Source: Stutzerimonas stutzeri
GTDB lineage: Bacteria > Pseudomonadota > Gammaproteobacteria > Pseudomonadales > Pseudomonadaceae
DNA length: 64,000 nucleotides
Assembly (NCBI RefSeq): GCF_018138085.1
Contig: NZ_CP073105.1
Span: 1,984,001-2,048,000, forward strand
Reading direction: 5' to 3'
A program made the translations under genes and the position numbers. A model generated the notes under the pieces. It did no database searches, had not been told where the DNA came from, and saw nothing but the letters and a program-made list of their open reading frames with translations. Positions 1 to 64,000 of the stretch are shown here, piece by piece. The number at the start of each line of letters is the position of its first letter. Within the stretch, counting starts at the first letter, position 1.

Positions 1-210
1 CCTGATGGCCGCATCGTCGTGGTCGGCCACGGCGGCACGGTGCTCAGCAGCGATGACCAGGGACGGACGTTCAAGCTATTCAGCAGACCCGATCGGCGCT
101 CCTTGTCGGGCGTGGTCGCCAACCCGGACGGCAATCTGGTCCTCGTCGGCCAGAGCGGCGCCAGGGTCGTTTCACCGACCGGCGCCAACCTGCCTGCACA
201 ACAACAATAA
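1..210 (+). CDS. YCF48-like beta-propeller protein, 3' end only
   Basis: The gene enters from outside the window; 69 codons are visible before the TAA at 208-210. The frame reads PDGRIVVVGHGGTVLSSDDQG, followed by a second similar segment (NPDGNLVLVGQSGARVVS). These are BNR/YCF48-type repeats, with short beta-strands and a G-x-x-G-x-V/L-x-x-S pattern. Such proteins are usually exported beta-propellers. Only 12 bases separate the stop from the RND permease start, so the two are almost certainly co-transcribed. In pseudomonads YCF48-like proteins commonly sit beside MMPL/RND permeases (family knowledge), which suggests a periplasmic partner of that transporter. The N-terminus and any signal peptide lie outside the window. 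Confidence 0.6.
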   Translation, partial: PDGRIVVVGHGGTVLSSDDQGRTFKLFSRPDRRSLSGVVANPDGNLVLVGQSGARVVSPTGANLPAQQQ

Positions 211-222
211 GCCGGAGCCAAC

Positions 223-2577
223 ATGACCAAGCATCAGCAGAAGCCGGCGTCTTTTCTAGAGCGCCTGATCTTCAACAATCGTCCGGCGGTGATTCTGATC
301 TGCCTGTTGATCAGCATATTCCTCTTCTACCAGGCGGCGCAGGTTCGTCCTTCGACCAGCTTCGAGAAGATGATCCCGCTGGGCCATCCCTACATTCAGA
401 ACATGCTCCAGCACCGGGATGATCTGGCCAACCTGGGCAACACGGTGCGCATATCCGTGGCGGCGAAGGATGGCGACATCTTCTCCAAGGAGTACATGGA
501 GACACTGCGTCAGATCCATGACGAGGTGTTCTACATCCAGGGCGTCGATCGTTCCAACATGAAGTCGCTGTGGAGCCCCAGTGTCCGCTGGACCGAGGTT
601 ACCGAGCAGGGCTTCGCCGGTGGCGAGGTCATCCCGCAGACCTACGACGGTTCGCCGGAAAGTCTCGACGACCTGCGCAGCAACATCCTCAAGTCCGGAC
701 AGATCGGCCGGCTGGTGGCCAACGACTTCAAGTCCAGCATTATCGACGTGCCGCTGATGGAGTCCTATTCGGACCCGGATGACCGCAGCAAGCAGATCAA
801 GCTCGATTACCAGAAGTTCTCCCATGAGCTGGAAGAAAAGATCCGTGACAAGTACCAGGCGCAGAACCCGAATGTGGAAATCCACATCATCGGCTTCGCC
901 AAGAAGGTCGGCGACCTGATCGATGGTCTGGTTGGCGTCGCGCTGTTCTTCTTCGTCGCCATCGGCATCACCCTGGCGTTGCTGCTGTGGTTCACCCGCT
1001 GCATCAAGAGCACCATCGCGGTGGTGGTGACCACCCTGATCGCTGTTGCCTGGCAGCTCGGCTTGCTGCACACGCTGGGTTTCGGTCTCGATCCCTATTC
1101 GATGCTGGTGCCGTTCCTGGTCTTCGCTATCGGTATTTCCCACGGTGTACAGAAGATCAACGGCATCGCCATGGCTTCAGGGGAAACCAATGACCCGCTG
1201 TCAGCGGCGCGCCTGGCGTTCCGCCAGCTGTTCATTCCCGGCATGGTGGCGTTGGCCTCGGACGCTGTGGGTTTCGTGACCCTGTTGCTGATCGACATCG
1301 GCGTAATCCGTGAGCTGGCCATCGGTGCGTCCCTGGGCGTGGCGGTGATCATCCTGACCAACCTGATCCTGTTGCCGGTGGCGATTTCCTACCTGGGTAT
1401 CAGCCAGCGTGCGGTCAAGCAGGCGCGGGAAGAGGCTGCGCGCAACCATCCGTTCTGGCGTGCCCTGGCGAACTTCGCCAGCCCGACGGTTGCGCCGATC
1501 TCTATCGTCATTGCGCTGTTGGCGGTCGGCGGTGGGCTCTGGTATGGCCAGAACCTGAAGATAGGCGACCTCGACCAGGGCGCTCCGGAATTGCACCCGG
1601 ATTCTCGCTACAACCTCGATAACGATTTCGTGATCCGCAACTACTCGACCAGTTCCGACGTGCTGGTGGTGATGGTCAAGACGGCGCCCGAAGGCTGTGC
1701 CCATTACGACACGCTGGCGGCAATGGACGAGCTGATGTGGCGGATGGAAAACACCGAGGGCGTGCAATCGGCGGTCTCGATGGTGACCGTCGCGCGGCAA
1801 AGCATCAAAGGCATGAACGAGGGCAGCCTGAAATGGGAAACGCTGTCGCGTAACCAGTTCGTGCTCAACAGCTCCATCGCCCGTGCCGAAGGCATGTACA
1901 ACAGTGATTGCTCGCTGGCGCCGGTGCTGGTGTTCCTCAACGACCATAAGGCGGAGACGCTGGATCACGTGGTGTCCGTTGCTCGCGATTTTGCCGAGCA
2001 AAACAACCGTGAAGGGCTGGAGTTCGTCCTTGCTGCCGGTAACGCCGGGATCGAGGCGGCCACCAACGAGGTCATCGCCGCGTCCGAGACGACCATGCTG
2101 ATCGCGGTCTACGCCGCTGTGAGCTTCATGTGCCTGCTGACGTTCCGCTCCGTGGCGGCGACGCTCTGCGTGATCCTGCCGCTGGTGCTGACCTCGATTC
2201 TGGGCAATGCGCTGATGGCCTTCATGGGGATCGGTGTGAAGGTCGCGACGCTGCCGGTGATCGCCTTGGGCGTGGGTATCGGCGTGGACTACGGCATCTA
2301 CATCTACAGCCGCCTGGAATCCTACCTGCGCCAGGGCCTGACGCTGCAGGAAGCCTATTACCAGACCCTGAAAACCACCGGCAAGGCGGTGATCTTCACC
2401 GGCATCTGCCTGGCGATCGGGGTGTTCACCTGGGTCTTCTCGGCGATCAAGTTCCAGGCCGACATGGGCTTGATGCTGACCTTCATGTTCCTCTGGAACA
2501 TGGTCGGCGCGATCTGGCTGCTGCCGGCACTGGCACGCTTCCTGATCAAACCGGAGAAGCTGCGGCAGAAGGCGTGA
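223..2577 (+). CDS. RND/MMPL-family transporter permease (HAE3-like)
   Basis: Predicted 784-residue inner-membrane permease. It has the duplicated layout of MMPL/RND proteins: a TM helix near residue 25, a large periplasmic loop to about 230, a block of five TM helices (about 230-400), a second TM near 425-445, another periplasmic loop, and a last helix block (about 625-770). Repeated motifs of the family are visible, for example GVGIGVDYGIYIYSR near the second block and AIGISHGVQKINGIA in the first. The length fits the hydrophobe/amphiphile exporter-3 type rather than the roughly 1,040-residue HAE1 pumps, and no membrane-fusion protein is adjacent. The start follows the YCF48-like stop by 12 bases with GGAGCC upstream. 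The substrate cannot be read from the sequence; lipids or other hydrophobic molecules are typical for the family. Confidence 0.8.
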   Translation: MTKHQQKPASFLERLIFNNRPAVILICLLISIFLFYQAAQVRPSTSFEKMIPLGHPYIQNMLQHRDDLANLGNTVRISVAAKDGDIFSKEYMETLRQIHDEVFYIQGVDRSNMKSLWSPSVRWTEVTEQGFAGGEVIPQTYDGSPESLDDLRSNILKSGQIGRLVANDFKSSIIDVPLMESYSDPDDRSKQIKLDYQKFSHELEEKIRDKYQAQNPNVEIHIIGFAKKVGDLIDGLVGVALFFFVAIGITLALLLWFTRCIKSTIAVVVTTLIAVAWQLGLLHTLGFGLDPYSMLVPFLVFAIGISHGVQKINGIAMASGETNDPLSAARLAFRQLFIPGMVALASDAVGFVTLLLIDIGVIRELAIGASLGVAVIILTNLILLPVAISYLGISQRAVKQAREEAARNHPFWRALANFASPTVAPISIVIALLAVGGGLWYGQNLKIGDLDQGAPELHPDSRYNLDNDFVIRNYSTSSDVLVVMVKTAPEGCAHYDTLAAMDELMWRMENTEGVQSAVSMVTVARQSIKGMNEGSLKWETLSRNQFVLNSSIARAEGMYNSDCSLAPVLVFLNDHKAETLDHVVSVARDFAEQNNREGLEFVLAAGNAGIEAATNEVIAASETTMLIAVYAAVSFMCLLTFRSVAATLCVILPLVLTSILGNALMAFMGIGVKVATLPVIALGVGIGVDYGIYIYSRLESYLRQGLTLQEAYYQTLKTTGKAVIFTGICLAIGVFTWVFSAIKFQADMGLMLTFMFLWNMVGAIWLLPALARFLIKPEKLRQKA

Positions 2578-2590
2578 TGCTCTCGTAGCG

Positions 2591-2625
2591 AAAAAAACCG
2601 CGGCCCCAGGGTCGCGGTTTTTTTT
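2591..2625 (+). terminator. Rho-independent terminator after the RND permease
   Basis: Stem CCGCG (2598-2602) pairs with CGCGG (2613-2617) and extends through an A-run (2591-2597) and a T-run (2618-2625). It lies 14 bases after the permease stop. The A-run makes it potentially bidirectional, so it could also stop readthrough from nuoN on the other strand. Confidence 0.85.
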
Positions 2626-3008
2626 GCTGGCAGCCTTGAGCGCGGGCTATTCGGCACGGCTTTGCACGCTGCTTGGCACTTGGTGTGACTAGAGGCGCCT
2701 CAGGGTCTGGCGCCTCCTTTGGCATTGGGCCACCTGCGCAATGCATCGCGCATCCAGCCGACGAGGACAGGAGGCTTCCAGCGCGAAGTCTATGCCCATT
2801 CCTATCGAGACGAGCTTCGCGCCCAATCAAGTAACAGCGAAGCGCCGTTTCGAGGGTGATGGTCTGGCTGGTCAGTGTGCAGTGGTAAGGTCCCGTGGCT
2901 TGTCATCGCGCGGCTCGTGTCAGGGATGAGCGCCTATCGTTGCATCACGACCTCTCCGGTTGCGCAAATGCCGCCTAGCGCAACCCATCCATCACCTCTG
3001 GCCACCAG
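2626..3008. other. Intergenic region between convergent RND permease and nuoN
   Basis: About 380 bases without a convincing gene; the short open frames here lack ribosome-binding sites and recognisable products. The only clear structure is a perfect 8-bp hairpin, GAGGCGCC (2692-2699) with GGCGCCTC (2709-2716). It has no long T-run on either side and could be a weak nuo transcript end. Confidence 0.5.
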
Positions 3009-4475
3009 CTATACAGCGGCAAGCCCTGCATGCTGGACCAGTTCCAGCAACGGCTGCGGGTAGACGCCGAGGAAGAAGGCCAGCACGGCAATCGCCAATA
3101 GCATGATGCCGCCGGCACGCTGACCCCAGTTCGACGGGGCATCGTGACGGCGGATGCCCGGCTCGACCAGATACAGCGTCACCACCACCCGCAGATAGTA
3201 AAACAGGCCCACGGCGCTGCCGATGATCAAGGCGCCCAGCAACCACCACAGCTGCGACTCGACCCCGGATGCGATGACGTAGAACTTGCCCACGAAGCCC
3301 GCCGTCAGTGGAATCCCGGCAAGCGACAGCATCATCACGGTAAGCACCGCGGTGAGGTAGGGCCGACGCCAGAACAGGCCGCGGTACTCGTACAGCGCGT
3401 CCGCATCGCGCCCTTTGTAGGGGCTCGACATCAGGCTGACCACGCCGAACGCACCGAGGGTGGTGAGCAGATAGGTCACCAGATAAACGCCAATGGCCTC
3501 GACCGCCAAGCCCTTGCTGGCGATGAACGCGACCAGCAGGTAGCCGAAGTGGGCGATGGACGAATAACCCAGCAGGCGCTTGAGATTGCTCTGGTTCAGC
3601 GCCAGCAGGTTACCCATCAGGATCGACGCGATGGCGATCAGGCTCAGCGCTTCGTTCAGCCAGCCACCGCTGGTTGCGGGCGACAGTTGATACAGGCGCA
3701 GCAGCACCGCGAACACCGCCACCTTGCTGGCAGTCGCCAGAAAGGCCGCGACCGGTGCCGGCGCGCCTTCGTAGACGTCGGGTGTCCACAGATGAAAGGG
3801 CGCGAGCGAAAGCTTGAAGCCCAGACCGACCAGCATCATGCCGATGCCGGCCTGCACCAGGATGGACGAGCCTTGCGCCGCCAGGCTGGCGCCGATGCCG
3901 GTGAAATCGAGACTGCCCGATTCGGCATAGAGCAGTGCCATGCCGAACAGCATGAAGGCGCTGCCGGCGCCGGACAGCACCATGTATTTGATTCCGGCTT
4001 CCAGCGAGCGCTTGTTGAAGAAGGCATAGGCAACCAACCCGTAGACCGGCACCGAGAGCAACTCCAGTCCAATGAAGAGCCCCGCCAAGTGTTGCGTGCT
4101 GACCAGCACCAATCCTCCCGCGGCCGCCAGCGACATCAGCAGGAAGAGCTCCTCGCGATTGCCCGGAAATCCTTCCGAATCGGCTTCGCCGAGATAGGCA
4201 TGCGCCAGCGTCACGCAGGCCAGGGTCGCGACCAGCACGAGAGCCGAATAGAAGTAGGCGAATGCATCCAGCCGCAGCATGGGCGTGACGTTCAGCGAGC
4301 CCACTTGCAGCGCTGGCACGATCGAAAGCAGCGCAAGCGTCAGGCCAGCGGAGGTGACGACGAAGGTGAGGCCGTAGTGGCGTCGCCAGGCGATCGTCAA
4401 CATGACCGCGATGGCGGTGGCGCCGGTGATCAGCAGCGGTAGCAGGGCGATGATGTATTGATGATTCAATTGCAT
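3009..4475 (-). CDS. nuoN: NADH-quinone oxidoreductase subunit N
   Basis: 488-residue antiporter-like membrane subunit of complex I, one of the three proton-channel subunits (L, M, N). It is almost entirely transmembrane helices and carries the proton_antipo_M core, including LLGYSSIAHFGYLLVAF and a lysine-containing helix at SLAPFHLWTPDVYEGAP. The start is set at MQLNHQYIIALL (4475), because the open frame upstream encodes a basic non-homologous tail. Last gene of the 13-gene nuo operon, starting 8 bases after nuoM. Confidence 0.95.
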   Translation of the reverse strand: MQLNHQYIIALLPLLITGATAIAVMLTIAWRRHYGLTFVVTSAGLTLALLSIVPALQVGSLNVTPMLRLDAFAYFYSALVLVATLACVTLAHAYLGEADSEGFPGNREELFLLMSLAAAGGLVLVSTQHLAGLFIGLELLSVPVYGLVAYAFFNKRSLEAGIKYMVLSGAGSAFMLFGMALLYAESGSLDFTGIGASLAAQGSSILVQAGIGMMLVGLGFKLSLAPFHLWTPDVYEGAPAPVAAFLATASKVAVFAVLLRLYQLSPATSGGWLNEALSLIAIASILMGNLLALNQSNLKRLLGYSSIAHFGYLLVAFIASKGLAVEAIGVYLVTYLLTTLGAFGVVSLMSSPYKGRDADALYEYRGLFWRRPYLTAVLTVMMLSLAGIPLTAGFVGKFYVIASGVESQLWWLLGALIIGSAVGLFYYLRVVVTLYLVEPGIRRHDAPSNWGQRAGGIMLLAIAVLAFFLGVYPQPLLELVQHAGLAAV

Positions 4476-4483
4476 AGCGGTTA

Positions 4484-6013
4484 CTACCGGGCCGAAACGG
4501 TTGGGGAGAAAGCGGCATCTAGCCATTGCTGCACACCGCTGATGGTGGCGTGCGAGGTGTCGAACACCCTCTGTGGGAACACGCCCAGCAGGACCAGCAG
4601 CAGCGCCAGGACCAGCACCATGGACACCTCGCGCCCATCCAGGCCCTGTAGCATCCCCTCTGCACGGGACGGGCCGAAGTAGGCACGGTGGATCATCGCC
4701 AGCGAGTAGACCGACGAGAGCACCAGGCCGAAGGTCGCGATCACCACCACCAAGGGCGAATCGGCAAAGGCGCCGAACAGCACTACGAACTCACCGATGA
4801 AGTTGCCGGTGCCCGGCAGGCCCAGCGAGGCGGCGGCGAAGAACAGGCTCAGTGGAGGAAGCCACGGCAGGCGCGACCAGAGGCCGCCCATTTCGCGCAT
4901 GTCCCGGGTATGCAGGCGTTCATAGAGCTGACCGCTGAGGATGAACAGCGCCGCCGCCGAAAGGCCGTGGGCGATCATCAGCACCACGGCGCCTTGCAAT
5001 GCGAGTTGGCTGCCCGAGTAGATCCCGATCAGCACGAAGCCCATGTGCGAGACGCTGGAATAGGCGATCAATCGCTTGATGTCGGTCTGTGCGAACGAGA
5101 GCAGGGCGCCATAGAAAATGCCGAGCAGCCCCAGCCCCATGGCGATCGGTGCGAAGTCCATCGAGGCCTCGGGGAACAGCGGGAGGGCGAAGCGGATCAT
5201 GCCGTAGGCGGCCGTCTTCAGCAGGATGCCGGCCAGGTCGACCGAGCCCGCTGTCGGCGCCTGGGCATGGGCGTCTGGCAACCAGGAATGGAACGGCACG
5301 ATGGGAAACTTCACCGCAAAGGCGATGAAGAAGCCCAGCATCAGCAGGTACTCGATGCCCGGCGCCAGCTCGGCCTTGAGCAGCAGTTCGTAGTCGAAGG
5401 TCAGGGTGCCGGTGTTGTGGTAATTGACCAGGACCAGCCCGAGGATCGCCACCAGCATGATCAAACCGCTGGCCTGGGTGTAGATGAAGAATTTGGTTGC
5501 CGCATTGATCCGCGAACGCTTGCCTTCGGCGCTATGACCCCAGAGTGCGATGAGGAAATACATCGGCACCAGCATCATTTCCCAGAAAAAGAAGAACAGG
5601 AACAGGTCGAGCGCGAGGAACACCCCGACCACGCCGCCAAGGATCCACATCAGGTTCAGGTGGAAGAAGCCGACGTGGCGCTGGATCTCTTTCCAGGAAC
5701 AGAGCACCGAGAGCACGCCGAGCAGTCCGGTCAGTATGACCATCAGCAGCGACAGGCCATCGAGCGCCAGGTGCAGGTTGATGCCGAAGCGCTCGATCCA
5801 GACGTGCTTGAACTGCAGCGCCCAGTTGGCCTCGGCGCCAGGAGCGGGGGCCAGCTGATAATTGCCGGTTGCCCACAGCCAGAGGCCGATCGCGAGCAGC
5901 AGCGCCATGGTGAGCAGGGCGATCCAGCGTGGCAGGCTTTTGTCGAATTGCTCGACGAGCCAGCAGAGCAGGCCGCCGATGAAGGGAATCAGGATTAACC
6001 AGGGCAGAATCAC
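4484..6013 (-). CDS. nuoM: NADH-quinone oxidoreductase subunit M
   Basis: 509-residue proton-translocating membrane subunit of complex I. Conserved signatures include the glutamate-bearing LFFFFFWEMMLVPMYFL helix and FHSWLPDAHAQAPTAGSVDLAGILLKTAAYG split across two helices, followed by KRLIAYSSVSHMGF. The start is a GTG at 6013, giving the expected N-terminus (M)ILPWLILIPF, with AAGGA a few bases upstream. The longer open frame adds a cysteine-rich tail that is not NuoM. It follows nuoL by 22 bases. Confidence 0.95.
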   Translation of the reverse strand: MILPWLILIPFIGGLLCWLVEQFDKSLPRWIALLTMALLLAIGLWLWATGNYQLAPAPGAEANWALQFKHVWIERFGINLHLALDGLSLLMVILTGLLGVLSVLCSWKEIQRHVGFFHLNLMWILGGVVGVFLALDLFLFFFFWEMMLVPMYFLIALWGHSAEGKRSRINAATKFFIYTQASGLIMLVAILGLVLVNYHNTGTLTFDYELLLKAELAPGIEYLLMLGFFIAFAVKFPIVPFHSWLPDAHAQAPTAGSVDLAGILLKTAAYGMIRFALPLFPEASMDFAPIAMGLGLLGIFYGALLSFAQTDIKRLIAYSSVSHMGFVLIGIYSGSQLALQGAVVLMIAHGLSAAALFILSGQLYERLHTRDMREMGGLWSRLPWLPPLSLFFAAASLGLPGTGNFIGEFVVLFGAFADSPLVVVIATFGLVLSSVYSLAMIHRAYFGPSRAEGMLQGLDGREVSMVLVLALLLVLLGVFPQRVFDTSHATISGVQQWLDAAFSPTVSAR

Positions 6014-6035
6014 GGGTTCGAGTCCTTGCGCAGAT

Positions 6036-7880
6036 TCAGAGCAGAACGACGCCGAGCAACAGCACGGCTCCGCCAACGATGGACAGGGCGTACCAGCGCA
6101 ACTGGCCGGTTTCGCTGCGGCTCAACAGGGCATGGCCACCACGTGCCGTACGCGGAATCAGGCCGATGGTGGCATCGACAGGATCGCGGGCGAGCAGCCG
6201 GGTCAGCCACAGATAGGGCTGGACGAAGAGCTTGTCGTAGAGCCAGTCGAAGCCCCAGGCGGCGTACCACCAGGCCGTCAGGAAGCGCCCGGGCGCGCTC
6301 TGCGCCAATGCAGTCACCAGGCCACGCTTGCCGAGGAACAGCATGGCGGCGAGCAGGATGCCGGCCAGGGCGATGGCCCCTGAAGCGATTTCCAGACTGT
6401 GCTTGGCTTCACCGCCGGCATGCCCGACGCTTTCCGGCAGGACTCCGGCCAGCGGCGGCGCGATCAAGGCGCCGACGAACGTCGACAGCAGGATCAGCAC
6501 CACCAGCGGCACGCTGTGTGCCATACCGTGGCCGGCGTGGGCCTCGACCTTCGCTTCGCCGTGGAAGGCGATGAAGATCAGTCGGAAGGTGTACAGCGAG
6601 GTCAGGAAAGCGCCCGCCAAGCCGGCGTAGAGTAAACCGCTGTGACCGCTGGCGAAGGCTTCCCAGAGAATCTCGTCCTTGGAATAGAAACCGGCGGTGA
6701 CCAGTGGCAACGCCGCCAGCGCCGAGCCGCCGACGATGAAGCTCGCGTAGGCCAGCGGCAGTTTCCGCCACAGCCCGCCCATCCTGAAAATGTTCTGCTC
6801 GTGATGGCAGGCGTGGATCACCGCGCCGGAGGCGAGGAACAGCAGGGCCTTGAAGAACGCGTGGGTCATCAGGTGGAAAATCGCCGCGTCCCAGGCACCG
6901 ACGCCGAGCGCCAGGAACATGTAGCCGATCTGGCTCATGGTCGAGTAGGCGAGGATGCGCTTGATGTCGGTCTGCACCAGCGCGGCGAAGCCCGCCAGTA
7001 CCAGCGTCACACCGCCGACGATGCCGACCAGCTCGTGCACGTCCGGTGCGAGCAGGAACAGTCCGTGGGTGCGGGCGATCAGGTAGACGCCGGCGGTGAC
7101 CATGGTTGCCGCATGGATCAGCGCGGAAACCGGGGTCGGACCGGCCATGGCATCGGCCAGCCAGGTCTGCAGCGGCAGCTGCGCCGACTTGCCGACCGCG
7201 CCGCCGAGCAGTGCCAGGGTCGCCAACGTGATCCAGAGATCGCCGCTGGCGAACTTCTGCGGCGCCAGCACCAGCAGCTGCTGGATATCCAGCGTGCCGA
7301 GCTGGACGAAGAGGATGAACAGACCGAAGGCCATCAGCACGTCGCCGATGCGAGTCACGATGAAGGCCTTGAGCGCGGCATTACCGTTCTTGCGCTCCTT
7401 GAAGTAGAAGCCGATCAGCAGATACGAGCACAGTCCGACGCCTTCCCAGCCGAAGTACAGCAGCAGCAGGTTGTCGCCCAGTACCAGCAGCAACATGCTG
7501 AAAATGAACAGGTTGGTGTAGGCGAAAAAGCGCGAGTAGCCCTCTTCACCGCGCATGTACCAGCTGGCGAACAGGTGGATGAGAAAGCCCACCCCGGTCA
7601 CCACGCCGAGCATCGTAAGTGACAAACCGTCCAGGTGCAGGCCGAAGGCGACGCTGAAACCCGCCACGTCCAGCCACTGCCAGAGGTGCTGGGTAAACAC
7701 GCCATCGACGGGCGGCGTGGTATTGAACTGCCAGATGCACAGCGCCGCGATCAGCGCCGACAGGCCGACCGAGCCGACGCCGATCGTGGCGGCGAGGTTT
7801 TCGGATATCCGTCCGCGCGAGAAGGCCAGCAGGAAGTAGCCGAGCAGCGGAAAAACGAAGGTCAGGAATAATAGGTTCAT
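6036..7880 (-). CDS. nuoL: NADH-quinone oxidoreductase subunit L
   Basis: 614-residue antiporter-like subunit of complex I, with a large N-terminal proton-channel domain and a C-terminal extension that forms the lateral helix in the family. Visible motifs: [21 protein letters not shown] (about residues 130-150), [20 protein letters not shown] and [20 protein letters not shown]. The ATG at 7880 ([10 protein letters not shown]) overlaps the nuoK stop by four bases, so the two are translationally coupled. A longer open frame running to 8567 is only readthrough in the same frame. Confidence 0.95.
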
Positions 7881-8185
7881 CCGCGCATCTCGCTTGCAGC
7901 ATCGACATCGAGGGTGTTGAAGCGGCGGTACAGCTGCAGCAGGATCGCCAGGCCAATGGCGGCCTCGGCGGCAGCCAGCGTGATTACCAGGATGAACATG
8001 ATCTGCCCATCGGGTTGCCCCCAGCGACTGCCGGCCACGACGAAGGCGAGGCCCGTGGCGTTCATCATCACTTCCAGGCTCATCAGCATGAACAGGATAT
8101 TGCGCCGCACCATCAGGCCGACCAGCCCCAGGCAGAACAGCAAGGCGGCAACGGCCAGACCGTGCTCCATCGGTATTGAGTGCAT
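7877..8185 (-). CDS. nuoK: NADH-quinone oxidoreductase subunit K
   Basis: 102-residue three-helix membrane subunit of complex I. It carries the conserved acidic residues used in proton transfer, visible in [15 protein letters not shown] (helix 2) and [19 protein letters not shown] (helix 3). The N-terminus [10 protein letters not shown] matches the family better than the internal Met6. It lies 3 bases after nuoJ and overlaps nuoL by 4. Confidence 0.95.
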
Positions 8186-8188
8186 GGG

Positions 8189-8689
8189 TTACTCCTTCGC
8201 CTCGTGGCGGCCAAGGTGGAAGGCGGCGACCAGCGCTGCCAGCAGCAGCATCGAGGCCAGTTCGACGGCCAACAAATAAGGTCCGAAGAGCGCGACGCCG
8301 ACTTCTTTCGGCCCCACAGTGGTCAGCCCTGCAGGCGCGTATTCGGAGACTGAAAACAGCGCCCAGAGCAATTGAGCCAGCAGAATCGCCGCCAACAGCG
8401 ACGGGCCGAACCACACGCGAGGCGCCATCCAGCCGCGCTCCTGGCTGACGGTGTTGCGACCCAGGTTGAGCATCATCACCACGAACACGAACAGCACCAT
8501 GATGGCGCCGGCATAGACGATGACCTCGAGCGCGCCGGCAAAGGGCGCGCCGAGGCTGAAAAAGCACATCGACACGGCCAGCAGCGAGGTGATCAGGTAG
8601 AGCAGGGCATGCACCGGATTGCTACCGGTTATGACCCTCAGCGTGGCGACCACCGCCACGCCAGCGGAAAAGTAGAAAGCGAACTCCAT
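8189..8689 (-). CDS. nuoJ: NADH-quinone oxidoreductase subunit J
   Basis: 166-residue membrane subunit of complex I with five predicted helices. The GAIMVLFVFVVMMLNLG helix contains the pi-bulge region characteristic of NuoJ. GGAGCTTG lies just upstream of the ATG. The gap to nuoI upstream is unusually long (169 bases) for this operon, because a REP pair sits there. Confidence 0.93.
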   Translation of the reverse strand: MEFAFYFSAGVAVVATLRVITGSNPVHALLYLITSLLAVSMCFFSLGAPFAGALEVIVYAGAIMVLFVFVVMMLNLGRNTVSQERGWMAPRVWFGPSLLAAILLAQLLWALFSVSEYAPAGLTTVGPKEVGVALFGPYLLAVELASMLLLAALVAAFHLGRHEAKE

Positions 8690-8756
8690 TACAAGCTCCT
8701 GGAACGCTGGAAGGCTGAAAGCTGCAGGCTGAACGAAAAAGCCGTGCCCTGACCCT

Positions 8757-8816
8757 GTGGGAGCGGTCTCGACCGCGAGCTTTCAGGACCCGATTCGCGG
8801 TCAAGACCGCTCCCAC
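8757..8816. repeat. REP-type inverted repeat pair inside the nuo operon
   Basis: Two 22-base elements in inverted orientation: GTGGGAGCGGTCTCGACCGC (start of the element at 8757-8778) and its near-perfect reverse complement at 8795-8816, differing at one base. Each half is itself palindromic (GCGGTC..GACCGC). This is the standard form of pseudomonad REP doublets (REPINs). It sits between nuoI and nuoJ on the transcribed path, so the mRNA would carry a long stem-loop there. Degenerate GCTGAA/GCAGGCTGAA heptamers lie beside it at about 8709-8735. Confidence 0.85.
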
Positions 8817-8858
8817 GGATACCTGATGGCCACGGCCAGCGCTTTTCATCGACAGCCG

Positions 8859-9407
8859 TCATGGCAACAACCCCTTGACGTTGATCGGCTCCGCCTCGTT
8901 CTGCGCGGCGCCCTTGGGCTTACCGGCGATGGCCAGGCCGGAGACGCGGTAGAAGTTGTAGTCGGGGTATTTGCCGGGGCCGGAAATCAGCAGGTCTTCC
9001 TTCTCGTACACCAGGTCCTGACGCTTGTACTCGCCCATCTCGAAATCCGGGGTGAGCTGGATCGCGTTGGTCGGGCAGGCTTCTTCGCAGAGCCCGCAGA
9101 AAATGCAGCGCGAGAAGTTGATGCGGAAGAATTCCGGGTACCAGCGGCCCTCGTCGGTCTCGGCCTTCTGCAGCGAAATGCAGGCCACCGGGCAGGCCAC
9201 CGCGCAGAGGTTGCAGGCCACGCAGCGCTCCTCGCCGTCGGGGTCGCGGGTCAGCACGATGCGGCCGCGATAGCGGGGCGGCAGATAGACCGCTTCTTCC
9301 GGATATTGCAGGGTGTCGCGCTTGCGAAAGCCGTGGCTGAAAACCATTACCAGGCTGCGTAGTTGGGTGTAGGTGCCGTGCAGCACCGCGCCAATGTATT
9401 TGAACAT
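8859..9407 (-). CDS. nuoI: NADH-quinone oxidoreductase subunit I
   Basis: 182-residue peripheral-arm subunit of complex I holding two [4Fe-4S] clusters (N6a, N6b). Both ferredoxin motifs are intact: [16 protein letters not shown] and [16 protein letters not shown]. They carry electrons from NuoG toward NuoB. It starts 12 bases after nuoH, and GGAGCAAAC precedes the ATG at 9407. Confidence 0.96.
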
Positions 9408-9419
9408 CGTGTTTGCTCC

Positions 9420-10415
9420 TTACTGGGCCGCGGCCAGCACGAATGCGCCGGTCACCAGCAGGTTGATCAGGGTCAGCGGCAGGCAGAATTTCCAGCCGAA
9501 GGCCATCACCTGGTCGTAGCGCGGGCGCGGCAGCGAGGCGCGCAGCAGCACGAACAGCATGATGAAAAACCCGGTTTTGATGGCGAACCAGAAGAATGAC
9601 AGCCAGGGCAGGGCGTCGAGGAACGGGCCGTGCCAGCCGCCGAAGAACAGCGTGGTCAGCAGCGCCGAAATGGTCACGATGCCGATGTACTCGCCGACGA
9701 AGAACATGCCCCACTTCATTCCCGCATACTCGACGTGGTAACCGTCGGCCAGTTCCTGCTCGGCTTCCGGCTGGTCGAACGGGTGGCGGTGGGTGACCGC
9801 GACGCCGGCGATGAAGAACGTACAGAAGCCGAGGAACTGCGGAATGATGAACCATAGGTGCTGTTGCTGGTATTCGACGATGTCACGCATGTTGAACGAG
9901 CCGACCTGGGCGACGATGCCCATCAGCGACAGGCCCAGGAACACCTCGTATGACACGGTCTGCGCCGACGCGCGCAGGGCGCCGAGCAGGGCGAACTTGT
10001 TGTTGCTCGACCAGCCGGCGAAGAGCACCGCGTAGACGGTGAGACCTGCCATGGCGAAGAAGAACAGCAGTCCAATGTTCAGGTCCGCCACGCCCCAGGT
10101 CGGTGTTATCGGCACGATGGCGAAGGCGATCAGCAGCGAACTCATCGCCACCACCGGTGCCAGGGTGAAGATCAGGCGATCGGAGAACGGCGGGTTCCAG
10201 TCTTCCTTGAAGAACATCTTCAACATGTCGGCGGCGAGCTGGAACATGCCGAATGGCCCGACCCGGTTGGGACCGTAGCGGTCCTGCCACCAACCCAGCA
10301 GGCGCCGTTCGACGAAGCTGAGCAGCGCACCGCAGACCACCACCGCGAGCATGATCACCAGCGCCTTGACGACGGCGACGATCACGTCGATTACTTCGGG
10401 AGTCAGCCAGCTCAT
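9420..10415 (-). CDS. nuoH: NADH-quinone oxidoreductase subunit H
   Basis: 331-residue membrane subunit that forms much of the quinone-binding cavity at the junction of the two arms. Conserved features: [18 protein letters not shown] near residue 40, the acidic [20 protein letters not shown] loop, and [18 protein letters not shown] near the C-terminus. The start codon overlaps the nuoG stop by four bases. Confidence 0.96.
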
Positions 10416-13117
10416 CGGGCGCCCTCCAGCTCAGTGGCCAGATCGCCGGCGTTGAACACGGGGACGCCGGCCAGACCGACCGGCAGGCCTACGAGACCGA
10501 GGGCCAGGGATGCATCGATGCGGACCGGCAGCCGCAGCGGCCGATCGGCGACACGCAGACTCAGCAGCTCGCCTTCGGCCACGCCAGCGCGGCTGGCTTC
10601 GGCTTCGGCCAGGGCGACGTAAGGTTGCGGGATGCGGCTCTGGATCGGGGCAGCGAGAGCCGAGGTTTCGTCGCTGCCGAACAGGTGATGCAGTGGCACT
10701 ACCTGCCAGGTGCCGAGCGCGGGCGTGAAAGCACGCGGCGCGGTTTTCCAGCCCAGGTCCTGACGTACACCGTCCAGCAAACGAACGCCCGGATCGCCGG
10801 CGCGCAGGTGACCCCCCACTTCATCCTGGAACTTGTTCCAGGCCTGCGGCGAGTTCCAGCCCGGCGACCAGGCGAACGGGATTTGCTGACGGTCTTCGGC
10901 GCTGCCCGAATAGCCTTCCATGGAAAAGGCGAACGGCGAATCCGGGTCCTGCGGCTGACGCGGTTCGTGCACGCTGATGTTGGCGCGCATGGCGGTGCGT
11001 CCGCTGTAGCGCAGTGGTTCGCGCGCCATTTTCAGGCCCTTGATGCGGAACGAGGCGAGCGGCGCCGCATGGAGGATGCCCGCCAGCTGCGGGTTGGTTG
11101 CCGCGCAGTCCGCGGTGACCTGATCCAGCGTGGTCCAGTCCACCGCCTTGCCCTGCAGCGTGCAGTGCAGCGCGTGCATCCAGCGCCAGCCTTCACGCAC
11201 CAGCACCTTGCTGTCGTAGTAGCTGGGTTCGAAAACCTGGAAGAAGCGCTGCGCGCGGCCCTCCTGGCTAACCAGCGTGCCGTCGGCCTCGGCAAAGCTG
11301 GCGGCCGACAGCACGAGGTGAGCCTTGGCCGTGGTCGCCGTCTGCTGATGATCGGCGACGATGACGGCGCTGGCGGCGGCGAGGGCCGCATCGACCTTGG
11401 CCTGGCTGGCACGGCGATACAGATCGTTCTCGAGCACGATCACCGCGTCGGCACTGCCTGCAATCAGGGCGTCCAGCGCAGCTTCCACGGACTCGCCACC
11501 GAGCAGCGCGACGCCGAGGCTGTTGGCTTCCGGCACGACAAGGCTGATCGAGGCGTTCTTCTCACGGTTCTTCAGCGCCTGGGCGATGTTGCCTGCCGCT
11601 TCGATCAGGCTCTTCTCGCCCAGCGAGGCGCCGCTGATCAGCAACGGGCGCTTGGCGGCGAGCAGGGCGTCGGCGATCCGTTGTGCCAGTTCTTGGCCCT
11701 CGGCTTCCAGACCCTCGACAGCCGGTGCGCTCGGATCGATGGCATGCGCTACGGCGAAACCGAGGCGGGCAAGATCCGCCGGCGCGGCGTGCACGCTCTG
11801 CTCGGCGATGTCATCGAGGCGGGTCTCGGCGACGCTGGCGATGAACACGGGATGCAGGGCGCCTTGTGCGACGTTCTGCACCGCGGCGATGTGCCAATCC
11901 TGAATCTTCATCGAGGCGGCGATCTCGGTGGCCTTGCCCTTGGCGGCCTGGCGCACGGCCAGCGCTATGCGCGCGGCTGTCTGGGTGAGGTCTTCACCGA
12001 GAATGAACACCGCGTCGTGGCTTTCGATATCGCGCATCGATGGCACCGGTAGCGGGCCGTGTTGCATCAGCTGGCGGATCAGCCGGATATTTTCAAGTTC
12101 CGTGGCGGCGACGCCGCTGTAGAAGTCCTGCGCACCGACCAGCTCACGCAGCGCATGGTTGCTTTCCAGGCTGGCGCGTGGCGAGCCGATGCCGATCACC
12201 CGCTTGCCGTCCAGCAGGCCGGCAGCCGCGTCGAGGGCGGCGTCGACACCGAGTTTATCCGTGCCGAGGAGCGGCTGGCGGGGCCGGTCCGCGCGGTTGA
12301 CGTAGCCGTAGCCGAAACGACCGCGGTCGCATAGGAAGTAGTGGTTCACCTCGCCATTGAAGCGGTTCTCGATGCGGCGCAGCTCGCCGTAGCGTTCGCC
12401 GGGGCTGATGTTGCAGCCGGACGAACAGCCATGGCAGATGCTCGGCGCGAACTGCATGTCCCACTTGCGGTTGTAGCGTTCGGAGTGGGTCTTGTCGGTG
12501 AACACGCCGGTGGGGCAGACCTCGGTGAGATTGCCGGAGAACTCGCTTTCCAGCACGCCGTCTTCGACGCGACCGAAATAGAGGTTGTCGTGGGCGCCGT
12601 AGACACCGAGGTCGGTGCCGCCAGCGTAGTCCTTGTAATAGCGGGTGCAGCGGTAGCAGGCGATGCAGCGGTTCATCTCGTGGGCGATGAACGGGCCGAG
12701 CTCCTGGTTCTGGTGGGTGCGCTTGGAGAAGCGATAACGGCGCTGGTTGTGGCCGGTCATCACCGTCATGTCCTGAAGGTGGCAGTGACCGCCTTCTTCG
12801 CACACCGGGCAGTCGTGCGGGTGGTTGATCATCAACCATTCGACGACGCTGGCGCGGAACGCCTTGGCTTCCTCGTCTTCGATGGAGATCCAGCTGTTGT
12901 CGGTCGCTGGCGTCATGCAGGACATGACCAGGCGACCGCGGGTGTCGTTTTCATCGGAGTACTGCTTGACCGCGCACTGGCGGCAGGCACCGACGCTGCC
13001 CAGCGCCGGGTGCCAGCAGAAATAGGGGACATCGAGGCCGAGCGACAGACAGGCCTGCAACAGGTTGTCCGCCCCATCGACTTCGTAGTCTTTGCCGTCT
13101 ACGTGGATAGTGGCCAT
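10412..13117 (-). CDS. nuoG: NADH-quinone oxidoreductase subunit G
   Basis: 901-residue iron-sulfur subunit of the NADH dehydrogenase module. In order it has: an N-terminal [2Fe-2S] domain (Cys34, 45, 48, 67); the His/Cys site [14 protein letters not shown]; a [13 protein letters not shown] [4Fe-4S] motif; and the N7-type [15 protein letters not shown] site with the downstream Cys at [11 protein letters not shown] molybdopterin-oxidoreductase-like domain follows that binds no molybdenum in this family. The four cysteines of the extra N7 cluster are retained, as in the E. coli type. It is separated from nuoF by 97 bases containing the heptamer array. Confidence 0.95.
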
Positions 13118-13170
13118 TTCTAGGTCTTCTCATCCGCTTGCGCGGGTCTGGCTAATAGGAAATCTTTTCG

Positions 13171-13226
13171 CTTCAGGCTTCAGGCTTCAGGCTTCAGGCT
13201 TCAGGCTTCAGGCTTCAGGCTTCAGG
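13171..13226. repeat. Eight tandem copies of the heptamer CTTCAGG
   Basis: Eight uninterrupted copies of CTTCAGG (CCTGAAG on the transcribed strand) run from 13171 to 13226. The last copies overlap the end of nuoF, so the final residues (Pro-Glu-Ala) and the TGA stop at 13215-13217 are written in repeat sequence. The rest lies in the nuoF-nuoG gap. A 7-bp unit shifts frame at each copy, so copy-number change could alter the NuoF C-terminus or the spacing to nuoG. Confidence 0.95.
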
Positions 13227-14564
13227 CTGCTGTGGCGGTGTGGCGCTCACCTGGGCAACGCCCGCCTCGAACTCCGAGCGGAAATATTTGATTGCGGCGC
13301 CCAGGGGCTCCACCGCGCCGGGTGCATGGGCGCAGAACGTCTTGCCGGGGCCGAGGAAGTCCACCAGCCGCAACAGGATGTCTAGGTCCTGGGCCGTGCC
13401 CTGGCCGCGCTCCAGCGCACGCAGGGTCTTGACGCTCCAGGGCAGGCCGTCGCGGCACGGAGTACACCAGCCGCAGGATTCTCGGGCGAAGAACTCTTCC
13501 ATGTTGCGCAGCAGCGAAACCATGCTGACGGTGTGGTCCACGGCCAGTGCCAGACCGGTGCCCATGCGCGTGCCGAATTTGGCGACGCCGCCTGCGTACA
13601 TCTGTGCTTCCAGATGCTCGGGCAGCAGAAAGCCGGTGCCGGCCCCGCCGGGCTGCCAGCACTTGAGCTGGTAACCGTCCTTCATGCCGCCGGCGTAGTC
13701 TTCGAACAACTCGCGGGCGGTAATGCCGAAGGGCAGTTCCCAGATGCCCGGGTTCTTCACCTTGCCGGAGAAGCCCATCAGCTTGCTGCCCATGTCTTCA
13801 CTGCCGGGACGGGCCAGCGACTTGTACCAGTCCACGCCATTGCCGATGATTGCCGGCACGTTGCATAGGGTTTCGACATTGTTGACGCAGGTCGGCTTGC
13901 CCCAGACGCCGACGGCGGCGGGGAAGGGCGGCTTGGCGCGCGGGTTGGCGCGGCGGCCTTCCAGCGAGTTGATCAGCGCGGTTTCCTCGCCGCAGATGTA
14001 GCGACCGGCGCCGGTGTGCACGAACAGCTCGAAATCGAAACCACTGCCGAGGATGTTCTTGCCCAGCAGGCCGGCGGCTTTCGCTTCGTCGATGGCGCGA
14101 TTGAGGTTGCGTGCCGCGTCGACGTATTCGCCACGCAGGAAGATGTAGCCGCGATAGGCCTTGAGCGCGCGCGCGCTTATGATCATGCCTTCGATCAGCA
14201 GGTGCGGCAGCTGCTCCATGAGCAGCCGGTCCTTCCAGGTGTTGGGCTCCATCTCGTCCGCATTACACAGCAGGTAGCGGATGTTCAGCGATTCGTCGGC
14301 GGGCATCAGGCCCCACTTCACGCCGGTGGGAAAGCCCGCGCCGCCGCGGCCCTTGAGGCCGGAATCCTTCACGGTCTGCACGATGTCGGCGCCGGCCATC
14401 TCGGCCAGTGCCTTGCTCAGCGCCGCGTAACCGTTCTTCTGCCGGTAGTCGTCGAGCCAGACCGGCTGCCCGTCGTCGCGCAGGCGCCAGGTCAGCGGAT
14501 GGGTTTCTTCGCGACGCTCGATGCGGTTGGCCGGGCCGAACGATGCCAGTTGCTTGACGTTCAT
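13215..14564 (-). CDS. nuoF: NADH-quinone oxidoreductase subunit F
   Basis: 449-residue NADH- and FMN-binding subunit, the electron entry point of complex I. Visible sites: [15 protein letters not shown] (glycine-rich FMN/NADH loop, about residues 70-85), [19 protein letters not shown], and the N3 [4Fe-4S] motif [12 protein letters not shown] with the downstream Cys at [10 protein letters not shown]. The C-terminal residues PQQPEA run into the CTTCAGG repeat array, an unusual feature. The ATG overlaps the nuoE stop by four bases. Confidence 0.95.
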
Positions 14565-15055
14565 TGATAGGCCTCCAGCAGGGCTGCGACACCGCCGGGC
14601 TGCACGTCGCCGAAGGTGTCGTCGTCGATCATCAGTGCCGGCGCCTTGTCGCAGTTGCCCAAGCAGCAGACCGGGATCAACGTGAAGCGGTTGTCCGCGG
14701 TGGTCTGGCCCGGCGCGATGCCGATTTCATTCCTGATGCTGTCCAGCACGCTCTCGTGACCGCCGATGTAGCAGGTCATGCTGTCGCACACCCGGATGAT
14801 GTGGCGGCCCACCGGTACGCGGAAGATCTGGCTATAGAAGGTAGCGACGCCCTCGACGTCGCTGGCCGGAATCCCGAGGATCGCGCCGATGGCATCGCAG
14901 GCGCCGTCCGGTACCCAGCCACGGGCCTTCTGGACGATCTTCAGCGCCTCGATGGAGGCTGCGCGAGGGTCTTCGTAATGATGCATTTCGTGCTCGATGG
15001 CCGAGCGCTCGGCTTCGCTCAAGGCGAAACGATCAGTCTTGATTACTGTGCTCAT
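14561..15055 (-). CDS. nuoE: NADH-quinone oxidoreductase subunit E
   Basis: 164-residue thioredoxin-like [2Fe-2S] subunit (cluster N1a) of the NADH module. The four ligand cysteines are visible in [14 protein letters not shown] and [13 protein letters not shown]. One base separates its start from the nuoCD stop, and its stop overlaps nuoF. Confidence 0.95.
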
Positions 15056-15056
15056 A

Positions 15057-16838
15057 TCAGCGGTCCACGTCGGCCATAACGAAATCGATGCTGCCCAGAT
15101 AGGCGATCAGGTCCGGGATCATGCTGCCGTTGATCACCGACGGGATCTGCTGCAGATGCGGGAAGCTGGGCGTGCGGATGCGCGTCCGGTAGCTCATGGT
15201 TCCGCCATCGCTGGTCAGGTAGTAACTGTTGATGCCCTTGGTCGCCTCGATCATCTGCAGGCTTTCGTTGGCGGGCATCACCGGCCCCCAGGACACCTGC
15301 AGGAAGTGGGTGATCAGGGTCTCGATGTGCTCCAGCGTGCGCTCTTTGGGCGGCGGCGTGGTCAGCGGGTGATCGGCCTTGTAGGGACCTGCCGGCATGT
15401 GCTTGAGGCACTGTTCGATGATTTTCAGGCTCTCGCGCATTTCACCCATCTTGACCATGCACCGGTCGTAGGCGTCACCGTTGGCGGCCAGCGGCACCTC
15501 GAAGTCGAAGTGCTGGTAGCCGGAGTAGGGCCGTGCCTTGCGCAAGTCGAAATCGAGACCGGTGGCGCGCAGGCCGGCACCGGTCACGCCCCAGTCCAGC
15601 GCCTGTTTGGTGTTGTAAGCCGCCACGCCCTTGGTACGGCCTATCAGGATGCTGTTCTTCAGCGCGGCTTTTTCATATTCCTTCAGGCGCTTGGGCATCC
15701 AGTCGAGGAACTCTCGAACCAGCTTGTCCCAGCCGCGCGGCAGGTCGTGGGCGACGCCGCCGATGCGATACCAGGCCGGATGCATACGGAAACCGGTGAT
15801 GGCTTCGATCACCTTGTAGGCGCGCTGGCGGTCGGTGAAGGTGAAGAACACCGGCGTCATTGCGCCGACGTCCTGGATATAGGTACCCAGGTAGAGCAGG
15901 TGATTCTGGATGCGGAAGAACTCGGCCATCATCACCCGGATGAAATCGACGCGGTCCGGCACCTTGATACCGGCCAGCTTTTCCACCGCGAGCACGTAGG
16001 GCAGGTTGTTCATCACGCCGCCGAGGTAGTCGACGCGATCGGTATAGGGAATATAGCTGTGCCAGCTCTGGCGCTCGCCCATCTTCTCGGCGCCGCGATG
16101 GTGATAGCCGATCTCCGGTACGCAATCGAGAATCTCCTCGCCGTCGAGCTGGAGGATGATCCGAAACGCCCCGTGCGCGGAGGGATGGTTGGGGCCGAGG
16201 TTGAGGAACATATAGTCCTCGTGCTCGCTGCCGCGCTTCATGCCCCAGTCTTCCGGCTTGAAGCGCAGGGCTTCCTGCTCGAGCTCCTGCTTGGCGGCGT
16301 TGAGCATATAGGGGTCGAATTCGGTGGCCCGCGCGGGGTAATCCTTGCGCAGCGGGTGGCCTTCCCAGTTCGGTGGCATCAGCATGCGCTTGAGCAGCGG
16401 ATGCCCCTCGAAGTCGATGCCGAACATGTCCCAGATTTCACGCTCGTACCAGTTGGCATTGGGCCAGATGGTCGAGGCGGTGGGCAGTCGGAGGTCGCTT
16501 TCACTGAGCGCCACCTTGATCATCACGTCGCTGTTCCGCTCCAGCGACATCAGCTGGTAGAACACGCTGAAATCGGCAGCCGGCAGGCCGCGGCGGTGGG
16601 TACGCAGGCGCTCGTCGGTGGCGCTCAGGTCGTAGAGCATCACGTAGGGCTTGCTGACCTGGCGCAGGAACCCCAGCACCTCGATGAGCTTTTCACGCGG
16701 CACCCAGAGCACCGGCATGCCGGTCAGGCTGGGCTGCACGGTGAAGGTCTCGGCGCCGAAGTGCGCGTTCAGTTCGACGACGATATCCCCGTCGTCAGCC
16801 TTGTAGGGCGGGATGTACAGAGCATTGCCTGCAGTCAT
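15057..16838 (-). CDS. nuoCD: NADH-quinone oxidoreductase subunit C/D fusion
   Basis: 593-residue fusion of NuoC (about residues 1-180, with the [20 protein letters not shown] signature) and NuoD (about 205-593). NuoD forms the quinone site with Nuo[14 protein letters not shown] (N-terminal His region), [12 protein letters not shown], and the C-terminus ending in [12 protein letters not shown]. The fused form is typical of gammaproteobacteria. A 663-codon open frame on the opposite strand is a high-GC shadow. The gap to nuoB is 62 bases. Confidence 0.96.
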
Positions 16839-16900
16839 GATCTCGGTCGCTTTCGGTCAACGGTTGGGTGTGCGGGGGCCTTCCTGGCGGAAAGCCAGGC

Positions 16901-17575
16901 TCACACGTCGTCGGGGCTGCGCAGGTTGGTGACCTGGATACGCTGTTCGCGTCGCTGTTCCTTCTGCGACGGCATCTCGGCGCGATAGACGCCTTGATCG
17001 CCGACGACCCAGGAAAGCGGGCGACGCTCCTTGCCGATGGATTCCTGCAACAGTTGCAAACCTTGCAGGAACGCCTCGGGGCGGGGCGGGCAGCCGGGTA
17101 TGTAGACGTCGACAGGGAGGAACTTGTCGACCCCCTGAACGACCGAGTAGATGTCGTACATACCACCGGAGTTGGCGCACGAACCCATGGAGATGACCCA
17201 CTTGGGTTCGAGCATTTGTTCGTAGAGACGCTGGATGACGGGTGCCATCTTGATGAAGCAGGTACCGGCAATGACCATGAAGTCGGCCTGGCGCGGCGAG
17301 GCGCGGATGACTTCGGCACCGAAGCGGGCGATGTCATGAGGCGCGGTGAAGGCCGTGGTCATCTCCACATAGCAGCACGACAGGCCGAAGTTGTACGGCC
17401 AGAGGGAGTTCTTGCGCCCCCAGTTGACCGCGCCACTCAGCACGTCTTCCAGCTTGCCCATGTAGATGTTGCGATGAACCTGGTCTTCTAATGGATCGGC
17501 AACAGTCTCCTGTTGGCCGACCGGATAGCGATCAACGACCGCATCCGGATCGATCCGGGTAAGTTTGTATTGCAT
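16901..17575 (-). CDS. nuoB: NADH-quinone oxidoreductase subunit B
   Basis: 224-residue subunit carrying the terminal [4Fe-4S] cluster N2, which reduces quinone. Ligand cysteines appear in [12 protein letters not shown] (tandem Cys), [11 protein letters not shown] and [10 protein letters not shown]. It starts 10 bases after nuoA. The C-terminus [11 protein letters not shown] matches the pseudomonad form. Confidence 0.96.
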
Positions 17576-17585
17576 GCCAAGAGCC

Positions 17586-17993
17586 TCATTGTTTTAGCTT
17601 CGCCTGTCGCTCGCGACGGCTGGATGGCGCCCAATCGAGCGCACCCACCCGCCACAGATAAACAAGACCCGCCAACAGAATTGCTATGAATACGGTAGCT
17701 TCAATGAGGCCCGCCCAGCCGCTTTCGCGCACCGAGACAGCCCAGGCAAAGAGATATAGGGCTTCAACGTCGAAGATCACGAAGAGCATCGCGACCAGAT
17801 AGAATTTTGCGGAAAAACGCAGTCGCGCACTGCCCGTGGGCAATATGCCGGACTCGAAAGGTTCGTTCTTGGCGCGACCCCAGGCCTTGCTGCCGAGCAG
17901 GCTGGAAGCGCCGAGCATGAACGCGCACAGCGCGATGACGCCGAGAAGAAATACAGCGAAGCCCCAGTTGTGGGACAGAGTGACATCAGGCAT
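17586..17993 (-). CDS. nuoA: NADH-quinone oxidoreductase subunit A
   Basis: 135-residue first gene of the nuo operon: a three-helix membrane subunit at the arm junction. The conserved loop between helices 1 and 2 reads [24 protein letters not shown], with the acidic helix [16 protein letters not shown] after it. A CTCCAGGGAG-like purine stretch precedes the ATG at 17993. Promoter sequences must lie in the AT-rich 17994-18248 stretch. Confidence 0.95.
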
Positions 17994-18248
17994 GCCGGAC
18001 TCCCTGGAGAAACGGCTTTATTGCAGCTGCGGCCAAGCGTCGCAACCTTGTGATGGGTGCACATACTATGCCCATATAAAGTGCACGTACATGTTTCTGA
18101 CGAAACTTATTGAAATATTTTTGTTGGTTCGTCCCTTTCGGCCTGAAGCGTGGGTGCGGCCTGATAAGGCTCTAGATCGGCAGATCAAGCATGAACACGA
18201 GCCTGCAGTCGGCTGAATCGGTTGCTCTGCCGTATCCCTCGGCCGGCA
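17994..18248 (-). promoter_or_regulatory. Probable nuo operon promoter region
   Basis: A 255-base gap upstream of nuoA that is visibly AT-richer than its surroundings (TTGAAATATTTTTGTT at about 18109-18124). It contains two palindromic GTGCAC hexamers at 18057-18062 and 18081-18086. I cannot assign -35/-10 boxes with confidence. A regulator site at the hexamers is speculation. Confidence 0.35.
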
Positions 18249-19007
18249 TCAGGCCGCGCTGCCATTGGCTTGTTTCACTCGACCGTCGCCATAAGTCCCC
18301 TGTGTCGCTGCCACTTCACCGATGACCAGGATCGCCGGGCTCTTGAGTTGGAAGCGTGCCGCGTCGACGCACAGGGCGGCGAGGGTGGAGCGGCGTTCGC
18401 GCTGCTGTGGCAGGGACGCGTTTTCGATCATGGCCACCGGCGTGCTCGCCGGCAAGCCGCCTTCGATCAGGCCGTTCTGCACCTGCTGCAAACTGCTCAC
18501 ACCCATATACACGACCAGTGTCGTGCCGCTCTTCGCCAGCGCATGCCACTCGGGGCTGCTGCCGTCGAGCGTATGCGCGGTGACCAGCGTCACGCCGCGG
18601 GCAATACCGCGCTGGGTCAGGGATATCCCGCACTGGGTGGCGCCCGCCAGCCCTGCGGTGATGCCGTTGACCATTTCCACTTCGATGCCGCGCTCGGCCA
18701 GCCATTCGGCTTCTTCGCCGCCGCGGCCGAAGATGCATGGATCGCCGCCTTTCAGGCGTACGACGCACTTCCCCTGACGGGCGTAGCGCAGCATCAGTCG
18801 GTGAATGAAGGCCTGCGGGGTCGAGCGGCAGCCGCCGCGCTTGCCCACCGGGATCACCCGCGCGGTCGGGCAATGTTCGAGCACGGCGGGATTGACCAGA
18901 TCGTCGATCAGCACCACCTGCGCCTCGTCCATGGCGCGCACGGCCTTGAGCGTCAGCAGTTCCGGGTCGCCAGGACCTGCGCCAACCAGCCAGACTTTTG
19001 CGCTCAT
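18249..19007 (-). CDS. cobA: Uroporphyrinogen-III C-methyltransferase (SUMT)
   Basis: 252-residue stand-alone SAM-dependent enzyme that methylates uroporphyrinogen III at C2 and C7 to give precorrin-2, the precursor of siroheme and cobalamin. Signatures: VWLVGAGPGDPELLTLKA at the N-terminus, VVRLKGGDPCIFGRGGEEA in the middle, and GVTLVTAHTLDG and VVYMGV for SAM binding. The start is at MSAKVWLVGAG with AGAGGTGG seven bases upstream; the longer open frame is not homologous. As the last gene after nirB-nirD-nasA, it likely supplies siroheme for NirB. It lacks the CysG dehydrogenase/chelatase domains. Confidence 0.93.
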   Translation of the reverse strand: MSAKVWLVGAGPGDPELLTLKAVRAMDEAQVVLIDDLVNPAVLEHCPTARVIPVGKRGGCRSTPQAFIHRLMLRYARQGKCVVRLKGGDPCIFGRGGEEAEWLAERGIEVEMVNGITAGLAGATQCGISLTQRGIARGVTLVTAHTLDGSSPEWHALAKSGTTLVVYMGVSSLQQVQNGLIEGGLPASTPVAMIENASLPQQRERRSTLAALCVDAARFQLKSPAILVIGEVAATQGTYGDGRVKQANGSAA

Positions 19008-19078
19008 GTTTCCACCTCTCGTGCTGCTGTAATCGTGTAGGCGATGCGTGCTGCACCGCCTGTTCAAGTGTTGTTGCG

Positions 19079-21778
19079 TCAAGCCACTGCGGGCGTCTTC
19101 ACCAGCAGTCGCTTGATTTCCGGTACGCAGGAGCCGCAGCTGGTGCCGCAGCCCAGTTCTTTCTTCAAGCCATTCAGATCCAGCCCTTGGTCGATGCCGG
19201 CGCAGATCGCCTCCTGACTGACGTTCATGCAGTTGCACAGCGTCTTGGCGGTCTTGAATTCGCTGCCACCTGGAGGGGTGCTCAGCGGCGCGAGCATCCA
19301 GCGGCGCAGGGCTGCGTCGGCCTTGCCGTCGTGCCAGAGGGTTTTCAGCCAGTGACGCGCGGCCGTCTCGCCGGAAAGGCTCAGGGCAACGATGCGGCCT
19401 TCATCGATCCGGACCCGCTTGCCGACTGCGCGCCGCGGATCGTCGTAGGCCACTACGGGACCTTCGTCGAGCCCCAGCAACTGATCGAATCGCGCCAGCT
19501 GCGCGGCGCTGGGTGCCTCGGTGCAAGCCGCTCTAATGACCAGCGCCGGGCGCTCACGCCCGGCCAGGCTGAAGCTTGCGTAGGCGAAGCCTTCGAACAG
19601 CGGGCGCAGGGCTTCGAAGCGCTGCTGCACCGCGCCTTCGACCAGGGCAAAGAACTGCCAGGGCAGCTCGACCGCTTCCACTTCGATTCCGGCGTGCTTG
19701 AGCTCGGGTTGTTTCGACAGAGGATCGGAGGCGGGCAGGCTGAGGACATTCACGCCCAGCCCCCTGAGAAAACGATCGCCCCAATGCATGGGCACGAACG
19801 CCTGGCCGACCCGCAGGCTGTCGTCCTTCTGCACCGGCAGCACCAGATGGCCGCGACGGCTTCTGATTCTGACTAACTGACCGTCGAGCAGACGACGGCG
19901 GCGCATGTCGTCGGCGTTCATGCCGAGGACCGCTTCTTCCACATGACCGAATAACCGCGCGGCGGTGCCGGTGCGGCTCATGCCGTGCCAGTGGTCGCGC
20001 AGACGACCCGTGTTGAGGATCAGCGGAAAGCGCGCCTCGCGCTTTTCCTGCGGCGCCTGGTAATGCTCGGCGAGAAAGCGTGCCCGGCCATTTTCGGTTG
20101 GAAACACTCCATCGCCGTAGAGCCGCGGCGTGCCTCGCTCGCTGCCGTCAGGGAACGGCCACTGCTGCGGGCCGAGCTGGTCGATCAGCGCGTGGCTGAG
20201 CCCGGACAGATCCAGATCGCGGCCCTGGGTGAGCAGCTTGTATTCCTCGAACAGCGCGGCGGCGCTATCGAACGCGAACAGGCTGGCCTGGCCGGGGCGC
20301 ATCAGCTTTTCCAGACGGCGAGCGAAGTCGCAGGTGATCGACCAGTCGGCGCGGGCCTCGCCAGGGGCCGGGACGGCGGCGCGCACGTGGCTGACGCGAC
20401 GCTCGGAGTTGGTCACAGTGCCTTCCTTCTCGCCCCAACTGGCGGCGGGCAGCAGCAGGTCCGCGTAGCGACAGGTCTCGGTGGTGAAGAAGGCTTCCTG
20501 AACCACGACGAAGGGGCAAGCGGCCAAGGCTTCGTGAATCTTCCGCTGATCCGGCATGGATTGAGCGGGGTTGGTGCAGGCGATCCACAGCGCCTTGATC
20601 CGCCCGCTGTGCACGGCGTCGAACAGTTCGATGGCGGAAAGTCCGGTGGTTTCGGGCAGCCTGTCGACACCCCAATACGCCGCGACTTCGGCACGATGCG
20701 CGGGGTTGCCGGCTTCGCGATGACCGGGCAGCAGGTTGGACAGGCTGCCGGTTTCGCGGCCGCCCATGGCGTTGGGTTGGCCGGTCAGCGAGAAGGGCCC
20801 GGCGCCGGTGCGGCCAATCTGTCCGGTGGCCAGATGCAGGTTGATCAGCGCGCTGTTCTTGGTGCTGCCCGAACTCGACTGGTTCACGCCCATGCACCAG
20901 AGCGACAGAAAGCTCGGCGCGTTGCCGATCATCCGTGCACAGCTTTGCAGTTCGTTCACGCTGATGCCGCACAGGTCGGCGACCATCGACGGGTTGTAGT
21001 CGCGCGCGAGGTGCTTCAAGTCATCGAAGCCGTCGGCGTGGGCATCGATGAAGTCCCGGTCGATCCAGCCTTCCCACAGCAGCAGATGCAGAATGCCGTG
21101 GAACAAGGCGACATCCGTTCCCGGCAGGATGCCGAGGTGCAGGTCGGCCAGTTCGCAGGTGTCGGTGCGGCGCGGATCGACGACGATGACCTTCATCTCC
21201 GGCCGCTTCGCTTTGGCGTCTTCCAGGCGGCGAAACAATACCGGGTGGGCATAGGCCATGTTGCTGCCGACGATCAGCACGCAGTCGCTCTGCTCGATGT
21301 CCTCGTAGCTGCAGGGTGGCGCGTCGGCGCCGAGGCTGCGCTTGTAGCCGACCACCGCAGAAGACATGCACAGGCGGGAATTCGAGTCGATGTTGTGGGT
21401 GCCGACCAGCGCGCGGGCGAGCTTGTTGAAGGCGTAATAGTCCTCGGTCAGCAGCTGGCCGGAGATATAGAACGCGACGCTGTCGGGGCCGTGTTCGGCA
21501 ATGGTTTCGGCAAACACCTTGGCGGCGTGATCCAGGGCGCTGTCCCAGTCGGTGCGGGCACGGGCCAGGCCCTTGCCCAGGCGCAGTTCGGGGTAGAGCG
21601 CACGGGCGTCGAGGTCGCCGGTCAGGTGCAGGGTCGAGCCCTTGCTGCACAGCTTGCCGAAGTTGGCCGGGTGGTTCGGGTCGCCGGCGACATCGAGGAT
21701 GCGCTCGCCGTCGTGCTCGATCAGTACACCGCAGCCCACGCCGCAGTAGCAGCAGGTCGAGGCGGTTGTCTGGCGCAT
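19079..21778 (-). CDS. nasA: Assimilatory nitrate reductase catalytic subunit
   Basis: 899-residue cytoplasmic molybdoenzyme that reduces nitrate to nitrite. An N-terminal [4Fe-4S] motif (CCYCGVGCGVLIE with GKLCSKGS) is followed by the molybdopterin-oxidoreductase domain with bis-MGD contacts (SRLCMSSAVVGYKR, GSNMAYAHPV, WCMGVNQSSSGS, GRETGSLSN). The C-terminal dinucleotide-binding domain contains NTGRLRDHWHGMSRTG. The last roughly 60 residues form a BFD-like [2Fe-2S] domain (TLCNCMNVSQ and CGTSCGSC), found in some assimilatory enzymes as an electron entry. The start at 21778 (MRQTTASTCC) follows AGGAGA; the upstream ATG at 21805 lacks a binding site. It lies 50 bases after nirD. Confidence 0.93.
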   Translation of the reverse strand: MRQTTASTCCYCGVGCGVLIEHDGERILDVAGDPNHPANFGKLCSKGSTLHLTGDLDARALYPELRLGKGLARARTDWDSALDHAAKVFAETIAEHGPDSVAFYISGQLLTEDYYAFNKLARALVGTHNIDSNSRLCMSSAVVGYKRSLGADAPPCSYEDIEQSDCVLIVGSNMAYAHPVLFRRLEDAKAKRPEMKVIVVDPRRTDTCELADLHLGILPGTDVALFHGILHLLLWEGWIDRDFIDAHADGFDDLKHLARDYNPSMVADLCGISVNELQSCARMIGNAPSFLSLWCMGVNQSSSGSTKNSALINLHLATGQIGRTGAGPFSLTGQPNAMGGRETGSLSNLLPGHREAGNPAHRAEVAAYWGVDRLPETTGLSAIELFDAVHSGRIKALWIACTNPAQSMPDQRKIHEALAACPFVVVQEAFFTTETCRYADLLLPAASWGEKEGTVTNSERRVSHVRAAVPAPGEARADWSITCDFARRLEKLMRPGQASLFAFDSAAALFEEYKLLTQGRDLDLSGLSHALIDQLGPQQWPFPDGSERGTPRLYGDGVFPTENGRARFLAEHYQAPQEKREARFPLILNTGRLRDHWHGMSRTGTAARLFGHVEEAVLGMNADDMRRRRLLDGQLVRIRSRRGHLVLPVQKDDSLRVGQAFVPMHWGDRFLRGLGVNVLSLPASDPLSKQPELKHAGIEVEAVELPWQFFALVEGAVQQRFEALRPLFEGFAYASFSLAGRERPALVIRAACTEAPSAAQLARFDQLLGLDEGPVVAYDDPRRAVGKRVRIDEGRIVALSLSGETAARHWLKTLWHDGKADAALRRWMLAPLSTPPGGSEFKTAKTLCNCMNVSQEAICAGIDQGLDLNGLKKELGCGTSCGSCVPEIKRLLVKTPAVA

Positions 21779-21828
21779 GGCGTCGTCTCCTGGCAATTCG
21801 TTCATGGATGGGCTCGCTGGCGCCGCAG

Positions 21829-22155
21829 TCAGGCGCACTCGGTTGCGCTATTCAGCGAGAGCAGCACGCGGCCGTTCTCGACGCGGGCTTCGTGGCGATG
21901 CGCACAGCCCACGTCGGGCGCCACGGCTTCGCCGCTGTCCAGGTTGATTTGCCAGTTATGCAGCGGGCAGGCGACCTGCTTGCCGAAGACGATGCCTTGC
22001 GACAGCGGACCGCCCTTGTGCGGGCAGCGGTCGTCCAATGCGAAGACTTGATCATCCGCGGTGCGGAACACCGCGATGTCGCCCTTGGGGCCGGCGACGA
22101 TGCGTGCGCCGAGCGGGTTGATCTCGTCCAGGGAGCAGATGTCGAACAAGGTCAT
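21829..22155 (-). CDS. nirD: Nitrite reductase (NADH) small subunit
   Basis: 108-residue Rieske-type protein, the small subunit of the cytoplasmic NADH nitrite reductase NirBD. The Rieske ligands are present: CPHKGGPLSQG and CPLHNWQINL. It lies 44 bases after nirB and before nasA, in one assimilatory operon. Confidence 0.94.
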   Translation of the reverse strand: MTLFDICSLDEINPLGARIVAGPKGDIAVFRTADDQVFALDDRCPHKGGPLSQGIVFGKQVACPLHNWQINLDSGEAVAPDVGCAHRHEARVENGRVLLSLNSATECA

Positions 22156-22199
22156 GGTGATTTCCTCGAATGGCGGGCGGTGTCGGTCGAGCCTGGATT

Positions 22200-24650
22200 T
22201 CAGGCGGGCTCGATCGATTTGAGCTGGATCGTTTCGTATTCCTTTTTCAGCGACTGTTCCGCGATGGCCTTCTTCCAGCCGTCGCCCTCGAAGCTCAGCG
22301 AATACATCAGGCGCTGACTCAGGGCCTTGCGCCGGGCTTCATCTTCCAGAACGGACTTCTTGATGTAGTCCAGCCCCACGCGCTGCATGTAATGCACGGT
22401 GCGCTCCAGGTAGAAGGCCTCTTCGCGGTACAGCTGGAGGAAGGCGAAGCTGTACTCGGCGACTTCCCCGGCCGTCCTGACCTTGACGAAGAACTCGCCG
22501 GCCTCGGTCTTGATGCCGCCGTTGCCGCCGATGTACAGCTCCCAGCCGGAATCCACGCCGATGATGCCGACGTCCTTGATGCCGGATTCGGCGCAGTTGC
22601 GCGGGCAGGCGGAGACGGCGAGCTTGACCTTGTGCGGCGAGTACATGCCGAACAGGGCCTTTTCCAGCTCGATGCCCAGTTGCGTCGAATTCTGCGTGCC
22701 GAAGCGGCAGAACTCCTGCCCGACGCAGGTCTTCACGGTGCGGATGGATTTGCCATAGGCGTGGCCGTCGGGCATGTCCAGATCCTTCCAGACGTTCGGC
22801 AGATCGTCTTTCCTGATCCCCAGCAGGTCGATGCGCTGGCCGCCGGTGACCTTGACCATCGGCACCTGGTATTTGTCGGCGACATCGGCGATGCGGCGCA
22901 GCTCGGCGGCATTGGTCACGCCGCCGAACATGCGCGGCACCACCGAGTAGGTGCCGTCCTTCTGGATGTTGGCGTGGGCGCGCTCGTTGATGAAGCGCGA
23001 CTGCGGGTCGTCCTTGGCTTCGCCGGGCCAGGTGGAAATCAGGTAATAGTTCAGCGCGGGCCGGCAGGTCGCGCAGCCGTTGGGCGTGTGCCAGTCCATG
23101 AAGGCCATGGCGTCCGGAACGGTCAGCAGGTGATGGTCACGAATGGCCTTGCGCACCTGGCCGTGGTTGAGTTCGCTGCAGCCGCAAATGGCCTTCTCGC
23201 TTTTCGGCTTGACGTCCGCCGCACCACCGACGGTGTTCATCAGGATCTGCTCGACCAAGCCTGCGCAGGACCCGCAGGAGCTGGCGGCCTTGGTGTGCTT
23301 CTTCACGTCGTCGACGGAAAACAGGCCGTGTTCCTGGATCGCCTTGACGATGGTGCCCTTGCATACGCCGTTGCAGCCGCAGACTTCCATGCTATCGGGC
23401 ATGGCCATGGCCTTGTTCTGACCCTGGTGGCCGGTGTCGCCGATGGCGCCTTCGCCAAACATCAGGTGGTCGCGGATCTGCGCCACGTTGTGGTTTTCAC
23501 GAACCTGACGGAAATACCAGCCGCCATCGGCCGTGTCGCCGTAGAGGCAGGCACCGACGAGGATGTCGTCCTTGATCACCAGCTTCTTGTAGACGCCGCC
23601 GATGGGGTCGGAAAGGGTGATCGTTTCCGTGCCTTCGCCGCCAATGAAGTCTCCGGCGGAAAACAGGTCGATGCCGGTGACCTTGAGCTTGGTCGAGGTG
23701 ACCGAGCCGAGATAGCGAGAAAAGCCGAGCATCGCCAAGTGGTTGGCGCAAACTTTCGCCTGTTCGAACAGCGGGGCGACCAAGCCGTAGGCGGTGCCAC
23801 GATGGTTGGCGCACTCGCCAACGGCATACACGCGCGGATCGTAGGTTTGCAGGGTGTCGTTGACCAGGATTCCGCGGTTGCAGGGAATGCCGGCTTTCTC
23901 GGCCAGCGCGCTGTTCGGGCGGATGCCGGCGGCCATTACCACCAGATCGGCATCGATCACCTCGCCATCGGCGAAGCGCACGGCGCGGATACGGCCCTGC
24001 GCGTTGCCGATCAGCTCGGCGGTCTGCTTTTGCATCTTGAAGCACAGGCCACGGCTTTCGAGCGCCTGCTGCAGCAAGGTTCCTGCGGTCTTGTCGAGCT
24101 GGCGCTCCATCGGCCATTCGCCGATGTGCACCACGGTGACCTCCATGCCGCGTAGCTTCAAGCCGTTGGCCGCTTCCAGACCCAGCAACCCGCCGCCGAT
24201 GACCACGGCGTGCTTGTGGGTCTTGGCTGCGTCCATCATCGCCTGGGTATCGGCGATATCGCGGTAGCCGATTACTCCGTCGAGCTGGTTGCCGGGAATC
24301 GGCAGGATGAAGGGGTTGGAGCCGGTCGCGATGAGCAGGCGGTCGTATTCGGCTTCGCTGCCGTCCTCGGCGATGACGCGGCGCTTGGCGCGATCGATCT
24401 CTACCACCTTGCGGTTGAGCATCAGCCGGATGTTGTGCTCGGCGTACCAGTCGAGGTCGTTGAGTACGATCTCCTCGAAGGTCTGCTCACCCGCGAGGAC
24501 CGGCGAAAGCAGGATGCGGTTGTAGTTGGGATGGGGCTCGGCACCGAACACGGTGATGTCGTAGAGGTCGGGGGCGAGCTTGAGCAGTTCTTCCAGGGTG
24601 CGAACCCCGGCCATGCCGTTGCCGATCATCACCAGTTTGAGTTTTTTCAT
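22200..24650 (-). CDS. nirB: Nitrite reductase (NADH) large subunit
   Basis: 816-residue FAD/NADH-dependent siroheme enzyme that reduces nitrite to ammonium. Order: an FAD/NAD(P) oxidoreductase domain (LVMIGNGMAGVRTLEELL at the start, ATGSNPFILPIPG, VVIGGGLLGLEAANGL); two BFD-like [2Fe-2S] segments (VCGCNGVCKGTI..SCGSC and ICGCSEL..CATC); and a nitrite/sulfite reductase domain with the siroheme-[4Fe-4S] ligands (CVGQEFCRFG and ACPRNCAESG). The start at 24650 has GGAGAACGGC upstream. The leader carries a sigma-54 promoter, an ANTAR-type hairpin and a terminator, so expression is probably gated by NtrC/RpoN and by NasT. Confidence 0.95.
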   Translation of the reverse strand: MKKLKLVMIGNGMAGVRTLEELLKLAPDLYDITVFGAEPHPNYNRILLSPVLAGEQTFEEIVLNDLDWYAEHNIRLMLNRKVVEIDRAKRRVIAEDGSEAEYDRLLIATGSNPFILPIPGNQLDGVIGYRDIADTQAMMDAAKTHKHAVVIGGGLLGLEAANGLKLRGMEVTVVHIGEWPMERQLDKTAGTLLQQALESRGLCFKMQKQTAELIGNAQGRIRAVRFADGEVIDADLVVMAAGIRPNSALAEKAGIPCNRGILVNDTLQTYDPRVYAVGECANHRGTAYGLVAPLFEQAKVCANHLAMLGFSRYLGSVTSTKLKVTGIDLFSAGDFIGGEGTETITLSDPIGGVYKKLVIKDDILVGACLYGDTADGGWYFRQVRENHNVAQIRDHLMFGEGAIGDTGHQGQNKAMAMPDSMEVCGCNGVCKGTIVKAIQEHGLFSVDDVKKHTKAASSCGSCAGLVEQILMNTVGGAADVKPKSEKAICGCSELNHGQVRKAIRDHHLLTVPDAMAFMDWHTPNGCATCRPALNYYLISTWPGEAKDDPQSRFINERAHANIQKDGTYSVVPRMFGGVTNAAELRRIADVADKYQVPMVKVTGGQRIDLLGIRKDDLPNVWKDLDMPDGHAYGKSIRTVKTCVGQEFCRFGTQNSTQLGIELEKALFGMYSPHKVKLAVSACPRNCAESGIKDVGIIGVDSGWELYIGGNGGIKTEAGEFFVKVRTAGEVAEYSFAFLQLYREEAFYLERTVHYMQRVGLDYIKKSVLEDEARRKALSQRLMYSLSFEGDGWKKAIAEQSLKKEYETIQLKSIEPA

Positions 24651-24715
24651 GCCGTTCTCCGCGCCGGGCCGACGGCTGATTGCTGCCTGGCCATGCCGTT
24701 GAAAATCCAACAACG

Positions 24716-24755
24716 AAAAAAGGCGTCCCACTGGTTACCCAGTGAGGACGCCTTT
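24716..24755 (-). terminator. Intrinsic terminator in the nirB leader (attenuator)
   Basis: On the minus strand AAAGGCGTCC and CACTGG pair with CCAGTG and GGACGCCTTT across a GTAA loop (24738-24735), with one unpaired T. This gives about 16 base pairs followed by a T-run (24721-24716). It lies between the promoter and the nirB start (65 bases upstream of the ATG). A stem this strong in a 5' leader implies transcription of nirB needs antitermination. Confidence 0.9.
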
Positions 24756-24776
24756 GTCCTTGTCTTCCGTATTCGG

Positions 24777-24806
24777 AGCCCGGCCCTCTACGTTGAAGGC
24801 CCGGCT
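24777..24806 (-). promoter_or_regulatory. ANTAR-type hairpin in the nirB leader (NasT target)
   Basis: On the minus strand AGCCGGGCCTTC (24806-24795) pairs with GAGGGCCGGGCT (24788-24777), with one G-G mismatch and one G-U pair. They enclose the hexanucleotide loop AACGTA (24794-24789). A at loop position 1 and G at position 4 are the features recognised by ANTAR-domain proteins. The attenuator stem begins 21 bases downstream, as in the Klebsiella nasF leader. Predicted target of the NasT encoded at 29525-30103. Confidence 0.75.
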
Positions 24807-24824
24807 TGATGTTGAACCTGGCAA

Positions 24825-24840
24825 TGCAGAGGCTGTGCCA
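24825..24840 (-). promoter_or_regulatory. Sigma-54 (RpoN) promoter of nirB
   Basis: The minus strand reads TGGCACAGCCTCTGCA, against the consensus TGGCACGNNNNTTGCW: GG and GC are at exactly the -24/-12 spacing. Predicted transcription start near 24814, giving a leader of about 165 nucleotides. The match with the transporter promoter at 28690-28705 is very close. Confidence 0.85.
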
Positions 24841-24905
24841 ATTCTGCATACCCTTGGTTTTCAGGTAGTTAGGCGGGGGTGCCAGCGACCGATCTGGCCG
24901 GTTCC

Positions 24906-24942
24906 TGCACCCATATGATGCGCACCGCGCAGCGCTGGTGCA
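24906..24942. promoter_or_regulatory. Candidate NtrC enhancer half-sites
   Basis: TGCACC at 24906-24911, CGCACC at 24921-24926 and GGTGCA at 24937-24942 resemble NtrC half-sites and lie 65-115 bases upstream of the sigma-54 element. No perfect 17-bp dyad with 5-bp spacing is present, so this is tentative. Confidence 0.3.
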
Positions 24943-25135
24943 GTCGTGCGCCGCCGGCAGCGGTAATTGGCCGTTGACAGCGGCCGTGTCGCTTTTTATT
25001 GTTTCGCCCATGCGCCGATTTAGTCAGCTACTTGCGGGGCGCCTGGAGCCGAAGGCTTCGAAATACCGCTAAAGCGCTGGTTCGGTGTCGCCTCCCACCG
25101 CTGCCCAGCGGAATCCTCGAGGCGGGAAATCCCCG

Positions 25136-25447
25136 ATGAATGCACTGCAACGCGCTCCTCTACGTCTGGCCCCGATCACCAGTGGGCTGGTCCGCAGCAA
25201 TCCGAAAATCCTCCTTGGCGGCAGCCACCAACCCTCGCTGCTGCGTTATCTCGACGGCTGGCCCAAGCGCTGGGGCAAGCCTCGTGCGTTTCTCGTGCAG
25301 TTCACCGGTGCCGATGAGTCGCTGGCGCATTTCGCCGCGGACAGTTTCGATCTGGCGGTGATCCAGGCACCCAGCCGTGAGCGCCTCGATGAATGCGTGC
25401 GCGAGCTGACGCGGGTTGCGCGCCAAGGCTTGATCGTTCGACGCTGA
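25136..25447 (+). CDS. Small methyltransferase-like hypothetical protein
   Basis: 103-residue product, start MNALQRAPLRLAPI at 25136 with GGCGGGAA upstream. The segment FDLAVIQAPSRERLDECVRE followed by LTRVARQGLIVRR resembles motifs IV-V of class I SAM methyltransferases of the type-11 kind (FD-x-V... R-x-L-x-P-GG). The N-terminal half (SHQPSLLRYLDGWPKRWG) could be a remnant of the SAM-binding part, but the GxGxG loop is absent. It is divergent from nirB and convergent with the kinase gene (24-base gap). Catalytic activity is doubtful. Confidence 0.6.
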   Translation: MNALQRAPLRLAPITSGLVRSNPKILLGGSHQPSLLRYLDGWPKRWGKPRAFLVQFTGADESLAHFAADSFDLAVIQAPSRERLDECVRELTRVARQGLIVRR

Positions 25448-25471
25448 TCGGCCAGCCAAACGGCCTGCCTG

Positions 25472-27145
25472 CTAACTGCCTTTGCCCAGCCAGACCAGCA
25501 AAATCACGTTGAGCAGCAGCGAGAGCAGGGCGAGGCCGCGCCAGACCTTCAAGGGCTCTCGTTCGAGCAACGGCAGCGCAGGCGCGTTGCCGGTCAGGCG
25601 CTCGCCCTGTTCCAGGGTCAGCAGCCATTCTTCCGCCGTTTCGAAGCGCTGCGCGGGCTCCACTGCAACGGCGCGCTTGAGCATGTCATCCAGCCACGGG
25701 GACAGGTCGGGGCGGTAGCGGCTGGCCGGCACCGGAGTGCCGAAGCGGGGGCGCTGGAAGGCTTCGATTTCGCCGTACGGGTAATGGCCGGTCAGTAGGT
25801 AGGAGAGCGTGACGCCAGCCGCGTAGAGGTCCTGTTCCCGGCTCGGAGACGCTCCGGCGAAAGCCTCCGGAGCGATATAGCTCGGCGTACCGGGCAGGTT
25901 GTGCGGCAGGTCCTGGGACAGGCCTGGGCAATAGGCCAGGCCGAAGTCCAGCAGGCGCAGCTCGCCATCGTCGTCCAGATGAAGGTTTTCCGGCTTGATG
26001 TCGCGATGCAGGATGTTGCGCCTGTGCAGCATGCCCAGCGCGTGGATTAGGCGCGACGCCAGCTGCAACCAGTCGGCCAGCGCCATCGGGCCCTGTTGGC
26101 CGAACTGCTGGGCGAGGGTCTGGCCGCTGTATTCGCGCTGCACGTAATACAGATGCTGACGCTGGGGCAGGCCGTGGGTTTCTGGAAAGTGTCGACCGGC
26201 AACGCGGCGCAGAAACCATTCTTCCTGCAGCAGCGCAGGGCCGGCGTCCGGTTCGTCATCGCGGCTGGGCGGCAGCGTCTTCAATATCCAGGGTTGACCG
26301 TGCTGATCGCTGACCCGGTAAACGAGCGATTGCCGCGACTCGACCAGCAACGTCTCGACCGTCCAGCCTTCGAATACCTGAGCCGGCCGCAGCCTGGGCG
26401 GCAACGGCCAGTCCGCCAGTTGCGCGAGCGAGTCGGCCAGCGCTGCTTCTGGCAGCTCATCGACCCGTAGCAGCAATGCGCTGGCATTGTCCTGGCTGCC
26501 GCTCTGATGAGCGAGGTTGACCAGTGCTTTGGCTGCGTTGGACAGGTCGGGCTCGGCACCAAGGATGTTCTGTATATCGCCCTCGGTAATGCTGGCCCAG
26601 ATGCCGTCGGTGAGCAGCATGAAGGTTTCGCCGAGACGCAGTTCGCCGTCGAGGTAATCCACTACCAGGTGCTGGTCCAGACCCATGGCACGCTTGAGCA
26701 CGTGCTGCATGTTCGGATGTTCCCAGACGTGGTCTTCGCTTAGCCGTTGCAGCTCACCGTCGAGCCAGCGGTAGGCGCGGCAATCGCCGACATGGGCGAG
26801 GGTGAAGCGCCGACCGCGCAGCACCAGCGCCGTCAATGTGGTCAGCAGCGGCTGCCCTCCACCGTTGGCTTGCAGCCAACGATTGTGCGCCACCAGCAGC
26901 CGATCCAGTGATTGCGCGACGGTCCAGGTTTCCGGCGTGGCGTAGTAATCGGTCGCCAGCGCCTGCAAGGTGGCCCGTGCCGCCAGGCCGCCATCGGCAC
27001 ATTGACTGACACCATCGGCGATGGCGAACAGCGCCCCCTTACTCGCGGCGAGACCCGGTGTCGGCGTGACGATGCGCAGCGCGTCCTGGTTCTCTTCGCG
27101 AGGGCCGGTGGCAGTGGCTTCGCCGAACGAAAACTGCAAGGGCAT
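25472..27145 (-). CDS. PP2C phosphatase / Ser-Thr protein kinase fusion, membrane-anchored
   Basis: 557-residue bifunctional signalling protein. Residues about 1-250 are a PP2C phosphatase with its metal-binding aspartates (EENQDALRI, IADGVSQCADGG, HVGDCRAYRW, LLTDGIWAS, SQDNASALL). Residues about 260-500 are a Hanks-type kinase (ILKTLPP lysine, LHRDIKPENLHLDDDG catalytic loop, LLDFGLAY, GTPSYIAPEAF). The glycine-rich loop is degenerate (VESRQSLVYRV). One C-terminal TM helix (LLSLLLNVILLVWLG, about 535-550) puts the catalytic domains in the cytoplasm. It follows the nitrate transporter by 91 bases, and this gene order recurs in pseudomonads. A role in nitrate uptake or reduction is inference. 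Confidence 0.9.
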   Translation of the reverse strand: MPLQFSFGEATATGPREENQDALRIVTPTPGLAASKGALFAIADGVSQCADGGLAARATLQALATDYYATPETWTVAQSLDRLLVAHNRWLQANGGGQPLLTTLTALVLRGRRFTLAHVGDCRAYRWLDGELQRLSEDHVWEHPNMQHVLKRAMGLDQHLVVDYLDGELRLGETFMLLTDGIWASITEGDIQNILGAEPDLSNAAKALVNLAHQSGSQDNASALLLRVDELPEAALADSLAQLADWPLPPRLRPAQVFEGWTVETLLVESRQSLVYRVSDQHGQPWILKTLPPSRDDEPDAGPALLQEEWFLRRVAGRHFPETHGLPQRQHLYYVQREYSGQTLAQQFGQQGPMALADWLQLASRLIHALGMLHRRNILHRDIKPENLHLDDDGELRLLDFGLAYCPGLSQDLPHNLPGTPSYIAPEAFAGASPSREQDLYAAGVTLSYLLTGHYPYGEIEAFQRPRFGTPVPASRYRPDLSPWLDDMLKRAVAVEPAQRFETAEEWLLTLEQGERLTGNAPALPLLEREPLKVWRGLALLSLLLNVILLVWLGKGS

Positions 27146-27236
27146 GAAGGCATCACTCCGGAGGACGCGCGAGAGGGTTGAACGAAGGATAAAGGCAGGC
27201 TCCGTCGCCTGCCTTCTGGTGGTTGCGACGTTGTAA

Positions 27237-28448
27237 TCAAACGCGCGCGGCAGTCATCGCCGCGGAACCCCAGGTGGTCCTCCAACGGCGCTTGACCCCA
27301 TAGAGGCCAAACCAGGCCAGCGCACCCAGACTGGCGAACAGCCAGAGGCCCATCTGATAGTCGCCGGTGGCCTGCTTGACGGCGCCAAGCCCCGCGGTGA
27401 GCAGGAAGCCGCCGATACCGCCCGCCATGCCGACCAGCCCGGTCATCACGCCGATTTCCTTGTTGAAGCGCTGCGGCACCAGCTGAAACACCGCACCGTT
27501 ACCGGCGCCGAGGCTGAGCATCGCGACCACGAACAGGGCCAGCGCAGCCGTCGAGCTGGGCAAGTTGAAGCCCACCACGAACAGACAGGCAGCCGCAACC
27601 GTATACATCACCAGCAGCGAGCGGATGCCGCCGATGCGGTCGGCCAGTGCACCGCCCAGCGGACGCAGCATGCTGCCGGCGAACACGCAGGCGGCGGTGT
27701 AATAGCCGGCCTTGACCGGATCGAAAGCGTACTGGTCGTGGAAATAGCCGGGCAGGGTGCTGGCCAGGCCAAGGAAGCCGCCGAAGGTCACGCTGTAGAA
27801 GAACATGAACCACCAGCTGTCTCGGTCCCCGAGGGCTTTCATATAGTCGGCGAAGGATTTCGGTGCCGGACGGTTCGGTGCGTTCTTGGCCTGAGTGGCG
27901 AAGATGATCAGCACCAGCACCAGCGGAATCAGCGCCAGACCGAACACGTTGCTCCAGCCAAACATGGTCGCCAGCATCGGAGCGAACAGTGCCGCGAACA
28001 CGGTACCGGAGTTGCCTGCACCGGCGATACCCATGGCCTTGCCCTGATGCTGCGGCGGATACCACTGCGAGGCCAGCGGCAACGCGACGGCAAAGGAGGC
28101 GCCTGCCATGCCCAGGAACAGCCCCAGCAGCAACGCCTGCTCATAGCTGTGCACGCCGTACAGCCAGGCGATGAACAACGCGACGATCACCACCACTTGC
28201 CCGAACAGTCCGGCCGTCTTCGGCGAGGTGCGGTCGGCCAGCATGCCCAGCACGAGGCGCAAAACGGCGCCTGAGAGGATTGGCGTGGCGACCATGAAGG
28301 CACGTTGTTGGGTGGTCAGACCGAGATCGGCAGCGATCTGCACGCCCAGCGGACCGAGCACATACCAGACCATGAAACTCAGATCGAAGTAGAGAAAGGC
28401 GGAGAACAATGTCGGTGTATGGCCGGATTTCCAGAAACTCGTATTCAT
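27237..28448 (-). CDS. MFS nitrate/nitrite transporter (NarK/NasA family)
   Basis: 403-residue, 12-TM inner-membrane transporter of the nitrate/nitrite porter family. The signature GMAGASFAVALPLASQWYPP and the glycine-rich nitrate signature GAGNSGTVFAALFAPML are both present, with a second nitrate-signature-like segment GAGNGAVFQLVPQRF in the C-terminal half. The start is at MNTSFWKSGHTP (28448) with GAGGTG upstream. The leader carries a sigma-54 promoter, an ANTAR hairpin and an intrinsic terminator, marking it as the assimilatory uptake system. The name nasA is sometimes used for this gene in pseudomonads; I leave the symbol blank to avoid confusion with the reductase. Confidence 0.92.
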   Translation of the reverse strand: MNTSFWKSGHTPTLFSAFLYFDLSFMVWYVLGPLGVQIAADLGLTTQQRAFMVATPILSGAVLRLVLGMLADRTSPKTAGLFGQVVVIVALFIAWLYGVHSYEQALLLGLFLGMAGASFAVALPLASQWYPPQHQGKAMGIAGAGNSGTVFAALFAPMLATMFGWSNVFGLALIPLVLVLIIFATQAKNAPNRPAPKSFADYMKALGDRDSWWFMFFYSVTFGGFLGLASTLPGYFHDQYAFDPVKAGYYTAACVFAGSMLRPLGGALADRIGGIRSLLVMYTVAAACLFVVGFNLPSSTAALALFVVAMLSLGAGNGAVFQLVPQRFNKEIGVMTGLVGMAGGIGGFLLTAGLGAVKQATGDYQMGLWLFASLGALAWFGLYGVKRRWRTTWGSAAMTAARV

Positions 28449-28590
28449 CGAACACCTCACTAGACAAGGGCAACCGACGCGCCGGAGCGGGCGACGGAGA
28501 ATGCGATGGCCGCCACCCGATTCGCTGTGGCGCCGCGTGAAGCTGTTGTGAGCGGCTGATCGTTGCCGCTCGCGCCCCGGTCCTTAGGGC

Positions 28591-28645
28591 AAAAAAAAGC
28601 GCCGCGAAACCGCCGTCAGTCTCAACGGGGCAACGCGACGCCTTT
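28591..28645 (-). terminator. Intrinsic terminator in the transporter leader (attenuator)
   Basis: On the minus strand AAAG-GCGTCGCG (28645-28634) pairs with CGCGGCGC (28606-28599), including one U-G wobble. An eight-base T-run (28598-28591) follows. The loop is long (28633-28607) and may form an internal CCGT/ACGG hairpin. It lies in the 5' leader, 142 bases before the start codon. Confidence 0.85.
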
Positions 28646-28657
28646 GTCATGTCTGTG

Positions 28658-28677
28658 AGTAACCGCCTTTGGCTACC
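28658..28677 (-). promoter_or_regulatory. ANTAR-type hairpin in the transporter leader (NasT target)
   Basis: On the minus strand GGTAGCC (28677-28671) pairs with GGTTACT (28664-28658), with G-U wobbles. They enclose the hexaloop AAAGGC (28670-28665), with A at position 1 and G at position 4 as in ANTAR target RNAs. The terminator stem begins 12 bases downstream. Same layout as the nirB leader. Confidence 0.75.
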
Positions 28678-28689
28678 TGTCTCGGGATA

Positions 28690-28705
28690 AGCAGGAGCTG
28701 TGCCA
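28690..28705 (-). promoter_or_regulatory. Sigma-54 (RpoN) promoter of the nitrate transporter gene
   Basis: The minus strand reads TGGCACAGCTCCTGCT, with GG and GC at -24/-12 spacing and the same TGGCACA core as the nirB promoter. Predicted start near 28679, just upstream of the ANTAR hairpin, giving a leader of about 230 nucleotides. Confidence 0.85.
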
Positions 28706-28808
28706 AGAGACGAAGCTGCCGGTTTCAGCCGTATGCAGAGCCGTCAGTGGGCTTTGGATCGGAGAGAAGCGCGCGCCCATGGTGCGTCGTGCTTCGAAGT
28801 GGGGCGCA

Positions 28809-29252
28809 TCAGGCGATGCGATTGACCTTTGGAAATTTCGCCTCGAACTCGGCTGGCATGGGCACCACCTGCGTGTCCAGATAGTTGTAAAAAACGAAGC
28901 CCGACTTGGCCATGGCGATCAGCGTGTCGTCGGCGGGGCGGGTAATGCGGAAGGTGATGTCGCCGCCGTACGGGTTGAAATCCATCACGCCGACTTCGAA
29001 CAACAAGGCGTCCCGTGCATGGGCCTCGGCTTTGTAGGTGGTGGCCAGGTCGGTGACGATGATGCCGCTGCCGTCCTTGCTGGTCTCGGCGATGCCGTAG
29101 GCGAACAGGAAGCGAGCGCGGGCTTCGGAAATCATCGAGATCATCGAGTCGTTGGCCAGGTGGTTGCCGGCGTTGATGTCGGTGATGCGGACGGTCAATT
29201 GGGTGGAAAAGCAGAACTGGTCTTCGGGGAACTGCAGGGTCAGGCGGGCCAT
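28809..29252 (-). CDS. Acyl-CoA thioesterase family protein (hotdog fold)
   Basis: 147-residue protein resembling 4-hydroxybenzoyl-CoA/YbgC-type thioesterases. Hotdog features are visible: VRITDINAGNHLANDSM (catalytic-region loop with Asp-x-x-x-x-x-Asn-His), ARARFLFAYGI, and YKAEAHARDALLFEVGV. The start MARLTLQFPED (29252) was chosen because the upstream extension is arginine-rich and non-homologous. It lies between nasT and the transporter leader on the same strand. Its substrate and link to nitrate are unknown. Confidence 0.8.
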   Translation of the reverse strand: MARLTLQFPEDQFCFSTQLTVRITDINAGNHLANDSMISMISEARARFLFAYGIAETSKDGSGIIVTDLATTYKAEAHARDALLFEVGVMDFNPYGGDITFRITRPADDTLIAMAKSGFVFYNYLDTQVVPMPAEFEAKFPKVNRIA

Positions 29253-29524
29253 GGTGCTCTCGTAGTGCTGAAGGCGTGGTGCGAGGCGTTGACCATGGGC
29301 CGGCGCGACGCGGGCGCCGATTCTACGCGTCCGCCCAGCTGGCCCAAGCATGATTCAACGGATTGATGTCCCTGGCCGCACCCTCGGCGTTCACGTGAAG
29401 CTGTGGCAGGACGAGCGACGGGATCAACGCGCGTGGCCTTCGGCACGCTGCGACCAGCGACTGGCGCGAAACGCAGAGTCATGACGCCGATCGCCGTCGG
29501 GGATGGCGCTGGCTGGACGCGATG

Positions 29525-30103
29525 TCATTGCCCCAGCAGATCGTTCATCGCGATGATCTGCTCGGCGACCTGGATCAGCTTCTGCTGGCGGCTCATGGCC
29601 TGGCGGCGCATCAGCGTGTAGGCCTCTTCTTCGTTGCAGCTGCGCATCTTCATCAGCATGCCCTTGGCCAGTTCTATGCGCTTGCGTTCGACTAGTTGCT
29701 GGTCGCGCGCATGCAGTTGCGCACGGATCGCCTGGTCGCTTTCGAAGCGGGCCATGGCGACGTCGAGGATGGGTTTCAGGCGCTGGGCCTGAATGCCCTC
29801 GACGATATAGGCGCTGACACCGGCGCGGATCGCCTGGCGCATGGCGTCGGGATTGCTGTCATCGGTGAACATGACGATGGGCCGCGGCTGGTCGCGGGTG
29901 ACCATCACCACCTGTTCCATCACATCTCGGCCGGGGGAGTCGGTGTCGATCAGCACCACGTCGGGGCGTATGGCCTCGACCCGCTCGGGCAGATCGATGG
30001 TCAGGCCGGATTCCTCGATCACCTCGAAGCCGGCTTCTATCAGGGCGGTGCGCAGGCGGCCGACCTTGCGTGGAGTGTCGTCGATCAGGAGGACGCGAAG
30101 CAT
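29525..30103 (-). CDS. nasT: ANTAR-domain response regulator, nitrate antiterminator NasT
   Basis: 192-residue protein. An N-terminal receiver-like domain (MLRVLLIDDTPRKVGR; phosphoacceptor region VVLIDTDSPGRDVMEQ) is followed by a C-terminal ANTAR RNA-binding domain (about residues 130-190; ELAKGMLMKMRSCNEEEAYT and LMRRQAMSRQQKLIQVAEQI). NasT binds leader RNA to prevent termination when released by NasS in the presence of nitrate or nitrite (established for Azotobacter and Paracoccus-type systems). The start at MLRVLL (30103) has GGGAGA upstream; an ATG 18 bases earlier overlaps the nasS stop but fits homologs less well. Its targets are probably the two leaders at 24.8 and 28.7 kb. Confidence 0.93.
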   Translation of the reverse strand: MLRVLLIDDTPRKVGRLRTALIEAGFEVIEESGLTIDLPERVEAIRPDVVLIDTDSPGRDVMEQVVMVTRDQPRPIVMFTDDSNPDAMRQAIRAGVSAYIVEGIQAQRLKPILDVAMARFESDQAIRAQLHARDQQLVERKRIELAKGMLMKMRSCNEEEAYTLMRRQAMSRQQKLIQVAEQIIAMNDLLGQ

Positions 30104-30117
30104 GGCTGTCTCCCTCT

Positions 30118-31344
30118 TCAAGGCTTGCTGATGAGCGGCGGCGCCGTGTCCGCTATCGCATGCAGGGCGAAGCTGCGTGCATAGCCGGCGGGGTCGCTGC
30201 CATTCCAGTGGCTGCCGTCCATCAGCGTGGCGCTGCGCATCGGCGAGTCGGGTACCGCAATCTGCAGCGCTGTCGCCGCATCGCGGTAGAGGCCGGTCTG
30301 CTGGATACGCTGCGCCACGGCCAGGTAGTCAGGGTCTTCACGCAAAAGGCCCCAGCGCCGCAGTTGGGTCATGAACCAGAGACCGTCGGAATGGTAGGGC
30401 ATGCTCACGTCGCCGTTGCCGAAGAAACGCAGCGGGTGCTCGTCCATCCAGGCGTGCCCGAGCCCGTCTTGATACTGGCCAAGAAAGCGCGGCTCGATGG
30501 CGGCCACGGGCGCATCGAGATAGTCGCTGCCGGCGATCAGTCGTGCCGTGCTGCGCCGGTTTTCCGGACTCGCGTCGATGAAGCGACTGGCTTCCAGAAC
30601 GGCCATGACCAACGCGCGAGCCGTGTTGGGGTACTGGTCGACGAACTCGCGGGTACAGGCAAGGACCTTCTCCGGATGGTCGGCCCAGATCGATTGGCTG
30701 GTCGCGACGGTGTAGCCCAGGTTTTCGTCGACGGCCAATGCGCCCCAGGGCTCGCCGGCACAGAACCCGTCGATGCGGCGCGCGCGCAGATGGGCGACCA
30801 TCCGCGACGGCGGCACCACCAGGGTGCGCACGTCATCGAGTGGATGAATGCCGTGAGCGGCGAGCCAGTAGTAGAGCCAGAGGGCATGAGTTCCGGTCGG
30901 GAAGGTCTGTGCCAGGGTGAGCTTCGCACCACTGTGGCGCACGCTGCGGCGCAGGGCGTCAGGGTCGATCACGCCAGCGGCTTTCAGCTCGCTGGACAGG
31001 CTGATGCTTTGGCCGTTCTGCGCCAGCCCCATGAGCACGGCCATGTCCCTGCGCGGGCCGCCACTGATACCCAGGTGTACGGCATAGATCAGACCGTAAA
31101 GGCCGTGGGCGGCATCCAGCTCGCCACCCACCAATTTGTCGCGCACGCTGGACCACGAACACTGCCGCCGGAGGTTGAGCGTAAGCCCATACGGCTGGGC
31201 GAAGCCCTGGGTGGCCGCGACGATCAGCGAGGCCGCATCGGTCAGCGCCATGAAGCCAAGCTCGACGACGCGCTTTTCCGGCGCGTCGCTGCCGGCAACC
31301 CAGGCCAGCGGATCAGGCATTACGGGTGTGTTGGAAAGAGGCAT
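30118..31344 (-). CDS. nasS: Nitrate/nitrite sensor NasS (NrtA-like)
   Basis: 408-residue protein of the NrtA/SsuA-like substrate-binding fold, without a signal peptide, so cytoplasmic. Segments: VELGFMALTDAASLIVAATQ, VRDKLVGGELDAAHGLYGLI, DDVRTLVVPPSRMVAHLRAR, DGFCAGEPWGALAVDENLG. NasS binds nitrate/nitrite and sequesters NasT in its absence. The start MPLSNTPVMPDP at 31344 has GAAGG upstream. The frame stays open far upstream, but only through the REPIN array, and that part is not protein-like. The nasT start follows 14 bases after its stop. Confidence 0.92.
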   Translation of the reverse strand: MPLSNTPVMPDPLAWVAGSDAPEKRVVELGFMALTDAASLIVAATQGFAQPYGLTLNLRRQCSWSSVRDKLVGGELDAAHGLYGLIYAVHLGISGGPRRDMAVLMGLAQNGQSISLSSELKAAGVIDPDALRRSVRHSGAKLTLAQTFPTGTHALWLYYWLAAHGIHPLDDVRTLVVPPSRMVAHLRARRIDGFCAGEPWGALAVDENLGYTVATSQSIWADHPEKVLACTREFVDQYPNTARALVMAVLEASRFIDASPENRRSTARLIAGSDYLDAPVAAIEPRFLGQYQDGLGHAWMDEHPLRFFGNGDVSMPYHSDGLWFMTQLRRWGLLREDPDYLAVAQRIQQTGLYRDAATALQIAVPDSPMRSATLMDGSHWNGSDPAGYARSFALHAIADTAPPLISKP

Positions 31345-31449
31345 ACGGGCAGGACCTTCGACAGGCACACATCGCGGGGAAGCGACTCGGTGCGAATAAA
31401 TCATGAGTCTTGCGAAGCAAGCGACATGCCAATGCCCTGGCTCCCAATG

Positions 31450-31967
31450 TGGGGCGGCGTGCACTGCTTTTTGTGGGAGGCCCGACCTCGGGCCGAAGCT
31501 CTTCCCGCACCGAGCTGGCGCCATTCGCCGCGGGTCGCGCCTCCCACAATTGGGGAGGCGTGCACCGCTGTTTTTTTTTGTGGGAGGTCCGACCTCGGGC
31601 CGAAGCTTTTTCAGGCACCGAGCTGGCGCCGTTCGCCGCGGGTCGCGGCTCCCACAATGGGAGCGGCGTGCACTGCTTTTTTGTGGGAGGCCCGACCTCG
31701 GGCCGAAGCTTTTTCGGGCACCCGAGCTGGCGCCATTCGCCGCGGGTCGCGGCTCCCACAAATGAGGGTGGCATGCACTGCTTTTTGTGGGAGGCCCGAC
31801 CTCGGGGCGAAGCTTTTTCGGGCACCGAGCTGGCGTCGTTCGCCGCGGGTCGCGGCTCCTACAAATGAGGGCGGCGTGCACTGCTTTTTTGTGGGACGCC
31901 CGACCCGGGGCGAAGCTTTTCGGGCACAGAGCTGGCGCCATTCGTCGCGAGGGCGCGCCTCGCACAA
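31450..31967. repeat. Tandem array of five REPIN-like units, about 104 bp period
   Basis: Five head-to-tail units whose GTGGGAGG-type 5' ends start at 31473, 31580, 31683, 31787 and 31891 (spacings 107, 103, 104, 104). Each unit contains GTGGGAGGCCCGACCTCGGG at one end and a GCCGCGGGTCGCG-x-CTCCCAC element in opposite orientation about 65-70 bases on, so each is an inverted REP pair. A linker with a GTGCACTG-T(5-9) stretch joins the units. The last copy is the most diverged (GTGGGACGCC). The array fills the nasS-batD gap. Confidence 0.9.
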
Positions 31968-32024
31968 CACACAATAGGGCGAGGCGTCCATCGATCGGTC
32001 CAGCTTCGCGCGGTGCGCTGTTCC

Positions 32025-33650
32025 TCAGCGCGGATACAGGGGCGGCAATGCCCCGTTTTCCGGCTCGTTGGCCGTCGGCCGTACGGTCGGCAGGTTCTGA
32101 ATCGCCTGCCATAACGCCTCACCTTGCCAACGTTGGCCGGTCTCGCTGTAGAGCGCGCCGTTCAGGCCATCCAGGGCGTCGGATAGCGGAACGAAGCGTG
32201 CAGCCATTTCCGCCAAGGTTTCGGGTTGCTGGCGTGCCCAGGCGTCCAGCGCGTGACGAGTCGCCTGGGTGTCATTGGCCAGACAGGCGCGTTTGAGGTC
32301 ATCGAGCAGGCTGCGTGGCGTCGGGCCGCTCTGCACCGTGCGGATCACCGCCGGTTGACTGCGCGCACGCAGCCACAGGCCGAAGCCGAGCAAGGTGGTC
32401 AGTCCCAATACCGCGCTGCTCAACTGCCACGGCCACAACCGCTGCGGCTGTGACATAGGGTGAGCGGCAGCAGCCGCGTCCTCGAGGGCGGGTTGCTGGA
32501 GTTCGGGGTTCTCGGCGACCTGCAGGGTGCGCTCGGGCAGCGTGCTGCGCTCGAGCCGATCTTCGACGGTATTCCACCAGACCACCTCGGTGGCCGGCAG
32601 CCGATAGTCGCCGGCCTCGCTCGCGACCAATGCCTCGCGCTGCTCACGGCTACCGGTGAGGCCGTTCTCGGTCACCGTATCGTTCAGGGTTGGCTGGTCG
32701 GGGTAGCGCCGCAGGCCTGCGACGGGTGGTGATTCGATCGGCGGCAACTGGGCACTGGACAGGCCCTCTGCCTTGATCAGCAAACTGCGGGTCAAGGCTT
32801 CGCCCAGCTGCGCCTCCTGCGGTTGCGGGCTCCAGGCTTCGACCAGGGTCAGGTTGGCGGCGGGCAGCCAGGGTGCATCCTTGGGGTATTCGGCGGGCTT
32901 GGGCTTGACCAGCAGGGGTATTTCCGGCGATTTGACCTGGGTGGTCTTGCCGAAGCGGGACCCGTAGTAGTCGCCACTGGGCGCGACCGTGGTGGCGCTG
33001 AACAACTGCGCGGGAATGGTCAGCGTGCCGCTCTTTTGCGGATACAGCGCGTAGCGGATCTCGATCACACCGTGGCGAACGCCGTTGATGTCTTTCTCGT
33101 AAGTACGCGGCTCGCCGAGCCGCTCGACCAGCGCATCGCCGAACTGCAGGGGCGACAGCGTGCTGTCATCGTAGAGTGAGACGGAATGGTAGATGCGCAG
33201 GGTGAGCACCACTTGCGCCTGCACGTAGACGCTGTCCTGGTCGAGGCTGGAGTCGATGAAGATCGGTGCGAGCCTGCCGCCGCCCTCGGTGCTGGATTCG
33301 CTGACGTTGAGCATGATCGGCTCGCTGTGCCATTCGCCCAGCTGCAAAGGCGGAATGACGACGTACCCGGTCCGCTGGGGCTGTAACGTAATCAGCCACT
33401 GGGTAACGGCTTGTGCTTCACCGTAGGCGCTGGAGAGCTGGTTCGCCTGACGAGTTCCCAGCACGCGGAAGAGCCCTTCGAGCGGTTGGAGGTCGGGTTT
33501 GCCAAATACCGTGGTGTCACTGGTTTCCAAGGTCAGTTCCACGGTTTCGTCCAGACTCAGCTGAGTGCGATCGACTCGTGCGACCAGCGTCGCCGCGCTC
33601 GCCTGGCATGCGAGCAGAAGCGTTAACAGCAATGTGGTCAGCCGCGTCAT
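32025..33650 (-). CDS. batD: BatD-family protein (oxygen tolerance)
   Basis: 541-residue membrane-anchored periplasmic protein. The signal sequence is MTRLTTLLLTLLLACQASA, then Ig-like/BatD domains (VARVDRTQLSLDETVELTLE at the start), and a C-terminal TM helix near residue 400 (LSSAVLGLTTLLGFGLWLRA). The cytoplasmic tail follows. The ATG at 33650 overlaps the BatB/C stop by four bases. In Bacteroides-type bat operons the cluster was linked to aerotolerance; its function in pseudomonads is not established. Confidence 0.85.
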   Translation of the reverse strand: MTRLTTLLLTLLLACQASAATLVARVDRTQLSLDETVELTLETSDTTVFGKPDLQPLEGLFRVLGTRQANQLSSAYGEAQAVTQWLITLQPQRTGYVVIPPLQLGEWHSEPIMLNVSESSTEGGGRLAPIFIDSSLDQDSVYVQAQVVLTLRIYHSVSLYDDSTLSPLQFGDALVERLGEPRTYEKDINGVRHGVIEIRYALYPQKSGTLTIPAQLFSATTVAPSGDYYGSRFGKTTQVKSPEIPLLVKPKPAEYPKDAPWLPAANLTLVEAWSPQPQEAQLGEALTRSLLIKAEGLSSAQLPPIESPPVAGLRRYPDQPTLNDTVTENGLTGSREQREALVASEAGDYRLPATEVVWWNTVEDRLERSTLPERTLQVAENPELQQPALEDAAAAAHPMSQPQRLWPWQLSSAVLGLTTLLGFGLWLRARSQPAVIRTVQSGPTPRSLLDDLKRACLANDTQATRHALDAWARQQPETLAEMAARFVPLSDALDGLNGALYSETGQRWQGEALWQAIQNLPTVRPTANEPENGALPPLYPR

Positions 33651-35374
33651 CGGTTCAGCTCCTGGCGCTTGCGTTGTTCGAGGAGAAATTTGCGACGTAG
33701 CAGTTCGCCTGGGTTGTCGGGAATCCTGCGCAGCCATTGAGCTGTCGCCTGGTCCTGCTCGGGATCGGCCATGCCTTCGCGCGGTTGCTCTGGCGCGTCC
33801 TGCGGTTCGCCCTGTTCGGGAGCCTCGGGCGGCTGGGCCGCTAGCGCCTCTGCCGCTTCGTTAGCATTACCCGGCTCTTGCTGATCGGATGCTTCGCTGG
33901 CGTCGCGCTGGCCTGCGGCTGGGCTGCTGGGCGCGGGCGGTGGTTCTGTCTGTTCTGGGGGCTTCTCCTGTGCTGGTTGGCCCTCGGAGGGCTGCCCCTG
34001 CTGCGCCTGCTCTTCGCGCTGGCGCAAGAGGGCCTCGACGATGGCCTTGTTGCGACGGGCCGACGCCAGGTCCGGGTCGAGTTCCAGCGCCTGATCATAC
34101 GCCTCGATGGCCGCCTGCAACTCATCGTTGCGAGCCAGGGCGTTGCCGCGGTTGAAGTGGGCCGAAGGGGTATCGCTCATGGCGAATTGCTCGGCGGCGC
34201 CGGCGAAATCTCCGGCCAGGTAGCGGGCATAGCCTTGCCATTGCGGGTCGTCGAATCGCTGCGCGGCGTCGGCGGGACGCTGCGCTTGCAGCAGGCGCAT
34301 GCCTTGCTGGTCCGGACGCAACCAAAGGTTCTGCAAGGTCAGGGCGCTGGCTGGTGGCGGCATGACCATCAACAACGGCAGGCAGAACAGCCAGCCGCGC
34401 CGTCCCGCGCACGCCGCGAGCAGCAGCAGGGGAAGCAGCAGCCAGTAGCCCTGATCCAGCCAGGTATCGAGCTGGGTGGTGTCGGCCTGGTTCAGCAGCT
34501 CGCCGTTGCGTTCCAGCAGGCCGAGGCTGCGCAGATCGGTGTCATCGATGCGGGCGCCCTGATAGCGCCCCCCGAGCTCGGCGGCGAAACGGCGCAGGGT
34601 GCGCTCGTTCAGCCTCGGGATCAGGATGGCGCCCTCGTCGTCCTTCAGGAAGCTGCCGTCTTCCTGGGCGATAGGCGCGCCTTGCTCGGTACCGATGCCC
34701 AGTATCAGCAGTCGCTGTCCGTTCTCACCGAGCGACATGCCGATGGCGTCGCGCTCCTGTTGGTTCAGGCTGCTGCCGATCAGCAACAGCCGTCCGCGCC
34801 CGTTCGCGCCCTGTTCGAGCAGCTCGAGGCCGCGCTGCACGGCCAGGTCCGCGCGATGGCCGGCCTCCGGCATGAGGGCGGGCTGCAGCGCATCCAGCAG
34901 GTTCTGCGTCGTGGCGATGTCGTTGGACAGCGGTACCAGGACATGCGCGCTACCGGCGAACGCGATGACCGCGGTCTGGGCATCCTGGCGAGCCTGCAAC
35001 AGGTCGAGAATCTTGCGTTTGGCCTGTTCCAGCCGGTTGGGCTGGACATCCGCCGCGAGCATGGCCGGGGTTGTATCCAGCAGCACCACCAGCGGGTCGG
35101 CACGTGACAGTCGAGGCTGTTCGGCTTGCTGCCAGCTCGGACCGAGCAGCGCCAGGCAAGCGAGCAGCCAGGCTGCGCCGAGTACCAGCCAAGGGCGCCT
35201 GCTGTTGCGCAGCCTGCCACGCGTGAGCAATGCTGCGTGGAACGCCTCGGGCAACAGGCGCTGCCAGCGACCGATCTGCCGCTGGCGGTGCCAGAGCCGC
35301 CACAGCAACCATATCGGCAACGGCAGGATCAACAGCCAGAACGGCCGGAGCAGGTGTGGCACGAGTTCGGTCAT
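33647..35374 (-). CDS. VWA and TPR domain protein (BatB/BatC fusion)
   Basis: 575-residue inner-membrane protein. Two N-terminal TM helices flank a von Willebrand factor A domain (about residues 90-290), another TM pair follows near 310-345, then TPR repeats (about 355-450; SAHFNRGNALARNDELQAAI), and a long Q/E/P-rich low-complexity tail. It combines BatB and BatC. The metal-site motif, normally DxSxS, reads LLDTTPAMLA, so metal binding is likely impaired. Its start overlaps batA and its stop overlaps batD by four bases each. Confidence 0.85.
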   Translation of the reverse strand: MTELVPHLLRPFWLLILPLPIWLLWRLWHRQRQIGRWQRLLPEAFHAALLTRGRLRNSRRPWLVLGAAWLLACLALLGPSWQQAEQPRLSRADPLVVLLDTTPAMLAADVQPNRLEQAKRKILDLLQARQDAQTAVIAFAGSAHVLVPLSNDIATTQNLLDALQPALMPEAGHRADLAVQRGLELLEQGANGRGRLLLIGSSLNQQERDAIGMSLGENGQRLLILGIGTEQGAPIAQEDGSFLKDDEGAILIPRLNERTLRRFAAELGGRYQGARIDDTDLRSLGLLERNGELLNQADTTQLDTWLDQGYWLLLPLLLLAACAGRRGWLFCLPLLMVMPPPASALTLQNLWLRPDQQGMRLLQAQRPADAAQRFDDPQWQGYARYLAGDFAGAAEQFAMSDTPSAHFNRGNALARNDELQAAIEAYDQALELDPDLASARRNKAIVEALLRQREEQAQQGQPSEGQPAQEKPPEQTEPPPAPSSPAAGQRDASEASDQQEPGNANEAAEALAAQPPEAPEQGEPQDAPEQPREGMADPEQDQATAQWLRRIPDNPGELLRRKFLLEQRKRQELNR

Positions 35375-36384
35375 GGCTGTTCTCTGCGCCAGAGAAGGTG
35401 CCGTAGTGATGGCCGCCAGAGACGATCGGCGACCAACAGCAGGCTGATCAACAGCGCAGCCGAGAGTGGCCAGACATAGAGTGCTTCGGCTATACGCGCT
35501 TGCGTCGGTTGCTGCGCGGTCGGCTCGAGTTCGTCGAGAGTCGCACCGATGGCTTGCAGCTCGTCGCTCGATCTGGCCCGGAAATATCGCCCGCCGGTTT
35601 GCTCGGCAATGGCCTTCAGGGTCGGTTCGTCGAGCTCGGCGCCGGCCAGGCCGAAATGCTGGAGCACCCGCCCAGCCTGCGTGTCAGCGCCAATGCCGAT
35701 GGTATGCACCTTGATCCCGTCGACCGCCGCCAGCCGGGCGGCCTGCAAGGGATCGATCTCTCCGCCATTGTTGGCGCCATCGGTGATGAGCACCAGAACC
35801 CGGCTCTGTGCCGGGCGGTCGCGCAGGCGCTTGATCGCCAGCCCGATGGCATCACCGATGGCCGTATTGTTGCCAGCGATACCGACGAGCGCCTCGTCGA
35901 GCCAGGTCCGTACGGTCTGGCGATCGAACGTCAGTGGCGCTTGCAGATAGGCCTTGCTGCCGAAGAGGATCAAGCCGACACGGTCGCCGCGGCGCTCGGT
36001 GATGAAGTCGCCGAGCAGATGCTTGACCAGTTCCAGGCGACTGATTTCTTCGTCTTGCCAGTGCATGTCCGGGTAGTCCATCGACCCCGACACATCCACC
36101 GCCAACAATAGATCACGGCCGCTGGTGGGCAACGGCAGGGGTTCGCCGAGCCATTGCGGGCGGGCGGCTGCCAACAACAGCAGCAACCAGACCACCAGAT
36201 AAGGAAACTGCTGACGCCAGGCGGGGAGGGTGACGGTTGCACGGCGACCGGCCAGCGACTCGAGTTCGCCGAGGAAGCTGACCTTCAAGGCGGCGTCACC
36301 GCTGTCGGCGGCTGGCAGCAACCAGCGCATCACCCAGGGCAAGGGCAGCAGCACGAATATCCACGGCCACGCCAGCTCAAACAT
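35371..36384 (-). CDS. batA: VWA domain protein BatA
   Basis: 337-residue inner-membrane protein: N-terminal TM helices (MFELAWPWIFVLLPLPWVMRW and PYLVVWLLLLLAAARP), a periplasmic or cytoplasmic VWA domain with an intact MIDAS motif (LLAVDVSGSMDY; distal ITDGANNGGE), and a C-terminal TM helix (LSAALLISLLLVADRLW). The start MFELAWPW (36384) overlaps the DUF4381 gene by 8 bases. The pair of intact (BatA) and degenerate (BatB/C) VWA proteins suggests a heteromeric complex assembled with MoxR. Confidence 0.88.
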   Translation of the reverse strand: MFELAWPWIFVLLPLPWVMRWLLPAADSGDAALKVSFLGELESLAGRRATVTLPAWRQQFPYLVVWLLLLLAAARPQWLGEPLPLPTSGRDLLLAVDVSGSMDYPDMHWQDEEISRLELVKHLLGDFITERRGDRVGLILFGSKAYLQAPLTFDRQTVRTWLDEALVGIAGNNTAIGDAIGLAIKRLRDRPAQSRVLVLITDGANNGGEIDPLQAARLAAVDGIKVHTIGIGADTQAGRVLQHFGLAGAELDEPTLKAIAEQTGGRYFRARSSDELQAIGATLDELEPTAQQPTQARIAEALYVWPLSAALLISLLLVADRLWRPSLRHLLWRREQP

Positions 36385-36871
36385 GCTTGCGAATCCATAT
36401 CTGCACGGATTGCTCGAGGCTCTGGATGGCTTTGTCATCCAGCCGGCAGTCAGCGCGGTAGACGCCCTCGACCAGCACCATCCAGCGCGTCAGACCAGCG
36501 GCTGGGCAACGGCTGTCGAGAAACGCCAACCAGGCACGTCCGCTGAGCGTGTGGGGATTATCGTTCGGGTAACGGGTGCGGCAGAGCCGTTTGAGCAGAG
36601 CGTTGAGCTGTTGCAGCCACTGGTTGGCCGGGGCGCCGCCGTAGGGTTTATTCAACTGCGCGAGTTCGTTCAGCGCGATCTGGCGCTGAGGATCGATGGT
36701 CGCTTCGGTATCGGCCGCCCGCTCGGGCCGCCGGCGTTGCCAGGGTCGCAAACGGAGCAACAGTATGACGCTGAGCAACAACGCCGCCAGGAACCACCAG
36801 CCGGGCGCCGGTGGCCAGGCGCTGACGGCCGGCGGCGCAATCAACGGCTCGAGCTGGTCGAGCGGACTCAT
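36377..36871 (-). CDS. DUF4381 domain membrane protein
   Basis: 164-residue protein with one TM helix near residue 25-42 (WWFLAALLLSVILLLRL) and a soluble C-terminal helical part (LLKRLCRTRYPNDNPHTLSG). It matches the DUF4381 family that always accompanies moxR/DUF58/bat genes. Overlaps DUF58 by four bases and batA by eight. Confidence 0.82.
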   Translation of the reverse strand: MSPLDQLEPLIAPPAVSAWPPAPGWWFLAALLLSVILLLRLRPWQRRRPERAADTEATIDPQRQIALNELAQLNKPYGGAPANQWLQQLNALLKRLCRTRYPNDNPHTLSGRAWLAFLDSRCPAAGLTRWMVLVEGVYRADCRLDDKAIQSLEQSVQIWIRKHV

Positions 36872-37835
36872 CGCTGTGCTCCGGGGTGCTGCACGCTGAG
36901 GTGTTCGCGCAGTTGATCGATCAGATCATGCTGGGTGTCCAGCGCCATCAGCGGCAAACGCAGGCGATCGGCGAGGCGCCGCCACCGCGCGCTACGGGCT
37001 TCACCCTGGCTGCGGTAGGCCTGGCGTATGAGCGGATCGTGGCTGTCCAGGTCCAGACGCGCACCGAACTGGGCAAAGCGCAGCAGACCGGCAGCCGGCA
37101 AGGCACGGTCGAGCGGATCGAAAACCGGAACCAGCAGCAGGTCGACGTGGCGGGCGAGCAAGGTCAACTGCTGCTCGGCGGCGTCGCCGAGGGCGCGTTC
37201 GTCACAGATGATCACGGCCAGACTGCCGGGACGCAGGACTTCGCGAGCGCGTCTCAGGGCCAGCCCGAAAGCGTCCGGGTCGCTGCTCTGATCGGCGCTC
37301 AATGCGGTGTTGGCGCGGGCCAACCGGTCGAGCAACTGCAGCAGGCTTTGCTTGCTGCGCCGAGGTTTGATTTCGTGGTGTTCGGCCTGCCCGAATACCA
37401 GTCCGCCGACACGGTCGTTGTGGCTCAGCGCGGCCCATCCGACCAGGCTGGCCGCCTGCGCCGCCAGGACCGACTTGAACGCCAGCCCGCTACCGAAGAA
37501 CAGTCGAGGACTCTGCTCCACCAGAATGTAGATCGGACGTTCGCGCTCTTCATGGAACAGCTTGGTGTGGGGCTCCTGAGTCCGCGCCGTTACCCGCCAG
37601 TCGATGGTGCGGACGTCGTCCCCCGCCTGGTAGATGCGCACCTGGTCGAAATCCACACCGCGCCCGCGAAGCTTCGAATGATGCAGACCGACCAGTGGGC
37701 TTCGGCGATGCGGGGTCGAGAACAGCGGGACTTCCCGGACCCGATGTCGCATGTCGATCAGCTCGGCGAGGCTTATGCGCACACCCGCCCCGGCAGATAC
37801 GGCCTGCTGGCGGTCGACCGGAGGCGAGGGGGGCA

Positions 37836-37836
<1 letters not shown>
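36868..37836 (-). CDS. DUF58 domain protein
   Basis: 322-residue protein with the DUF58 core: SKLRGRGVDFDQVRIYQAGD then IDWRVTARTQEPHTKLF, followed by a VWA-like fold (IYILVEQSPRLFFGS). The start MPPSPPVDRQQ (37836) overlaps the MoxR stop by four bases; the roughly 75 residues upstream in the same frame are arginine-rich and not homologous. Companion of MoxR ATPases in a possible chaperone system. Confidence 0.88.
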
Positions 37837-38795
<959 letters not shown>

Positions 38796-39162
38796 CGTTG
38801 AACTCTTCTACGGAGGCGTGTCGGGGCGATTGCCCGACGGCGACGACTTTAATTCATTTGCCAGATCGCAGCCATGCGCGGCTCGGCAACTTGGCTGGCG
38901 TATGGCGTTTTTTCTTGCCACAGGTAGCGGCGGCAGCCGGCGAGCTGGCGGCCGTTCGGGCAGATTGAAAGACGGCGCGCATCAATTGGCGGCCATGCCT
39001 GAAAGAAATGTGACTGCTGCGTCATTGGCGGCGCCAGAGAAGGGTAGGGCCGCGTTCATGCAATCACTGTTTTGCTGGACTAACGTGGAACTTACACGTT
39101 GCGTTGCCAGTCAGGTGCCGCGACTGCCTTAGTCGAATTCCAAGCCAGAATGGAGCGAAAAA
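38796..39162. other. Divergent intergenic region, moxR / gdhB
   Basis: About 370 bases between divergent genes, so it should hold both promoters. No confident sigma-70, sigma-54 or operator motif could be assigned. The last bases (TGGAGCG before the ATG at 39163) give the gdhB ribosome-binding site. Short open frames in it look non-coding. Confidence 0.5.
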
Positions 39163-42100
39163 ATGGCGTTCTTTACAGCTGCCAGCAAAGCCGACTTTCA
39201 GCAACAACTGCAAGTGGCGTTGGCGCAGCATGTCGACGAGAAACTCCTGCCACAAGTGGGACTCTTCGCCGAGCAATTCTTCGGTATCGTCGCTCTCCCC
39301 GAGCTGACAGAGCGACGCATGACTGACCTGGTCGGCTCAACGCTGGCCAGTTGGCGCCTTCTGGAGCATTTCGACCCGGGCAGCCCGGACGTGCACGTGT
39401 TCAATCCGGACTACGAAAAACACGGCTGGCAATCGACCCATAGCGTGGTCGAGGTGCTGCACCCCGACATGCCGTTTCTGGTCGACTCGGTACGCATGGA
39501 GCTGACCCGCCGCGGCTATGCCATCCATACGTTGCAGAACAGCGTGCTCCAGGTGCGCCGGGACGCCGACGGCAGCCTGATCGAGCTGTTGCCAAAAGGC
39601 AGCGCCAGCGAAGGGAGTCAGGCCGAATCGCTGATATTCGTGGAGATCGATCGTTGCGCCAGCGCGGCAGCCCTGCGCGAGCTGGAGCAGTCGCTGCACG
39701 GTGTCCTGGCCGAGGTGCGTCTGGCCGTCAGCGATTTCCCGGCAATGAAGGCGAAAGCCGAAGACCACTACACCCGTCTGGGTACGCTGCAGCTGGCCGA
39801 CGCGGCCGAATTGTCCGAAAGTCGGGATTTCATGCGCTGGCTGGCTGACGATCATTTCACCTTCCTCGGCTACGAGGAGTTCACCGTGATCGACCAGGGC
39901 GACGGGGGGCGCATCGTTTACGACGAATCCTCGCTACTGGGCCTGTCGCGCATCCTGCGGACCGGGCTCGAGGAAGACGATCAGCTGATCATGCCGCCGG
40001 CCTTGGCCTATCTTCGCGAACCGCTGCTGCTGTCGTTCGCCAAGGCGGCGACCCCCAGCCGGGTGCATCGCCCGGCATATCCGGACTTCGTCTCGATTCG
40101 TGAATTCGACGAGCAGGGCCGCGTGGTCCGTGAGTGCCGCTTCCTCGGGCTGTTCACCTCATCGGTCTACACCCAGAGCGTACGGCGGATTCCCTACATC
40201 CGCAGCAAAGTGGCGGAAGTGGTGAGGCGCTCGCAGTTCGACGATTCGGCGCACCTGGCCAAAGAGCTGATCCAGGTGCTTGAAGTGCTGCCGCGCGACG
40301 AACTGTTCCAGATGACGCTCGATCAGCTGTTCAACACCGCGATTGCCATCGTACAGATCCAGGAACGCAACAAACTGCGTCTGTTCATGCGGATCGACCC
40401 CTACGGCCGGTTCTGCTACTGCCTGGCCTACGTACCGCGCGACAGCTACTCGACCGAGACCCGTCTGCGCATTCAGCAGGTCCTGATGGATCGCCTGGAA
40501 GCCAGTGGTTGCGAATTCTCGACCTACTTCTCCGAATCGGTGCTGATCCGCGTGCAGTTCCTGCTGCGCCTGGACCCGAACAAGCAGGTGCAGTTCGATC
40601 CGGTACAGCTGGAGAACGAGGTGGTGCAAGCCTGCCGCACCTGGCAGGACGACTACACCAGCGTCGTTATCGAACAATTCGGCGAGGCTCAGGGCACCGG
40701 CATTCTCGCCGAATTTCCGAAGGGCTTTCCGGCTGGCTACCGCGAGCGGTTCGCCCCGCATTCGGCCGCCGTCGACATGCAGCACGTGCTCAGCCTGAGC
40801 GAAGAGCGTCCGCTGGTGATGAGCTTCTATCAGCCGATCACCGCTATGGAGCATCGCCTGCATTGCAAGCTCTACCACATGAACACGCCGCTGCCGTTAT
40901 CGGACATGTTGCCGATCCTGGAGAATCTAGGGCTGCGTGTGCTGGGCGAGTTTCCGTTTCACCTGCGCCGCAAGGACGGCCGCGAATACTGGATTCACGA
41001 TTTCGCCTTTACCTATGCCGAAGGGCTCGAAATCGATCTGATGGAGATCAACGAGCCGCTGCAAGATGCCTTCATCGCCATTCACAATGGGCAGGCGGAG
41101 AACGACGCCTTCAACCGACTGGTCCTGACGGCTGGGCTGACCTGGCGGGAGGTGGCGCTGCTGAGGGCCTACGGTCGCTATCTCAAGCAGATTCGCATGG
41201 GTTTCGACCTGGGCTATATCGCCAGCGCGCTGCTCAACCATACCGATATCGCCCGCGAGCTGGTGCGGCTGTTCAAGATGCGTTTCTACCTCGCGCGCAA
41301 GCTCGGCGAGGAAGACCTGGCCGACAAGCAGGCGCGGCTGGAGCAGGCGATCATCACCGCCCTGGACGACGTCGCGGTGCTCAACGAGGACCGTATCCTG
41401 CGCCGCTACCTGGCGCTGATCAAAGCGACGCTGCGCACCAACTTCTACCAGAGCGATGCCAGCGGCAAGCCGAAGAGCTACTTCAGCTTCAAGCTCGATC
41501 CGCGTTCAATTCCGGAGATGCCGCGTCCGGCCCCGAAGTTCGAGATATTCGTCTACTCGCCGCGCGTCGAAGGCGTGCACCTGCGTGGCGGCAAGGTGGC
41601 GCGAGGCGGCTTGCGCTGGTCGGATCGCGAGGAAGATTACCGCACCGAGGTGCTGGGGCTGGTCAAGGCGCAGCAGGTCAAGAACGCCATCATCGTGCCT
41701 GGCGGCGCCAAAGGTGGTTTCGTTCCGCGCCGGCTGCCCACCGGTGGCTCGCGTGATGAGGTTCTCGCCGAGGGGATCGCCTGCTACCGCATCTTCATCA
41801 GCGGCTTGCTGGACATCACCGACAACCTCAAGGATGGCAAGGTGGTGCCGCCGGCCAACGTGGTGCGTTATGACGAAGACGATCCCTACCTCGTCGTGGC
41901 GGCGGATAAAGGCACCGCGACCTTCTCCGATATCGCCAACGGCATCGCCGCCGAGTATGACTTCTGGTTGGGCGACGCATTCGCCTCGGGCGGTTCGGCA
42001 GGCTATGACCACAAGAAGATGGGCATCACGGCCAAGGGTGCCTGGGTGTCGGTACAGCGGCACTTCCGCGAGCGAGGTATCGATGTCCAGCGCGATCCGG

Positions 42101-44010
42101 TCAGTGTGATCGGCATCGGCGACATGGCCGGTGACGTGTTCGGCAATGGCTTGCTGATGTCCGAAACCCTGCAGTTGGTGGCGGCCTTCAACCACCTGCA
42201 TATCTTCATCGATCCGGACCCCGATGCGGCGCGCAGCTTCATCGAGCGCAAGCGCCTGTTCGACCTGCCGCGGTCATCCTGGACCGACTACGACCCGTCG
42301 CTGATTTCGGCAGGAGGCGGGGTGTTCCCGCGCTCGGCCAAGCGCATCGCGATTACCCCGCAGATGAAGGCACGCTTCGAGATCGAGGCCGATCAACTGA
42401 CGCCTGCGGAGCTGATTCATGCGTTGCTCAAGGCTCCGGTGGATCTGCTTTGGAATGGCGGCATCGGCACCTACGTGAAGAGCACCACCGAGACGCACGC
42501 GGACGTAGGCGACAAGGCCAATGACATTCTTCGGGTCAATGGTAACGAGTTACGCGCCAAGGTCATCGGCGAGGGCGGCAACCTCGGTATTACCCAGCTA
42601 GGACGGGTCGAGTACTGCCTCCACGGCGGCGCGGCCAACACGGACTTCATCGACAACGCCGGTGGTGTGAACTGCTCGGACCATGAGGTCAATATCAAGA
42701 TCCTGCTGAACGAGATCGTCAGTGCCGGCGACATGACCAGCAAGCAGCGGGACAAGTTGCTGTTCGACATGACCGACTCGGTGTCCGAACTGGTGCTGCA
42801 CGACAATTACAAGCAGACCCAGGCGCTATCCCAGGCCGAACGTCGGGCACGTGAAGGCGGCGGCGAATACAAGCGACTGATCAGCGCGCTCGAAGCTGAC
42901 GGCTTGTTGGATCGAGCGCTGGAATTCCTACCCAGCGACGAGGCGCTTGCCGACCGCGCCACGCTCGGCAAGGGGCTGACCCGCGCGGAACTGTCGGTGC
43001 TGATTTCTTACAGCAAGATCCATCTGAAGGAAGCCCTGTTGCAGTCCCGGGTACCGGATGACGATTACCTGGCGCGCGAAATGGAAAGTGCTTTCCCGCA
43101 GCTGCTGGCCGAGCAATACCGCGGTGCGATGTTGCACCACCGGTTGAAGCGGGAGATCGTCAGCACCCAGATTGCCAACGACCTGATCAACAACATGGGT
43201 ATCACCTTCGTGCAGCGGCTGCATGAAGCGACGGGCTTGAGTGCCGCCAACGTCGCCGGTGCCTATGTCATCGTGCGGGACATTTTCCATCTGCCACACT
43301 GGTTCCGTCAGATCGAAGCGCTGGACTACAAGATTCCGGCCGAGCTGCAGTTGAATCTGATGGAAGAGCTGATGCGCCTGGGGCGCCGGGCCACCCGTTG
43401 GTTCCTGCGCAATCGACGCAGCGAGCTCGATGCTGCTCGCGACGTCGCTCACTTCGGCCCACGCGTAGCGGCGCTCGGACTGAAGCTCGATGCCTTGCTA
43501 CAAGGGGCTACACGCGATCTGTGGCAGGCTCGCTACGAGCGCTACACCGAGGCGGGCGTACCCGAGCTGCTGGCGCGAATGGTGGCCGGGACCAATCACC
43601 TCTATACCTTGCTGCCGATCCTGGAAGCGGCCGACGAAACCGGCCAGCCGCCGGCTGATGTGGCCGCGGCGTACTTCGCGGTCGGGGGCGCGCTGGAGTT
43701 GCCTTGGTATCTGCAGCAGGTCACCAGCCTGCCGGTGGATAACAATTGGCAGGCGCTGGCACGCGAGAGCTTCCGCGATGACCTGGACGGTCAGCAACGC
43801 GCCATCACGGTCTCGGTGCTGCAAATGAGCGACGCGCCCGATGGCTTGGATGAGCGGGTACAGCTGTGGTTGGAGCAGCGGGCGTACCAGGTGGGGCGCT
43901 GGCGGCGGATGCTGGTCGAACTGCGTGGCGCCAGCAGCGTTGACTATGCGATGTATGCCGTTGCCGGGCGTGAGCTGCAGGATCTGGCCCAAGACAGCGC
44001 ACGACGCTAG
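39163..44010 (+). CDS. gdhB: NAD-specific glutamate dehydrogenase, large 180-kDa type
   Basis: 1,615-residue cytoplasmic enzyme that converts glutamate to 2-oxoglutarate and ammonium with NAD. The length matches the large GDH class of pseudomonads and Streptomyces. Order: a long N-terminal regulatory region (ACT-like segments, about 1-700), the catalytic core (IIVPGGAKGGFVPRRLP with the substrate-binding lysine, near residue 845-860), the dinucleotide-binding region (VIGIGDMAGDVFGNGLL, near 980), then a long C-terminal helical region. It is transcribed alone, divergent from moxR, and ends in tandem hairpins. Usually a catabolic enzyme for glutamate and arginine. Confidence 0.95.
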   Translation: MAFFTAASKADFQQQLQVALAQHVDEKLLPQVGLFAEQFFGIVALPELTERRMTDLVGSTLASWRLLEHFDPGSPDVHVFNPDYEKHGWQSTHSVVEVLHPDMPFLVDSVRMELTRRGYAIHTLQNSVLQVRRDADGSLIELLPKGSASEGSQAESLIFVEIDRCASAAALRELEQSLHGVLAEVRLAVSDFPAMKAKAEDHYTRLGTLQLADAAELSESRDFMRWLADDHFTFLGYEEFTVIDQGDGGRIVYDESSLLGLSRILRTGLEEDDQLIMPPALAYLREPLLLSFAKAATPSRVHRPAYPDFVSIREFDEQGRVVRECRFLGLFTSSVYTQSVRRIPYIRSKVAEVVRRSQFDDSAHLAKELIQVLEVLPRDELFQMTLDQLFNTAIAIVQIQERNKLRLFMRIDPYGRFCYCLAYVPRDSYSTETRLRIQQVLMDRLEASGCEFSTYFSESVLIRVQFLLRLDPNKQVQFDPVQLENEVVQACRTWQDDYTSVVIEQFGEAQGTGILAEFPKGFPAGYRERFAPHSAAVDMQHVLSLSEERPLVMSFYQPITAMEHRLHCKLYHMNTPLPLSDMLPILENLGLRVLGEFPFHLRRKDGREYWIHDFAFTYAEGLEIDLMEINEPLQDAFIAIHNGQAENDAFNRLVLTAGLTWREVALLRAYGRYLKQIRMGFDLGYIASALLNHTDIARELVRLFKMRFYLARKLGEEDLADKQARLEQAIITALDDVAVLNEDRILRRYLALIKATLRTNFYQSDASGKPKSYFSFKLDPRSIPEMPRPAPKFEIFVYSPRVEGVHLRGGKVARGGLRWSDREEDYRTEVLGLVKAQQVKNAIIVPGGAKGGFVPRRLPTGGSRDEVLAEGIACYRIFISGLLDITDNLKDGKVVPPANVVRYDEDDPYLVVAADKGTATFSDIANGIAAEYDFWLGDAFASGGSAGYDHKKMGITAKGAWVSVQRHFRERGIDVQRDPVSVIGIGDMAGDVFGNGLLMSETLQLVAAFNHLHIFIDPDPDAARSFIERKRLFDLPRSSWTDYDPSLISAGGGVFPRSAKRIAITPQMKARFEIEADQLTPAELIHALLKAPVDLLWNGGIGTYVKSTTETHADVGDKANDILRVNGNELRAKVIGEGGNLGITQLGRVEYCLHGGAANTDFIDNAGGVNCSDHEVNIKILLNEIVSAGDMTSKQRDKLLFDMTDSVSELVLHDNYKQTQALSQAERRAREGGGEYKRLISALEADGLLDRALEFLPSDEALADRATLGKGLTRAELSVLISYSKIHLKEALLQSRVPDDDYLAREMESAFPQLLAEQYRGAMLHHRLKREIVSTQIANDLINNMGITFVQRLHEATGLSAANVAGAYVIVRDIFHLPHWFRQIEALDYKIPAELQLNLMEELMRLGRRATRWFLRNRRSELDAARDVAHFGPRVAALGLKLDALLQGATRDLWQARYERYTEAGVPELLARMVAGTNHLYTLLPILEAADETGQPPADVAAAYFAVGGALELPWYLQQVTSLPVDNNWQALARESFRDDLDGQQRAITVSVLQMSDAPDGLDERVQLWLEQRAYQVGRWRRMLVELRGASSVDYAMYAVAGRELQDLAQDSARR

Positions 44011-44019
44011 TGCGCTAAG

Positions 44020-44090
44020 GCCCCCGGTGCTGCCGGGGGCTGTCGATAGCTAGAGAAACGCCGGCGCATTTGCACCGGCGTTTGGTTTTG
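44020..44090 (+). terminator. Tandem hairpin terminator after gdhB
   Basis: First hairpin GCCCCCGG (44020-44027) with CCGGGGGC (44033-44040). The second, AAACGCCGGCGCA (44056-44068) with TGCACCGGCGTTT (44071-44083), has one mismatch and is followed by TTGGTTTT. It separates gdhB from the convergent DUF6685 gene. Confidence 0.75.
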
Positions 44091-44156
44091 GCGATCGGCG
44101 GCGTCAACGCTTGCCGATCGGTACGGATTCTATTGGCGGCGATCGGCCAGCGCAGA

Positions 44157-45080
44157 TCAGTCGGTCTGCGCTGCCCGGTTGCCGAGACGGAAGCGCGTGA
44201 TCTGTGGCAGGTCACGCAGATAGCGAATCATGTCCGGCGCGCCGGCAAGCTTGAGGCCTTCGCCGAGGGCGTTGGCGGTGGCATGGCGCTTGTCGAGCAG
44301 GAGCAGCTCGGAGTTGTCCGGGTTGCGCAGCAAGGTCAGACGGGCGTAGGGGATCTTCGCATCGAGCAACAACCCCATGAACTCGCGGTCATTCCAGGCT
44401 TGCGCCGGCATGGTCACCGCGTGGTATTCGCTATCCAGCGCATGCAGGCCCGGCGCATCGAGCCGGTAATCAACCAGTTCGCAGGGCAGGTTCACTTCGA
44501 GTCCGCGTAGCCGCGCATAGGCGACGGCGCAGGCGAAGGCTTCGGCGTGATGCTCGCCCGACCAGTAGATGCGCTCGCCGAGCCAGCTGGCCTGACGAAG
44601 CTCTATGGGGGCCTGGGTCTCGAAGCCGGGCAGGGCGGTCGAGAGGGTGCGGACGAAATCCTTGTAGCTGATCACACGCAGCTTCCGGCATGCCGGGGTG
44701 GCGGCGAAGGCTTCGAAGGTCGGGTATGTCCCGCCGCTGGTGTTCTGCCCGCTGAGCCCGTCTATCTGGCGCAGATCCAGCGCCGCGTGCGTGGTCTCTT
44801 CACGTCGTACGAGCCGCGTCAAGGCGGCACGTGCCTTGGCTTTGTCTTCCTGAACCGGGCCGGAAAGGGCGCTTCTCGGTAGATCGACGAAGCGCTGCAG
44901 GCAAGGTCCGTCGTGCCAGAAGATGCTCGGCGCCGGTTCCAGGAGCGGCGCGAAGGGCAGTCGCAGCTGGCTGGCCAACTCGAGCAACTGACGCGGCGAT
45001 TTGCCGGCCAGGCCAAGGCGTTGGGCAAATTTGACGATTCGGGAGGTCACGGGCGGCACCGGCTCGGGCAGGTTCATCAT
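44157..45080 (-). CDS. DUF6685-like hypothetical protein
   Basis: 307-residue soluble protein with no signal peptide or TM helix. Segments such as LARLVRREETTHAALDLRQI-like text are visible as LTRLVRREETTHAALDLRQI, followed by ISYKDFVRTLSTALPGF, IYWSGEHHAEAFACAVAYAR and LLLLDKRHATANALGEGLKL. It resembles the DUF6685 group of uncharacterised pseudomonad proteins; I assign this from memory of the family, so with reservation. The start may be Met1 or Met2. It is divergent from the DUF2835 gene. Confidence 0.65.
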   Translation of the reverse strand: MMNLPEPVPPVTSRIVKFAQRLGLAGKSPRQLLELASQLRLPFAPLLEPAPSIFWHDGPCLQRFVDLPRSALSGPVQEDKAKARAALTRLVRREETTHAALDLRQIDGLSGQNTSGGTYPTFEAFAATPACRKLRVISYKDFVRTLSTALPGFETQAPIELRQASWLGERIYWSGEHHAEAFACAVAYARLRGLEVNLPCELVDYRLDAPGLHALDSEYHAVTMPAQAWNDREFMGLLLDAKIPYARLTLLRNPDNSELLLLDKRHATANALGEGLKLAGAPDMIRYLRDLPQITRFRLGNRAAQTD

Positions 45081-45238
45081 TGCGGACGACCGTTTGGAAC
45101 GACGAGGGAAGTGTGGCAGAGCCGCCGACGCTGTGCACAGTGTTTACCGAGCCTTTGCTCGCGCATGAGCGGCGTCAGGGCACAACGGGGAAGGTATCCG
45201 TATGGCAAAATCGCTGTGCTGATCAATGAGGAGCCTCC

Positions 45239-45475
45239 ATGCCAAGCCTCGTGCTGGATATTGCGCTACCGGCGGGAAAACTGCTGGCAGTTTATCAAGG
45301 GCGCGCCAATCGTATCCTGATCAAGAGCCGGGAGGGGACGAATGTCAGCCTGCCGGCACACCATCTGCGACCCTTTCTGACAAGTGCTGGCGTGTTTGGT
45401 TCATTCGAATTGGAATTTTCTCCGGAGGGCAAACTGCTCCGCTTGCGGCGGCTGGTACACGCACGCTCCCAGTAG
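45239..45475 (+). CDS. DUF2835 family protein
   Basis: 78-residue protein matching the DUF2835 family: [20 protein letters not shown] then [20 protein letters not shown] and [24 protein letters not shown] lies before the ATG. Function unknown; in pseudomonads it is commonly found just upstream of pyrD, as here (95-base gap). Confidence 0.8.
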
Positions 45476-45569
45476 CGGTTTGGCCCGTTGGTCATCACGT
45501 TCACCCGCTGGAACTGGCGCCGCCTGCTATACTCCCGCGCCACACTCTACCCAGGATCTTAGGCTGCGT

Positions 45570-46601
45570 ATGTATAACCTGGCCCGCCAGCTGTTGTTCA
45601 AATTCACCCCCGAAACGTCTCATGAGCTATCGCTCGATCTCATCGGTGCGGGCGGCCGCCTAGGGCTCAATGCGCTGTTGAACAAGGCGCCGGCCATGCT
45701 GCCGGTACGGGTGATGGGGTTGGATTTCCCCAACCCGGTGGGGCTGGCGGCCGGCCTGGACAAGAATGGTGAGGCGATCTGCGGCCTGTCCCAGCTGGGG
45801 TTCGGCTTCGTCGAAGTGGGCACCGTGACGCCACGGCCACAGCCGGGCAATCCTAAACCTCGTATTTTCCGCTTGCCCGAAGCCGAAGCCATCATCAACC
45901 GCATGGGCTTCAACAACCACGGCGTGGACGCTTTGCTGGAGCGGGTCGACGCGGCGCGCTTCAAGGGCATCCTGGGCATCAACATCGGCAAGAATTTCGA
46001 TACGCCAGTCGAGCGTGCGCAGGACGATTACCTCCTGTGCCTGGACAAGGTCTATCACCAGGCCAGTTACGTCACCGTGAACGTCAGCTCGCCGAATACC
46101 CCGGGGCTGCGCAGCCTGCAGTTCGGCAACTCGCTCAAGCAGTTGCTCGACGCGCTCGCGCAGCGCCGGGAGGATCTCGAAGTGCTGCATGGCAAGCGTG
46201 TACCGCTGGCCATCAAGATCGCACCGGACATGACTGACGAGGAGATCGCGCTGGTTGCCGAAGCGGTCTTTCAGGCGGGAATGGACGCCATCATCGCGAC
46301 CAACACGACGCTCGGTCGCGAGGGTGTGGCGGGGCTGGCTCATGCGGACGAGGCGGGAGGGCTTTCAGGCGCGCCGGTGCGCGACAAGAGCACCCACACC
46401 GTCCGCGTATTGGCGCAGACGCTGGCGGGGCGCTTGCCCATCATCGCGGTAGGCGGGATCACCGAGGGGCGGCATGCGGCGGAGAAGATCGAGGCGGGGG
46501 CAAGTCTGGTGCAGTTGTACACCGGCTTCATCTACAAGGGGCCGGCGCTGATTCGCGAGGCGGTGGATGCCGTGGCGTCTCTGCAGTCGAGAAGGAAGTG
46601 A
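45570..46601 (+). CDS. pyrD: Dihydroorotate dehydrogenase (quinone), class 2
   Basis: 343-residue membrane-associated flavoenzyme that oxidises dihydroorotate to orotate with quinone in pyrimidine synthesis. The N-terminal helix [20 protein letters not shown] marks class 2. FMN and catalytic motifs: [51 protein letters not shown] with the catalytic serine, and [19 protein letters not shown]. The start at 45570 has AGGATCTTAGG upstream; the longer frame lacks homology. Confidence 0.96.
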
Positions 46602-46628
46602 CGCGAAGGAAATGATTGGCTGCCTGGT

Positions 46629-46662
46629 GGGGCTCCCTGAGGGAGCCCCGGGCTTAAAGCCC
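46629..46662. terminator. Hairpins between convergent pyrD and rmf
   Basis: GGGGCTCCC (46629-46637) pairs with GGGAGCCCC (46641-46649), and GGGCTT with AAGCCC (46650-46662) follows at once. No T-run is present, so this may be a weak or Rho-assisted end for pyrD. Confidence 0.5.
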
Positions 46663-46705
46663 GCCGCCCGGGTGGGGCGTGCCAGATGAAGTCGGTGTGA
46701 TCGTG

Positions 46706-46921
46706 TCAGCCGACTGCGTGGAGTTCGTTCAATCGATGAAGGCCGGCCGCGCCGGTCAGACCGTCCCAGTTGTCGCCGCGACCCTCCCGCCAGCCGTTAA
46801 TCCAGGCTTGGCGCACCTCCGGATGGGAAAAAGGACATAGATCGCGAGATTTACCGTGTATGCCATGCTGATAACCGCGTAGAAATGCTCGTTCCATCGG
46901 ATCACGCTTGAGTCTTCTCAT
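46706..46921 (-). CDS. rmf: Ribosome modulation factor
   Basis: 71-residue basic protein that dimerises 70S ribosomes into inactive 100S particles in stationary phase. MRRLKRDPMERAFLRGYQHG and DLCPFSHPEVRQAWINGWRE match the RMF family; the C-terminal extension is typical of pseudomonads. Located back to back with rlmKL, as in P. aeruginosa. Confidence 0.93.
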   Translation of the reverse strand: MRRLKRDPMERAFLRGYQHGIHGKSRDLCPFSHPEVRQAWINGWREGRGDNWDGLTGAAGLHRLNELHAVG

Positions 46922-47272
46922 TGGGTATTGCCCTCAGTGGTTGACTGGTGTTCCTGTTGACCTCATGGCGAGATCGGCAGATAGACTGCCAGCGAAGCCC
47001 CGTTGCCGGCGTGACGGGGTTCTACCGGGCATCGTTGCGATGCCGGTCTGTGTCGAGTTCTAACCCAAATGCTTCGGGCGCGGGAATGATCGTTTTGTAA
47101 TAAGCAAGTAACCAAACCGTGGTGCTGCCCATAAGGCGCGTGAGACGTGCTCTCGCTGCCGCCTCGGCACGCTACGTTGCATTAGCTTCTCGACGAAAAC
47201 GGTCGAAGCCGTACCCCTATCGAAATCGGATCCGCACGCGCTGCCGCGTGGATCGAATACTCTGGAAATGCC
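46922..47272. other. Divergent intergenic region, rmf / rlmKL, with two hairpins
   Basis: About 350 bases that should carry both promoters. Two adjacent hairpins are visible: GCCCCGT (46997-47003) with ACGGGGT (47014-47020), and ACCGGGCATCG (47024-47034) with CGATGCCGGT (47038-47047). They could lie in the rmf leader or be a small RNA; no terminator T-run follows. No other gene is seen. Confidence 0.45.
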
Positions 47273-49453
47273 ATGACTGATCGCCACGAACTCATCCTCA
47301 CCTGTCCCAAGGGGCTGGAAGGCCTGCTGCTCGACGAGGCCGTTGGCCTGGGACTCGAGGAGGCGCGCGAGCAGACCGCGGCGGTACGCGGCTTCGCCGC
47401 CATGGAGGTCGCGTATCGGTTGTGTCTCTGGTCGCGGCTGGCCAACCGGGTATTGCTGGTGATCAGTCGTTTCGCCACGGTAAATGCCGAAACCCTGTAC
47501 GAAGGTGTCCACCAGTTGGACTGGTCCGAGCATCTCGAGGCCACCGGCAGTCTGGCCGTCGAATTCAGCGGCCATGGTTCAGGCATCGACAACACCCACT
47601 TTGGCGCCCTGAAGGTCAAGGATGCGATCGTCGACCGTCTTCGTACGGCCAGTGGGGATCGCCCCAGCGTCGATAAGCTCGATCCTGACCTGCGTGTGCA
47701 CCTGCGCCTGGATCGTGGCCAGGCCGTGCTGTCGCTGGACCTGTCCGGGCACAGCCTGCATCAGCGCGGCTATCGCCTGCAGCAGGGCGCTGCGCCATTG
47801 AAAGAGAATCTCGCCGCGGCGGTGTTGATTCGGGCCGGCTGGCCTCGTATCGCCGCTGCTGGCGGCGCCCTCACGGACCCGATGTGTGGCGTGGGTACAT
47901 TCCTCATCGAGGGTGCCATGATGGCGGCGGACATCGCTCCCAACCTGCGCCGCGAACGTTGGGGCTTCAGCGCCTGGCTGGGTCACGTCCCGGCCTTGTG
48001 GAATCGCCTGCACGCCGAAGCGCAGCAGCGCGCCGAAGCGGGACTGGCCAAACCGCCATTGTGGATTCGCGGCTACGAAGCCGACCCCCGGCTGATCCAG
48101 CCGGCCAGGAACAATATCGAGCGCGCCGGCTTGGCGAACTGGATTCGCGTCTACCAGGGCGACGTTGCCACCTTCGAGCCTCGCCCTGATCAGAACCAAA
48201 AGGGCTTGGTGATCTGCAACCCGCCTTACGGTGAACGACTGGGCGACGAAGCGAGCCTGGTCTATCTCTATCAGAATCTCGGCGAGCGCCTGCGCCAGGC
48301 TTGCCTCGGCTGGGAGGCGGCGGTGCTGACCTCGGCGCCGGACCTGGGCAAACGCATGGGCATCCGCAGCCACAAGCAATACGCCTTCTGGAATGGCGCG
48401 TTGCCGTGCAAGCTGCTGCTGATCAAGGTCGAGCTCGATCAGTTCGTTACCGGCCAGCGAACGAACTCCACGGAGCGCAAGGACGAGCAGGAGCCCGTGC
48501 AGGAACTGGCGCGCCTCAGTGAAGGGGGGCAGATGTTCGCCAATCGGTTGCAGAAGAATCTCAAGTCGCTTGGGAAATGGGCCCGCAAAGCCGGCATCCA
48601 GTGCTATCGACTGTATGACGCGGACATGCCGGAGTACGCGCTGGCCGTCGATCTATACGGCGACTGGGTGCACGTGCAGGAATATGCTCCGCCGCGTTCG
48701 ATCGATCCGGAAAAGGCCCAGGCGCGGCTGTACGATGCGTTAGGTGCGATTCCTCAGGCGCTGGGCGTTTCGCGCGATCGAGTAGTGGTCAAGCGGCGCG
48801 AGCGCCAGAGCGGGACACGTCAGTACGAGCGCCAGGCCAGTCAGGGGCAGTTTCTCGAAGTCAGCGAAGGTAACGTCAAGTTGTTGGTGAATCTCACCGA
48901 CTACCTGGACACCGGCCTGTTTCTCGATCACCGCCCGATGCGCCTGCGTATCGCCCGGGAGGCTGCCGGCAAGCGCTTTCTGAACCTGTATTGCTACACG
49001 GCCACCGCAACCGTGCATGCCGCCAAGGGCGGTGCGCGTAGCACCACCAGTGTCGACCTGTCGAAAACCTATCTGGATTGGGCGCGACGCAATCTGGCGC
49101 TCAATGGCTTGTCCGATCGGCAGCGTCTGGAGCAGGCTGATGTGATGAGCTGGCTGGAAGAGGATCGCGGCGAGTACGACCTTATCTTCATCGACCCGCC
49201 AACCTTCTCCAACTCCAAGCGCATGGAAGGCGTCTTCGATGTCCAGCGCGACCATGTTGCCTTGCTCGACTTGGCGATGGCGCGACTGGCAACCGGCGGT
49301 ACATTGTATTTCTCCAACAACTTCCGCAAGTTTGTGCTGGATGCGGGCATCGGCGAGCGCTATGCCGCCGAAGAGATCACCGGTGCCACGCTGGACGAGG
49401 ATTTTCGTCGTAACAGCAAGATCCATCGCGCCTGGAAGCTTCAGGCGCGATGA
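47273..49453 (+). CDS. rlmL: Bifunctional 23S rRNA methyltransferase RlmKL
   Basis: 726-residue SAM-dependent enzyme making m2G2445 (N-terminal RlmL part) and m7G2069 (C-terminal RlmK part) in 23S rRNA. Order: a THUMP domain (about 45-155), methyltransferase 1 (MCGVGTFLIEGA, ICNPPYGERLG), then methyltransferase 2 (FLNLYCYTATATVHAAKGG, FIDPPTFSNSKRMEG). The fused form is standard in gammaproteobacteria. Start MTDRHELILTCPKGLEGLL; alone on the plus strand. Confidence 0.95.
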   Translation: MTDRHELILTCPKGLEGLLLDEAVGLGLEEAREQTAAVRGFAAMEVAYRLCLWSRLANRVLLVISRFATVNAETLYEGVHQLDWSEHLEATGSLAVEFSGHGSGIDNTHFGALKVKDAIVDRLRTASGDRPSVDKLDPDLRVHLRLDRGQAVLSLDLSGHSLHQRGYRLQQGAAPLKENLAAAVLIRAGWPRIAAAGGALTDPMCGVGTFLIEGAMMAADIAPNLRRERWGFSAWLGHVPALWNRLHAEAQQRAEAGLAKPPLWIRGYEADPRLIQPARNNIERAGLANWIRVYQGDVATFEPRPDQNQKGLVICNPPYGERLGDEASLVYLYQNLGERLRQACLGWEAAVLTSAPDLGKRMGIRSHKQYAFWNGALPCKLLLIKVELDQFVTGQRTNSTERKDEQEPVQELARLSEGGQMFANRLQKNLKSLGKWARKAGIQCYRLYDADMPEYALAVDLYGDWVHVQEYAPPRSIDPEKAQARLYDALGAIPQALGVSRDRVVVKRRERQSGTRQYERQASQGQFLEVSEGNVKLLVNLTDYLDTGLFLDHRPMRLRIAREAAGKRFLNLYCYTATATVHAAKGGARSTTSVDLSKTYLDWARRNLALNGLSDRQRLEQADVMSWLEEDRGEYDLIFIDPPTFSNSKRMEGVFDVQRDHVALLDLAMARLATGGTLYFSNNFRKFVLDAGIGERYAAEEITGATLDEDFRRNSKIHRAWKLQAR

Positions 49454-49548
49454 TCGGCGGTCACGCCGCAGCTGGCCTCGCGCCTTGCTGGTGAGCCAAG
49501 GCGCAGACGTGAACGGCGGGGCTCGTGGAAGAACTCAGCGAAGGTGTT

Positions 49549-51057
49549 CTATCGCTGTGCCGTGCTGGTGTTGTCCGGCCGGTTATAGAGGCTGACCAAC
49601 ACCTGATCCAGCACCGAGGATGCGCCCCATGGCCGGGGATGGTTGAGGATCGCGACGACCGCCCAGGTATTGCCCGCGCCGTCACGGCTATAGCCAGCGA
49701 TGGCTCGTACCGTGTTCAGGGTTCCGGTCTTGATGTGCGCCTTGCCGGCCACTCCGGTGTTGCGCAGGCGCTTGCGCATGGTGCCGTCGACGGCCGCGAG
49801 CGGCATCGATGAAATGAACTCCGCGGCATAGGGGCTTTGCCAGGCTGCCTTGAGCAAGGCGGCCATCTCGCGCGCACTCACGCGCTCGGCACGAGACAGG
49901 CCGGATCCGTTCTCGATCACCAGGTGCGGTGAGATCAGGCCCTTTTTCGCCAGCCACTGCCGAATGACCCGCTGCGCGGCTTTCGAATCGTCGGCGTCCG
50001 TTTCGTTGCGAAACGCTGCGCCTAGGCTCAAAAACAGCTGCCGTGCCATGGTGTTGTTGCTGTACTTGTTGATATCGCGAATGATCTCGACCAGATCGGG
50101 CGAATAGGCGCGGGCAACCATTCGCGCATCCTTCGGCACCTGGGCGACCCGATCGCCGCCCAGGATATTGCCGCCCAGTTCCTTCCAGATCGCTCGGACG
50201 GCACCGGCTGCGTAATGTTGATGGTCGAGTAGCGATAGATAGGTTTGGCCGCTACAGCCGGCGGCGAGTTTGCCGGTCGCCACCACGGTAACGCCGTCGG
50301 CATCCTCGATGGGGTTGTAGCGAATGTCCGGCCAGCCGGGACACTTGGCCTTGGGCAGCGCCTGAATGCGGTTATCGATACGGACTGCGGCGATTGGAGG
50401 CTCGACCGCGACGTCTACCTGCCCATTGTCGTTGCGCGCAATGAAGCGAAGTGCCTTGAGGTTGACCAGCAGCGAGTCGGGGCCAACCAGGAAGGGCTTG
50501 TTCTTGTCGTTGCCATCGTCATCGAAAACGGGCAGTGACGGCTGGACGAAATGGCTACGGTCGAGCACCAGGTCGCCGGTCACGGTTTGCACGCCATTGG
50601 CGCGCAAGTCACGCAGCAGCAGCCATAGCTTTTCCATGTTGAGCTTGGGATCACCGCCGCCCTTGAGATAGAGGTTGCCCTTCAGTGTCCCGTTTTCGAT
50701 CGGGCCGTCGGCGTAGAACTCGGTCTTCCATTGATGGTTGGGACCCAACAGTTCCAGCGCGGCGTAGGTCGTGACCAGCTTCATCGTCGAGGCGGGATTG
50801 ACCGATACATCGGCGTTTATATAGGTCGGCGATGCATTGCTATTGAGTGGCAGCATCACGACGGACAGGGCGCTGCTCTCGATCTTGTTCGCTTTGAGCG
50901 CCTGAGCGACCCGCGGCGGCAGCGTTTGGTTGATCGCGTCGGCGAAGACCGGGAAAGCCAGCGGCAGGGTCAGCGAGGCGATGGCGACACGACCGAAAAA
51001 CGTGCTCATGACACCGCGCCGAAAGGCAGCGGCACGCAAATTGGAAATCAACGACAT
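49549..51057 (-). CDS. dacB: D-alanyl-D-alanine carboxypeptidase/endopeptidase (PBP4 type)
   Basis: 502-residue penicillin-binding protein of peptidase family S13, a periplasmic enzyme that trims and cleaves peptidoglycan cross-links. Catalytic motifs: SxxK in NPASTMKLVTT, SxN in INKYSNNTMAR, KTG in AHIKTGTLN. A signal sequence (ASLTLPLAFPVFADA, cleavage after about residue 40) is present. The ATG at 51057 has AGGGAAC five bases upstream, so the longer N-terminus is preferred over the internal Met at 51009. Confidence 0.93.
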   Translation of the reverse strand: MSLISNLRAAAFRRGVMSTFFGRVAIASLTLPLAFPVFADAINQTLPPRVAQALKANKIESSALSVVMLPLNSNASPTYINADVSVNPASTMKLVTTYAALELLGPNHQWKTEFYADGPIENGTLKGNLYLKGGGDPKLNMEKLWLLLRDLRANGVQTVTGDLVLDRSHFVQPSLPVFDDDGNDKNKPFLVGPDSLLVNLKALRFIARNDNGQVDVAVEPPIAAVRIDNRIQALPKAKCPGWPDIRYNPIEDADGVTVVATGKLAAGCSGQTYLSLLDHQHYAAGAVRAIWKELGGNILGGDRVAQVPKDARMVARAYSPDLVEIIRDINKYSNNTMARQLFLSLGAAFRNETDADDSKAAQRVIRQWLAKKGLISPHLVIENGSGLSRAERVSAREMAALLKAAWQSPYAAEFISSMPLAAVDGTMRKRLRNTGVAGKAHIKTGTLNTVRAIAGYSRDGAGNTWAVVAILNHPRPWGASSVLDQVLVSLYNRPDNTSTAQR

Positions 51058-51281
51058 GAAAGTTCCCTACAGCGTTCAGGGAAAAATGACGGGCCATTAT
51101 GCCCACGTCCGAGAAGTGACGTACTTCTCATCCGACAAGCGTAGCCGGGGAGTGTGGGTTTCAGCAAAAAAACAAAACCATACGGTATCGAGGCCTGATC
51201 CGACCGACGCCTGTAATCGCACAAGTGAGGCGTTGCTGTTAGAGTGCGCGCCGTCATCTCGTTAGAAAAAGGACCGATTCA

Positions 51282-51626
51282 ATGGCTACCAATCGCTCGC
51301 GTCGCTTGCGCAAGAAACTCTGTGTCGACGAATTCCAGGAGCTGGGGTTCGAGGTCAATCTGACCTACCGCGACGGCATCGAAGCCAAGGCTGTGGACGA
51401 CTTCCTGGAAGCGTTCCTGAACGAAGCCATCGAGGCCAACGGCCTGGGTTATATCGGCGGCGAGGATTACGGCTTCGTGTGTCTGGCCAGCCGCGGCTCG
51501 GTCAACGAAGAACAGCGTGGTCAGGTCGAGGCGTGGCTCAAAGGGCGCAACGAACTGTCCGAGTTCAACGTGAGCCCATTGATGGACGTCTGGTATCCAG
51601 AGAACGAGATCAACGCTAAGGCGTGA
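51282..51626 (+). CDS. yggL: YggL family ribosome-associated protein
   Basis: 114-residue protein of the YggL (DUF469) family, which binds the 50S subunit. MATNRSRRLRKKLCVDEFQE, FEVNLTYRDG, LGYIGGEDYGFVC and LSPLMDVWYP-like text are present (VSPLMDVWYPEN). Its 3' end overlaps the convergent FUSC gene by 11 bases. Confidence 0.88.
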   Translation: MATNRSRRLRKKLCVDEFQELGFEVNLTYRDGIEAKAVDDFLEAFLNEAIEANGLGYIGGEDYGFVCLASRGSVNEEQRGQVEAWLKGRNELSEFNVSPLMDVWYPENEINAKA

Positions 51627-52719
51627 TCGAGTCATTGTTTCCCTGATCGGTTGCAGTGTTTCGCCCGAATCTACGCAACGTAATTCGGGCGATCAACCGG
51701 CGTAGCAGGTACATCAACAGGGTCACGCCCAGCGCCACGCTCACCCCGATGGCGGCATTGATGAGGCGCAGCTGCGGAAGATCCCAGTCTTGCGCGAGCG
51801 TTTCCGCCAGCAATACGAAACTCAACGTCGTCTGTAGGACGAAAAGCCCGTAGTGATGTGCCTGGAAGGCCCGGCTGAGCATCACCAGTGGCAGCATGAT
51901 CATCACCATCATTGGCGGATCGGCCAAACTATGGCCCATGTAGATCAGTACCGCCGCTGCGCAGAAGATCCCGAGGCTGGCTTGTAGGGCCCGTGTCAGG
52001 CTGCGTTGCAAATCCATTTGCAAGGTCGTGAAGACGGCCAGAGTCAGCCAGTAGCCCCTGGGAAGCTCGCCAAGCGTCACGATCAGGCCGCCTGTGGCAG
52101 CGGCGAGTATGTAGGCCAGGGCATGCAGTCGCCATTGGCGAATCGGTGTACGCCGCGCGCGGCGCCGCAGTACTTTCATCAAGCTCAGCAGCCGTGGCAT
52201 GTACGGCCACATACGTAAGCCGTGCATGCCACGCAGGCCGAAGGCGAGCAGGGTGACCCAAAGCCCGCCTAGCGCGAAAAGCACGGCGATAGCCTGAGGA
52301 TTGTTGAAGTCACCGATGCCGTGCTGGCCTTGGCCGAGGCACAGGCAGATGGCCAGACCGATTCCGAGCTTGCCAGCCTCGCTGCCATAGCGCTGCAGCC
52401 ACGCCAACAGCAGACCGTAGAAGGCGAACAGGCCGAGGCTGATCAGCGGATGCGTCGCCGACCAGAAGCCGAGCCCGGCGCTGCCTGCGCCTAGACCGAT
52501 CAGCAGCAACATCCGTAGCATGCCGAGCCGGTGCAGCGGGTTCGCCTTGGCGGCCTGGAAAGCGCCGACCGTGGCCCAAAGAAAGCCGGCATGACCGCTG
52601 AACAAGCCGAGCAGGAGCGGCAATGCACAACCCAACCCTGCAACAGCGGCGGCACCCCAGGCGGGGCGGCCGGGCTGCCAGCCGACAACTTTCCAGAATG
52701 GCTTCTTCATCAATTTCAC
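51616..52719 (-). CDS. FUSC family inner-membrane protein
   Basis: 367-residue protein with two blocks of TM helices (about 20-165 and 205-345) separated by a short basic linker ([21 protein letters not shown]). The second block carries the fusaric-acid-resistance-like sequence [20 protein letters not shown] followed by [13 protein letters not shown]. Such proteins are implicated in export of aromatic acids, but this substrate is unknown. The start overlaps the dgt stop by four bases, so the two are co-transcribed. Confidence 0.85.
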
Positions 52720-54047
52720 GTCGGGCTCGAGCGTCCGGTCATTTCGCCGGCCATTTCGGTCGCGTAGCTGTCGGTCATGCCGGCAATGAAGTCGATGACC
52801 CGCACGAAGGACTGATACAGAGGCCAGTCGGCTTTCGGGGCGTTACCGCCAAGCAGGTCCAATATACGGCGGTTCTTGAACGACAGCTCGCGTCCGCCGT
52901 GCTGCTCCAGTGCCGCACCGCAGAAGGCGTTGAGCAAAATTTCGAGGGTGGTGTAAGCGCCGATTTCATGCAGCGTCTTGCGCTTGTCCTGGAAGATCTT
53001 TTCCCGCGCCATGGCTTTGGCTTGCAACACACACTTCTTCGCAGGGCCATGCATGTGCTCGACCAGATCGCCGGTCAGTGTGCCGGCCAGAAGGGCTTGC
53101 TGTTGATCCACGAACGCCCGTGCCGCGGCGTTGGTCAGGTGCTCGATCGCCTTGCCTCTGAGAATCGCCAGCTTGCGTCGGCGTGAGTCTCCGGGCCCGA
53201 GTTGGCGATAGGTTTCCGGCAGATCGTCACCGACCAGGTTCAGCAGCAGAGCCTCGACCTCGCTGTAGTCGAGCAGGTCCATCTCCAGCCCATCTTCGAG
53301 GTCGATCAGGCCGTAACAGATGTCATCGGCTGCTTCCATCAGATAAACCAGAGGGTGGCGTGCCCAGCGCTGTTCGTCCAGCTTCGGCAAGCCAAGCTTC
53401 GCGGCGATCTGCTCGAGCAGGGCGAGCTCACTCTGGTAACAACCGAACTTGTGTTTCTTGTATCCAAGCGCCTCGGCATGGCGCGATGTCCACGGGTATT
53501 TGAGGTAGGTGCCAAGCGTCGCATAGGTCAGGCGGGTGCCGCCGTCGAACTGGTGGTATTCGAGCTGGGTCAGGACCCTGAACCCCTGCGCATTGCCTTC
53601 GAAATTAAGAAAGTCGGCCCGCTCGGCATCGCTCATGTCATCCAGCCAGCCCCTCCGTGCAGCTTGCTGGAACCAGTGGCGGATGGCGTCCTCGCCGGAG
53701 TGCCCGAACGGAGGGTTGCCAATGTCGTGAGCCAGGCAGGCCGATTGGATAATCATTCCAAGGTCGGCCGGGGTGCACCATTCGGGCATTTCATCGCGTA
53801 GCACTTCGCCAACGCGCATGCCGAGTGAGCGGCCAACGCAGCTGACTTCGAGTGAGTGCGTCAGGCGTGTGTGAATGTGATCGTTGCTGGAAACCGGATG
53901 CACCTGAGTCTTGCGCCCAAGCCGGCGAAAGGCTCCGGAAAAGATGATCCTGTCGTGATCCTTGTGAAACGGGCTTCGACCGAGCTCTTCATTGCTGTGA
54001 ACGGATTTACCGAGACGTTCACGGTTCAGCAGGGTGTGCCAGTCCAA
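52716..54047 (-). CDS. dgt: Deoxyguanosinetriphosphate triphosphohydrolase-like protein
   Basis: 443-residue HD-domain enzyme that hydrolyses dNTPs to deoxynucleosides and triphosphate. Metal ligands of the HD site: [15 protein letters not shown] (His), [17 protein letters not shown] (His-Asp), and a downstream Asp in [19 protein letters not shown]. The N-terminus [15 protein letters not shown] with [12 protein letters not shown] matches the standard type. AAGGAGGTTGCTC precedes the ATG. Confidence 0.92.
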
Positions 54048-54233
54048 AGAGCAACCTCCTTAATGTCGCCAGCAGGCAAGTGCGCCAAACGCGGCATCAT
54101 GAGCAGCAACAACTGCAACGGCGTGTCATGACACATGCGCAAGCCAGCCTACAGCAGTTGGTGACTGCCGTGCCATACACCTATTGCGCAGGCGGGCTCC
54201 GCGTCGTTGCAGCGCTGTCGCTTCACCACTCCG

Positions 54234-54536
54234 CTAGTGCCGCAATCTGTTCACGATCGGATAAAGCATGACCCCGAGTCGGGCCAATTTACCGAACTTG
54301 CCCAGACGTCGTCCGAAGAGCATCAGCGCCAGGCTGGTTGCAATCAGCAACGGCCCTTTGCGCGTATGGTCGTCGGATTCGGCGTTTCGGTGGGCAATCA
54401 TCCCTTTCATTCGCTGAAAGGGATGAGCCAACGGCTGCGAGTGATAGAGCAGTTGCTGGCGATTCATCTCCATGCGAAGACGGACGAGATCCTTGCGCAT
54501 GGCCAGATCGCTGGAGGTGCTGAGAGGAAGGCTCAT
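54234..54536 (-). CDS. YqjK-like hypothetical membrane protein
   Basis: 100-residue protein with one predicted TM segment (PLLIATSLALMLFGRRLG, about residues 62-79) and a helical N-terminus. No strong family match in itself, but its place after the DUF883 and holin-like genes corresponds to YqjK of the yqjCDEK stress set. Starts four bases inside the upstream gene. Confidence 0.65.
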   Translation of the reverse strand: MSLPLSTSSDLAMRKDLVRLRMEMNRQQLLYHSQPLAHPFQRMKGMIAHRNAESDDHTRKGPLLIATSLALMLFGRRLGKFGKLARLGVMLYPIVNRLRH

Positions 54537-54913
54537 GGTAGTAAACGCTCCCGGTTGCGTGCCAATTCTTCGACCGTGGCCTGGAACGGCGAAGCGCTTT
54601 CCTTGGCGAGGTGGGTCGCTCGGCTGATGCAGATCACCAGCGCGATGGCATATAGCGCGCAGAGGATGAGAATCGCGGCAATCGGATTGCTATCCCAGAA
54701 GGCAATCACAATCGCAGCGGAGAGCCCTACCAGAATCAACAAGCCGAGTATCAGGCTGATGCTGGCGAGCAGAAACAGCTTGAACACCCGTGTGCGTTCT
54801 TCCTGGATCTCGATCCCGATCAGCTCCAGGTGCCCTTGGACAAGCCCTGCGAGGGCGCCGCCCATCTTCTTGATGGAAGGGGCCGGAGCCTCATCGTTGT
54901 GCTTGGTTTCCAT
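54533..54913 (-). CDS. Phage-holin-family / YqjE-like membrane protein
   Basis: 126-residue protein with two adjacent TM helices (LFLLASISLILGLLILVGLS and AAILILCALYAIALVICIS) and charged ends. It matches the YqjE/holin_E (DUF1469) group. The start METKHNDEAPAP (54913) has GGGGAACGGAACC upstream. It lies between a DUF883 and a YqjK-like gene; the set is probably an envelope stress module, not a phage remnant. Confidence 0.78.
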   Translation of the reverse strand: METKHNDEAPAPSIKKMGGALAGLVQGHLELIGIEIQEERTRVFKLFLLASISLILGLLILVGLSAAIVIAFWDSNPIAAILILCALYAIALVICISRATHLAKESASPFQATVEELARNRERLLP

Positions 54914-54930
54914 TGGTTCCGTTCCCCACA

Positions 54931-55332
54931 TCAGCGGCGGGTGATCAGGCCGAAGAGAAATCCGACGCCTGCAGCGATTCCGATCGACTGCCATGGATGG
55001 GTATGAACGTACTCTTCGGTGCATTGAATGGCCGCTTGGCTCTGCTCACGCAGCGTCCCTTCCTGTTCCTTGAGCATCTGGCGGGCGCGGCTCAGGTTGG
55101 CGTTGATCTTGCCTCGCAGCTCCTCGGTCTGAGTGCCGGCGGTGTCCTGCGTGTGCTTCAGCAGGCGCTCGGTGTCGCCGATCAAGGTATGGAACTCTTC
55201 GATGAGTGCGTTCTGGGCAGCTTGTAGGTTACGACGGTGCGCGGACTTATCGAACAAAGGCGCGGAGGTACCGGTGGACCCATCGGGGATGGGCGTTTCG
55301 TCACTGGTGCCGAAAGTGGACTCGATAGACAT
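54931..55332 (-). CDS. DUF883 family membrane-anchored ribosome-binding protein (ElaB/YqjD type)
   Basis: 133-residue protein: a long amphipathic helical region (about 30-100) and a C-terminal TM anchor HPWQSIGIAAGVGFLFGLI preceding LITRR. ElaB/YqjD proteins bind ribosomes and tether them to the inner membrane in stationary phase. First gene of a three-gene set with the holin-like and YqjK-like proteins. Confidence 0.85.
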   Translation of the reverse strand: MSIESTFGTSDETPIPDGSTGTSAPLFDKSAHRRNLQAAQNALIEEFHTLIGDTERLLKHTQDTAGTQTEELRGKINANLSRARQMLKEQEGTLREQSQAAIQCTEEYVHTHPWQSIGIAAGVGFLFGLITRR

Positions 55333-55493
55333 CTGCAGCTCCTTTTCAGTCTCGCTGGGACAAAGGGTCCCAGTGCCTCAAGTTTCGAGCACGCTGACGA
55401 CGCAAGGTTCCCGCTTCGTTTGCCCCCGTTTTTCTCCGGCTGGCAAAGTTGCTGGCGACGTCATACGGTCACGGCTTTGGCTGAGTGGCTGCT

Positions 55494-55523
55494 GAAAAAA
55501 AGAAAACCCGCCGAAGCGGGTTT
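55494..55523 (-). terminator. Rho-independent terminator of the oprD-family gene
   Basis: On the minus strand AAACCCGC (55523-55516) pairs with GCGGGTTT across a four-base loop, followed by a T-rich run (to 55494). It lies 33 bases after the porin stop. Confidence 0.88.
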
Positions 55524-55555
55524 CCTTGATCTACTGCAAATGCAAGTAGCCGCTA

Positions 55556-56809
55556 TTACATCAGCGGGATGGTGTAGCTAACGATCAGGCGGTTCTGATC
55601 GATGTCCTTATCGTTGTTATTGCTGCTGCGATATGTACCGTTGCGCCATTTTACGCCGAGGTTCTTCAGGGTGCCTTCCTGGAAAACGTAGCCGATGTCG
55701 GTGTTACGTTCCCATTCTTTGCTATCCCCGCCTGCACCAAAGTTATCGCCGGTAACGTAGCGAGTCATGAAGGTCAGTCCAGGAATGCCCATTGCAGCGA
55801 AGTTATAATCGTAACGCGCTTGCCAGGATTTTTCGTCTGGGTTGGCGAAATCCGCAGAAAGCATTACATAGTTGACCAGGTAGGGATCGGTACTGGCACC
55901 GGTATAGGCGAAACCAGTATCTCCGCTCATCTTCTGATACCCCAGCCCGAAGCTATGACCGGTTATGGAGTATGTGACCATCGCTCCGATGGCTTTGTTG
56001 TCAACGGAGGACGAGCCATCGTCTGTCGAACGGGCATAGCGCAAGTCGGTTTTCAGAGATTGGTCTTCGCCGAGCGGCAGGACATGGATCAGGTTGAACG
56101 AATGCTGTTTGTAGACTTCTTCAAGATTGCTGTAGTAGTACGCGCCCTTCAGGTCCTTCGTGAAGGAATAGGTAGCGCCAGCGAAAAGGAAGTCGTCAGG
56201 CTTGTCGCCAGTAGCCCCGCCCTTACCGCTAAACTTCAGATCTTCGTAATTAGTGGAGTCGCGGTCGTTTTCTTCGGTCAGGTAACCGGCGTCCAAGGTG
56301 AGGCCATCGATCTCGTTGGAGATAATTTGACCGCCTTTGAAGGTTTGCGGCAGCAGGCGCGAGTCGCTGCGCGAGATCGCCATGTTCTTCGGTTCGATCG
56401 TGCCGACTTTCAGTACGGTCTTCGAGATCTTCGCTTTGGCAGTCACACCCAGCGACGAGAAGTCGTCAGGGGCCTCATTTCCAAAGGAGCTAGGCATCAG
56501 GCCCGTGCCAGCGGTGTCTTCGCTGGAATACAGCTTGAGACCCATAAGACCCAGCGCATCAACACCAAAACCTACAGTACCTTCGGTAAAACCTGATTCG
56601 GCTCGAAGAATGAAGCCCTGGCCCCACTCTTCTGACTTGGATTGCTTGGTGGACGGGACGGAGCGGTTGTCGCTGTTGTAATAGAAGTTACGCAGTTCCA
56701 AGTTGACTTTACTGTCGTCAACGAATGCAGCCTGGGCCATGGTAGGGATGGCCAGTGTTGCTCCCAGAGTGGCTAGGGCCACGCCCCGGGCGATTGGGGT
56801 CTTGAGCAT
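55556..56809 (-). CDS. OprD-family outer-membrane porin
   Basis: 417-residue beta-barrel porin for small nutrients. Signal peptide MLKTPIARGVALATLGATLA ends at AQA, before AFVDDSKVNLELRNFYYN, the typical OprD start. Family segments include RESGFTEGTVGFGVDALGL-like text (AESGFTEGTVGFGVDALG), LPQTFKGGQIISNEIDGLTL and ARYDYNFAAMGIPGLTFMTRY. The C-terminus ends YTIPLM, whereas outer-membrane barrels usually end in an aromatic residue (F or W). GC appears lower than in neighbours. GAGGAG precedes the ATG. The substrate is not readable from sequence. Confidence 0.9.
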   Translation of the reverse strand: MLKTPIARGVALATLGATLAIPTMAQAAFVDDSKVNLELRNFYYNSDNRSVPSTKQSKSEEWGQGFILRAESGFTEGTVGFGVDALGLMGLKLYSSEDTAGTGLMPSSFGNEAPDDFSSLGVTAKAKISKTVLKVGTIEPKNMAISRSDSRLLPQTFKGGQIISNEIDGLTLDAGYLTEENDRDSTNYEDLKFSGKGGATGDKPDDFLFAGATYSFTKDLKGAYYYSNLEEVYKQHSFNLIHVLPLGEDQSLKTDLRYARSTDDGSSSVDNKAIGAMVTYSITGHSFGLGYQKMSGDTGFAYTGASTDPYLVNYVMLSADFANPDEKSWQARYDYNFAAMGIPGLTFMTRYVTGDNFGAGGDSKEWERNTDIGYVFQEGTLKNLGVKWRNGTYRSSNNNDKDIDQNRLIVSYTIPLM

Positions 56810-57210
56810 TTCTTATTTCTCCTCGTTGGATGATGCTCTGAAGTCGCTCTTACGGCGCCATGCAATAAAGCACTACATAGGTATTCAAGCCTTTAGACCT
56901 TAGTCGTTGGCTCAAGTAAGGTATGCCGTGGTATCGCTCGGTAACGTGGCTGCTTCACTCGATACATCAAGCAATTGCCGCCAAGCGCACATACACACCC
57001 GGCCCTGCAGCTCTTCGGCCGCTTGGGTTGCCGCATCCTAGCGGTTTGAAGGCGTTACGTCGATTCCCTAAATCAAACCATCGTTTGAGTGCGTTCAAGG
57101 TCACATTTTTCGCAACGGCCAGGCCGGAAGTAGTAGGCCGGTGCGCGACAGCCTCATCAAGACAAGCCTGCTAGAATTGCTGAGCCAGTTTCGACGAGCC
57201 CTACTTATAT
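56810..57210. other. Divergent intergenic region, porin / glutaredoxin-like gene
   Basis: About 400 bases containing both promoters. I see no strong repeat, hairpin or operator. Short open frames such as 56923-57174 lack ribosome-binding sites and family resemblance. Confidence 0.45.
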
Positions 57211-57453
57211 ATGCATCTTCCTGAATGCCAACTGTTTGGAACCCTGGGTTGCCACCTTTGCGAGCAGGCCGAGGCAGTGGTCATGCCTCTGGTGGAACAT
57301 GGGCTATTGGTAGAACTGCTGGATGTTGCGGACAGGTCCGAATGGGTCGACGACTATGGGTTACGCATACCCGTGCTGAAAAGAACCGACACCGGCGCGG
57401 AACTGGACTGGCCATTCGAACTGGAACAGGTCGTCTGGTTCTTGCAGCAATAG
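57211..57453 (+). CDS. Glutaredoxin-like protein (DUF836)
   Basis: 80-residue thioredoxin-fold protein with a CxxC motif near the N-terminus (LFGTLGCHLCEQAEAVV) and the cis-proline region YGLRIPVLKRTDTGAELDWP. It matches the DUF836 glutaredoxin family. A disulfide or glutathione role is expected; partners unknown. Confidence 0.85.
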   Translation: MHLPECQLFGTLGCHLCEQAEAVVMPLVEHGLLVELLDVADRSEWVDDYGLRIPVLKRTDTGAELDWPFELEQVVWFLQQ

Positions 57454-57562
57454 GGGGGCAAATCTGGCGCCGACGGACGATTGGCTCAGGGATGGCAGCC
57501 CTTACGTGGTGAGGCGGGCGGCTAGTCGCTGTTCAAGCGGTATAAGAGGTGGGCTTAAAGCG

Positions 57563-57592
57563 AAAAAACCGGCCAGTGGCCGGTTTTTTTTT
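57563..57592. terminator. Bidirectional terminator
   Basis: AAAAAACCGGCC and GGCCGGTTTTTT flank a three-base loop, with T/A runs on both sides. It can terminate the glutaredoxin-like gene (plus) and the tRNA transcript (minus). Confidence 0.88.
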
Positions 57593-57624
57593 GATATCAG
57601 GCTTATCGCGCTGATCTCGGGATA

Positions 57625-57701
57625 TGGTCGGAGCGACTGGATTCGAACCAGCGACCTTCTCGTCCCGAACGAGACGCGCTACCAAGCTGCGCTACGCTCC
57701 G
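57625..57701 (-). tRNA. tRNA-Pro (anticodon CGG)
   Basis: A complete 77-nt cloverleaf on the minus strand with encoded CCA. The acceptor stem CGGAGCG pairs with CGCTCCG, the anticodon stem CTCGT/ACGAG holds the loop TTCGGGA, giving anticodon CGG, and the T-loop is GGTTCGAATCC. It is followed by the A-rich terminator at 57563-57592. Confidence 0.95.
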
Positions 57702-57805
57702 AAGATGGCGCGCATTTTACAGAAAAACTTTTGCTTCACAAGAGCTTAGTAAACGCTTTTTGCGTAGTGCCAGGCGGAGCGCTTGGCACCGCGCAATCCG
57801 GCTCG

Positions 57806-58027
57806 TTACAGTTCCTTGACGGTGCGTACCTGGTCCTTGTTGACTCGTCCCGGCTTGCCGTCGAGGCCTTCGAACTCATAGAAGCCGGCCTCCTCATCGT
57901 AATCAGGGCGATCCAGCGTTTGGATTTCTCGCCCATCGTTGAGCGTGATGACGCTCGGGCTCGAGCAGCCAGCCAAGAGTGTCAGTCCGATCATTAACGC
58001 CAGGGCGGGTGCGGTTGCTGCGCGCAT
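57806..58027 (-). CDS. YgdI/YgdR family lipoprotein
   Basis: 73-residue predicted lipoprotein with the lipobox LTLLAGCSS, then the small SH3-like YgdI/YgdR domain (VITLNDGREIQTLDRPDYDE, GKPGRVNKDQVRTVKEL). The start at 58027 (MRAATAPA) is seven bases after AAGGAG; the ATG two codons earlier touches the binding site. Confidence 0.88.
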   Translation of the reverse strand: MRAATAPALALMIGLTLLAGCSSPSVITLNDGREIQTLDRPDYDEEAGFYEFEGLDGKPGRVNKDQVRTVKEL

Positions 58028-58073
58028 GAGCATTCTCCTTTGAGTGATGCGTCTGTGACGGCGGTCGTCGGCG

Positions 58074-58676
58074 CTAAGTTCCCGGCGGAGGGGCGTGCTC
58101 GGTAAGCAGGTTGGGTGAGTTCAAATTGGCCAGTCGAGTATCGTGCTGGTCGATCTCAAGGGCGCGGGCATGCAGCGCCAGCAGAACGTTGCGGTTGCTT
58201 CGCTCGCCGGTCTGCCAGGCTTGCTCGATCGCCGAAGCAAGGCTGACCGGGATGATGCAGAACAGCGGCTCCCATTGTGCGCCTCGCCGGAGCATCACTG
58301 GCTTGTCCGGCTCCGCTACAGCCATCCCGTACAGTTGCGTGAGTAGCGCCTCGTCGATCAGCGGTGCATCGCAGGGCACCACCATGAGCCACGAGTGGCG
58401 AGCCGCAGAGAGGCCTGCTCGTATGCCCGCCAGGGGCCCGGGAAAGTCCGGTTCGTTGTCGCAGACCAGCTGATCGGCGAAGGCTGAGTAACGCTGCTGG
58501 TTGCGGTTGCAGGAGATGAGCAGATCATCGGTCAGCGGACGTGCAACCCTATAAGGCCAGGCCACGAGCGGCTGGCCGTGCCACTCCACCATGCCCTTGT
58601 CTCGTCCGCCCATTCGCTGTCCGCGGCCGCCGGCCAGCAGCAGAATCGAGCAATCCGCTAGCCTTTGTCGTTGCAT
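58074..58676 (-). CDS. mobA: Molybdenum cofactor guanylyltransferase
   Basis: 200-residue enzyme that attaches GMP to molybdopterin to form the bis-MGD cofactor used by NasA-type reductases. The nucleotide-binding motif ILLLAGGRGQRMGGRDKG and VVPCDAPLIDEALL are present. The start at 58676 (MQRQRLADCS) has AAGGAG six bases upstream. Divergent from moaB-moeA. Confidence 0.93.
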   Translation of the reverse strand: MQRQRLADCSILLLAGGRGQRMGGRDKGMVEWHGQPLVAWPYRVARPLTDDLLISCNRNQQRYSAFADQLVCDNEPDFPGPLAGIRAGLSAARHSWLMVVPCDAPLIDEALLTQLYGMAVAEPDKPVMLRRGAQWEPLFCIIPVSLASAIEQAWQTGERSNRNVLLALHARALEIDQHDTRLANLNSPNLLTEHAPPPGT

Positions 58677-58742
58677 CAAGTGCTCCTTTCAAAGCCTGTG
58701 ATATAACACCTCGGAACTGAATTAACCAATCGGGAAGCCTGT

Positions 58743-59282
58743 ATGAGTCACCTCGCTGATCAATCCTTCGTTCCGTTGAATATCGCCGTCCTGACGGTCA
58801 GCGACACTCGCTCGCTGGAGACCGATACCTCCGGGCAACTGCTCGTTGATCGTCTGCTGGCTGCCGGGCACAGGCTCGCGTCGCGGGTGCTGCTCAAGGA
58901 TGATCTGTATCGGATTCGGGCGCAGGTCGCGAACTGGATCGCCGAGGATGAAGTGCAGGTGGTGTTGATCACTGGCGGAACTGGATTCACTGCGCGGGAT
59001 AGCACGCCGGAGGCGGTGGCTTGCCTGCTGGACAAGCAGGTGGATGGCTTTGGCGAGCTGTTTCGCCAGATATCTGTAAGCGATATCGGAAGCTCCACGG
59101 TCCAGTCGCGCGCGTTGGCCGGCCTGGCGAATGCCACCTTGGTTTGTTGCCTGCCCGGCTCGACCAATGCCTGTCGGACCGCCTGGGATGGCATCCTCGC
59201 CGAGCAGCTCGACGCGCGTCATCGCCCTTGCAACTTCGTGCCTCACCTCAAGCAGACCGCGCACTGCGAGAGTCGCTCCTGA
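58743..59282 (+). CDS. moaB: Molybdenum cofactor biosynthesis protein B
   Basis: 179-residue protein of the MoaB/MogA family, involved in molybdopterin adenylylation before molybdenum insertion. VLTVSDTRSLETDTSG, the signature VVLITGGTGFTARDSTPEAV and VCCLPGSTNACRTAW are present. Its stop overlaps the moeA ATG by one base. Confidence 0.94.
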   Translation: MSHLADQSFVPLNIAVLTVSDTRSLETDTSGQLLVDRLLAAGHRLASRVLLKDDLYRIRAQVANWIAEDEVQVVLITGGTGFTARDSTPEAVACLLDKQVDGFGELFRQISVSDIGSSTVQSRALAGLANATLVCCLPGSTNACRTAWDGILAEQLDARHRPCNFVPHLKQTAHCESRS

Positions 59283-60493
59283 TGGTGGGCGAGGCGCAGG
59301 CGCTGATGCCTGTGGAGCAGGCGCTGGACGCGCTGCTCAAGCAGGCAGAGGCGGCTCCGATCACGGATGTCGAGCGCGTGTCGATCAACGACGCGCAGGG
59401 GAGGGTGCTGGCTGAATCGCTGATCGCCACGCTGGATCTGCCGCCGTGGCCGAACAGTGCGATGGATGGCTACGCGGTTCGTTCAGCAGATCTTGACGGG
59501 CAGCCGTTACGGGTTTCCCAGAAGATCTTTGCCGGTGCTAAGCCCAAACCGCTGGAGCCGGGTTGCTGCGCTCGGATTTTTACCGGTGCGCCCATGCCGG
59601 AAGGCGCCGACAGCGTAGAGATGCAAGAGAATGTCGAGGTGCTCGATGACGGTCGGGTGCGTTTTGGCGAACTGATACGGCCGGCACAGCACGTTCGTCC
59701 TCAAGGCGGCGAGGCTCGAGCGGGAGATGAAATGCTGGCGGCCGGAGTGCGCTTGGGGCCGATCGAACTGGGGCTTGCCGCGTCGTTGGGCGCGGCGCAG
59801 CTGAGCGTGACCCGGAAGATCAGGGTTGCGCTGCTTTCCACGGGCGATGAGCTGGTCGATCCGGGGGAGTCGCTTCGGCCGGGACAGATCTACAACAGCA
59901 ATCGCGTGCTGTTGCGTAATTGGCTGCACCGACTGGGTTGCGAGGTCATCGATGCCGGAGTTGTGCGCGACGATCTTGTACACGTCCGTCAGTGTCTGGC
60001 CGGCCTGGCCGATGTGGATCTGATTCTCTCCACCGGAGGCGTGTCGGTTGGCGAGGCCGATTTCCTCGGACAGGTGCTGCGCGAGGAAGGTGAACTGACG
60101 CTCTGGAAGTTGGCGATCAAGCCAGGAAAACCGCTGACCTGCGGCAGCTACCGTGGCGTTGCGGTGATCGGCCTGCCAGGAAATCCCGCCTCGACATTGG
60201 TGACCTTTGGTTTGCTGGCCCGGCCTTATCTGCTGCGCAGAATGGGCGCCACCGAGATCGCACCGCTGAGCTTCCAGGTGCCCGCTGGTTTCAGTTGGGG
60301 CAAGCCCGGCAAGCGTAGGGAATACCTTCGCGCACGCCTCGAGTCGGGCAGGGCGGTGCTTTACCCGAACCAGAGCTCGTCGATCCTGCGCAGTGCCGCC
60401 TGGGCGGACGGCCTGGTTGAGGTGCGTGAGCACAGCCAACTGAACGAGGGTGACCTGGTCTCTTTCATCTCCTTTGCCGAGTTGCTGGGCTGA
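59282..60493 (+). CDS. moeA: Molybdopterin molybdenumtransferase
   Basis: 403-residue enzyme that inserts molybdate into adenylated molybdopterin. Motifs: LPPWPNSAMDGYAVRSADL, FTGAPMPEGADSVEMQENV, LLSTGDELVDPGESLRPGQI, ILSTGGVSVGEADF and GLPGNPASTLVTF. The start ATG (59282) overlaps the moaB TGA; an alternative ATG at 59306 gives MPVEQALD. Together with mobA this supplies cofactor for NasA. Confidence 0.94.
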   Translation: MVGEAQALMPVEQALDALLKQAEAAPITDVERVSINDAQGRVLAESLIATLDLPPWPNSAMDGYAVRSADLDGQPLRVSQKIFAGAKPKPLEPGCCARIFTGAPMPEGADSVEMQENVEVLDDGRVRFGELIRPAQHVRPQGGEARAGDEMLAAGVRLGPIELGLAASLGAAQLSVTRKIRVALLSTGDELVDPGESLRPGQIYNSNRVLLRNWLHRLGCEVIDAGVVRDDLVHVRQCLAGLADVDLILSTGGVSVGEADFLGQVLREEGELTLWKLAIKPGKPLTCGSYRGVAVIGLPGNPASTLVTFGLLARPYLLRRMGATEIAPLSFQVPAGFSWGKPGKRREYLRARLESGRAVLYPNQSSSILRSAAWADGLVEVREHSQLNEGDLVSFISFAELLG

Positions 60494-60677
60494 AGGCCCG
60501 GCGTTATACGCTGCACGGGCGCCGGCGCTGGCCGGCTCGCCCATCCGTTGCTGCATTACGTCGGGTCAGATGGATGGCTCGGGGCGGCAATAAACTGATC
60601 TCGTTTTTCATTGTCTACCTTTCCCATCTGTGCCGGGTCCGGCCGCGATGCGTCTGGTCATAACAAGGAGAAACGTG

Positions 60678-61709
60678 ATGCAGGAGAGAAACGCCTGGGT
60701 CGATTACGCCAAAGCCATTGGAATCATCCTGGTTGTCTATGGACATGTCGCGCGCGGAGTGTTCAATGCCGGCTTGCCGATCGAGGAGAGCAGCTACCTT
60801 CTTGTCGATAGCATCATCTATAGCTTTCACATGCCGCTGTTTTTCTTCTTGTCGGGCCTGTTCTTCTACGATTCTCTGATGAAGCGTGGGACGACCGGAC
60901 TGATCGTCAACAAAGTGGACACCGTCGTCTATCCCTTCATCCTGTGGTCGTTGTTGCAGGGATCGATCGAGGTGGTGCTATCCAACTACACCAACGGTGA
61001 CGTCACCTTAGGGCAGGTGTTCTCGCTGCTCTGGTCGCCGCGGGCGCAGTTCTGGTTCCTCTACGCGTTGTTCTTGGTATTCGTGGTCTGCTCGTTCGTG
61101 TATGCCAAGGCGGACCGCCGCTTCTTTCTTCCCATACTGCTGGCGTTCGGCGCGCTTTACGTGTTCAAGCAGGATCTGGCGACGAACAATATCGGCAGAT
61201 TCATTTTCGGCAATGCGGTGTTTTTCGCGCTGGGTGTGTGGTTCAACGAGATCAGGGCCTATTTTCTCGCCCGTTACGTTCCGCTCACCTGGTTGTTCGG
61301 GGTGCTATTCGTGGTCGGGCAGTACCTGTTCCACATCACCTTCGGTTTGAACTGGGAGGTCGGTGGCTTGCCGGTTCTTGCGCTGGCGAGTATCTCGATC
61401 TTTTTCGTGATATCGCTCTCTATGTGGTTGGGGCGGATTCGCATCGAGTGGTTGTTGTTCATCGGCGCCTCCTCGATGACTATCTATCTCATGCACATCC
61501 TTGCCGGCAGTGGGGTTCGGGTGATTCTCAGCAGCTTCATGGGCATCGATTCGATCCCTGTGCATCTGGTGCTTGGGACGCTGATCGGCGTTGCGGCGCC
61601 ATTGCTTGCGCAAGTCATCATCAAGCGTTACGACCTGTCCTTTCTACTGGCGCCGCCTAGGTCCGTCTCTGCAACGAACCTGCGATCTCGCCGGGCGCTG
61701 GCGCACTGA
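60678..61709 (+). CDS. Acyltransferase 3 family membrane protein
   Basis: 343-residue multi-pass membrane protein of the OafA/acyltransferase-3 family. The N-terminal WVDYAKAIGIILVVYGHVAR and FHMPLFFFLSGLFFYDSL carry the conserved histidines, and about ten TM helices follow. Members O-acylate surface glycans. AAGGAG lies seven bases before the ATG. It stands alone between moeA and an inhibitor lipoprotein, with no glycan locus nearby, so the substrate is unknown. Confidence 0.85.
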   Translation: MQERNAWVDYAKAIGIILVVYGHVARGVFNAGLPIEESSYLLVDSIIYSFHMPLFFFLSGLFFYDSLMKRGTTGLIVNKVDTVVYPFILWSLLQGSIEVVLSNYTNGDVTLGQVFSLLWSPRAQFWFLYALFLVFVVCSFVYAKADRRFFLPILLAFGALYVFKQDLATNNIGRFIFGNAVFFALGVWFNEIRAYFLARYVPLTWLFGVLFVVGQYLFHITFGLNWEVGGLPVLALASISIFFVISLSMWLGRIRIEWLLFIGASSMTIYLMHILAGSGVRVILSSFMGIDSIPVHLVLGTLIGVAAPLLAQVIIKRYDLSFLLAPPRSVSATNLRSRRALAH

Positions 61710-61801
61710 ACCGCTAACGGCGGGTTCACGAGCGGACGCTTCTGCCGACCCGCGGAATGTTCGCTTGGACGCCCGGCCGGCGCCGGGCGCGATGTGGAAG
61801 A

Positions 61802-62110
61802 TTACCCGCAGTGGACCTGCTGGATCTCCAGCGTGTCGTCGGTCGTCAGGTTTAGCCGGCCGGCGTTGTACTCCAGAGTCACCACGTCCCCCGGCCTGAG
61901 GATGCGTGCGGTGGAGGCTCCGCTCTCCCGGCGTGCCTGATCGAGCAGTGCCGGGGTCGCCTTCTCGCCGACGAGCTTTTCTACAGCGGACGCCGTGCAT
62001 CGGTCGGCTGCCGCGTCCCCGGGGGCTTGTGCTTGTTCGGGCGCCGATGATTGGCAGCCGAGCAGAATGGAACTGCACCACATCGCTGCAATCAGGGGAA
62101 TGGCTCGCAT
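61802..62110 (-). CDS. I78 family peptidase inhibitor, lipoprotein
   Basis: 102-residue protein with lipobox SSILLGCQSS and an I78-type inhibitor domain (CTASAVEKLVGEKATPALLD, ARILRPGDVVTLEYNAGRLN, TLEIQQVHCG). The two cysteines (in DRCTAS and at VHCG) may form a disulfide. Such proteins inhibit serine proteases in the periplasm. GGAGACC precedes the ATG. Confidence 0.85.
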   Translation of the reverse strand: MRAIPLIAAMWCSSILLGCQSSAPEQAQAPGDAAADRCTASAVEKLVGEKATPALLDQARRESGASTARILRPGDVVTLEYNAGRLNLTTDDTLEIQQVHCG

Positions 62111-62286
62111 ATTGGTCTCCTTGAAGGGGAAGTCGTCGTCAGCTATATGCAGACTGTTGAGGTTAAAACCGCTCGAGGGCGAAACCTTAGCGCGTAGGGA
62201 ACTGGCGGAACAGCGGCGTCGTCTTACTTCTGACGGCCCGTCGCTAACTGCGCTGGCTACCGAACAAAAAGATAAGGAGTTCCGCC

Positions 62287-62688
62287 ATGTTCAACTCTTC
62301 CGTGATGAAGCGTGTGGCCACCCTGGTGGCAGCGATGCATTTCATGCTGTTCGCGCAGATTCCGATGGCCCAGGCGGCGATGATCGGTACGCCCGAAATC
62401 ATTGCCGAACATCAGCAGCAAGTGGATCGACAGCAGCTGCTGACGATGCTTGAAGATCAGGATGTGCAAAAGAAGCTGGTTGCCATGGGTGTCGAGCGTG
62501 ACCAGGTCGAGCAGCGGATCAATAGCCTGACCCCGGCGGAACTCGCGCAGTTCAACCAGCAGTTGGATCAGGCGCCTGCAGGCGCTGGTGCGGTGGGAAT
62601 TATCGTGCTGTTTCTGGTGATCTTCATCATTACCGACCTGCTGTGCGCGACTAACATCTTCAACTTCGTTCACTGCATCAACCGTTGA
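62287..62688 (+). CDS. PA2779-family protein
   Basis: 133-residue protein with an N-terminal signal sequence (FMLFAQIPMAQA) and a C-terminal TM helix (VGIIVLFLVIFIITDLL). The middle is helical, with DQDVQKKLVAMGVERDQVEQ. It matches the PA2779 family of unknown function. It precedes and overlaps the PA2778-like peptidase; AAGGAG lies upstream of the ATG. Confidence 0.85.
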   Translation: MFNSSVMKRVATLVAAMHFMLFAQIPMAQAAMIGTPEIIAEHQQQVDRQQLLTMLEDQDVQKKLVAMGVERDQVEQRINSLTPAELAQFNQQLDQAPAGAGAVGIIVLFLVIFIITDLLCATNIFNFVHCINR

Positions 62689-63635
62689 TTCGGCGACTGA
62701 CATTACTGGTCGCGATAGTCCTTCTCGGGGCGTGCGCGCGAACTCCGATCGTTCCGGTCGGTACCGCGGGCCTCCCCGAGCGGGTGGAACTGAGTCGTGT
62801 GCCGTTTTACTCGCAGGAAGACTATCAATGCGGGCCGGCGGCGTTGGCTACGATGCTGACCTATCGCGGCATCGATACCGACCCTGAACGGCTGGTCAAT
62901 CGGGTCTATATTCCGCAGCGCAAGGGCAGTCTTCAGGTCGAAATGGTCGCGGCGGCGCGTGCGCATGACCTGTTGGTGTATCCGCTGGAGGGGCGGTTGG
63001 AAGCGATACTCTCCGAGGTGGCGGCAGGGAACCCGGTCTTGGTGTTGCAAAATCTGGCATTTGACCGCTGGCCCCAGTGGCACTTCGCGGTGGTGGTGGG
63101 GTACGACCTGGCTGATCAGACGCTGATACTGCGATCCGGTACGACTCGTCGCTGGACCGGAAGCTTTCGTCAATTCGAGCGAAGCTGGACTAAAGGAAAC
63201 CGTTGGGCTGTGGTAACCGTCGCGCCCGATCAACTGCCGCGCACCGTGAAAGAGACGGTTTGGCTACGAGCGGCGAGCGATCTCGAACAAACCGGTCGCC
63301 AGACATCGGCCTTGCGTGCATACGAAACCGCGGCGCAGCACTGGTCCAGCGGTTTATCCTGGTTCGCACTAGCGAATGCGCACTATGCGCAAGGGAACAA
63401 GCGTGCGGCAGAGCGAGCCTTGCGAACCAGCGTGCAGCGTGACGGCGCGTTTGCGGCGAGCTGGTTCAATTTGTCACAAGTGCTCGCGGAGCGCGGTTGC
63501 CAGGCCCAGTCTTTGGCGGCGCAATCGTGTGCGCGGCAACTCGCCCCAGAGGACAAACGATTCCAGGCGCACCTGCCTTCGGCAAGTGTGAAGGCTGACG
63601 CGTGCGAAGCGCCCCCATCGTGTCCGGCGCTTTAA
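62685..63635 (+). CDS. PA2778-family C39-like cysteine peptidase with TPR repeats, lipoprotein
   Basis: 316-residue predicted lipoprotein (lipobox VLLGACART). A papain-like C39 domain contains the catalytic cysteine in YQCGPAALATMLTYRGI and the histidine in WPQWHFAVVVGYD; the acidic partner is not obvious. TPR-like repeats follow (about 205-290; SWFALANAHYAQGNKRAAER). The start is TTG at 62685 overlapping the stop of the PA2779-like gene, since no in-frame ATG lies near, so translation is probably coupled. Substrate unknown; the family is conserved with its upstream partner. Confidence 0.88.
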   Translation: MIRRLTLLVAIVLLGACARTPIVPVGTAGLPERVELSRVPFYSQEDYQCGPAALATMLTYRGIDTDPERLVNRVYIPQRKGSLQVEMVAAARAHDLLVYPLEGRLEAILSEVAAGNPVLVLQNLAFDRWPQWHFAVVVGYDLADQTLILRSGTTRRWTGSFRQFERSWTKGNRWAVVTVAPDQLPRTVKETVWLRAASDLEQTGRQTSALRAYETAAQHWSSGLSWFALANAHYAQGNKRAAERALRTSVQRDGAFAASWFNLSQVLAERGCQAQSLAAQSCARQLAPEDKRFQAHLPSASVKADACEAPPSCPAL

Positions 63636-63726
63636 GGCTCAGAAGGGCGGCGCAGCTGCTTTGCATGAATGCAGCGAATACGCCGCCGTTTTTCAGATCG
63701 CAGTCGATGCCGTAACGCGCAACACG

Positions 63727-64000
63727 CTAGCGGATGATGTGTACGCCTTCGAAAGCCATTGCGCCGATCAAGGTGGCGTCGTGTTCCCCGTACTGCGCTC
63801 GACGGTATCAATGTCACTGCTGTAGCAGTTGACGATTGTCCTCCGTAGTGCCCAGAGGCGCCGAGCCCGACCTTGGCCGCTTCAGTGCGACGACACGAAA
63901 ACCTTGTTCGAGAACGGACAGGGCGGTCGATGGCTCGATGTAGCCTGTCACGATCACGCAGACGTCCGTCTCGACGCAACTGCGAAGCGCACGCGCTCTG
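63727..64000 (-). pseudogene. Fragment of an isochorismatase-like cysteine hydrolase with in-frame stops
   Basis: On the minus strand one frame reads RSCVETDVCVIVTGYIEPST, continuing ALSVLEQGFRVVALKRP. The first part resembles the isochorismatase-family active-site loop, with the catalytic Cys in TDVCV. In the same frame are TGA codons at 63814-63816 and 63808-63810, and then protein-like QYGEHDATLIGAMAFEGVHI to the TAG at 63727-63729. A different frame gives CYSSDIDTVER across the stops, suggesting compensating indels. The 5' part lies outside the window. Probably a decayed gene; confidence is limited by the short length. Confidence 0.45.

Follow-up and report, generated by a model that had tools for sequence, protein, structure and literature searches.

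NasT antitermination reportedly acts at the nasAB leader of Azotobacter vinelandii, where it controls a nitrate-assimilation operon. In Pseudomonas aeruginosa, NalA is described as the leader of the nirBD-PA1779-cobA operon, where RpoN, NtrC and NasT exert control by antitermination (PMC8092218, PMC3973561, PMC9196836, PMC12830290), and one review cites work in P. putida in which c-di-GMP was reported to weaken NasT-NalA binding (PMC12830290). In the model set out by Ramesh 2012 for such leaders, the terminator has a second hairpin at its 5' base (PMC3369931).

Here we analyzed a window of 64,000 nucleotides of Stutzerimonas stutzeri DNA, in which a leader with these traits lies before nirB. 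A preliminary description of this leader had traced the circuit to Klebsiella and Azotobacter, which is correct but incomplete, as Pseudomonas itself has the same circuit. It had also taken the leader to be apparently unannotated; this was wrong, since the Rfam family RF00625 (P11) covers the whole element, which sits directly before nirBD-nitrate reductase-cobA (Table 1). From their position, we infer that P11 and NalA are one element. The nirB leader of the window is thus a NalA/P11 leader, ordinary for its family, and its circuit is already known. As far as the published accounts describe it, the P. aeruginosa NalA/P11 shares with the window the operon order, the sigma-54 promoter, an AACG.. 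hexaloop, the terminator and the AAAGGC sequence of the second hexaloop hairpin (P2). The two differ in hairpin B, for which the Rfam P11 consensus has uCCcG AuaGAA CgGGa; the middle AuaGAA hexaloop is absent in the window, where a tetraloop (AAUA) takes its place, but this is a variable feature and not decisive for membership.

Table 1. Features of the nirB, transporter and nasS-nasT region of the window
Feature	Coordinates	Strand	Basis or detail
cobA, uroporphyrinogen-III C-methyltransferase	18249-19007 (start by eye)	-	TIGR01469
Assimilatory nitrate reductase, molybdopterin enzyme	19079-21838 (ORF; true start probably further in)	-	Molybdopterin, Fer2_BFD
nirD, nitrite reductase small subunit	21829-22155	-	TIGR02378
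nirB, nitrite reductase large subunit	22200-24650 (start 24650)	-	TIGR02374, 937.8 bits
Rfam RF00625 (P11) match	24852-24722	-	96.9 bits, threshold 70, E 1e-19, model 1-139/139
Sigma-54 (-24/-12) promoter of nirB leader, TGGCACAGCCTCTGCA	24840-24825	-	GG-GC spacing 10 bases
Hairpin A (first hexaloop)	24805-24778; loop AACGUA (A1 + G4) 24794-24789	-	folding
Hairpin B, tetraloop here (UCCG AAUA CGGA)	24777-24766	-	leader comparison
Hairpin C = P2 (AGGAC AAAGGC GUCCU)	24760-24745; A1/G4 hexaloop 24755-24750	-	scan + folding
Intrinsic terminator, loop GUAA	24752-24722; T run (six T) 24721-24716	-	folding
Two NtrC-like candidate sites	24906-24922 (10/12 consensus bases), 24926-24942 (9/12)	.	consensus scan
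NarK-family nitrate/nitrite transporter gene, behind second leader	27237-28448	-	TIGR00886, 315.5 bits
Second leader, sigma-54/ANTAR/terminator	28705-28591	-	scan, folding, Rfam
Sigma-54 box of second leader, TGGCACAGCTCCTGCT	28705-28690	-	scan
P1 hexaloop AAAGGC of second leader, 7 bp	28670-28665	-	scan + folding
P2 hexaloop AAAGGC of second leader, 4 bp	28645-28640	-	scan + folding
Rfam RF03032 narK RNA match	28635-28704	-	56.6 bits, threshold 43.2
nasT, receiver-like + ANTAR domain	29525-30103	-	domain match
nasS, NMT1-like NasT partner	30118-31344	-	PF13379
Sigma-54 box before nasS-nasT, TGGCATGTCGCTTGCT, top-scoring in window	31431-31416	-	scan

Operon and promoter of the nirB leader

The order nirB-nirD-nitrate reductase-cobA, given in the preliminary description, was found as claimed, with the nitrate reductase falling short of the equivalog cut-offs for NasA and NasC. 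A gene for a fused PP2C phosphatase and Ser/Thr protein kinase (25472-27145, minus strand) separates the nirB leader from the transporter gene. In a DNA-level plasmid search, the matches listed (10 of 196 records) covered the nirB coding sequence and not the leader. Elsewhere in the window, an rmf RNA leader was matched at 46940-47067 on the minus strand (RF01755, 82.6 bits).

The sigma-54 promoter that had been proposed before nirB is borne out: the GG and GC of TGGCACAGCCTCTGCA are 10 bases apart, as in a -24/-12 box, and the box falls inside the Rfam P11 model. Counting 12 bases past the -12 C, transcription is predicted to start at about 24814-24813, upstream of hairpin A. A sigma-54 box scoring at least 9/12 occurred at most 360 bases before nirB in all 122 extracted loci (95 distinct leaders), which were picked via P11, narK or NasT matches and are not a random sample.

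The consensus TGCACC-N5-GGTGCA was used for NtrC. The two sites that resemble it are 20 bp apart, centered 74 and 94 bp ahead of the -24 box of nirB; among 400 random stretches of 350 bp from the window, 13 reached a best score of at least 10. The best score upstream of nirB was 10 or 11 in 22 of 32 Stutzerimonas loci and 9 in the other 10, kinship being ignored. Best scores in the window were 8/12 before the transporter gene and 9/12 before nasS, not unusual given a background of 97/400 for scores of at least 9, and such scores were found in 19/36 (transporter) and 19/39 (nasS) Stutzerimonas loci, somewhat above background when kinship is ignored. For P. protegens Cab57, the authors reported seeing no NtrC motif (PMC3973561).

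Hairpins and terminator of the nirB leader

Folding of the reverse-strand 165-nt leader gave the hairpin and the terminator, at -79.8 kcal/mol compared to -54.3 +/- 3.9 in 200 shuffles (z -6.6, none of the 200 as good). The AACGTA hexaloop with A1 and G4 was present as initially described, but its stem has 10 pairs (an unbroken run of 7, then a 1x1 mismatch and another 3) instead of 11-12. The strong intrinsic terminator with a GTAA loop was likewise recovered, together with its run of six T. What the preliminary description had omitted, while describing the first hexaloop, is the second hexaloop that a dual-hexaloop mechanism also needs: with hairpin C (P2), which overlaps the terminator, the ANTAR two-hexaloop motif is complete. 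In the folding model, this hairpin is the antiterminator hexaloop, which excludes the terminator and is excluded by it. As the free leader favors the terminator (-52.4 kcal/mol, compared to -40.9 with P2 enforced), something must hold P2. Hairpins A and C are separated by 21 nt, which contain a small hairpin.

Scanning the window for a sigma-54 box with two A1/G4 hexaloop hairpins behind it yielded three sites, compared to 36 in all in 60 Markov-1 random windows (0.6 each). With stems of at least 5 and at least 4 bp, two sites were left in the window and four in the 60 random windows (0.07 each). The third site, at 6367, has stems of only 4 and 3 and was taken as chance.

Conservation of nirB leaders and the middle hairpin

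Together with the window, 202 loci supplied a set of 95 distinct nirB leaders. Of these, 92 have AAAGGC as their P2 loop and the other three AAAGGT, and hairpin A has an AAnGnn loop on a stem of at least 3 pairs in 88/95; these loop counts cover all distinct leaders, unlike the pair and column counts. The latter come from an alignment (A3) of 68 rows, comprising the window and 67 of 75 nirB segments, from which eight leaders without hairpin B were left out by hand (L067, L075, L077, L098, L099, L100, L129 and L190), so that counts for hairpin B lean upward. The patterns used to pick the segments demand A1 and G4 in P1 and P2, and together with the choice of rows this makes pair and column counts lean towards the structures. 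Within these limits, A1 and G4 of the hairpin A loop were present in 68/68 rows amid variable neighboring positions, and three of the five hairpin A pairs change on both sides. Taken together, hairpins A, B and C had 94.4% of cells paired and 5/14 pairs changed on both sides, a covariation score that none of 500 shuffles reached. The terminator helices were 97.0 and 98.9% paired, with 5/13 pairs changed on both sides. Since the P2 pairs are invariant, and their bases are also held by the terminator, covariation speaks neither for nor against the P2 helix in nirB leaders.

The middle hairpin is variable. When loop letters were ignored, the best hairpin before P2 had a hexaloop in 61 of the 95 leaders (A1 and G4 being present in 58 of these), a tetraloop in 25 and a five-base loop in six, and none was found in three. 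As 12 of the 25 tetraloops also allow a reading as A1/G4 hexaloops, a hexaloop B is possible in 70/95 leaders and lacking in 25/95. The 70 leaders, found by a search that required A1 and G4, have 14 loop forms, in which A5 is constant though not required and positions 2, 3 and 6 vary; the B-to-C gap is 3 nt in 56 of them, and in 58 the distance from hairpin A to B is 7-10 nt. An AAUA tetraloop B closed by CCG/CGG is found in eight distinct leaders, those of the window and its nearest kin, all of which keep the AAnGnn loop of hairpin A. Where B is absent, the A-to-C spacing ranges from 15 to 45 nt. On a NirB tree of 94 of the 95 rows (one was too short), the state of hairpin B needs at least eight changes.

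A stronger hairpin A where B is lost was considered from the raw mean stems (6.2 vs 4.8 bp, p 0.0014), but this was unsupported once kinship was taken into account: four independent pairs on supported branches of the NirB tree (eight on all branches) gave, over 200 pairings, on average 0.5 for and 1.4 against, with a median p of 1.

According to the Enterococcus work, EutV fails with a 3-nt or 14-nt linker (Ramesh 2012, PMC3369931), its function is lost with a 20-nt extension, and tetraloops are among the loops kept from binding it (PMC8934654). Set against this rule, the 21-nt gap and the tetraloop B mean that, in the clade of the window, either B is stacked within the spacer or the rule holds less strictly; the 3-nt B-to-C gap seen elsewhere misfits it likewise. 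A wider reading, possible but doubtful to us, is that Pseudomonadaceae nirB leaders are three-hexaloop relays in which NasT would be passed from A to B to C, that B has decayed to a tetraloop in the clade of the window, where NasT would work across a structured 21-nt gap forbidden by the EutV rule, and that narK RNA and P11 are two forms of one NasT regulon, with autoregulation of the sensor present or absent by lineage. The 3-nt B-C gap in 56/70 leaders, as short as the failed EutV linker, argues against the relay.

A second leader before the transporter gene

The transporter gene is preceded by a second leader, missing from the preliminary description, which is a member of the narK RNA family and resembles the nirB leader in its box, P1 and P2 hexaloops and terminator. 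Its P1 and P2 are 8 nt apart, and its terminator and T run extend to 28591. Folding again favored the terminator (-39.2 kcal/mol, compared to -29.0 with P2 enforced). Unlike the nirB leader, narK-type leaders have no middle hairpin, and the Rfam RF03032 structure shows P1 alone. The next best narK-type site in this genome scored 17.9 bits after 53.8 and was taken as noise. Between nasT and this leader, a thioesterase-like (4HBT_2) ORF occupies 28809-29351 on the minus strand.

In narK loci, part of which were picked by narK RNA matches, both hexaloops have A1 and G4 in 110/116 distinct leaders by stem criteria and in 113/116 by motif, and P1 and P2 are 6-8 nt apart in 101 of the 110. An alignment (A2) of 64 of 69 distinct narK segments, with five omitted by hand (L065, L069, L070 and L080 for a longer matched stretch, L058 for a P1 mismatch), had 99.3% of P1 cells paired and five of seven P1 pairs changed on both sides, a signal that was destroyed when the partners were slid; P2 pairs hardly vary. 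A model of narK P1 and P2 gave a site of at least 44 bits in 28 of 31 Stutzerimonas genomes.

Among 148 genomes of the family, P11 or narK RNA occurs in 112, each of which encodes an ANTAR protein; neither RNA occurs in the 34 that lack such a protein, nor in two (G002 and G088) that have one, kinship being ignored. Weak P11 matches of 29 bits in G071, G079 and G054 lie on the opposite strand over P11 and perhaps reflect the terminator palindrome. Among 272 genomes of the class outside the family, narK RNA was matched in 11, one of them above the gathering score. ANTAR proteins were found in 10 of these 11 compared to 75/261 of the others (p 5e-5, kinship ignored), and in all 10, which belong to nine families, the narK RNA is on the same strand as the ANTAR match and 54 nt to 9.2 kb from it (within 210 nt in five). 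By eye, P1 and P2 motifs were recognized in nine of the 11, P2 being doubtful in G312 and both motifs lacking in G268, whose match (31.4 bits; one of 14 in 13 genomes) shows none of the features and was taken as false.

That narK RNAs are NasT-type leaders is suggested by their covariation, by their occurring together with ANTAR proteins and by their linkage to ANTAR genes in other families. The second leader of the window is probably a NasT target. The mechanism is not new, given a NasT hairpin predicted at Bradyrhizobium narK (PMC6759348) and the ANTAR hits that Ramesh 2012 listed, in general terms, upstream of genes for nitrate transporters and nitrite reductases (PMC3369931). Bradyrhizobium narK mRNA was nevertheless reported to rise in a nasT mutant (PMC6759348), so that a predicted hairpin is no proof of positive control. 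Within the literature searched, the phrases 'narK RNA' and 'narK motif' were not found, nor was a link between the narK RNA family and ANTAR proteins.

NasT, NasS and the nasST leader

The nasT gene, placed about 5 kb away in the preliminary description, encodes an ANTAR-domain NasT 4.7 kb upstream, which was the only ANTAR-domain match in a domain search of the whole genome (5.07 Mb). The protein is identical over 191 residues to NasT of Stutzerimonas stutzeri NT0128, and the next 24 NasT loci among the matches listed comprise 20 named Stutzerimonas and four Pseudomonas.

No ANTAR leader was found before nasS-nasT in the window (31431-31344), nor in any of the 29 distinct nasS leaders of Stutzerimonas, a set defined by the genus in the genome handle or record name, plus L185. 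Judged by a strict motif, nasS leaders of other genera among loci L063-L202 carry an ANTAR leader in 61 of 81 distinct cases; GAC-A..G..-GTC, counted by eye, is kept in 15 of the remaining 20. An alignment (A4) of 52 of the 58 nasS segments, with the longer L078, L089, L090, L100, L102 and L121 left out, showed 84.0% of P1 cells paired and 5/6 P1 pairs changed on both sides; P1 is less clean here than in narK, as 11 of 500 shuffles reached that count of double-changed pairs. These leaders suggest that NasT autoregulation operates in other genera and not in the Stutzerimonas examined, and could be lineage-specific. A leader of this type also precedes a NasS-like gene of about 30% identity, probably the nrtA of a nitrate ABC transporter, in 13 of 14 distinct cases.

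Immediately upstream of the nasS promoter, a 103-bp unit is repeated five times in tandem (31445-31967, 86% matches); a 29-base piece of the unit has three exact copies there and one elsewhere in the genome.

Proposed mechanism and alternatives

NasT antitermination on top of sigma-54 nitrogen control, as originally predicted for nirB, is the best reading of the leader and corresponds to the mechanism reported for NalA at the same place in Pseudomonas. We hold it very likely that Stutzerimonas has here its own copy of the NalA/P11 leader of Pseudomonas, at which NtrC and sigma-54 would start transcription and NasT released by nitrate would antiterminate nirB-nirD-nitrate reductase-cobA, with the same logic at the transporter gene. 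The evidence consists of the promoter box, the hairpins, their mutual exclusion in the model, conservation, covariation, and ANTAR co-occurrence and linkage; the action of NtrC, the binding of NasT and the response to nitrate we infer from the sequence. The invariance of the P2 pairs and the length of the A-to-C spacer count against this reading. When nitrogen is short, phosphorylated NtrC would activate the sigma-54 promoter, and RNA synthesis would begin some 10 bases ahead of hairpin A. In the absence of nitrate, NasT would be held by NasS, the two arms of the terminator (5' arm GGCGUCC) would pair, and the transcript would end at about 95-100 nt. Nitrate or nitrite would free NasT, which would be recruited by hairpin A and hold hairpin C; as the loop and 3' arm of P2 are the 5' arm of the terminator, the latter would be blocked and the operon transcribed. 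The transporter gene may follow the same logic through its narK-type leader at 28705.

Rfam lists RF00625 as type 'Gene', and the sigma-54 promoter would yield a terminated product of about 100 nt, as expected if P11 were an independent trans-acting small RNA that the terminator merely ends. We regard this as highly improbable, because the P2 motif GGAC-A..G..-GTC precedes nirB in 95/95 distinct leaders (from loci found via P11, narK or NasT matches), hairpin C makes sense if the terminator must be overcome, and NalA is described as an antitermination leader (PMC12830290, PMC9196836). A stable terminated P11 fragment may, in any case, have a further role. Still less credible, to the point of being negligible, is an ordinary sigma-54 operon whose terminator is partial and constitutive and whose hexaloops arose by chance: A1 and G4 are kept amid variable neighbors, the leader hairpins covary, and no genome without an ANTAR protein among the 148 is positive for P11 or narK RNA.

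A milder departure from NasT recruitment by hairpin A would have NasT antiterminate through hairpin C alone or with another recruiter, hairpin A being only a spacer in this clade. The 21-nt A-to-C gap, beyond the range tolerated by EutV, and the reported binding of EutV to a single hexaloop (PMC8934654) would be in keeping with it, but the conservation of the AAnGnn loop of hairpin A, which extends to all eight leaders with the AAUA tetraloop, makes it unlikely.

Comparison with other ANTAR systems

The window holds the elements of an ANTAR dual-hexaloop system: loops AACGUA and AAAGGC, a second hairpin that overlaps and excludes the terminator, and an encoded ANTAR protein. As reported for the Klebsiella nasF leader with NasR and the Enterococcus eut leaders with EutV, there are two A1/G4 hexaloop hairpins, the second overlapping the terminator. 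The regulator differs: in the window it would be NasT with NasS, in the case of NasR it is a protein with a NIT domain and in that of EutV a phosphorylated response regulator. The spacer of the nirB leader is also longer than in the nasF and eut leaders and is structured: its 21-nt linker is outside the 5-12 nt reported for E. faecalis eut and inside the 2-25 nt that an actinobacteria survey used as its criterion. A. vinelandii is also reported to use NasT antitermination, but for a different operon.

The nirB leader represents a documented circuit, so its value lies in being a natural variant. Leaders of the family with three, two or rearranged hexaloops and one regulator provide a ready comparison for how an ANTAR protein is transferred from the recruiting to the antiterminating hairpin, and the same variety bears on how strict the ANTAR spacing rule is. 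Placing narK RNA among NasT-type leaders proposes a function for this Rfam family and would allow nitrate-assimilation regulons to be predicted from sequence in further Gammaproteobacteria. To the preliminary description, the present analysis adds P2, the second leader, the link between narK RNA and ANTAR proteins, and the variability of the middle hairpin.
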